Virus record (IMG/VR): IMGVR_UViG_3300035113_000023
Coordinates: 1 to 28,131 of that record
Length of the DNA stretch: 28,131 nt
From: a virus
Reading direction: 5' to 3' (one strand)
The notes beneath the pieces are model-generated. The model saw only the letters and a program-made list of their open reading frames with translations. It had not been told where the DNA came from and did not search any database. Each line of letters starts with the position of its first letter. Within the stretch, counting starts at the first letter, position 1. Shown here piece by piece: positions 1-28,131 of the stretch. The translations under genes and the position numbers were made by a program.

Positions 1-347
1 ATGAAGCATATAATCAGAATCAGCAAATAGGGCAGCAACGGTTAGCTTACTTAGCAAATGGTGTTTCTTTAGAAGGATCACCGTCCTTGGTTTTAGCAGA
101 ATCTAAAAAATACGGACAGTCTCAAGTCGATTCGATTTTAAAATCTGGTGCGGCTAAATATAATTTAGCACAACAGGAAGCAGCAATAACGAGAAATAAA
201 GGTCGAGCCGCATTGATTGCAGGAATTACAGAGGGTGTTGGAACGATTGGGACAGCGGCGGGGTCTGCGTATAAATCGGGGATGTTTGATCCAACAAAAA
301 AGATTAATCAACAATCGGTTAATAAAAATGAAGGGATTATGGGTTAA
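1..347 (+). CDS. Internal virion protein, T7 gp14-like (5' partial)
   Basis: The frame is open from base 3 to the TAA at 345-347 with no credible internal start, so this is the C-terminal 114 residues of a gene that begins before the window. The TTG at 87 lies inside conserved-looking sequence and has no ribosome site. The visible part is Gln- and Ala-rich and helical, with a stretch reading YLANGVSLEGSPSLVLAES. A 'Y-A-x-G-V-x-x-x-GSP' motif of this kind is a pattern I associate with the small ejection (gp14/P22 gp7-like) proteins of podophages. A Gly/Ala-rich segment (GITEGVGTIGTAAGSAYKSG) near the C-terminus would suit membrane insertion during DNA ejection. The stop overlaps the ATG of the next gene (TAATG), and the next two genes also look like ejection proteins. 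The assignment rests on motif and gene order. Confidence 0.6.
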   Translation, partial: EAYNQNQQIGQQRLAYLANGVSLEGSPSLVLAESKKYGQSQVDSILKSGAAKYNLAQQEAAITRNKGRAALIAGITEGVGTIGTAAGSAYKSGMFDPTKKINQQSVNKNEGIMG

Positions 348-1951
348 TGGTTCAGATACCTCAAATATATCGTCGATCTTTAGCATCTTCGGTTGTCGGA
401 ACTCCGGGTGTTGATACTTCTGGATTACAGGAAGCTCAGGCCGGTGAGAAGTTAGGTGGACAGGCTGCGGGAACTTTATTTAATGCTGCTATTGAAAAAA
501 GAAATTTAATGGATCAGGCTGAAAAAAATACTTTATCAGCTCAGGCTGAAATGAATACATTTAAAACTCTTGAGCAGATGAAAGTTCAGTATGCTGATCA
601 ACCGGAAAAGGTAACTGAAATGTTGTTACCAATGATGAAAGAAAATTTGGAGGCAGTTCAGAATCAAGCATCTAATCCGCGAGTTAAATTAGCTTTAGGG
701 GTTTCGGATCCGTATTTTAATCGGGCGATGATTCTTAATCAGCAACGGTGGGAGTTTTCTCAACGAGAGGCGTTGGATAAAAATAAATTAATTAATGGTC
801 CCGGCGGGTTGAATGATACTTTTAATACAGCAGAACAAATCGGATCATCTGATAAGCCTTATATAGAAAAACTTCAGGATCTCACTACTCTCCATAGTAT
901 CGGGGGAAAATTGGTTGCAGGTGCTTTTGCCGCGGCACATCCGGAATCTGCTGCTGAGTTAGAAACACGTTTTTCTCCTACAGTAATGACTCGGGCTTTT
1001 TATGGTATGCTCCGTAATAATCCAGCGCAAGCTAATCAATTTTTACAAGAGCCAACTGTTCAAGAGGCATTTCGAACTAATCCAAAAGAGCTGGACGGTT
1101 TACAGGAAATTGCGACAAAAAGATTAGAAGGGGCTGCGAAACAGGCTCAATGGAATCAAATATCAAAACCATTAATAGATAGTCCACAAGTTTTTGACAT
1201 GATTGCGAAAAGAGATGTGGACTGGAATATGATTGATAAGTTTCCAGACGGACAGCTTAAAACTGAACTTCAAAAAATGGCATTGCAATTATATCCTCAA
1301 GAAAACGGTGAGCAGCGTGATCAAGCAATGGCAAAATTTTTTGCTGATGCAGCGGATATGCATATTAAATCCGGATTTATACCGAAAGAAAAAACTGTTT
1401 CGGATTTAGTAAATTTTAATACTGAAATCACGAAAGCATTTAATGATGGATTTATTTCTCCGGCGGATCATCGAATGATGTTGACTAAATTAGCGATACC
1501 TTTACGAGATGCGGTTTTACGAGCGCATGATCCGGAACAAGCAGAAGCGGTTAAAAAACAAGGCGGATTTTTTGGTTTGTTTGGGTCAAAAGAGGCTCCT
1601 AAAGAAGCAATGGATAAATATGTTGGTGGGTATAATGTTATTAATAATTGGATGAAATCACAAGGAAAAGATCAAGACTGGCAAGCGAAAACTGACGCGA
1701 TTGAAAAATATATTCAGCTATCCGATCAAACAAAAGCAGAAGATCGGGATTCACAAGGTCGGCCATTTACTCCGTCTGCAATTGCTCAAAAAGCATTGGG
1801 GATTGCGATTGGAGATTCTATTTCTACGAAATACGGTTTAAAGAAAATTACCGGACATGATAAAAACGGAATGCCTATTGTTGAAATTTCAAAAGAAGAA
1901 CAAGACGATCTTGATAGACAAAAAGTTTTAAAAGCCATGAAAGGTAAATGA
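347..1951 (+). CDS. Internal virion / DNA-ejection protein, T7 gp15-like position (534 aa)
   Basis: A 534-residue, mostly alpha-helical, Gln/Ala/Lys-rich protein with no signal peptide and no cysteines that I noticed. It begins VQIPQIYRRSL followed by a small Gly/Val stretch (TPGVDTSGLQEAQ), a start common among podophage internal virion proteins. A long helical body follows, with alternating acidic and basic residues. By position it matches T7 gp15, the middle ejection protein that helps form the conduit through the periplasm. It is coupled to its neighbours at both ends: its ATG overlaps the upstream stop (TAATG) and its TGA overlaps the next ATG (ATGA). No catalytic motif is visible. The family assignment comes from context and composition, so it could be another virion-internal protein. 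Confidence 0.55.
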   Translation: MVQIPQIYRRSLASSVVGTPGVDTSGLQEAQAGEKLGGQAAGTLFNAAIEKRNLMDQAEKNTLSAQAEMNTFKTLEQMKVQYADQPEKVTEMLLPMMKENLEAVQNQASNPRVKLALGVSDPYFNRAMILNQQRWEFSQREALDKNKLINGPGGLNDTFNTAEQIGSSDKPYIEKLQDLTTLHSIGGKLVAGAFAAAHPESAAELETRFSPTVMTRAFYGMLRNNPAQANQFLQEPTVQEAFRTNPKELDGLQEIATKRLEGAAKQAQWNQISKPLIDSPQVFDMIAKRDVDWNMIDKFPDGQLKTELQKMALQLYPQENGEQRDQAMAKFFADAADMHIKSGFIPKEKTVSDLVNFNTEITKAFNDGFISPADHRMMLTKLAIPLRDAVLRAHDPEQAEAVKKQGGFFGLFGSKEAPKEAMDKYVGGYNVINNWMKSQGKDQDWQAKTDAIEKYIQLSDQTKAEDRDSQGRPFTPSAIAQKALGIAIGDSISTKYGLKKITGHDKNGMPIVEISKEEQDDLDRQKVLKAMKGK

Positions 1952-4900
1952 TGCCTGAAGTTGCATACAATGAAATTCAAGATATGTTTTCTAATACGCC
2001 GGCGGCGCCAGGGGTTCCCTCGTCTATGTCTGTTCAGGATATAGATAAATTAGGAAGATCAAATCCTATTCAGTATAAAGAACCTAAACCCCCAGTTTCT
2101 CTTTTGGAGCGCGGAAAAGAAGATATTGAAAAACCTTTTGTGCAATTACAACATACGATCGGGGCAACAACGTCGTGGCTAGGTGATAATATAAAGGATC
2201 AAACCCCCTTCGGTGATCTTGGAAGTCGGGTTACTCGGGCGGGGATGATTCTTCAGGAACGTAGTGAAAAGAGTTTAAGAGAAAAATTTTCGAATTTTAC
2301 GCCGAATATGTTAGATGATTTAATCGGTGCGGCTCCTACTATTGCAGGATATATGGGATTAGCGGCACTTTCTTCATCAGCTATTGCGACCGGTGCAATT
2401 GCGGGTGCTGCGGGATTAGGAATTGCAGCAGAGGAATTTGGTAAGTTTAAATCACAAGGTCGGACAACGCCGGAAGCAAATGCGTTAGCAACTGCAATTG
2501 GTGCGCCCGCAGGTGGTGTTATGGCTTTAGGATTTGGAAAAGTTGGGGAATTAGTTGAACCTTGGTTTACAAAGATGTTAGGGGCAACAATTAGTAAAAT
2601 TGCGCAAACGGCGACGGCGGGGGGAGTGGGATTGGCGGCACAGGCGGGTACTGTTGACACAGCAGAATTTGCGACGGGGGCAGAACCATTTAAAGGAAAA
2701 GAATCAGTCGTTAAAACATTAACTGATATTGCACATAATGCTATTTTTGGAACTATTCTCGGCGGGGGTATGGGTCTGCATTATGGGTTAGCTCAACATG
2801 GAGAATTTATCAAAGGATTAAAAGATTTGGGTTTAAATGATAAACAGGCACAAGAAACTGCGTCGGATGTTTTGGGACAAGGCTCTCATGCGTTAATGGA
2901 TGCTCTTGAAAAGAATTTAGAATATTCGAAAGATGAAACTTCTCGGATTCAAGCACCGCCGGCTAAAGGTGAAGTTCGTCCAAATGTTTTAAATAAAAGT
3001 GGAAGTGGGATTCCTGATGAATTAAATTATCCGTCAATTGAACCATTGCCGCAAGATGCTGAGAGTGTCACGGATTTATCAAAAGATTTTAAATATGTGA
3101 AACTAGAACCATTAAATTTGACATTAAGTTTGAGTGCAAAAGTTACTGCTGATGATATTCGTAGTAAATTTGCAGGAGGTCGAGATAAGCAATGGGCGCG
3201 GGGGGTTTATTTGAATCAAGATATTAAGACATCGGTTGTGGATGGAGTTGAGCGTCAAGGGATGTTTTGGATGGTGAGATCAAAAGAATTTTTGAATAAA
3301 GCCTTAACTGATCCTCAGAGTGCTGCAAAAGAGATATTAACTGAATTGAATGAATTAAAAGGTAAAAAAGACGCGGCCATTAGTGAAGATGATATATCAG
3401 ATTTATCAAAAAAACTAATTCAATTAACACCTGAATTAGAAAAGGCTATTTCTCCGTCGAAGGAAATGTTGGCTGCTTTAGCTGAAGGGAAACAATATTA
3501 TGAGGAAGCGGGGATTGTTTCTAAGGCATTTGGGACAATTGATGAGATTCGAGAGAATTATCATTCTTCTCGTCTTTATAAACCGGAACCTCTTTCTGAC
3601 CATGTGAAACAATTGACTTCGGTTACGAAAAGATTTTCAGCACACGGATTACAGCGATATTATCCAGATCCATTTTTGGCAATTGCTGATGGAAAAGAGT
3701 TTCATACAACTGATTATGCGGATAATTTATTAACTCATAATCAAGAAGTGACTGCAGTTAATTATGCGCGACAGATGATGGATGCGATGAGTAATTTAAA
3801 ACCTATTCCATTGGGTTTATGGATTCGTGAAGGTGCTTTACCTCAAGGATGGCAACAAATCGGGACGATGAAAAAACTATCACTTTTACATGATCCTCAG
3901 ACGGGGGAACCTTTATTAGATGAGAATAAAAATCAACTTCGGTATAATCGAATTTTTGCTGCACCCAAAGGGATTGCTGATGGATTACGGCCATTGACTG
4001 ATCCAAATTATATGAAATTAATTCCTGGATGGAAAACCGCGAATACGGTTCAAGGTATCGCAAAAACCGGAATTTTAAGTTTTTCTTTTTTTCATCATTA
4101 TACTTTTGCGGCGCAGACAATGGCTTCTCTTGATGGATGGAGAACTTTATCTGATATTCCAAATGTTTTGAAAAATAATTTAATGAATGATCCTGTTTTT
4201 AGGCAACAAGAATTACGTTTTTTAGGTGCTAATGGTTCGACGACGGTTACTCACGCGGTACAAGATGTTCTTCGTGATATTAATAAAGGGGATGATATTT
4301 TTTCAAAAGTTTTAAAAGCACCGGTTGCAAAAGAATTAAATCAGATTTCAGAAGCAAATACTAAATTACTTTTTGATGGAATGCAGCGGTATATTAAGGT
4401 GACAACTTTTTCAAAGAATATGGCTTTATGGGAAGGGAAAAATCCGCGAGCAACAGCAGACGAATTGAGAGAAGCCGAACTCGGTTATGCAAAAGCGACC
4501 AATGCGGAATTTGGAGGGTTAAATTGGGAAGCGTTAGGGGTAAATAGAACATCACAAGCGTTAATGCGTTTTTTTCTTTTAGCACCGGATTGGGTTGTTT
4601 CGAATTTATTAGCAACGAAATATGCGTTTAGTGATTTAGGTCCGGCAGGATCTCAGGCGCGTTGGACATTGGGTTCCGCAGTTCTCGGAGGATTGGTTTT
4701 AAATAATGCTCTTAATTATATGCGTACCGGACATTCAACTTTTGAAAATAAAAAGGGACATGAATTAGAGGCGGAAGTGTCTCCTGATGTTTATGTAAAT
4801 TCTATCCGTGGCGCACCAGGAGAATTAATGAAACTTGGGACTGATATGATAGAATCTGAAGGTGCGCCGGGTTTTGCTCGTTATGCAGAAGGAAAACTAT

Positions 4901-5478
4901 CGCCCATGGTTTCTGCCGGAATAACGGCGACTAGTGGGGTAAATTATTTTGGCGGAAATATATGGAAAGGTGACTCCGCATTAGAGAAAAATGTGAATGG
5001 TTTTTGGAATATTTTAACTCATATTACTCCGGCTCCAATCGGTTTAACAGGAGCAGTTAATTATGGACAAAGAGAAGATGATAAATCACCTTTAGGATGG
5101 GGGCTTATATCGACGGGGTTAGGCCGTTTTTCTAAGTCGTCTGATAATATGAATAAAGCCGATATGGATACACGGGTTATTCAAGCGTTTCGTTCCGGAA
5201 ATACTGAATTAGTTGATCATCTCATAAATAAAGGTGATTTATCGGAAGAACAAGCGGCTAAATTAAAAGAGGAATCCGAGAAACCTGACAATATTCGGCA
5301 TTTAGAAAAGATGAAAATTGATCGTGCATTGCAGTATTATCAGCAATCTAAGCCGGAAGATCGTCGCGGAATGGATGAAATTATTGGGGAAAAATATAAT
5401 AGATTTCAGTCAAGTAATGCATCGCCGAATGAGAAAAAAAGAATAGAAAAACTTTATTCGAAAATTATTAATCAATGA
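1948..5478 (+). CDS. Large internal virion / DNA-ejection protein (1176 aa), T7 gp16-like position
   Basis: This is the largest protein in the window. After a polar N-terminus of about 125 residues come several Gly/Ala-rich hydrophobic stretches (about 128-165, 180-202, 212-235 and 262-280), then a long mixed helical region with charged coiled segments (for example about 440-530), and a highly charged C-terminus. Long proteins with amphipathic or hydrophobic Gly/Ala segments directly upstream of the tail fibre gene are typical of the largest podophage ejection protein (T7 gp16, P22 gp16/20), which crosses or lines the inner membrane during genome entry. I did not see the lytic transglycosylase domain that T7 gp16 carries at its N-terminus. 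The start is ATG-ATG; the first overlaps the upstream TGA. The next gene follows after 24 bases with its own ribosome site (CAGGAGA). Confidence 0.6.
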   Translation: MMPEVAYNEIQDMFSNTPAAPGVPSSMSVQDIDKLGRSNPIQYKEPKPPVSLLERGKEDIEKPFVQLQHTIGATTSWLGDNIKDQTPFGDLGSRVTRAGMILQERSEKSLREKFSNFTPNMLDDLIGAAPTIAGYMGLAALSSSAIATGAIAGAAGLGIAAEEFGKFKSQGRTTPEANALATAIGAPAGGVMALGFGKVGELVEPWFTKMLGATISKIAQTATAGGVGLAAQAGTVDTAEFATGAEPFKGKESVVKTLTDIAHNAIFGTILGGGMGLHYGLAQHGEFIKGLKDLGLNDKQAQETASDVLGQGSHALMDALEKNLEYSKDETSRIQAPPAKGEVRPNVLNKSGSGIPDELNYPSIEPLPQDAESVTDLSKDFKYVKLEPLNLTLSLSAKVTADDIRSKFAGGRDKQWARGVYLNQDIKTSVVDGVERQGMFWMVRSKEFLNKALTDPQSAAKEILTELNELKGKKDAAISEDDISDLSKKLIQLTPELEKAISPSKEMLAALAEGKQYYEEAGIVSKAFGTIDEIRENYHSSRLYKPEPLSDHVKQLTSVTKRFSAHGLQRYYPDPFLAIADGKEFHTTDYADNLLTHNQEVTAVNYARQMMDAMSNLKPIPLGLWIREGALPQGWQQIGTMKKLSLLHDPQTGEPLLDENKNQLRYNRIFAAPKGIADGLRPLTDPNYMKLIPGWKTANTVQGIAKTGILSFSFFHHYTFAAQTMASLDGWRTLSDIPNVLKNNLMNDPVFRQQELRFLGANGSTTVTHAVQDVLRDINKGDDIFSKVLKAPVAKELNQISEANTKLLFDGMQRYIKVTTFSKNMALWEGKNPRATADELREAELGYAKATNAEFGGLNWEALGVNRTSQALMRFFLLAPDWVVSNLLATKYAFSDLGPAGSQARWTLGSAVLGGLVLNNALNYMRTGHSTFENKKGHELEAEVSPDVYVNSIRGAPGELMKLGTDMIESEGAPGFARYAEGKLSPMVSAGITATSGVNYFGGNIWKGDSALEKNVNGFWNILTHITPAPIGLTGAVNYGQREDDKSPLGWGLISTGLGRFSKSSDNMNKADMDTRVIQAFRSGNTELVDHLINKGDLSEEQAAKLKEESEKPDNIRHLEKMKIDRALQYYQQSKPEDRRGMDEIIGEKYNRFQSSNASPNEKKRIEKLYSKIINQ

Positions 5479-5502
5479 TAAAATTCTTGCAGGAGATTCA
5501 GT

Positions 5503-7149
5503 ATGACAGTCATTAATCAGAATAATAAAGTTTCAGAATTAGGAAATGGTTCGAAAGTAACTTTTTCTTTTTCTTTTAAGATTTTTGATACTTCCGAATT
5601 AGTTATCTATAAAGTTGATGTTGCAACAGGAGTTGCAACAGGCCCATTAACTTTAGATTCAGATTACACAGCGACAGTTAATTCCACGTCGGAAGGAGGA
5701 ACTGTTACTTACTCAGTTGCACCTACGTCCGATGAGTATTCTCTTATTAAAAGAATTGTACCCTATACTCAATCAGCAGATTTGCAGACTGAAGGTACAT
5801 TGCCCGCGATTCAATTGGAAAATCAATTAGATTTAATGACGATGATGGTTGTTCAGTTAAAAGAAATCACGGACCGCAGTATTACATTACCGGTCGGCGC
5901 AACAGAAAGTATTTCTTTCCCATCGGCACAGGCCAGTTATTTAATTGGATGGAACTCAACAGGTGATGGCCTTACTAATTATGTGAATACGAGTTCGGGG
6001 ATTGACGCAACTTTGGCAGCGCAAGTCGCGGCGGATGCTGCCCAAGTAACAACTGATGCAGCAGCGGCGGCGGCAAGTGCAGCAGCAGCGGCGGCAAGTG
6101 CGGCTAGTATTAGTTTACCGTCGATTGGCGGAAACGCATTAAAAATTCTAAGAGCTAATAGTGGCGCAACAGCTCTTGAATATAAGACGATCGAAGAACT
6201 TCTTCAGTCTGATACAGATCTTACGATGGGTGGGATTCTGCGTTTTAAAAAAGGCGCAAATGTCGCATCTGCAAATACGATTGCATTAGGTGCTGACGGA
6301 AATGTTTTTAATATTACAGGTACAACACAAATAAATACGATTACAATTCACGCCGCAGGAACGGTTGCTTTTCTTTATTTTGCAGGAGCGTTGACTCTCT
6401 CGACGAGTGGAAATTTAAAAATGCCCGGATCGGTGAATTATACGACAGCGGCAAATGATTTAGCAATTTTAGTATCAGACGGAACCTATTGGCATGTTTC
6501 TATTGCATCAACCAGTACAACGCAAGGTAGACAATTATTCACTTCTAGCGGTACTTTTAATGTCCCATCCGGCGTAACTAAAGTTTATTTAACGATGGTT
6601 GCAGGGGGAGGCGGTGGTGCTGGCGGCGCTCAAACTCCGTCTAAAGGTGGCGGCGGCGGTGGCGGCGGTGCTTCATTACTAAAATATCCTTTAACTGTAA
6701 CTCCGGGTGCAGCTTTAACTGTTACAATTGGTGCCGGTGGTGCAGGTGGAACACCCGCAAATATCGCCGGTGTTAATGGGACGGTAGGAGGAAATACTTC
6801 ATTTGATTCTGTTACTGTCTCGGGCGGGGGTGCAGGACAAATGTCTGCCGGCGCTGGTTTATATGGTGCGGGAGGCGTTGGGGCAGGTGGTTTTGATGCT
6901 AGTGCGCAAACCGGAGGAACATCGGGACTTCAGGGCGGGAATGGGGCTGATGCAGATACTAATGGGGGCGGCGGCGGTGGAGGCACACCATTCGGTGCTG
7001 GTGGGACAGGTGCTAATAACGCAAATAGTAATGAAGCCGGACATGCAGCGACAGCAAATACAGGAGCCGGCGGTGGAGCCGGAGGTACAGATACAGGTGG
7101 AACCGTCGGAGGTAATGGCGGTTCAGGATTTTGTTTAGTTGAATGGTAA
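5503..7149 (+). CDS. Tail fibre: T7 gp17-type N-terminus with a glycine-rich tip
   Basis: Residues 1 to about 130 match the N-terminal adaptor domain of T7-like tail fibres, with the features I expect: NxxV-S-x-L-G-x-G beginning, the FSFSFKIFDTSELVIYK strand, a 'DYTATVN...GGTVTY' strand, and the 'ALQLENQLDLMTMMVVQLKE'-like helix that ends the domain (here AIQLENQLDLMTMMVVQLKE). An Ala-rich helical linker follows at about 168-205 (AAAAAASAAAAAASAAS). The C-terminal third, from about residue 367, is extremely glycine-rich (runs of GGGGGAGG, GGGGGGGG, GAGGAGG) and ends FCLVEW. Glycine-rich tips of this kind occur in phage adhesins, including the polyglycine-II sandwich of phage S16 gp38. The likely role is host-receptor recognition at the end of a T7-type fibre. 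The ribosome site is CAGGAGA. Confidence 0.8.
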   Translation: MTVINQNNKVSELGNGSKVTFSFSFKIFDTSELVIYKVDVATGVATGPLTLDSDYTATVNSTSEGGTVTYSVAPTSDEYSLIKRIVPYTQSADLQTEGTLPAIQLENQLDLMTMMVVQLKEITDRSITLPVGATESISFPSAQASYLIGWNSTGDGLTNYVNTSSGIDATLAAQVAADAAQVTTDAAAAAASAAAAAASAASISLPSIGGNALKILRANSGATALEYKTIEELLQSDTDLTMGGILRFKKGANVASANTIALGADGNVFNITGTTQINTITIHAAGTVAFLYFAGALTLSTSGNLKMPGSVNYTTAANDLAILVSDGTYWHVSIASTSTTQGRQLFTSSGTFNVPSGVTKVYLTMVAGGGGGAGGAQTPSKGGGGGGGGASLLKYPLTVTPGAALTVTIGAGGAGGTPANIAGVNGTVGGNTSFDSVTVSGGGAGQMSAGAGLYGAGGVGAGGFDASAQTGGTSGLQGGNGADADTNGGGGGGGTPFGAGGTGANNANSNEAGHAATANTGAGGGAGGTDTGGTVGGNGGSGFCLVEW

Positions 7150-7169
7150 TTTAAAAAGGAGATATTTTT

Positions 7170-7520
7170 ATGTCAATTTCACATGAATTTGAAAAAACAA
7201 CAGGTACTCTATCATTAGTTCCCGGTGTTGGATTTACTATGACAGCAACACCATTGTATCAACGTGATACTTTTCTTCTCGGTGTTTTTCTTCACTCATC
7301 TGTAAATATCACGGAAACTGTAACTGTTACTCGTGTATCTGCTGATGGGTCAACCTATGATGTTGTGTTGAATACATCTAATCTTACCTCAGCGTCAAAT
7401 TATGTTTATGTACCGACATTTCCGGTTCCTATTCAGAGAGGGGACAGTATTAAAGTGACTTGTACCGCGGCTAATACTACAGGAGTTGTATACGCAACGG
7501 TTATTTTAGGGGGAAGATAA
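7170..7520 (+). CDS. Small beta-rich virion-associated protein (116 aa), function unknown
   Basis: I do not recognise the family. The 116-residue protein is almost entirely predicted beta strand, rich in Thr, Val and Ser (for example ITETVTVTRVSADGSTYDVVL), with one cysteine and no signal peptide. It follows the tail fibre gene by 20 bases with a strong ribosome site (AAAGGAGA) and ends one base before the next ATG, so it belongs to the same late transcript. The composition resembles small jelly-roll or fibre-associated proteins that phages encode next to receptor-binding genes. A structural role, such as a fibre accessory or capsid decoration protein, is an inference from position and composition. 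Confidence 0.6.
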   Translation: MSISHEFEKTTGTLSLVPGVGFTMTATPLYQRDTFLLGVFLHSSVNITETVTVTRVSADGSTYDVVLNTSNLTSASNYVYVPTFPVPIQRGDSIKVTCTAANTTGVVYATVILGGR

Positions 7521-7521
7521 A

Positions 7522-8361
7522 ATGACTGACGAAGAAAAACTGAAACAGTTACAGGACCAAATAGCTGATTTGAATGGAAAAATTTTTGATGCATCTCAAA
7601 CTTTTATTTCATTAGGAAATAAAAATCAGGAACTCCAATCTGAAATAGATGGTTTAGAAAAAACGAAAACTGATTTATCCGTTCAGGTATCTGATCTTAA
7701 AAATCAGTTGGATGCAGCTTTACAAAGTCTATCTAATGTTTCAAATGAAAAAATAAAAGAGTTAGATGGAAAATTAAAAGAAGTTGATTCGAAACAGATT
7801 GAATTAGATAATTTAATTCAGAATAATTTGAATGAGAGTAAATTATTATCTGATCGAGAAAAAGAATTAGACCAGAAAGAACAGGATTTAAAAGATGAAT
7901 TAAATAGTACTGAAACACACCAACAGGAAATTGAAATTCACGAAAATGAATTAACTAAGTCTGATAGTGAACTTAATGACGCCCGAGCTAAATTTAATGA
8001 GGAATTAAATGAGTTCGAAAAAAAATATGCTCAGTATGAAAGTGATTTAGCTAATTTTTCAACTCTTAGAGATCAATTGATTTCAGATCAAAATCAATTA
8101 AATACCGATCGTGCAGTTTTACTAACAGATCAAACTACACTCCAAACACAAACCGCACAACTTAATGCTGATCAGGAAAACTTAAAAAAAGAGCAAGCTG
8201 ATTTACTGATAAAGCAAAATGATTTATCACAGAAACAAACTGAATTGGAAAGTGCAAGTGAAGATTTAGCAGCGAGAATTAAAAGAATTGAAGTCCGTGA
8301 GTTACGGGTAACAAAAGCTATTCAGGAGAAGCAGCTTGATCAAGAACTTATTAATAAATAG
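7522..8361 (+). CDS. Long coiled-coil protein (279 aa), function unknown
   Basis: Nearly the whole protein is a predicted coiled coil. It has continuous heptad-like spacing of Leu/Ile, high Glu/Lys/Gln/Asp content, no cysteine, no proline-rich breaks and no signal peptide or membrane segment. Repeated phrases such as 'xxELDxKEQDLKDEL' and 'DQxxLNxDxxxLxxxQxxL' give it an internally repetitive look, especially around residues 185-245. Such proteins act as rigid rods or trimerisation stalks (fibre shafts, tape-measure-like scaffolds). Its place between the T7-like fibre and the exported fibre-like protein suggests a stalk or assembly partner, but nothing in the sequence proves it is in the virion. 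The last 26 bases overlap the next gene, whose ribosome site (AGGAG at 8323) lies inside this one. Confidence 0.65.
   Translation: MTDEEKLKQLQDQIADLNGKIFDASQTFISLGNKNQELQSEIDGLEKTKTDLSVQVSDLKNQLDAALQSLSNVSNEKIKELDGKLKEVDSKQIELDNLIQNNLNESKLLSDREKELDQKEQDLKDELNSTETHQQEIEIHENELTKSDSELNDARAKFNEELNEFEKKYAQYESDLANFSTLRDQLISDQNQLNTDRAVLLTDQTTLQTQTAQLNADQENLKKEQADLLIKQNDLSQKQTELESASEDLAARIKRIEVRELRVTKAIQEKQLDQELINK
8323..8338 (+). promoter_or_regulatory. Ribosome binding site fixing a TTG start for the 976-aa gene
   Basis: AGGAG at 8323-8327 lies 8 bases before a TTG at 8336, inside the end of the coiled-coil gene. Starting there gives a textbook Sec signal peptide (Lys near the N-terminus, Leu-rich core, then SNAWA before DCD). 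The downstream reading has no ATG in a comparable position, so the site and the signal peptide support each other. Confidence 0.7.
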
Positions 8362-11266
8362 TTTATGTTTTCTATTATTGATTTCAAATGCATGGGCTGA
8401 TTGTGATGTCAGTATCGACGGATATTCTGTTTGTACTGACGATCTTCTTAATTTTAATGGTATAAATCCCGCACCGTCAGTTTCTAATTCTGGACAAGCG
8501 AGAATGTATTTTGATCTTATGTCCGGAAAATTAAAATGTTCTGAAAATGGCGGAGCATTTACCAATTGTGTAGGTAGTGGTGGATCATCTTCTTTAGGCG
8601 GGTTGACTGATGTGAGTGATGCAACCGCAACTGCCGGTCATTTATTGATTGCGAATGGTGCCACATGGGCCAGTAAAGCTATGAGTGGAGATTGTTCGAT
8701 CACGAGTGCCGGGGTTATGACTTGTGCGGGCAGTAATGCAACAGTTCCATATAATACACTTAAAACACCGACGACAAATACAGGAATAAATTTTGGATCG
8801 TTTACGAATACATGGACTTCAGCAGCGGGTAATGCGACATTTTTTACAATTCATGGGTCGTCTGATTTTATAGTACAGGGAGATGGTGATGTTATTGCAC
8901 CTTCGTTTACGGGGGCATTAATTGGTAATGCAACAACAGCAACGTCTTTAGCTGGAAATGGTACAAACTGCTCATCCGGAAATTATCCCCTTGGGGTAGA
9001 TGCAAGCGGAAATTCAGAAAGTTGTACAGCAGCTCCGACAGAATGCTCATCATCGTCTTGTACGTTAAATAGTGGTGATACTGCTACAACACAAGCGGCA
9101 TCAGATAACTCTACAAAAGTAGCGACGACAGCTTATGTAACGACGGCGATTTCTAATATTACTCCAACTGTTGCTTACGACCATATTACTGCTCCGACGA
9201 CAAATGCGGGTATAAATTTAAGTACATTTAATTCTATTTGGACCTCGACAACGGGAAGTAATACCTGGACTTCCACAACTGGAACGAACACTTGGACCAG
9301 TGGCGTTACTGCTGGTGATTATTTTACTATTAGTGATAGCGGCGCTTTTAATTCTAGTACTTCGGTATTAAAATTAAGTCGATCAAATGGTAATCCGACT
9401 GGTGGATCAATGTTAGGTATATTTAATTCTGATACGGATGTCGCGAGTATTCAAGCCCCGAATTTTATTGTTACACAGACGGGGGGAATAAAATCATCAT
9501 CAAACACATCCGGATCTATTTTAGTTGCGGATGGCACCTCATTTAATCCTGTTGTGATGAGTGGTGATGCAACAATTTCATCAACAGGATCATTAACTCT
9601 TGCTAATACAACTGTATCTGCAACTTCTTATACAAACACAAATTTAACAGTTGATTCTAAAGGTCGCATTACATCAGCTTCTAATGGAACAAGCGGGATT
9701 TCTTCAGTCGCCTACGATCAAATTACTGCACCAACGACTAATGCGGGTATCAGCTTAACTACATTTAACTCAATATGGACCTCAACGACAGGCAGTAACA
9801 CCTGGACCTCAACCACAGGAACGAATACTTGGACGAGTGGGGTTACGGGAGGAGACTATTTTACAATCTCAGACAGTGGGGCGTTTAATAATACAACGTC
9901 TATCTTAAAGTTAAGTCGTTCAAATGGAAATCCTACTGGCGGAGCTATGCTCGGGATAGTCAACACAGATACAGATGTTAAGTCTATTGATGCGCCTAAC
10001 TTTTCAGTTAATCAAGGCGGGAACGTTACGATGGCTGGTGATTTAACAGTTAGCGGTGATGATATATACATGGCGACTAACACGGCAGGTAATCTATTGA
10101 TTGCAAACGGCACAAGCTATAAACCTATTGCCATGTCGGGGGCTTGCACAATTACAAGTGCAGGAGTGATGACTTGTAGTGGGAATACTGTTTCAACTCA
10201 ATACGATCGCATTACTGCCCCGACGACAAATGCAGGTATAAATTTAAGTACATTTAATTCTATTTGGACCTCAACAACGGGTAGCAACACCTGGACTTCG
10301 ACGACGGGAACGAACACCTGGACAAGCGGCGTTACAGGAGGAGATTACTTCACGATTAGCGACAGCGGAAGTTTTGATGCTAGTAGTTCAGTCTTAAAAC
10401 TAAGTCGATCTGTTGGTAACCCGACGGGTGGCGCTATGCTTGCTATCGTCAACTCTGATACAGATGTTAATAGTATTCAAGCGCCAAATTTCACTGTTAC
10501 TCAAACAGGCGGAATTAAATCATCTTCTAATACGTCAGGTTCAATCTTAGTTGCAAACGGTACAACGTTTAATCCCGTCGTGATGTCAGGATCTTGTACT
10601 GTTTCATCGAGTGGTGTGATGAGCTGTACTGCAAGCTCAACTCCAACAGCTTTTGATCAGATTACTGCGCCAACAACAAATGGCGGGATTAACTTAGCTT
10701 CGTTCAACTCAACGTGGACAAGTACAACAGGAAGTAATACTTGGACAGCCTCGACGGGTACGAATCTCTGGACAAACTCGGCTACAACAGGTGATGGGTT
10801 TACAATTTCGGATAGCGCCACAAGAACAAGTGGTTCAGTGTTAAAAGTTTCAATGCCGACTAACTCAACTGGCGGTTCAGCATTAATAGCTTTAAACAAT
10901 GTTTACACCAGTACGTTATATGAGATAAACGGTGGGAATTTTACAGTTGATGGGTTAGCTAATGTTTCAGGAAAAACTTTAGCTTTATCGGGAACAGGAA
11001 CCCCCGGATTATCAACTTGCGGGACTTCCCCGACGGTTGCGGGTACAAATGCAGCGTTTACAGTAACAACAGGAAGTGGAAGTGTCGGAAATTGTACAGC
11101 GACTTTTGCTCAACCGACGGGCTGGACAACAGTTCCGACTTGTATACCTGGATGGGAATCTGGTCAAGCATTGACTTCGACATGGACAAGTACGGCAACA
11201 AATATCATTTTTAATCAAAACGCAATGGGAAGTAAAAAAGTAGATATTTTATGTATTGGGCATTAA
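8336..11266 (+). CDS. Exported fibre-like repeat protein with Sec signal peptide (976 aa)
   Basis: A TTG start with AGGAG gives a signal peptide of about 21 residues, cut after NAWA. The mature protein reads like a tail-fibre shaft. An 'NSGQARMYFDLMSGKLKCSENGGAF' type N-terminal block is followed by repeats of 'ITAPTTNAGINLSTFNSIW-TSTTGSNTW-TSTTGTNTW-TSG' and 'LLIANG...MSG-C-ITSAGVMTC' modules, and by a 'YTNTNLTVDSKGRITSASNGT' segment that is common in phage fibre proteins. The last roughly 90 residues form a Cys-containing beta domain (STCGTSPTV, NCTATF, TCIPGW, DILCIGH). I count 18 cysteines in the mature part, mostly in pairs, which suits oxidation outside the cytoplasm. Ordinary virion fibres lack signal peptides, so this may be a secreted or surface-displayed fibre rather than a conventional one. 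The first 26 bases overlap the coiled-coil gene. Confidence 0.75.
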   Translation: MIKNLLINSLCFLLLISNAWADCDVSIDGYSVCTDDLLNFNGINPAPSVSNSGQARMYFDLMSGKLKCSENGGAFTNCVGSGGSSSLGGLTDVSDATATAGHLLIANGATWASKAMSGDCSITSAGVMTCAGSNATVPYNTLKTPTTNTGINFGSFTNTWTSAAGNATFFTIHGSSDFIVQGDGDVIAPSFTGALIGNATTATSLAGNGTNCSSGNYPLGVDASGNSESCTAAPTECSSSSCTLNSGDTATTQAASDNSTKVATTAYVTTAISNITPTVAYDHITAPTTNAGINLSTFNSIWTSTTGSNTWTSTTGTNTWTSGVTAGDYFTISDSGAFNSSTSVLKLSRSNGNPTGGSMLGIFNSDTDVASIQAPNFIVTQTGGIKSSSNTSGSILVADGTSFNPVVMSGDATISSTGSLTLANTTVSATSYTNTNLTVDSKGRITSASNGTSGISSVAYDQITAPTTNAGISLTTFNSIWTSTTGSNTWTSTTGTNTWTSGVTGGDYFTISDSGAFNNTTSILKLSRSNGNPTGGAMLGIVNTDTDVKSIDAPNFSVNQGGNVTMAGDLTVSGDDIYMATNTAGNLLIANGTSYKPIAMSGACTITSAGVMTCSGNTVSTQYDRITAPTTNAGINLSTFNSIWTSTTGSNTWTSTTGTNTWTSGVTGGDYFTISDSGSFDASSSVLKLSRSVGNPTGGAMLAIVNSDTDVNSIQAPNFTVTQTGGIKSSSNTSGSILVANGTTFNPVVMSGSCTVSSSGVMSCTASSTPTAFDQITAPTTNGGINLASFNSTWTSTTGSNTWTASTGTNLWTNSATTGDGFTISDSATRTSGSVLKVSMPTNSTGGSALIALNNVYTSTLYEINGGNFTVDGLANVSGKTLALSGTGTPGLSTCGTSPTVAGTNAAFTVTTGSGSVGNCTATFAQPTGWTTVPTCIPGWESGQALTSTWTSTATNIIFNQNAMGSKKVDILCIGH
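9172..10800 (+). repeat. Four diverged internal repeat units in the 976-aa gene
   Basis: Units beginning near 9174, 9711, 10200 and 10651 encode almost the same protein (Y-D-x-I-T-A-P-T-T-N-x-G-I-x-L, then the W-T-S-T-T-G series, then GDYFTISDSG, then SVLKLSRSNGNPTGG). A weaker fifth copy begins near 8750. The DNA of neighbouring units differs at most synonymous positions. Units 2 and 4 nevertheless share a 62-base block (9194-9255 and 10220-10281) with only two differences. This is a coding repeat, not a CRISPR array. Confidence 0.85.
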
Positions 11267-11634
11267 CAATATTATTTTTATTATTTACTAATATATCTTT
11301 TGCTCAGGATTATTATTTGGTAATTGCTCCTAATGGTCAGGCTGTACGAATTATCCCGACGAGTGAAGTTAATTTTACAGATAATGAGAAAAAACTTTTT
11401 AAAATCGTTGTGGTTACTTTAGACAATACAAATTTTTATCAATTTACAGACCCGTTATTCCAACAGACGAATATTGATATTAAAGATAAAAACGGAAATA
11501 CAATAGACTCTTATGTTACGAGAGCGAACAAAATTGATACGAGTACAATTTTAGGAAAGGAGGAGGCGGTTGCAACAACGGCTATTAGTCAAAAGATTTC
11601 TACTGTTTCTAGTGCTGATGTTACCAGCAAGTAA
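11251..11634 (+). CDS. Small exported protein (127 aa), function unknown
   Basis: The protein starts with a clear Sec signal peptide of 18 residues (hydrophobic core LTILFLLF, cleavage after NISFA before QDYY). The mature part of about 109 residues is mixed alpha/beta and has no cysteine. It contains two beta-type stretches (YYLVIAPNGQAVRIIP and KIVVVTLDNTNFYQF) and a Ser/Thr-rich C-terminus. The ATG at 11251 overlaps the end of the 976-residue gene by 16 bases, and its own last 65 bases overlap the next secreted-protein gene. The three genes are thus linked at the translational level. I do not recognise the family. A periplasmic accessory role for one of its neighbours is an inference. Confidence 0.6.
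   Translation: MYWALTILFLLFTNISFAQDYYLVIAPNGQAVRIIPTSEVNFTDNEKKLFKIVVVTLDNTNFYQFTDPLFQQTNIDIKDKNGNTIDSYVTRANKIDTSTILGKEEAVATTAISQKISTVSSADVTSK
11557..11572 (+). promoter_or_regulatory. Strong Shine-Dalgarno AAGGAGG fixing a TTG start
   Basis: AAGGAGG at 11557-11563, with a second overlapping AGGAGG at 11561-11566, precedes the TTG at 11570 by an ideal spacing. The site sits inside the preceding gene. Starting at this TTG gives a complete signal peptide. Confidence 0.75.
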
Positions 11635-12862
11635 AATTTTTGCTGTAACAGAATTTCAGACAACGTGGTGTACTTCTGGTTGTGATTATACTGCCGCGTC
11701 AACGGCAATTACAGCTTTAGCTTTAGCGGGAAATATTAAAGCGGCTTCTAATCTTGCAAAAACTGGAAATTGGACGAATAAAGTTGGGAGCAGTATTACT
11801 GATAATGCGGCGGTTACATGGGACGCGGGAGCGAGAACAGGCCATTTAATTCACATGACAGGAACTCAATATTTAATTTCTTGCACGACGACAACTGATT
11901 GTACCAATTTGGGGGCGGGGGATACTGTTTCAGATGGAACAAATACTTTTGATATTAGTGGCGCGCCCGATAGTGCAATTGTCAGAATAAACTGCCATGA
12001 AAACGCAACGTTTAATGATAACTTTACTGTTTCGATGGGGGCCGCAACAAATTCAGATGCAACAAATTATATGATTGTCGGAGTTGATTCAGGATTTAGA
12101 CATAATGGAACTTCGTCTACCGGGTGTAAGGTTCAATCTAATGCGGCGGCAATTACGGTAACTTTAGGCAGCCATAGCAGTACGGCGGAGTGGTTAAGAA
12201 TAGGGTTAAATTTATCGAATGGTACTAATGCGTCATGTGCTTCTACTTCAGCAACGTTTGGGAACTGGAATTTAGGATTTAGAAATGTAATCGTCGAAAA
12301 TTGTGTTAATTCAGGAGCCGGAAGTTTTAGAGGTGTTACATTAGGTCATTCAGCAAATACAGGGAACCCGGTTAATTATATTCAAAACTCTATTGTTTAT
12401 GGGTCAGAAAGCGATGGTATTCAATTTAGTGGGTCTGCGACGGGTGTCGATAACTCAATTTGGAATAATACTTCTTATGGTAACGGGGGATGGGGAATTA
12501 CAGCAGGAGGTGGCGGAATAGAAGTTGTTAAAAATAATTTAGCTTGCCAAAATACAAGCGGAGATTATCAAGGCACATATGATACTTTTACGAGTAATGG
12601 GAGCTGTGATACATCAGGGACTTCGGGCTTAACGAGTTTAACTAATAGTGCAGAATTTGTAAATACGGGAAGCAATGATTATCATTTAAAATTAAGTGCA
12701 GTTTCCATCGACAAAGGAACAAATTTAGGTTCGTCAAATAATATCAATATTGATATAGATAACACAACCAGAATTGGTGCTTGGGATATAGGAGCTGATG
12801 AGGCTTATGATTACAAATTTATTGCAAACGGTGGTATTTATAATGGGGGCATCTACCATTGA
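11570..12862 (+). CDS. Exported right-handed beta-helix protein (430 aa)
   Basis: A TTG start directly after a perfect AAGGAGG gives a signal peptide of about 25 residues (KRFLLFLVLMLPASKIFA, cut before VTEF). The mature protein is Asn/Gly/Ser/Thr-rich and has the periodic short strands of a parallel beta-helix, for example 'NVIVENCVNSGAGSFRGV', 'NYIQNSIVYGSESDGIQF' and 'DNSIWNNTSYGNGGWGI'. It ends with the 'DKGTN...IDIDNTTRIGAWDIGADE' closing motif often seen at the end of secreted right-handed beta-helix proteins. I count ten cysteines, several in pairs (WCTSGC, SCTTTTDC). The fold is used by polysaccharide lyases and phage tailspike depolymerases. No catalytic residues can be assigned from sequence alone, so substrate and activity are unknown. 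Confidence 0.75.
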   Translation: MQQRLLVKRFLLFLVLMLPASKIFAVTEFQTTWCTSGCDYTAASTAITALALAGNIKAASNLAKTGNWTNKVGSSITDNAAVTWDAGARTGHLIHMTGTQYLISCTTTTDCTNLGAGDTVSDGTNTFDISGAPDSAIVRINCHENATFNDNFTVSMGAATNSDATNYMIVGVDSGFRHNGTSSTGCKVQSNAAAITVTLGSHSSTAEWLRIGLNLSNGTNASCASTSATFGNWNLGFRNVIVENCVNSGAGSFRGVTLGHSANTGNPVNYIQNSIVYGSESDGIQFSGSATGVDNSIWNNTSYGNGGWGITAGGGGIEVVKNNLACQNTSGDYQGTYDTFTSNGSCDTSGTSGLTSLTNSAEFVNTGSNDYHLKLSAVSIDKGTNLGSSNNINIDIDNTTRIGAWDIGADEAYDYKFIANGGIYNGGIYH

Positions 12863-13035
12863 GTGATATACCTATCACAGTTAATTATTTTGTTTCTTAT
12901 CAACAACTAGAGGCTTTAAGATGGCTTATTAAAGAAAACAAAAAAGTTGCTTCATATAAGCTAATTGATTTAATGGAGAATTATTTAGACAAACAACTCG
13001 ATCCGGAGGTATTAAGGAGGATAAAAAATGCCTAA
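12859..13035 (+). CDS. Small soluble protein (58 aa), TTG start, function unknown
   Basis: This short frame fills an otherwise empty stretch between the beta-helix gene and the next membrane protein. The TTG at 12859 overlaps the upstream TGA and is preceded by GGGGG at 12845-12849, a usable if imperfect ribosome site. The product reads like a compact helical protein (YFVSYQQLEALRWLIKENKK, then LIDLMENYLDKQLDPEVLRRIKN). It ends 8 bases inside the next gene, whose AAGGAGG ribosome site forms its codons for Arg-Arg. Overlaps at both ends and sensible amino-acid composition support it; there is no family match that I recognise. Confidence 0.5.
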   Translation: MSDIPITVNYFVSYQQLEALRWLIKENKKVASYKLIDLMENYLDKQLDPEVLRRIKNA

Positions 13036-13330
13036 CCAAAACAACGGTGATGTACCCTCAGTAAAATCATATATCAGAGTACCTCAATCCATGTTAGGTA
13101 TTTTTTTAGTAATGATCGCACAAACTTTCGGTGCCGGATGGTGGGCGAGTTCAATGTCAACTAAAGTTGATTTTGTTCAAACACAATTATCGACGGTCGT
13201 ATCAGCTAACGCCAATAATTATACTCAAAAAGAAGCTGTCAGGGATTTAGGAGATATTTCAAAACGATTGGATAAATTAGAGGATCTCACTAATGAATAC
13301 ACAAGAACAATTAAAAAAAATTTTCGATAA
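13028..13330 (+). CDS. Single-pass membrane protein with coiled-coil tail (100 aa), lysis block
   Basis: An AAGGAGG site 7 bases upstream supports the ATG. A polar N-terminus of about 20 residues is followed by one membrane segment (about 23-42, MLGIFLVMIAQTFGAGWWAS), then a charged helical tail with heptad-like Leu/Ile spacing (KEAVRDLGDISKRLDKLEDLTNEY). A single N-terminal membrane anchor plus a C-terminal coiled coil is the topology of inner-membrane spanins (Rz) and of some holin-accessory proteins. The next genes are a holin-like protein and a lipoprotein, so a role in lysis is plausible. Whether this or the 64-residue protein at 13552 is the spanin partner cannot be settled from sequence. 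Confidence 0.6.
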   Translation: MPNQNNGDVPSVKSYIRVPQSMLGIFLVMIAQTFGAGWWASSMSTKVDFVQTQLSTVVSANANNYTQKEAVRDLGDISKRLDKLEDLTNEYTRTIKKNFR

Positions 13331-13351
13331 CCAATAAAAAAGGAGAGTATC

Positions 13352-13555
13352 ATGGGATTATTAACAAAAATCGAAACATTTTTAGATGGTAAAAAAACTT
13401 ACATCATTGCTCTTTTAACCGGCGGATTAGGGATTTTTATGGCGACGGGCCATGTAGTACCAGAATGGGTCTGGACTATTTTAGGCGCTGCTGGATTGGG
13501 TGCCGTTCGATCGGCAATCGGAAACTCAACAAACACAACAACGCTGACGAAATGA
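13352..13555 (+). CDS. Holin-like small membrane protein (67 aa)
   Basis: The product starts MGLLTKIETFLDGKKTY, followed by a hydrophobic segment (IIALLTGGLGIFMATG), a short turn with Val-Pro-Glu-Trp, and a second moderately hydrophobic segment (VWTILGAAGLGAVRSAIG), ending in a Thr/Asn-rich polar tail. The 'xGKKTYI' beginning followed by one or two membrane segments is frequent in small phage proteins annotated as holins. Holins form inner-membrane lesions that start lysis. A strong ribosome site (AAGGAGAG) precedes the ATG. The stop overlaps the next start (ATGA), placing it in a compact lysis block with the lipoprotein gene. The length suits a holin, but the call depends on topology and position. 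Confidence 0.6.
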   Translation: MGLLTKIETFLDGKKTYIIALLTGGLGIFMATGHVVPEWVWTILGAAGLGAVRSAIGNSTNTTTLTK

Positions 13556-13746
13556 GTCCCTACTTAACCATTATTGTTTTCATTATTAAGTTATTAGATA
13601 AACTTTCAGAAACGTTATCTAAAAAACATAAATTGGATGATATTAAAAATGTGGAAAAAATTGTTGACACTCATAACGATGTCGCTCTTGCTCAACAGTT
13701 GCGCGATATTGCCGATAAAGTCGAGCAGCGACAGAAAACCGCCTAA
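13552..13746 (+). CDS. Possible inner-membrane spanin (Rz-like), 64 aa
   Basis: The ATG overlaps the stop of the holin-like gene (ATGA). The product has a short hydrophobic N-terminus (YLTIIVFIIKLL) and then a charged helical region (LSETLSKKHKLDDIKNVEKI, later LRDIADKVEQRQKTA). A different frame of its second half encodes a lipoprotein with a lipobox, the nested arrangement that is characteristic of Rz/Rz1 spanin pairs. The hydrophobic part is short for a membrane anchor and the protein is small for Rz, so the assignment rests mainly on the overlap with the lipoprotein gene. Confidence 0.5.
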   Translation: MSPYLTIIVFIIKLLDKLSETLSKKHKLDDIKNVEKIVDTHNDVALAQQLRDIADKVEQRQKTA

Positions 13747-13846
13747 GAGTTTAAAGACAGGAGATCTGGCACCGAATGATTGTGTCTGTGTTGATCCGTC
13801 AGATTTAAAAATGCTCTTAGAAGAAACTAAAAGATGTAATCCTTAA
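13649..13846 (+). CDS. Rz1-like outer-membrane lipoprotein (o-spanin), overlapping the preceding gene
   Basis: Starting at the ATG at 13649, the product has a short basic N-terminus (MWKK), a hydrophobic core (LLTLITMSLLL) and a lipobox LNSC, which predicts cleavage and lipid attachment on the Cys. The mature peptide of about 47 residues is Pro/Lys/Ser-rich at first (KSSSDRKPPKS) and has three further cysteines (DCVCVD and RCN). This matches the outer-membrane half of a two-component spanin, which joins inner and outer membranes at the last step of lysis in Gram-negative hosts. An alternative in-frame ATG lies at 13637. The first 98 bases lie in another frame of the preceding gene. The stop overlaps the next ATG (TAATG). 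Confidence 0.7.
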   Translation: MWKKLLTLITMSLLLNSCAILPIKSSSDRKPPKSLKTGDLAPNDCVCVDPSDLKMLLEETKRCNP

Positions 13847-15015
13847 TGCAATTTTTTCTATTAAGAATAAGTTTAATTCTGATTCCATTATGTTTGGCTG
13901 TTGGATTTTTTCCTATTTTACCGGAAACAGTCACTGAATATTTAAGAGCTAAAGATTTTTTGGCTCTTTTCTTTGCAGGAATTATTTCTTTCTCATATTT
14001 ACTTGAAGGTTCATTTAAAAAACAAAAACTTATTTGGATAAATATTTTACTTTTTTATATTATCCTTAATCAGTTTTTGGTCCCGCCGCTTGAACTCTAT
14101 TCCGACGATCCGATGAAACGGATCCTTTCTAAAGTCGTCGCAGATCTTTGGGGATATAAACCATTAAGTTTTATATTAATCTATTATTTGTTTTTTTTAA
14201 CAATTCAGGAAGTAGTCACTTCCGCATTGTCAAAAGAACTGATAATGAAAACTCTAATGTGGATCGGATATATCTCCGCCGGGTATGTTATTTTTCAAGC
14301 ATTAGGAATGGACCCATATCAGCAGATCAATAATATCCAGGGGTCAAGACTTACTACATCGAATAATCTTACCTCATTTATGACCCATCCGAATTATTCT
14401 GGATCGTTTATTGCAATCTGTATTCCATTCGCAATTTATTTTAAAAAATATTGGAAAATGGTGACTATGATCGTTACTGTTTTCTTAACCAAATGTTGTT
14501 TTGCGATCGGCGCAATGACTGCTGGAATATTATTTTATATATGGGTGAAAAGTAAAAACTCGAAATATGAATTGGCGGTTAATGTTTTTATCTTATGCAC
14601 ATTAATATCGGGAATTTCAATTTGTCATATCCATCATTTTAATGACCATGGCCGAACTGAAGTATGGTTTCAGATGTATGAAGATCTCAAGTCTCGACCT
14701 TTTTTTGGGTATGGGCTAGGATCTTTTCCAGTTTTGTTTCCGTTATGGCACCATAGAAATTGGTATCAAGCCCATAACGAAGTTCTTCAATTTTGTTTTG
14801 AAACCGGGTATGTCGGCGGGTTTATATTACTCTCAGCTATTTTTTCGTTTACAAAATCAGCAATAGAAAAACACCAAAATAATGATATTTTACTTGCTTT
14901 GACAAGTAGTTTTATTATAATCTTGATGAGTAGTATAGGGCTTTTTGTATGGCAAATTGAGCCTCATCGGTACATCTCGGTAGTTATTGCCGGGTTAATC
15001 ATATCTTTTTTATAA
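13846..15015 (+). CDS. O-antigen ligase/polymerase-like (Wzy_C family) membrane protein
   Basis: This 389-residue polytopic membrane protein has about ten hydrophobic segments. Between the later segments lies a long periplasmic loop with family hallmarks: a 'GRTEVWFQMYEDLKSRPFFGYGLGSF' block (residues about 269-294), followed by 'WYQAHNEVLQFCFETGYVGG' (about 306-325), which holds the His-Asn of the conserved 'HNxxLxxxxExGxxG' motif. An earlier loop contains 'GSRLTTSNNLTSFMTHPNYSG', resembling the 'GTFxNPNxxA' site of the family. Members (WaaL, Wzy) join or polymerise undecaprenyl-linked O-antigen in the periplasm. Length fits the family. Phages are known to carry wzy-type genes that change host O-antigen and block superinfection (for example D3 and epsilon15). 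The stop of the lipoprotein gene overlaps its ATG. Confidence 0.85.
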   Translation: MQFFLLRISLILIPLCLAVGFFPILPETVTEYLRAKDFLALFFAGIISFSYLLEGSFKKQKLIWINILLFYIILNQFLVPPLELYSDDPMKRILSKVVADLWGYKPLSFILIYYLFFLTIQEVVTSALSKELIMKTLMWIGYISAGYVIFQALGMDPYQQINNIQGSRLTTSNNLTSFMTHPNYSGSFIAICIPFAIYFKKYWKMVTMIVTVFLTKCCFAIGAMTAGILFYIWVKSKNSKYELAVNVFILCTLISGISICHIHHFNDHGRTEVWFQMYEDLKSRPFFGYGLGSFPVLFPLWHHRNWYQAHNEVLQFCFETGYVGGFILLSAIFSFTKSAIEKHQNNDILLALTSSFIIILMSSIGLFVWQIEPHRYISVVIAGLIISFL

Positions 15016-15031
15016 TTAAAAGGAGAAGAAA

Positions 15032-15370
15032 ATGAAAAAGAAAATTGCAAGTATTTTAGTAATTGTAATGCTTTTATCCGTATCTGCTTGGGCGGGAAAC
15101 ATGTATCTAAACGGAACAACTAAAGGGGCAATTACTGATATTAATTTTGTTGGGCCGACTTCGATTACGGGGCAATCGAAAAAGACAATTGATATTACCC
15201 AAATTACCCCGGCGTCATCGACAACCGCAATTGCGGCTTATACTTGTACAGCCGGTGCATTAAATTCATGTTCGTGTTATACAACGACAAATGCGGCTAA
15301 AATAGGAGCCATAAAAATTACAGTTAATGGCTCAACTCAATGGTTACGCACATATCAAGATCCAAACTAA
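15032..15370 (+). CDS. Small exported protein (112 aa), function unknown
   Basis: An AAAAGGAGA site precedes the ATG. The product begins with a classic signal peptide of 21 residues (MKKK, hydrophobic core SILVIVMLLSV, cleavage after SAWA before GNMY). The mature part of about 91 residues is Thr/Ala/Ile-rich and beta-like. It has three closely spaced cysteines (YTCTAGALNSCSCYTTT) and ends with WLRTYQDPN. I do not recognise a family. It follows the O-antigen ligase-like gene by 16 bases and looks like a further member of the exported, cysteine-containing set in this arm. A periplasmic or surface location is predicted; the role is unknown. Confidence 0.65.
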   Translation: MKKKIASILVIVMLLSVSAWAGNMYLNGTTKGAITDINFVGPTSITGQSKKTIDITQITPASSTTAIAAYTCTAGALNSCSCYTTTNAAKIGAIKITVNGSTQWLRTYQDPN

Positions 15371-15436
15371 AAAATGTTTGATATTCATTTTGAAAAAAAT
15401 TTTGATAAACGTATTTTAAAGTTGGAGGAAAAAATC

Positions 15437-15664
15437 ATGTCTGCAATTCAAGATTTAATGGATTCAATTAGTGCTTTACAAGCTGAAGATCAAGCTGTTG
15501 TCGCCGCTGTATTATCTTTAACTCAAAAGGTAGCTGATTTACAATCAGCAATTGATAACGCAGCTAACGTAGATCCGCAGATTGAAGCTGCTGCAACTGC
15601 AATTAATGCAGAAATTACTAAATTGCATAATGCAGTGACACCAGCAACACCGCCGGCTGCTTAA
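15437..15664 (+). CDS. Small Ala-rich helical protein (75 aa), last gene of the left arm
   Basis: I chose the ATG at 15437 because TTGGAGGAA lies just upstream at a good distance. An in-frame ATG at 15374 has no ribosome site, although it would add 21 residues. The product is one long amphipathic helix (ALQAEDQAVVAAVLSLTQKVADLQSAIDNA, shown here only in part by its Ala/Leu/Gln spacing) followed by AEITKLHNAV and an Ala/Thr/Pro tail. Short helical proteins of this type are common in phage structural or lysis regions, often without known function. The stop overlaps the stop of the convergent resolvase gene by 3 bases. Confidence 0.55.
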   Translation: MSAIQDLMDSISALQAEDQAVVAAVLSLTQKVADLQSAIDNAANVDPQIEAAATAINAEITKLHNAVTPATPPAA

Positions 15665-16113
15665 AAAATTATATTGTTTTGTGCATAATGTAATAAACAG
15701 AGTGCATCGGCATGGTTATCGTCGAGGATATTAATTGAAGGGTATAATCGGTTGGCCGCTTTAATCATTTCAGTTTTATCCGCGTTCCCTTTCCCGGTCG
15801 CGTACTTCTTAATCGTACCGACCGGGACGCCTTGATATTCAATTCCATTATCAATACACCATGTTTGAAGAATAGCAACTAATCCACCGTAAACTTGCGC
15901 GGCTAAGACAGCGCGATGATTTCTCACTTCTTCAAAGACAACATAATTATTTGGAGTAAAATTAGAAAGATATTCTCTGAATTTTCTAAATCGTTCTCCG
16001 GCTGATTGGAAATTTGATGGTTTTAAATCCCAAACTCCACTTTCAGTTCTAGTATTTTGGTCTAATGCAGCCCATCCACATTTAGTTCCGAGATCAAGTG
16101 CAAGGATGTTCAT
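15661..16113 (-). CDS. RuvC-like Holliday junction resolvase
   Basis: The 150-residue protein has the RNase H-like fold signature of RuvC resolvases. It starts MNILALDLGTKCGWA, with the first catalytic Asp at residue 7 in a 'LDLGT' strand. A second acidic site follows at the end of a strand (VVFEEV, Glu61/62), and a C-terminal 'DDNHADALCL' with Asp131/132 and Asp136 supplies the final acidic residues. A Lys-rich 'VPVGTIKKYATGKGNADKTEM' segment between them is also typical. Such enzymes cut four-way junctions or branched DNA before packaging. Length fits the phage RuvC family. It is the last gene of the minus-strand replication set, and its ATG overlaps the stop of the gene before it. Confidence 0.85.
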   Translation of the reverse strand: MNILALDLGTKCGWAALDQNTRTESGVWDLKPSNFQSAGERFRKFREYLSNFTPNNYVVFEEVRNHRAVLAAQVYGGLVAILQTWCIDNGIEYQGVPVGTIKKYATGKGNADKTEMIKAANRLYPSINILDDNHADALCLLHYAQNNIIF

Positions 16114-16292
16114 TCTTCAAACGGTCCTTTCTTTATTTCTAAAGGTGTGAATTTCTCATCAAATAAAATAAAAACTCCGTTTTCAGCTGCAACAAAGATA
16201 CGCTCGTTATGTCTTATCATTGAGACAATTTTACCGGCTTTCTTTGCTATCGGAACAAATTTAGTTCCTTTTCTCTTAAAGACATCTGTCAT
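16110..16292 (-). CDS. Small hypothetical phage protein (60 aa)
   Basis: A 60-residue protein with a basic N-terminus (FKRKGTKFVPIAKKAGKIV) followed by two beta strands (RIFVAAENGVFILFDEKF). The latter part resembles a single blade-like beta hairpin of a propeller, a look I associate with short conserved phage proteins of unknown function. It overlaps its upstream neighbour and the downstream resolvase gene through ATGA junctions, so it is translated as part of the polymerase-to-resolvase chain. No function can be assigned. Confidence 0.6.
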   Translation of the reverse strand: MTDVFKRKGTKFVPIAKKAGKIVSMIRHNERIFVAAENGVFILFDEKFTPLEIKKGPFEE

Positions 16293-16678
16293 GGTTTCAC
16301 TTCTCCGGTTTTTAATTCTTGAATTAAATAATCAATATAATTTTTAGCTTTTTCAAGATCTTCCAATCCATTTTTACTCTTATATCGACAAACGTATTTA
16401 ATAACATTTCCCTGGTTGTAGCTCAAATTATTAGCGATGATGAAAGTAATCGGTTGAATTTTAAATTGAGTGTAGTGAGGTTGTTGTTTAACATCTTCCG
16501 AAAATAACTCTAATCTATCTTCCGGATGGACTTCTGTATGATCCCCATCCCCAATAGTATACATATAATAGGGTGTTGGATACTTTAATCCTTGATACCT
16601 TTCGATTTTTTTCACTACCCAACAGAACGGTGTTCCTTTAACGCGTACACAATCGTTAAGTTTAAATAGTGGTTCCAT
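16289..16678 (-). CDS. DUF3310-domain protein (129 aa)
   Basis: The C-terminal half (about residues 67-123) shows the DUF3310 pattern: 'HYTQFKIQPITFIIANNLS', then 'YNQGNVIKYVCRYKSKNG', then 'LEDLEKAKNYIDYLI'. This small domain is widespread in phages, sometimes annotated as nucleotide-kinase-like, but its activity is not established. The N-terminal 60 residues form a beta-rich segment (CVRVKGTPFCWVVKKIERYQG and a 'HPEDRLELF' end) that may be an SH3-like module. A good ribosome site (AGGAGATAAAA) precedes the ATG. The gene follows the DNA polymerase by 9 bases and overlaps the next gene by 4. Confidence 0.75.
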   Translation of the reverse strand: MEPLFKLNDCVRVKGTPFCWVVKKIERYQGLKYPTPYYMYTIGDGDHTEVHPEDRLELFSEDVKQQPHYTQFKIQPITFIIANNLSYNQGNVIKYVCRYKSKNGLEDLEKAKNYIDYLIQELKTGEVKP

Positions 16679-16687
16679 TTTTATCTC

Positions 16688-18625
16688 CTATTTTTTATAT
16701 CTTTTTCCGCGCCATCCTTCGGCGGTAATTGGACATCCATTGGCCCATGCTGGATTGTCACACAATATTCGTTCGTATTCTTTGACAGACCCAAAAGTTT
16801 CTTTAATCTCCGATACGATTTCATCATGGACGCTAAAGATAACTGGATAGCCTTTTTGTTCACAACGCAACATGGCTGCGGCGAGAATGTCTCTTGCAAC
16901 TGCTTGTGTGATGTTTTCGACGAGTTTCCCGCCGTAGGTGTGTTGTTGATCCCATTTCGTCGTTGTTTTACCCTCAACTTTTGTGAGGCCGTAATAGTGG
17001 AGTGCATCTTTCTCCTCTCCCCATAGGGTTTTTATTTTTTTAACTGATGGTTGATTATAAGTTAAACTTCTTCCCGACGGTAATCTGCATTGAAGGGATG
17101 TGTTATCAAGAAACCAAGTAACAATCCCTGGAATTTTATCTTTCGTTTTAACCGCATTTAAAGCAGATAATTCCATTTGATACCAAAAAAGTGTTACTCT
17201 TTTGTACGTTTCACGGTAGGTACGAACCGCAACATCCGCGATTTCTTGTGAAATTTCAATACCCCAATTACAACAGGTTTGAAAGAATTTCTCCCGCCCC
17301 ATCCCATAACCACAACCGAGGACCGCTGCTTTTCCGAGATTTCTTTCTGTTTTCGAGATTTCTTTTTTCCCGTAGATTTTTTGTGCCATTTGGACATACA
17401 GATCAACTCCGTTTTTAAATTGGATTAACCCTAATTCTTCACCGGCAAGCCACATTAAAACCCGTGCTTCAATTGCATTGTAATCTGCAACTATTAAATC
17501 GTTTCCGGGAGCAGCCACAATCATCCCCCGAATACAACTGGAAAGAGTTCCCATTACATCCGGATAAAAAATCTGAAAATCTTCGAGCGATTCTTTTTCT
17601 AATAATCGAATGGCTTGATTGGTGTCTGAGATATTTCCTTTTGGGAGGTTCTGAAGCTGAATAAGTTTTCCAGCCCATCGTCCGGTTGATGCTCCGTGAT
17701 AGATGAGGGTGTCCCGGATTCTTCCGTCGTCGGATTGACTGGCGGACATGGATTTATATTTTTTAACGGAGGTTTTTCCGAGTTGGAGTTTGGTTTCCAA
17801 TATTTGTTTAACCGAATCCGGTAAATTTGGCAATTTAAGTGTTCGTTGAACATCAAGTTTCGTATATCCGGAGATTGGGACACCTTGATTATGGCACCAT
17901 TGCAAGACAGCGGTTCTTCTCGATACACCATCAAGGTGTCCGTCGGATATAATTTCCACATTATTGTTGAGAATTTTAGTGTAAGTCTCAATAAATTCAA
18001 GAGCCTTCCGAATAACCTCTGAATCGACATAAATCCCCCTTTGGTTAATGAGCTGATCTAAAAACCATATAGTTTGTTCCTCTGGAATAAGATCCGGAAG
18101 CATTTGATCAATGGCCCTTTCAGCTTCCACATCTTGAACGCAATAAGCATAAAGTTTTTGAAAATCTTCTGGTGATTCATGCCAACCGCCTTTAGATGCG
18201 GGTTTTGACATTTTCATCATTACCCGGTGTCCTTCATCTGATTTTTTAATAGAGGCATTAAGGGCTTCTCCACAATTGGCTAAACCCGCAGGTAACGCCC
18301 GCGCCCGCGCTTTAGCCATGGTACAACGCCATTGCTTAATTGGTATCCGCGGCCATCCGTATTTTTTAACAAGAATATTTTGCCAAATACACTGTTCAAA
18401 AAATGCGTTATATGCAGAAAAAAGTGTTTCTTTTTTAGCTTCTGTTTGTAAAACGTTATTGAAAACATTTAACCTAAAACGATCATGTGAGAAAAGTTGA
18501 ACTTCCTCATCGTCAATAGCATAAGCCATACATAAAATTTCCGTCGATGGATGGGTGCTATAAGCCCATGCACCTACATCATAAATATCAACTTTAGATC
18601 TAGTTTCAAAATCGAGATGTATCAT
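16688..18625 (-). CDS. Family A DNA polymerase with 3'-5' exonuclease domain
   Basis: This is the 645-residue replicative polymerase of the phage. The N-terminus carries exonuclease motif I (DFET, Asp5 and Glu7), a probable motif II around Asn73 and motif III (YCVQDVEAE, Asp165). The polymerase part shows 'STGRWAGKLIQLQNLPKG' (about 313-330), motif A 'DLIVADYNAIEARVL' (Asp381, Glu386), a short O-helix motif B 'RNLGKAAVLGCGYGMG' (about 428-443) and motif C 'VHDEIVSE' (His600-Asp601-Glu602). Length and compact motif B fit phage-type PolA enzymes. The start cannot move far downstream, because motif I begins at residue 5. Yet there is no Shine-Dalgarno sequence: the ATG follows TTTTTAAATTT directly after a hairpin. 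See the attenuator-like feature at 18641-18714. Confidence 0.95.
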   Translation of the reverse strand: MIHLDFETRSKVDIYDVGAWAYSTHPSTEILCMAYAIDDEEVQLFSHDRFRLNVFNNVLQTEAKKETLFSAYNAFFEQCIWQNILVKKYGWPRIPIKQWRCTMAKARARALPAGLANCGEALNASIKKSDEGHRVMMKMSKPASKGGWHESPEDFQKLYAYCVQDVEAERAIDQMLPDLIPEEQTIWFLDQLINQRGIYVDSEVIRKALEFIETYTKILNNNVEIISDGHLDGVSRRTAVLQWCHNQGVPISGYTKLDVQRTLKLPNLPDSVKQILETKLQLGKTSVKKYKSMSASQSDDGRIRDTLIYHGASTGRWAGKLIQLQNLPKGNISDTNQAIRLLEKESLEDFQIFYPDVMGTLSSCIRGMIVAAPGNDLIVADYNAIEARVLMWLAGEELGLIQFKNGVDLYVQMAQKIYGKKEISKTERNLGKAAVLGCGYGMGREKFFQTCCNWGIEISQEIADVAVRTYRETYKRVTLFWYQMELSALNAVKTKDKIPGIVTWFLDNTSLQCRLPSGRSLTYNQPSVKKIKTLWGEEKDALHYYGLTKVEGKTTTKWDQQHTYGGKLVENITQAVARDILAAAMLRCEQKGYPVIFSVHDEIVSEIKETFGSVKEYERILCDNPAWANGCPITAEGWRGKRYKK

Positions 18626-18640
18626 AAATTTAAAAAGTCA

Positions 18641-18714
18641 GCGGTTGAGTTTGGACACTGTGAAACGCCCCCGTAACACAGGCAACCGCCAACGATTGAT
18701 TATCTATTTGGCGG
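18641..18714 (-). promoter_or_regulatory. Attenuator-like alternative hairpins before the DNA polymerase gene
   Basis: Read on the minus strand, segment 1 (CCGCCAA, 18714-18708) can pair with TTGGCGG (18692-18686). The latter overlaps GCGGTTG (18689-18683), which can pair instead with CAACCGC (18647-18641). The second hairpin contains a further 5-bp stem (18658-18662 with 18677-18681) and a 3-bp tip, and is followed by TGACTTTTT. The order is that of an antiterminator followed by a terminator, with the polymerase ATG 15 bases beyond. Segment 1 lies in the last codons (Pro-Pro-Pro-Pro-Asn-Arg) of the gene upstream. Base pairing is seen directly; function is inferred. Confidence 0.5.
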
Positions 18715-18918
18715 CGGGGGTGTTAAATTAAACGCCCGGGCAAAATCTGCATCTAATTCTGGATACATTTTAACCACATCCAAAACTTTTTGTAAAGATG
18801 AGGCCATATCCAGATTAGTTTTAACTGCCCATGTTAATTTGTCTCGTGTAACAGTAGAAAACTCCGGAAGGGGAAGTAAAGGTTTCCCATTTTCATTTGT
18901 AATTTGTCCATCAACCAT
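18700..18918 (-). CDS. Small protein (72 aa) ending in a polyproline stretch, between ssb and polymerase
   Basis: I chose the ATG at 18918 because AAAGGAATTT precedes it. A longer frame to 18978 would run into the structured region and has no ribosome site. The product begins MVDGQITNENGKPLLPLPEF, continues with a helical segment (LTWAVKTNLDMASSLQKVLDVVKMY) and ends LTPPPPNR. I recognise no family. The position between single-strand binding protein and DNA polymerase suggests a replication role. The isolated setting (structured DNA on both sides, no overlap with neighbours) is unlike the rest of the operon. The C-terminal Pro codons form one arm of a possible attenuator, so translation of this gene may influence the polymerase. 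Confidence 0.6.
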   Translation of the reverse strand: MVDGQITNENGKPLLPLPEFSTVTRDKLTWAVKTNLDMASSLQKVLDVVKMYPELDADFARAFNLTPPPPNR

Positions 18919-18946
18919 TTTAAATTCCTTTCTTTTTTTAGGCGCC

Positions 18947-19072
18947 CTTCGGTTTTGGTTGAGCCTTTCACTCAACACTGATAAGTCTAATCACTTATCA
19001 CGGAATTGAAGCCCTCTGCATTTCTGCATACTTGCCACCATCACCACTTACTAAGTGGTCACAAAACCGAAG
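18947..19072 (-). other. Multi-hairpin element closed by an 11-bp helix (candidate structured RNA or origin)
   Basis: A perfect 11-bp inverted repeat (CTTCGGTTTTG, 18947-18957, against 19062-19072) encloses three clear hairpins. These are GTTGAG/CTCAAC with a 7-base loop (18959-18977), TGATAAGT/ACTTATCA with a 6-base loop (18979-19000), and ACCACTT/AAGTGGT with a 3-base loop (19043-19059). Between the last two lies a weak TGCA/TGCA hairpin that has a GAAA tetraloop on the minus strand (19018-19029). The layout is a closed multi-branch junction. It lies in the longest gap of this arm, just upstream of the 72-residue gene. It is not a tRNA that I can recognise. It could be a cis-acting RNA, a small RNA or a replication origin. 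Confidence 0.55.
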
Positions 19073-19083
19073 AACTATATTTT

Positions 19084-19686
19084 TTAATCGAACATTCCGC
19101 CAGCGACAGCGGGGGTTTCTTCTGCTAAAAATTCATCTGTTTCAATGGGTGAAAATGCATCTTCCGGACGGGACCGATTACCGAACGGATCTCCGTCTTT
19201 GACTTTTTGAATATGCAAAAGCCCTAAATTAACACCATTATTTCCGGCTTGGGAATACGCGTACACATTCACTTGTGCGCGGGCATAGCAACCACCGTAA
19301 AATTCGTCCTGATTTATGATTGGTTCTCGTTTTTGATTAACCAATCCTGGCATAAAAGAAGATTTAGATTGAACATAAATCATTCCTTTATTTGATTCTT
19401 GCGGCTCTTTTCCTTCGGCAATTCTTTTTTGGTTCTCCTGATCGCCATCTTTAAACGGATTGCGGAGGTTTGTCGGAAGTTTTGCTCCCCATTGAGCCAA
19501 TGCGACTTCCTGACAAAGTTTTTTCAATTCAGCTAAATCATTCTTAGCTGTTTTTTTGTCGAATAACATTACAATTGAAAATTCTAGTTTTTTACTTAAC
19601 TCATTCATCTTTGCTGTAAAAACATTCGGATAACTTACCCGAAAGACCGGGGTTAAAATTTTAGTATTCTTTTTTTGTTCATTCAT
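19084..19686 (-). CDS. DUF2815-family single-stranded DNA-binding protein
   Basis: The 200-residue protein has the layout of the DUF2815/Enc34-type phage single-strand binding proteins. A beta-rich N-terminus with 'TPVFRVSYPNVF' and 'FSIVMLFDKKT' is followed by a helical middle, the conserved 'GMIYVQSKSSFMPGLVNQ' and 'DEFYGGCYARAQVNVYAYSQAGNNGVNLGL' region, 'DPFGNRSRPEDAF', and an acidic tail (ETDEFLAEE...MFD). Members are OB-fold proteins that coat single-stranded DNA during replication and recombination, with the acidic tail contacting other proteins. The neighbours (DUF2800 nuclease upstream, DNA polymerase downstream) are its usual company. The ATG has GGAGA at a good distance. About 165 bases without a gene follow its stop. 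Confidence 0.85.
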   Translation of the reverse strand: MNEQKKNTKILTPVFRVSYPNVFTAKMNELSKKLEFSIVMLFDKKTAKNDLAELKKLCQEVALAQWGAKLPTNLRNPFKDGDQENQKRIAEGKEPQESNKGMIYVQSKSSFMPGLVNQKREPIINQDEFYGGCYARAQVNVYAYSQAGNNGVNLGLLHIQKVKDGDPFGNRSRPEDAFSPIETDEFLAEETPAVAGGMFD

Positions 19687-19710
19687 TTCATTTCTCCGTT
19701 TGTATTTGGT

Positions 19711-20847
19711 TTAATTGATTTCATCGAATACAGTGTGTGCAAGTTGAGCAGACACTTCTTCTCTCGGATCATCGACGTGAACTAAAACAACGCCGGTGTC
19801 CGGAGTAATAGTTAATGGTTTGACTTCTTCTTTACCCGCGATCTTTTCTAACTTTGCAGGGGAAAGAAGTTTTTTCTCATAAATATTTAAGTGACCTAAT
19901 TTTGCAATAACTTCAAGTTCATCTCTCCATTTTCTTATTGCGCGTTTTTTAACTAATTTATAATCGGGGATATATTCCCCTTTCATGGCTAAAGCGAGTG
20001 CATGGGCTTCAACTGATTTAAGCCATGCGTCAATTAACGGCACCGCGTCCAACACCCGGCGTAATTGAAGGGGAGTTAATTTATCCGCCGGGATTGGTGA
20101 TATTTCTTTTACATCATCAAAAACAACCGAAGCTGCGGTTTCAATATTCTTCCGGACTTTTGGACAAACCGCAATTGCCGGACAGAAAGTTGAATGACAC
20201 CACGGACCATCAATCAAAGGAGCTTTTGGATCTTTTGTTGCTTTGATTTTCTGTTTTAGTTCAACCGCAAATTCTTCGAGTTCTTGTCGAGAAATCACCC
20301 ATCTACGAATTGGGCCATCTCTATGCTGCGCTCTGGGCTGAACAATGACAATTTCAATTTCGTCATAATCCCCTTGAAGTAAAGCGCCAAGGGCATAGTA
20401 AAGCAGTTGTTTATTACCTTCAACTTCAACTGCTTTACCTTTTCCATATTTAAAATCTTCGACAATTAAACGGCGTAAAAAAAATTGGATATTTACGTCA
20501 TTAGTCCCAAAGGCATCGGGGTCGATTTCTCTTAAATGGAATTTCTTTTCAATTTCAACAAGGTCAGCACCTTCAGCTTGCTGACGAACTTCATCGATGT
20601 ATACTTGAACGTGTTCGGCCATTTCATCGGTCCATTCAATGCCATTTTCAGCATTTTGACCAATAAAATCGGATGCATTACTATCTGTTTTTAAACATTT
20701 TTCAGCTAGTTCATGTGCAGCGGTGCCTTCCGCGGCATACTCCGACGGCGGTTGCGGCGGAATGGTAGCGACCAAACGGACGCTGCCGGGGCAATTCCAC
20801 AAGCGTTCACACGTCGAAGCACCGATTTTTGAGTGTTTTTGTTCCAT
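19711..20847 (-). CDS. DUF2800-type PD-(D/E)XK nuclease, possible iron-sulphur cluster
   Basis: The 378-residue protein fits the DUF2800 family of RecB/Cas4-like nucleases in phage recombination sets. Visible landmarks are 'ASTCERLWNCPGSVR' near the start, 'AEGTAAHELAEKCL' with His45, 'GTNDV' with Asp117, the core 'VEDFKYGKG' (Asp131-x-Lys133), and 'NKQLLYYALGAL' with Gln147 of the QxxxY-like helix. Cys217, Cys222 and Cys228 (WCHSTFCPAIAVCP), together with Cys13 or Cys19, resemble the four cysteines that bind a 4Fe-4S cluster in Cas4 and AddB. The role is probably 5'-3' end resection alongside the single-strand binding protein. The ATG overlaps the stop of the gene before it (TAATG). Confidence 0.85.
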   Translation of the reverse strand: MEQKHSKIGASTCERLWNCPGSVRLVATIPPQPPSEYAAEGTAAHELAEKCLKTDSNASDFIGQNAENGIEWTDEMAEHVQVYIDEVRQQAEGADLVEIEKKFHLREIDPDAFGTNDVNIQFFLRRLIVEDFKYGKGKAVEVEGNKQLLYYALGALLQGDYDEIEIVIVQPRAQHRDGPIRRWVISRQELEEFAVELKQKIKATKDPKAPLIDGPWCHSTFCPAIAVCPKVRKNIETAASVVFDDVKEISPIPADKLTPLQLRRVLDAVPLIDAWLKSVEAHALALAMKGEYIPDYKLVKKRAIRKWRDELEVIAKLGHLNIYEKKLLSPAKLEKIAGKEEVKPLTITPDTGVVLVHVDDPREEVSAQLAHTVFDEIN

Positions 20848-21194
20848 TAAACTATCCCTGGATCCGCTTCTAATTGCGCAGTTACTTCAGCAATCAAAGC
20901 CGGATAATTTTTCACTGGAATTTCAACAATCTTTGGTGAAGTAGCCCCATATTTCTTCATCAACATTTTGCTTTTTTCCGCACCGAATTTTTCTGCATGT
21001 TTTCTTAAAACTACCATCAACTGATCAGAGGTATACACTGATTCAGTAACAGGTGCCGGTGCTGTTTGTTCAACTTCCGGTTTTTCTTTTTTAGGTTTCT
21101 TAACCGGATCAATTTGTGCTGCGGGTACTGTATTTTTTCCGACAATATTTTCTAAAGCATCTGCAATACGTTTTAATTCAACTTCAATTGACAT
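20847..21194 (-). CDS. Hypothetical protein of the recombination cluster (115 aa)
   Basis: A 115-residue protein with three parts: a helical N-terminus (IEVELKRIADALENIVGK), a flexible Lys/Pro/Glu-rich linker (PVKKPKKEKPEVEQTAPAPV), and a C-terminal helical domain (YTSDQLMVVLRKHAEKFGAEK, then LMKKYGATSPKIVEIPVKNYPAL). I do not know its function. Its immediate position upstream of the DUF2800 nuclease, with stop and start overlapping, suggests a partner or loader for the recombination enzymes. The modular build with a disordered linker suits an adaptor protein. An AAAGGAGAG site precedes the ATG. Confidence 0.65.
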   Translation of the reverse strand: MSIEVELKRIADALENIVGKNTVPAAQIDPVKKPKKEKPEVEQTAPAPVTESVYTSDQLMVVLRKHAEKFGAEKSKMLMKKYGATSPKIVEIPVKNYPALIAEVTAQLEADPGIV

Positions 21195-21206
21195 TTTTCT
21201 CTCCTT

Positions 21207-21761
21207 TTATTTCCAGTAAAATGTGGTGTTACCTGAGTTAGTTTTTTGAGATAGTTTACCTTGAACCCAAATGTTTAAATCAGAATTGAAGGTTGATACT
21301 GATTCCTTATTTACCTTAAAACTTAAAATAATTTGCCATGACCAGTCACCAATATTAGTTGTTGTCATTGGATGTCCTAAATAAACTGATCTGGGAAAAA
21401 CAACTCCTGAATCTTGAAATACATGAGAATCACCGACAATTACTGACGGATTAAGATTATTTAAACTGGCTAATGCTGTTGTGTATGCAATTGGAGCCAT
21501 GTTTTTTAAATACACTTGGACAGTTAAACCCCCATCTGAAGTTGAATACGTTGCCAATTGATAAATATAATTAACATTACTCCCAATAACATTTGATCCT
21601 GCATTTATTGGAACACCGTTGTATTTAATTCCAGTCCAACTTGAATTATCCGGAATTAATACATCGTTAATGACTGGTTTTGGCGGAAGAACTCGACTAA
21701 AAGCCTGTGCCATCGCTGTCGTCATAAAAACAGCAATTAAAACTAACATTATTTTTTTCAT
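21207..21761 (-). CDS. Exported protein (184 aa) inside the replication operon, function unknown
   Basis: The ATG at 21761 has AGGAGA just upstream and gives a clean Sec signal peptide (MKKIMLVLIAVFMTTAMAQA, cut before FSRV). A longer in-frame start at 21791 would place about ten polar residues before the signal and is less likely. The mature part of about 164 residues is beta-rich, with many Asn, Ser, Thr and aromatic residues (NYIYQLATYSTSDGGLTVQVYL, DWSWQIILSFKVNKESV) and the C-terminal end TFYWK. It has no cysteines. The look is that of a small extracytoplasmic beta-sandwich protein, but I recognise no family. Its position among DNA-metabolism genes implies early expression, so it could modify the envelope soon after infection, for example in superinfection exclusion. 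That role is an inference. Confidence 0.65.
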   Translation of the reverse strand: MKKIMLVLIAVFMTTAMAQAFSRVLPPKPVINDVLIPDNSSWTGIKYNGVPINAGSNVIGSNVNYIYQLATYSTSDGGLTVQVYLKNMAPIAYTTALASLNNLNPSVIVGDSHVFQDSGVVFPRSVYLGHPMTTTNIGDWSWQIILSFKVNKESVSTFNSDLNIWVQGKLSQKTNSGNTTFYWK

Positions 21762-21768
21762 ATTTCTC

Positions 21769-21987
21769 CTAGGGTTTGTAGTTTTGGACAAAATTCAGTC
21801 CTGACTTTTTTGTTTTTTTATATAAAACTCTTTTCGAGAGTTGAATTGGCCCTTGCGGTGAATTTAGTTTCACCAATTGGCCCCGATTAATTCTCACCCC
21901 ATTTTCTAAAAAAACATAATGCCGAAAAAGAGGTGAATCATCTCCGTAAATAAATTTTCTGATTTTTCTAGCTTTTTTGCCGTTCAT
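21769..21987 (-). CDS. Small basic hypothetical protein (72 aa)
   Basis: A 72-residue, strongly basic protein (NGKKARKIRKFIYG near the start, LSKRVLYKKTKKSG near the end) with a beta-like middle (HYVFLENGVRINRGQLVKL). It is coupled to the SNF2 helicase by an ATGA overlap and has AAGGTGAT before its ATG. The charge suggests nucleic-acid binding, but no motif is diagnostic and no family is recognised. Confidence 0.55.
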   Translation of the reverse strand: MNGKKARKIRKFIYGDDSPLFRHYVFLENGVRINRGQLVKLNSPQGPIQLSKRVLYKKTKKSGLNFVQNYKP

Positions 21988-23291
21988 TTCATCACCTTTC
22001 TAATGACTTCAACTTTTTCTAAAGCAACTCTCATCATGTGTTCTTCAATAGAATTTTCCCAAACTAAAAATTGAATTAAGACCGGTTTCGTTTGTCCGAT
22101 ACGATGGACTCTTTTACACGCTTGTTCGATTTCGCCGGGTACCCAAGACCACTCAATGAAAAGTACATTCGAACAGACTTGTTGTAATCCATCAATGCCT
22201 TGTCCAGCAGCTTGTATTTGTCCGATAAAGACCTTATCATTTTTCCCCTGTATAAAATTATGAAGAACTTTTTGCCTTTGGATGCTAGTTTTAGTTCCGT
22301 CAAGTATGGTCGTACCATATTTCTCCAATTCTTTTTCTAAGCGTTTAATCACGCTATGGTGATATGCAAAAATCACCAATTTTTCGTTTTGTTCAACACA
22401 ATTAATAATATACTCCATAGCGGCGTCTAGTTTTTTTTCCGCAGTTTCTCGGCGAAGGGTGGCTAACTCACCCCCGCCGGTCCCAAGTCTTTGGTAACTA
22501 AAATCTCTTTTAACCGCGTTCTCAATAACATCCATTTTTATTTGCGTATCTTTATTCATTGATAAAAATATCATTTGGTATCTCTTGGATGGTAATTGAG
22601 GCGCAACTTCAGAAGTTGTACGGCGTATCATATAATTAGATTTTAACCTTTGATTTAATTCTTCAGTATGAGAAGCACCATTTACATTAAACGAGAAACC
22701 GTCCATAAAAGCATTGCAATAACGACGGCCAAACTTATAAAAATCATTGTAAGGATCAATTGTAGCCGGGGAGAGTACCTTAAGAATGGGGTATAGCTCA
22801 ATTGGTCTATTAAGAATAGGAGTACCAGTAACCATAACAGACCGAATACAATTACGTATAAGACCGTTTTTGGATAAGACAGCATAAGTTCGTTTCGCTT
22901 TCATGTTTTTTAGGTAATGTGCTTCATCGCACACCCCGAGATCAAATTGAATCTCTCTTATCTGATTAAAAATATTGCTGTGGGTGATTAAATCATAATT
23001 TACAATCACTATTTGAGTAAAAGGTTCTATAATATCAGTTCTTTTTTCAATGATCTGAATTGAAAGAGATTTATCCAACCAATTATTTAATTCCCGCAAC
23101 CAGTTTCTCTTGACTGACGCCGGGCAAACAATTAAAACTCGATTTAGTTGGAGTTTATTAATTAATCCAATCACCATAGCAGTTTTCCCAAGTCCCATTT
23201 CGTGAGCCAGTAACGTATGTCGATGGTTGATCATCCAGTCAATCGCCTCAATTTGAAATGGAAATAGTTTTTTATTCTTTTCGATAATCAT
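21984..23291 (-). CDS. SNF2-family DNA helicase/translocase
   Basis: A compact 435-residue SNF2 (superfamily 2) ATPase. The Q-motif-like 'LFPFQIEAIDWM' is followed by motif I 'HEMGLGKT' (about 30-37), motif Ia 'VLIVCPASVKRNW', motif II 'DEAH' (122-125), motif III 'VMVTGTPILNRP' (153-162) and motifs V-VI, including 'GQIQAAGQGIDGLQ' and 'KRVHRIGQTKPV'. The arrangement resembles the minimal SMARCAL1-like phage helicases that remodel forks or anneal strands. Almost no residues are added outside the two RecA-like lobes. It has no Shine-Dalgarno of its own: its ATG overlaps the stop of the preceding 59-residue gene, so translation probably depends on re-initiation. Confidence 0.95.
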   Translation of the reverse strand: MIIEKNKKLFPFQIEAIDWMINHRHTLLAHEMGLGKTAMVIGLINKLQLNRVLIVCPASVKRNWLRELNNWLDKSLSIQIIEKRTDIIEPFTQIVIVNYDLITHSNIFNQIREIQFDLGVCDEAHYLKNMKAKRTYAVLSKNGLIRNCIRSVMVTGTPILNRPIELYPILKVLSPATIDPYNDFYKFGRRYCNAFMDGFSFNVNGASHTEELNQRLKSNYMIRRTTSEVAPQLPSKRYQMIFLSMNKDTQIKMDVIENAVKRDFSYQRLGTGGGELATLRRETAEKKLDAAMEYIINCVEQNEKLVIFAYHHSVIKRLEKELEKYGTTILDGTKTSIQRQKVLHNFIQGKNDKVFIGQIQAAGQGIDGLQQVCSNVLFIEWSWVPGEIEQACKRVHRIGQTKPVLIQFLVWENSIEEHMMRVALEKVEVIRKVMK

Positions 23292-23467
23292 TTCATTAAT
23301 AAGGATATAAATTTAACAAACAGTTTTAATTTTTTAAAGCGCACGCCCTTTGGTACAGTTAGAACATAAAAAGTGCCTAAATCTTCAGTAAATAAAATTT
23401 TTAAAGTTCGGCCTTCTAAGAAAAACTGCGCTTCATTAATTTTTTCTTGATGGATAATACTGATCAT
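23288..23467 (-). CDS. Small hypothetical protein (59 aa) coupled to the SNF2 gene
   Basis: The ATG at 23467 has GGAGGA at a correct distance, which rules out the upstream in-frame TTG. The product has a helical start (ISIIHQEKINEAQFFLEG), two beta strands (RTLKILFTEDLGTFYVLTVPKG) and a basic, hydrophobic end (FKKLKLFVKFISLLMK). It starts in the stop of a 31-codon gene and ends in the start of the helicase gene. No family is recognised. Position suggests a helicase accessory or a translational coupler. Confidence 0.55.
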   Translation of the reverse strand: MISIIHQEKINEAQFFLEGRTLKILFTEDLGTFYVLTVPKGVRFKKLKLFVKFISLLMK

Positions 23468-23559
23468 GAACAATCCTCCGTGCTAATCCAAATTATAAAA
23501 ATAAAAAAAGTTCCGAATATTAAAAACATCTTCCCGAAAAAGGTCAGCTCATTCCACAT
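23464..23559 (-). CDS. Tiny single-pass membrane protein (31 aa)
   Basis: A 31-codon frame fills the space between the zinc-ribbon gene and the 59-residue gene exactly. Its ATG overlaps the upstream TAA (TAATG) and its TGA overlaps the next ATG (ATGA). The product is MWNELTFFGK, then a strongly hydrophobic stretch (MFLIFGTFFIFIIWI), then STEDCS. This predicts one membrane segment with a short acidic end. The exact fit at both junctions and the protein-like hydrophobic pattern support a real gene, though such a short frame could also arise by chance. Confidence 0.5.
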   Translation of the reverse strand: MWNELTFFGKMFLIFGTFFIFIIWISTEDCS

Positions 23560-23888
23560 TAAATAATTTCAATATCTTCCGGTCTTTTTTCCGGATTTAG
23601 TTTTTTATGTTTTTCCGGGTCGTGTGTCTCAATTGTAGTTTTACATTTAGGGCAATACCATTTGCAGTATTCATCTGATCGGCAGAAAAAATTCATCATA
23701 TTGCTGCAGATTGTACATTTAACTTTTTCGAATTGGTCCCATAACCCAACCATCGGGTCGCGGACCCAAGTTGAAATTTCACACCATAGACAAACAAAAA
23801 ATGCTTGCCCTGTTTTGCCGGATTCTTCAACAATTTTCCATTTACGTTTACATAACGGACACAAATTAATTTTTTTTGGTTCCATCAT
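23559..23888 (-). CDS. Double zinc-ribbon protein (109 aa)
   Basis: The start at 23888 (ATG-ATG) follows AAGGGG at a suitable distance. The product has four cysteine pairs: CPLC and CLWC near the N-terminus, CTIC in the middle, and CKWYCPKC towards the end. This makes two zinc ribbons of the CxxC...CxxC kind. The rest includes aromatic residues between the pairs and a charged C-terminus (HDPEKHKKLNPEKRPEDIE). Zinc ribbons of this kind bind DNA, RNA or proteins, and in phages they are often found near primase or helicase genes. The role is probably DNA-related, but the family cannot be named. Its first bases overlap a 55-codon membrane-protein gene. Confidence 0.65.
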   Translation of the reverse strand: MMEPKKINLCPLCKRKWKIVEESGKTGQAFFVCLWCEISTWVRDPMVGLWDQFEKVKCTICSNMMNFFCRSDEYCKWYCPKCKTTIETHDPEKHKKLNPEKRPEDIEII

Positions 23889-24033
23889 TTTTCCCCTTAT
23901 GTACAATTCTTCCTGTAAATACTAAAAACATCATCCATCCAGTAAATAAAGGTGCAATAACAGATAATGTTATCCGAACACCACTTTGAAAACCTAAATC
24001 ATATGCTAATCTTATTGTCGGATCATCAATCAT
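23866..24033 (-). CDS. Small membrane protein (55 aa)
   Basis: The ATG overlaps the stop of the upstream gene (ATGA). The product has a polar start (MIDDPTIRLAYDLGFQSGVR), then a hydrophobic segment of about 22 residues (ITLSVIAPLFTGWMMFLVFTG) and a basic end (RIVHKGKNDGTKKN). One membrane pass with a cytoplasmic basic tail is predicted. Its last 23 bases overlap the zinc-ribbon gene in another frame and contain that gene's ribosome site. No family is recognised. Confidence 0.5.
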   Translation of the reverse strand: MIDDPTIRLAYDLGFQSGVRITLSVIAPLFTGWMMFLVFTGRIVHKGKNDGTKKN

Positions 24034-24215
24034 CGCACAAACCTAAAATCACCGCCATTAAGCTGTCTGCGGCGGCGTGATTCTATACTATCTCTTTTAA
24101 TTTCATACGCATCAATATCAACTTGTGCGCGTTTTACTTTATTACACCCGATGTTAGACTCGTATTGACGCATAATTTTTTTGTATTGTTTAACTAAACC
24201 TCGGCAATAACTCAT
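24030..24215 (-). CDS. Small basic hypothetical protein (61 aa)
   Basis: A soluble, helical, strongly basic protein (CRGLVKQYKKIMRQYESN; later ESRRRRQLNGGDFRFVR) with an Arg-run near the end. It lies between two small membrane-protein genes and overlaps both by ATGA junctions; GGGGGTGA upstream can act as ribosome site. The basic end suggests contact with nucleic acid or with negatively charged membrane. No family is recognised. Confidence 0.55.
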   Translation of the reverse strand: MSYCRGLVKQYKKIMRQYESNIGCNKVKRAQVDIDAYEIKRDSIESRRRRQLNGGDFRFVR

Positions 24216-24331
24216 TTGTCACCCCCTTTCATAGCTTCTTCTGCCTTTTTGATTTTATTAGTCTGAACTTCTAACATGATGCCGATACAAATACCAAAAA
24301 ATAAAATTATTAATCCAATTAAAATTTTCAT
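24212..24331 (-). CDS. Tiny single-pass membrane protein (39 aa)
   Basis: The ATG overlaps the stop of the VapE-type gene and the TGA overlaps the next ATG, so the frame fits the gap exactly. The product is one hydrophobic helix directly at the N-terminus (KILIGLIILFFGICIGIML) followed by a charged helix (EVQTNKIKKAEEAMKGGDK). Topology with N-terminal anchor and cytoplasmic or periplasmic charged tail is predicted. The TGA lies just after GGGGGTGACAA, which serves the next gene. Confidence 0.5.
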   Translation of the reverse strand: MKILIGLIILFFGICIGIMLEVQTNKIKKAEEAMKGGDK

Positions 24332-26439
24332 TCTATCATCGGCCTTTTATAGCCGCGGGTTGGTTCATTACGTTCAACGGAATAATGCACCCCGCGGGTC
24401 CATCCAATCCGTTCCATAATATCAGCAATTCTAGTTTGCGCCCGGCGATCATAAAAATTTATTTTACCACTTAAACAATCAGTATAAATTTCATCACCTT
24501 TAATAACTAAACGATGTTTATAAACTTCATGCTGATTTACCCATTCTTTAATTTTCGAATGCCATGGGTCAAACCCTACCCGTTTTTCCTGTTCTTCGCG
24601 CGCCATTAATTCAATCTTAGCATCATCTAAATAAATCTTTGTTTTATTTTTATAATGATGAACAGCCTCAGCCCATAACTGGTGTTTGACTTTATAAAGT
24701 ACATCGCGGTCAATTGATTTACAATGTACCGGCCAGTACCGGCGGTTCCCGGTCATATCTTTCAAATACCCGATGTCCTCATCTTTTTTTGGATTAAACG
24801 TACCAATGAAAATACATTGCCGAGGATAATCTTTTGCAATTCTCATATATGGCAACCGTACACGATCTTTCGCGCAACTTAAAAATGCTTTCATTTCCTC
24901 AACTTCAGCTTTTCGATGCGCTTCCATTTCAGCAATTTCAACAATCAACTGACCAAACATCGTTGACACTACATCTTTATTGGCAATATGAATTTTCTGA
25001 TTGGAATACCATGGAGAACTTAAAATTTCAACCGCGCGTGATTTACCGATACCTTGATCACCTTCTAAAATTAGCATATTATCAAATTCACATCCGGGTT
25101 CATAAATCCGTTTAACCGCGGCTGTCAGCGTTTTTAACCCAACCGAGCGCGTATAAGTATTATCGTCAACACCCATATATTTAGAGAGCCAAGTTGCTAA
25201 TCGCGGGAATTGGTCCCATTCTAACGAATTAAAGTAATCTTTAACCGGATGAAATGAATTATTATACGCAGAAACAACAATTGCTTCAAAAAGCGCTGAT
25301 GTTTTTGGTTCAAACAGATATGTTTCGGCTAAATAATTTTTAAAAAGTAAAATCTGTTCATCATCTAATAAGAAAACTCGATCGGTCGATTTGTGCCACG
25401 GCGCCGGCTTTTTAAAAACAATGTCTTGAGAAAATAGATTTTTAGCAAATATACCTCTCATCGGACAATGTAACGCGCCATTTAAAAAATTAACTACATT
25501 TAACTGCGAGTCTTTTTTATATTGCCCCGCCGTCGTCCGGTCCCATTGAAAGGGGGTTTCTTGTATCTTAATATCACTGAATTGATGAGCCGGCGATGAA
25601 ATTCCCAAGTTAGCAACAGCGTACCGATATGCATTATTAACTTTCGATTGTAATTGATCGGCGGGCCATGGAGGTACACATTTCGGATTATAGTATTCTG
25701 ATAATAATTCAAAAGTTTTTTCAGGTGATAAACCAAAATCGTGACCTCTTGCCGCAACTGCATAAGTTGTATGATCCCCGGCTTCTCCTTCAACAGCACC
25801 AGGAGTTTTTTCGAGGTATTCCCGATAACGATTAATTGTTTGTCCATCATCTGAAAATTTCTCATTTGGTATCCTTTCAGCCTGTGAAACGATCGTTTGA
25901 GCTTTTTGAATTAAATCTAATAACTTTGCCGGCGCGGGATTAATTAACATGGCCCGGTCGTGAATAAAGTATTCTTTTAAGGTGTCAGGATGATAACTTC
26001 CCGCGCCAACGACATAACATCCTTTTGAAAGGAAATCTAACCCCGGAAATGCCGGTAGATTCTTCATAATCGGCATTCCAACGGGTTTTTTATAATAAAG
26101 ATGATAACCGCCCGAACCAGTTTGAATCGTTAAAGTATGAGATAATTCCGCCGGTTTAAGAGCGTCTTTTAATAAGGTAATTGAATTAACCCCATTTTTA
26201 AAATTCCGCGGGTCAATATCAATCACCAGATCATCTTCCTGCAAAACTACTCCGAAATTGTGCTGTTTAAAATCTTTAACGGAAGGAAACGGCTCATACG
26301 CAGTAAATTGCCATTTTGGGCCGATAGGTATTTTTCCCTTTAAAGGAAATACCACAAACCCGAGGGAAGCATAATAATCTAAATAACCCTGTAATTCCAG
26401 GCTATTCGATTGAACTTGTTGTGTGTTTGTCGGGGGCAT
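24328..26439 (-). CDS. Primase-polymerase / VapE-type helicase fusion (703 aa)
   Basis: The N-terminal 180 residues form an archaeo-eukaryotic primase (prim-pol) domain. It has the metal-binding 'LVIDIDPRN' (Asp74 and Asp76), 'GSGGYHLYY' with His113, and 'PGLDFLSKG' with Asp135. A helical linker resembling the primase C-terminal region follows (about 200-280). The C-terminal half is a VapE/D5-like helicase with Walker A 'GDQGIGKS' (460-467), Walker B 'LIVEIAEME' (498-506), a sensor 'IFIGTFN' and the arginine-finger-like 'MTGNRRYWPV'. The protein should prime and unwind DNA at the phage origin. The ATG overlaps the end of the helix-turn-helix gene by 38 bases and lacks an evident ribosome site, so it may be coupled to it. 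Confidence 0.9.
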   Translation of the reverse strand: MPPTNTQQVQSNSLELQGYLDYYASLGFVVFPLKGKIPIGPKWQFTAYEPFPSVKDFKQHNFGVVLQEDDLVIDIDPRNFKNGVNSITLLKDALKPAELSHTLTIQTGSGGYHLYYKKPVGMPIMKNLPAFPGLDFLSKGCYVVGAGSYHPDTLKEYFIHDRAMLINPAPAKLLDLIQKAQTIVSQAERIPNEKFSDDGQTINRYREYLEKTPGAVEGEAGDHTTYAVAARGHDFGLSPEKTFELLSEYYNPKCVPPWPADQLQSKVNNAYRYAVANLGISSPAHQFSDIKIQETPFQWDRTTAGQYKKDSQLNVVNFLNGALHCPMRGIFAKNLFSQDIVFKKPAPWHKSTDRVFLLDDEQILLFKNYLAETYLFEPKTSALFEAIVVSAYNNSFHPVKDYFNSLEWDQFPRLATWLSKYMGVDDNTYTRSVGLKTLTAAVKRIYEPGCEFDNMLILEGDQGIGKSRAVEILSSPWYSNQKIHIANKDVVSTMFGQLIVEIAEMEAHRKAEVEEMKAFLSCAKDRVRLPYMRIAKDYPRQCIFIGTFNPKKDEDIGYLKDMTGNRRYWPVHCKSIDRDVLYKVKHQLWAEAVHHYKNKTKIYLDDAKIELMAREEQEKRVGFDPWHSKIKEWVNQHEVYKHRLVIKGDEIYTDCLSGKINFYDRRAQTRIADIMERIGWTRGVHYSVERNEPTRGYKRPMIE

Positions 26440-26605
26440 TTGTAAGCTGTAAAAAGGTTAAAATAGACTGTTCTTCAAATAAATAACACTTACCACGTTT
26501 AATCGACGGAAGTTTTCCCGAAATTGCCCATCTACGGATACTCTGAACATTTACCCGTAACATCCCGGCTACTTCCTCTGTAGTTAAAAGTTTACTTAAA
26601 AACAT
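26402..26605 (-). CDS. Helix-turn-helix (excisionase/MerR-like) DNA-binding protein
   Basis: A 67-residue protein with a single helix-turn-helix of the HTH_17 kind: 'LLTTEEVAGMLRVNVQSIRRWAISGKLPSIKRGKCYLFEEQSI' by its pattern, in which 'TTEEVAxxLxVxxxxIRRWxxxGxLPxxKxGxxYLF' is diagnostic. Members include excisionases and small regulators. There is no integrase in view, so a role as regulator of this operon, or as helper at the origin, is more likely than excision. It is the first gene after the sigma70 promoter at 26646-26673 and may act on the palindrome that overlaps that promoter. Its end overlaps the prim-pol/helicase gene. Confidence 0.8.
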   Translation of the reverse strand: MFLSKLLTTEEVAGMLRVNVQSIRRWAISGKLPSIKRGKCYLFEEQSILTFLQLTNAPDKHTTSSIE

Positions 26606-26640
26606 ATATAATCCGCCCTTCTGATTTATTAGTAATTATG

Positions 26641-26668
26641 AACGCATTATAATAAAAAATAATGCGTT
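26641..26668 (-). promoter_or_regulatory. Palindromic operator overlapping the promoter
   Basis: AACGCATTAT and ATAATGCGTT form a perfect 10-bp inverted repeat (26641-26650 and 26659-26668) with an 8-base A/T spacer. One arm covers the -10 box and the other reaches the last base of the -35 box, so a bound dimer would block RNA polymerase. The regulator could be the adjacent helix-turn-helix protein or a host protein. Confidence 0.65.
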
Positions 26669-26673
26669 GTCAA
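26646..26673 (-). promoter_or_regulatory. Consensus sigma70 promoter for the replication operon
   Basis: On the minus strand a perfect TTGACA (26673-26668) and a perfect TATAAT (26651-26646) are separated by 16 bases. Transcription would begin near 26640, about 35 bases before the helix-turn-helix gene. It is the only perfect promoter I noticed in a non-coding stretch of this window. Confidence 0.8.
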
Positions 26674-26693
26674 GTGTTTTTATTAACAGATTT

Positions 26694-26849
26694 TTAAAGT
26701 TTATTTAATTTTTTCAATAATTTTTCATATAGCTTAATTTGTGCTTTTATTTCACTATCGTGTTCAGGTTCTTGTTGGGCAAAATTAATTTCTTGCTCAA
26801 TTAATTGCTCAATCATATAAATTTCAGTTTGTGTTAATTCGATTTTCAT
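26694..26849 (-). CDS. Small helical hypothetical protein (51 aa)
   Basis: The ATG overlaps the stop of the preceding gene (ATGA) and has GAGGTGA upstream. The product is a charged, probably two-helix protein (KIELTQTEIYMIEQLIEQE and IKAQIKLYEKLLKKLNKL). It is the last gene before the promoter region. No family is recognised. The two-helix hairpin look suits a small regulator or adaptor. Confidence 0.55.
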   Translation of the reverse strand: MKIELTQTEIYMIEQLIEQEINFAQQEPEHDSEIKAQIKLYEKLLKKLNKL

Positions 26850-27079
26850 TTTTTCACCTCAAATTGATAGTTATTAAATCTAATTCCGTCGTCGAGTAAA
26901 TTATACCATTTAAGCAGCGCTTGTTCGTAATTATCGACGATTGCTTTTCCGATTAACTTTCCATTTGTTTTTAGCTCAACGGTAAATCGGATAAAACGCC
27001 AGTCATAAACTTTAAAAATTGTTAATGTGGTTTTTCCGTCGGTAGTTGTACACGTTTTGATTAAGGTTTTTGACGACAT
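26846..27079 (-). CDS. Small hypothetical protein (77 aa)
   Basis: The ATG at 27079 (MSSKTLIKT) follows AAGGAA at a good distance, so I prefer it to the in-frame codon further upstream. The product is mainly beta strand with a helix (TTLTIFKVYDWRFIRFTVEL, IGKAIVDNYEQALLKWYNLLDDG) and ends YQFEVKK. This resembles a small alpha/beta protein, but no family is recognised. It overlaps the downstream 51-residue gene and follows its upstream neighbour almost directly, within the chain of small genes typical of phage early regions. Confidence 0.55.
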   Translation of the reverse strand: MSSKTLIKTCTTTDGKTTLTIFKVYDWRFIRFTVELKTNGKLIGKAIVDNYEQALLKWYNLLDDGIRFNNYQFEVKK

Positions 27080-27080
27080 A

Positions 27081-27293
27081 TTATTCCTTCCCCATAGCAA
27101 CTAAATAGCTATGATTTATTATAGATTGTAAAAATTCTTCCATCGAATCATATTCGGATGAATCCCAATGTAAACCATCCATTTCGACGAAAATAGAGCT
27201 ATCAATTTTAAATTCTTCGGTTTTATCCTCATTTCCGTCATATATTTTAAACGTATCCACTAAACATTTATTTCCTAGTTTTTTGTTTGGCAT
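27081..27293 (-). CDS. Small acidic hypothetical protein (70 aa)
   Basis: GAGGAG at 27308-27303 best fits the ATG at 27293 (MPNKKLGNKC); the ATG at 27302 would touch the ribosome site. The product is basic at first and then strongly acidic (DGNEDKTEEFKIDSSIFVEMDG, SSEYDSMEEFLQSI). Small acidic phage early proteins sometimes act as DNA mimics or inhibitors of host enzymes, but nothing here is diagnostic of that. No family is recognised. Confidence 0.5.
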   Translation of the reverse strand: MPNKKLGNKCLVDTFKIYDGNEDKTEEFKIDSSIFVEMDGLHWDSSEYDSMEEFLQSIINHSYLVAMGKE

Positions 27294-27306
27294 TTTATTC
27301 ATCTCC

Positions 27307-27591
27307 TCAAATACATAAATTGCACAATAATAAAACATTATTTAATTGAGATTCAAATTGTGTACCTGGTATTCTTTGTTTTTTATTCCCGCCGTCAATC
27401 CAGTTTAAATGCTTTCCCGTTGTCTGTTTCCAGTCATTTTCTCTAACAACAAGCGTTCCCCTAAATTTGTATGCAATAACCGTTTCATAGGAAATATAAA
27501 GCGTTAAATCTCCTATTTCAATAAAACGGGACGAACCATAATTTGACGATGAATACTGACCATAATTTCCGATTCTTATTTTTGATTGCAT
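27307..27591 (-). CDS. Conserved-looking hypothetical phage protein (94 aa)
   Basis: The protein starts QSKIRIGNYGQYSSSNYGSS, has two beta strands (IEIGDLTLYISYETVIAYKF, TLVVRENDWK) and then TTGKHLNWIDGG. This 'GxYSSxNYG...LYxSYxTxxAF...LVVRxNxWxxTTGKHLNxID' pattern is one I associate with a small conserved protein of phage early regions with unknown function. AAGGGAA precedes the ATG. The C-terminus is hydrophobic (VLLLCNLCI) and probably packs a helix rather than crossing the membrane. Confidence 0.65.
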   Translation of the reverse strand: MQSKIRIGNYGQYSSSNYGSSRFIEIGDLTLYISYETVIAYKFRGTLVVRENDWKQTTGKHLNWIDGGNKKQRIPGTQFESQLNNVLLLCNLCI

Positions 27592-27594
27592 TTT

Positions 27595-27795
27595 TTATTC
27601 CCTTTCGTTTTTTGGTAGTTTAATTTCATTAACAAATTCTGCATCACCAGATAACCGATAAATTTCTTTTATCCGTTTTACTAAACTTGAACCAGCTTCA
27701 CTTCGTTTCCAGTCACCAGAATCACGTAAACGAACTTTGTGTTTTTCTCTTAAATTTTCTTCCCAATTTGGAACTAATTTTAAAGTGTAATTCAT
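27595..27795 (-). CDS. Small charged hypothetical protein (66 aa)
   Basis: A 66-residue, charge-rich protein (NWEENLREKHKVRLRDSGDWKR) with a helical middle (SLVKRIKEIYRLSG) and a short C-terminal strand. GAGGTGA precedes the ATG, which overlaps the stop of the gene upstream. No family is recognised. It lies in the chain of small early genes. Confidence 0.5.
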   Translation of the reverse strand: MNYTLKLVPNWEENLREKHKVRLRDSGDWKRSEAGSSLVKRIKEIYRLSGDAEFVNEIKLPKNERE

Positions 27796-27983
27796 TTTGT
27801 CACCTCGTTTTGAATCGAAGATTGTAAGACTTCCTGAAATTTAAAACCCATTTGCTCTAATGCATGAATAGTTTTATTCGTTAGCGTCCGGCAATTAGTC
27901 AAAACGAAAATCTCTTTTGCATAATCAACCGGATAGAATAATACATTACCATAAACGTTTTTTGCATAAAACCTGATTGTCAT
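27792..27983 (-). CDS. Small hypothetical phage protein (63 aa)
   Basis: The product begins MTIRFYAKNVYGNVLFYP and ends with 'TLTNKTIHALEQMGFKFQEVL'. A similar layout ('VYGNxxxY' early, then 'TLTxxxIxALxxxGFxFxxV') is one I associate with small conserved phage proteins of unknown function. AAGGGGAT precedes the ATG, and the ATG overlaps the stop of the SleB-like hydrolase gene. No activity can be assigned. Confidence 0.6.
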   Translation of the reverse strand: MTIRFYAKNVYGNVLFYPVDYAKEIFVLTNCRTLTNKTIHALEQMGFKFQEVLQSSIQNEVTK

Positions 27984-28131
27984 TTTATCCCCTTTTCTAT
28001 TGGTTTATAAAAGCGGTGATCCCCAATAATCACCGTCATTTTCATTGATTTAATCCAATACGGTTTACCAAAAGCATTGACATTTTCCCAATGTGTCGCG
28101 CCGTTTGTAACATCATAATCCTTTGAATTAG
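27980..28131 (-). CDS. SleB-like cell-wall hydrolase, C-terminal part (gene continues beyond the window)
   Basis: Only the last 49 residues are visible. They match the end of the Hydrolase_2/SleB domain: 'DYDVTNGATHWENVNAFGKPYW' corresponds to the family's 'DPTxGATHYxN...P.W', and 'VIIGDHRFYKP' corresponds to its 'xIGxHxFY' end. Family members cleave the glycan strands of peptidoglycan, and phages use them as endolysins or virion hydrolases. Placement among early genes on the opposite strand from the holin and spanin genes is unusual for an endolysin. The identification is fairly firm despite the short visible part, but the N-terminus (signal peptide or not) lies outside the window. Confidence 0.75.
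   Translation of the reverse strand, partial: NSKDYDVTNGATHWENVNAFGKPYWIKSMKMTVIIGDHRFYKPIEKGIK

Follow-up and report, generated by a model that had tools for sequence, protein, structure and literature searches.

Gene content of the late operon

The window analysed here is the whole 28,131-nucleotide stretch of IMG/VR record IMGVR_UViG_3300035113_000023, and it forms part of the 42.3-kb podovirus record IMGVR_UViG_3300035695_000009. The phage is T7-like and encodes a terminase, tail and internal virion proteins, DNA polymerase A and a VapE/Prim-Pol replication protein; its head-tail connector (portal) is related to those of pelagiphages. Profile searches found no PF00589 (tyrosine) integrase in this phage (G001) or in the two relatives discussed below (G002 and G004), and a search with defence-system profiles gave no match.

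In the late operon, three consecutive overlapping genes on the plus strand encode proteins of 976 aa (8336..11266), 127 aa (11251..11634) and 430 aa (11570..12862), with overlaps of 16 nt (976/127) and 65 nt (127/430); in this respect, the preliminary description was accurate. They are flanked by a virion-type fibre on one side and holin/spanin-like genes on the other. The upstream genes, on the same strand, encode an ordinary virion-type tail fibre (5503..7149; 548 aa, one cysteine, no signal peptide, matching Gly_rich_2 and tail-fibre PHROGs), a small beta protein with one cysteine (7170..7520), which shares 49% identity over 84 aa with the G004 gene in the equivalent position, and a cysteine-free coiled coil without a signal peptide (7522..8361), which overlaps the 976-aa gene. 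Downstream, i-spanin-like and o-spanin-like (Rz/Rz1-like) frames overlap at 13465-13846, the latter with the lipobox LLNSC. This o-spanin-like lipoprotein indicates a diderm host.

Signal peptides and cysteine pairs

Signal peptides were called with a home-made, rule-based Sec/SPase I score rather than SignalP. The 976-aa protein (13.9) and the 430-aa protein (14.2) scored within the range of Escherichia coli signal peptides (11.8-15.4). Their predicted signal peptides are MIKNLLINSLCFLLLISNAWA, cleaved before DC (8336..8398), and MQQRLLVKRFLLFLVLMLPASKIFA, cleaved before V (11570..11644). The former is of the SPase I type, and the residues preceding the first mature cysteine (AWAD) do not form a lipobox. 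Both genes start with TTG, preceded by AGGAG at a spacing of 7 (8336) and by AAGGAGG at a spacing of 6 (11570), and none of their alternative starts has a Shine-Dalgarno sequence, so the TTG starts with good ribosome sites that had been proposed were borne out. The start of the 976-aa gene is independently supported, since its N-terminal 85 aa, signal peptide included, are 48% identical to the ORF L192:4572-7808 of G004, which aligns from residue 1 and has an ATG start there. The N-terminus of the 127-aa protein (MYWALTILFLLFTNISFA, followed by Q) resembles a signal peptide, yet it is rejected by the rule for lacking n-region charge; thus, of the three complete Sec signal peptides originally described, two stand and the third is weaker. 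As only about 7% of mechanical ORFs of at least 100 aa pass the rule, several passing proteins in one operon are unlikely to reflect chance.

The two larger proteins contain 18 and 10 mature cysteines, against one, one and none in the ordinary fibre, beta protein and coiled coil, in agreement with the earlier counts. The 18 cysteines of the 976-aa protein form nine consecutive close pairs, tighter than expected from random placement (p = 0.00025). This protein resembles a fibre shaft, with four shaft repeats (ITAPTTN.GI), and its motif MSG[DAS]C..(8)..C is a cysteine version of the common shaft motif SGDVT...T. The cysteine-pair motif, on which the survey described below is based, has its first copy (MSGDCSITSAGVMTC) at 8681..8725; further copies lie at 10133-10177 and 10583-10627, and in a cysteine-free copy of the GDC...TC motif (MSGDATISSTGSLTL, 9557-9601) both cysteines are replaced (A/L).

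None of the 976-, 127- and 430-aa proteins had a credible Pfam or PHROG match or matched a virion-adaptor or tail-fibre profile, whereas the 548-aa fibre does match, and no catalytic domain was recognised in the exported proteins of the window. The 430-aa protein, probably a beta-helical tailspike-like protein, had no Pfam, NCBIfam or PDB sequence match. AlphaFold, suggested earlier as a check, gave models too poor to use for the C-terminus of the 976-aa protein (pLDDT 35) and for the mature 430-aa protein (pLDDT 40), although the latter model was strand-rich; a PDB fold search with it returned insignificant matches alone, several of which were beta-helices.

A conserved slot with exchangeable contents

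The distant podovirus G004 (IMGVR_UViG_3300014914_000023, or L192) encodes an exported fibre of 1079 aa. In its gene order, internal virion proteins are followed by the small beta protein and the coiled coil, then by the exported fibre, the exported LamG lectin, a further small exported protein and the lysis genes. The order in the window matches, with the 430-aa protein standing where G004 has the lectin. The counterpart of the coiled coil (L192:7805-8713) corresponds in place and size class, the similarity being weak and of coiled-coil composition. The exported lectin directly after the G004 fibre (L192:3839-4597) carries a Laminin_G_3 domain.

The nearest relative of the window phage, the 41-kb G002, has a portal 63% identical to that of the window phage. 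Both phages keep the ordinary fibre, but in G002 the slot after it is occupied by an unrelated exported spike of 824 aa with a Peptidase_S74 domain. In this spike (L015:14673-17144), a hydrophobic C-terminal segment lies behind the chaperone domain, as if the chaperone were membrane-anchored before autocleavage. Taken together, the two comparisons indicate that a slot for exported fibre-like proteins has been kept while its contents were swapped, a pattern typical of receptor-binding genes. No exported fibre-like proteins were found in the tail regions read of the more distant phages MW202485 and HTVC010P.

G002 also shares two genes downstream. One encodes a Wzy_C (O-antigen polymerase/ligase-like) membrane protein (13846..15015, plus strand), and it closes the late operon in both the window phage and G002 (L016:1679-2764), two phages that lack a tyrosine integrase. 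Beside it, also on the plus strand, lies a gene for a small protein of 112 aa with a signal peptide (15032..15370), 30% identical to its G002 counterpart (L016:1048-1620). Thirteen further records with exported fibres lack Wzy_C.

Exported fibre-like proteins in uncultured viruses

Many other uncultured viruses also encode fibre-like proteins with export signals. We scanned IMG/VR with the pattern SGDCT(L/I..)xxxGx(..)TC and obtained 41 stretches, the survey thus resting on one motif. The search of viral metagenomes for fibre-like proteins with signal peptides proposed in the preliminary description was productive: after removal of redundancy, 30 frames had an intact upstream end, and 27 of these pass the signal-peptide rule. 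Among the three that fail, L029 and L048 appear by eye to have a signal peptide, and L054 is apparently split, with its start in a neighbouring frame. A second cysteine motif added one further real relative (L192), its remaining matches being short or split frames.

As a control, a cysteine-free version of the motif gave 7 of 96 proteins with a signal peptide, among the matches listed, in a set biased towards low-GC contigs (median GC 0.40 vs 0.59 for the cysteine-motif set). Within the GC range 0.50-0.58, the difference persisted (12/12 vs 1/5, p = 0.002); above 0.58 it was not significant, and much of the contrast between 27/30 and 7/96 may reflect lineage. Given this confounding by GC and lineage, we place the weight on comparisons within genomes. 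Among neighbours of fibre-like composition in the same contigs, exported proteins (n=17) contain 1.67 cysteines per 100 aa and non-exported ones (n=30) 0.66 (p = 9e-6). In a first count, the number of mature cysteines was even in 11 of 14 complete exported members.

Exported genes are clustered, with two or three in a row at several survey loci, and ordinary fibres often adjoin them; in L036, a fibre-like protein is followed by an exported beta-helix protein, as in the window. We scanned 37 proteins, drawn from the window phage, G002 and the survey set, against Pfam; individual proteins matched Collar, S74, GDSL, Gly_rich_2, mtd_2nd and BppL_N, which are tail-tip or receptor-type domains. Annotated PHROG matches among the neighbours include baseplate wedge, tail fibre, tail, portal, head and terminase families. 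Only 1 of 32 exported proteins has a mature N-terminus matching that of a non-exported fibre (against 92 others).

Searches of 50,697 phage records found no homologues of the three window proteins beyond shared fibre modules, and direct searches in IMG/VR gave nothing besides the source contig and generic fibre modules. Exact-pattern and tblastn searches of deposited phages revealed no isolate with such a homologue; the matches were shared shaft modules in proteins that, where checked, lack a signal peptide, such as HMO-2011 gp43. Bacterial and archaeal genomes totalling 257 Gb yielded four matches to the survey motif, one of which is a frame of 27 residues. As far as exact-pattern and tblastn searches can detect, the exported class therefore appears almost confined to uncultured phages. 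We found no report of tail fibres with signal peptides in the open-access literature. Lessievirus (JC1 and BcepIL02) was considered as an example because two S74-bearing fibres of JC1 are unlisted among its virion proteins; it was rejected, since no credible signal peptide is present in the BcepIL02 relatives.

Possible functions of the exported proteins

The usual assumption is that receptor-binding modules belong to the virion and fold in the cytoplasm. The window proteins share modular shaft repeats with tailed-phage tail fibres such as the 548-aa fibre and HMO-2011 gp43, and a 43-aa stretch of the exported fibre in L045 is 81% identical to gp43, which itself has no signal peptide. They differ from such fibres in having a signal peptide, many paired cysteines and no known virion-adaptor N-terminus; the tail fibres of Lessievirus BcepIL02 likewise have no convincing signal peptide. 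Similarly, the exported spike of G002 ends in the S74 chaperone domain of Peptidase_S74 tailspikes but adds a Sec signal peptide in front and the hydrophobic segment behind.

The reading of the window proteins as exported, disulphide-bonded and fibre-like is well supported by sequence comparison, through a signal peptide and gene order kept in a distant phage and through the motif survey; the 127-aa protein, which lacks cysteines, fits it in part. Delivery to the cell surface, also suggested earlier, is not well supported: with signal peptides, no lipobox, no recognised outer-membrane translocator and an o-spanin-like lipoprotein in the same phage, the products are predicted to stay in the periplasm until lysis. 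Because tailed-phage virions assemble in the cytoplasm, the exported proteins should be unavailable to them before lysis. This, together with the receptor-tip modules and N-termini unlike those of virion fibres, leads us to favour secreted receptor-binding or fibre modules that are made late and act on the host envelope, with a probability of about 0.45.

Under this envelope-action proposal, receptor-binding and fibre modules of the phage would be made in a soluble form, exported by Sec and stabilised by disulphides, from genes transcribed late together with those of the virion. Their products would be translocated, cut by signal peptidase, and folded and oxidised in the periplasm, where they could not be built into virions assembling in the cytoplasm. 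They would accumulate beside the lysis proteins until the cell opens and frees them. Their most likely target is the envelope of the dying host itself (outer membrane, O-polysaccharide), where binding or trimming of the receptor would exclude superinfecting phages and spare progeny from capture by debris. The sequence itself supports the position in a late structural operon, the signal peptides, the pairing of cysteines, the fibre or spike architecture, the conserved gene order and the retention of the ordinary fibre; we infer the periplasmic location, disulphides, late timing and blocking or trimming function.

A functional parallel is the Llp protein of T5 and BF23, a phage-encoded receptor-blocking lipoprotein that is exported in lytic infection, is presumed to spare progeny from debris and is encoded beside the receptor-binding gene (PMC4728585). 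In T5, the corresponding task falls to a different kind of protein: Llp is an early-expressed lipoprotein, whereas the window proteins are large SPase I-type fibre proteins of a late operon and have no lipobox. The late Wzy_C genes of the window phage and G002 are in keeping with envelope action, but their absence from the 13 other records speaks against it. Receptor-binding proteins set free at lysis could, moreover, coat uninfected cells as well, to the detriment of the progeny.

The main rival of envelope action, which like it we infer, is that the proteins are virion appendages, exported, disulphide-bonded in the periplasm and docked on finished virions at lysis, perhaps on the upstream coiled-coil rod. 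The position of the genes within the structural module beside the tail genes and the tail-tip domains favour such late docking, as does the fact that, in the two phages sharing the exported fibre, the beta protein and coiled coil come directly before it. The short length (237 aa) of the only other fibre-like protein seen in G004 also speaks for late docking. On the other hand, there is no shared docking domain, the mature N-termini are unlike those of virion fibres, an ordinary fibre is already present, and we know of no tailed phage with such a post-lysis route of fibre assembly. Late docking is accordingly a secondary possibility for the window proteins, and we consider it slightly more doubtful that a whole class of tailed-phage fibres is Sec-exported, disulphide-bonded in the periplasm and added to finished virions only at lysis. 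It is unlikely, though conceivable, that the proteins bind or degrade polysaccharide, acting as secreted depolymerase or esterase spikes or as lectins; they would then loosen the capsule, slime or O-antigen surrounding the lysing cell and let the burst escape, and masking of the receptor would be no more than a by-product. Beta-helix, GDSL and LamG domains do occur among exported proteins and their exported neighbours, and the 430-aa model is strand-rich, but the window proteins show no recognised catalytic domain.

The two remaining explanations fare worse. If these were ordinary virion fibres, the hydrophobic N-terminus would be a docking or membrane segment instead of an export signal. The genes do adjoin fibre genes and the signal peptides are predictions; however, canonical n/h/c regions and AXA-type sites recur in dozens of phage contigs together with mostly even, paired cysteines, and most ordinary fibres sharing the shaft motif lack a signal peptide, among the matches listed, which makes this improbable. 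Least probable of all is that they are conversion or cargo adhesins by which temperate phages help the host bacterium: an integrase was found in one of six phages tested and one member lies in a Bradyrhizobium genome, but the four motif matches in cellular genomes contrast with the 41 in IMG/VR, and the window phage has no PF00589 integrase.

If the exported, disulphide-rich class is real and widespread, many uncultured phages would also secrete receptor-binding modules or finish their virions outside the cytoplasm. Such a class would account for some of the unannotated 'tail fibres' seen in metagenomes, and it would mislead host-range predictions that take every fibre-like gene as a virion receptor-binding protein.

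Other exported products of the window phage

Exported phage lysis proteins (signal-peptide endolysins and spanins) are likewise Sec-routed and encoded at the same end of the operon, but the window proteins differ from them in lacking a muralytic domain and in their fibre architecture. Among the minus-strand replication genes, a 194-aa protein with a signal peptide (21207-21791) had no Pfam hit above the cut-off and no PHROG match. Just past the end of the window (L006:325-726) lies a gene for an exported Hydrolase_2 cell-wall hydrolase of 133 aa, a candidate signal-peptide endolysin.
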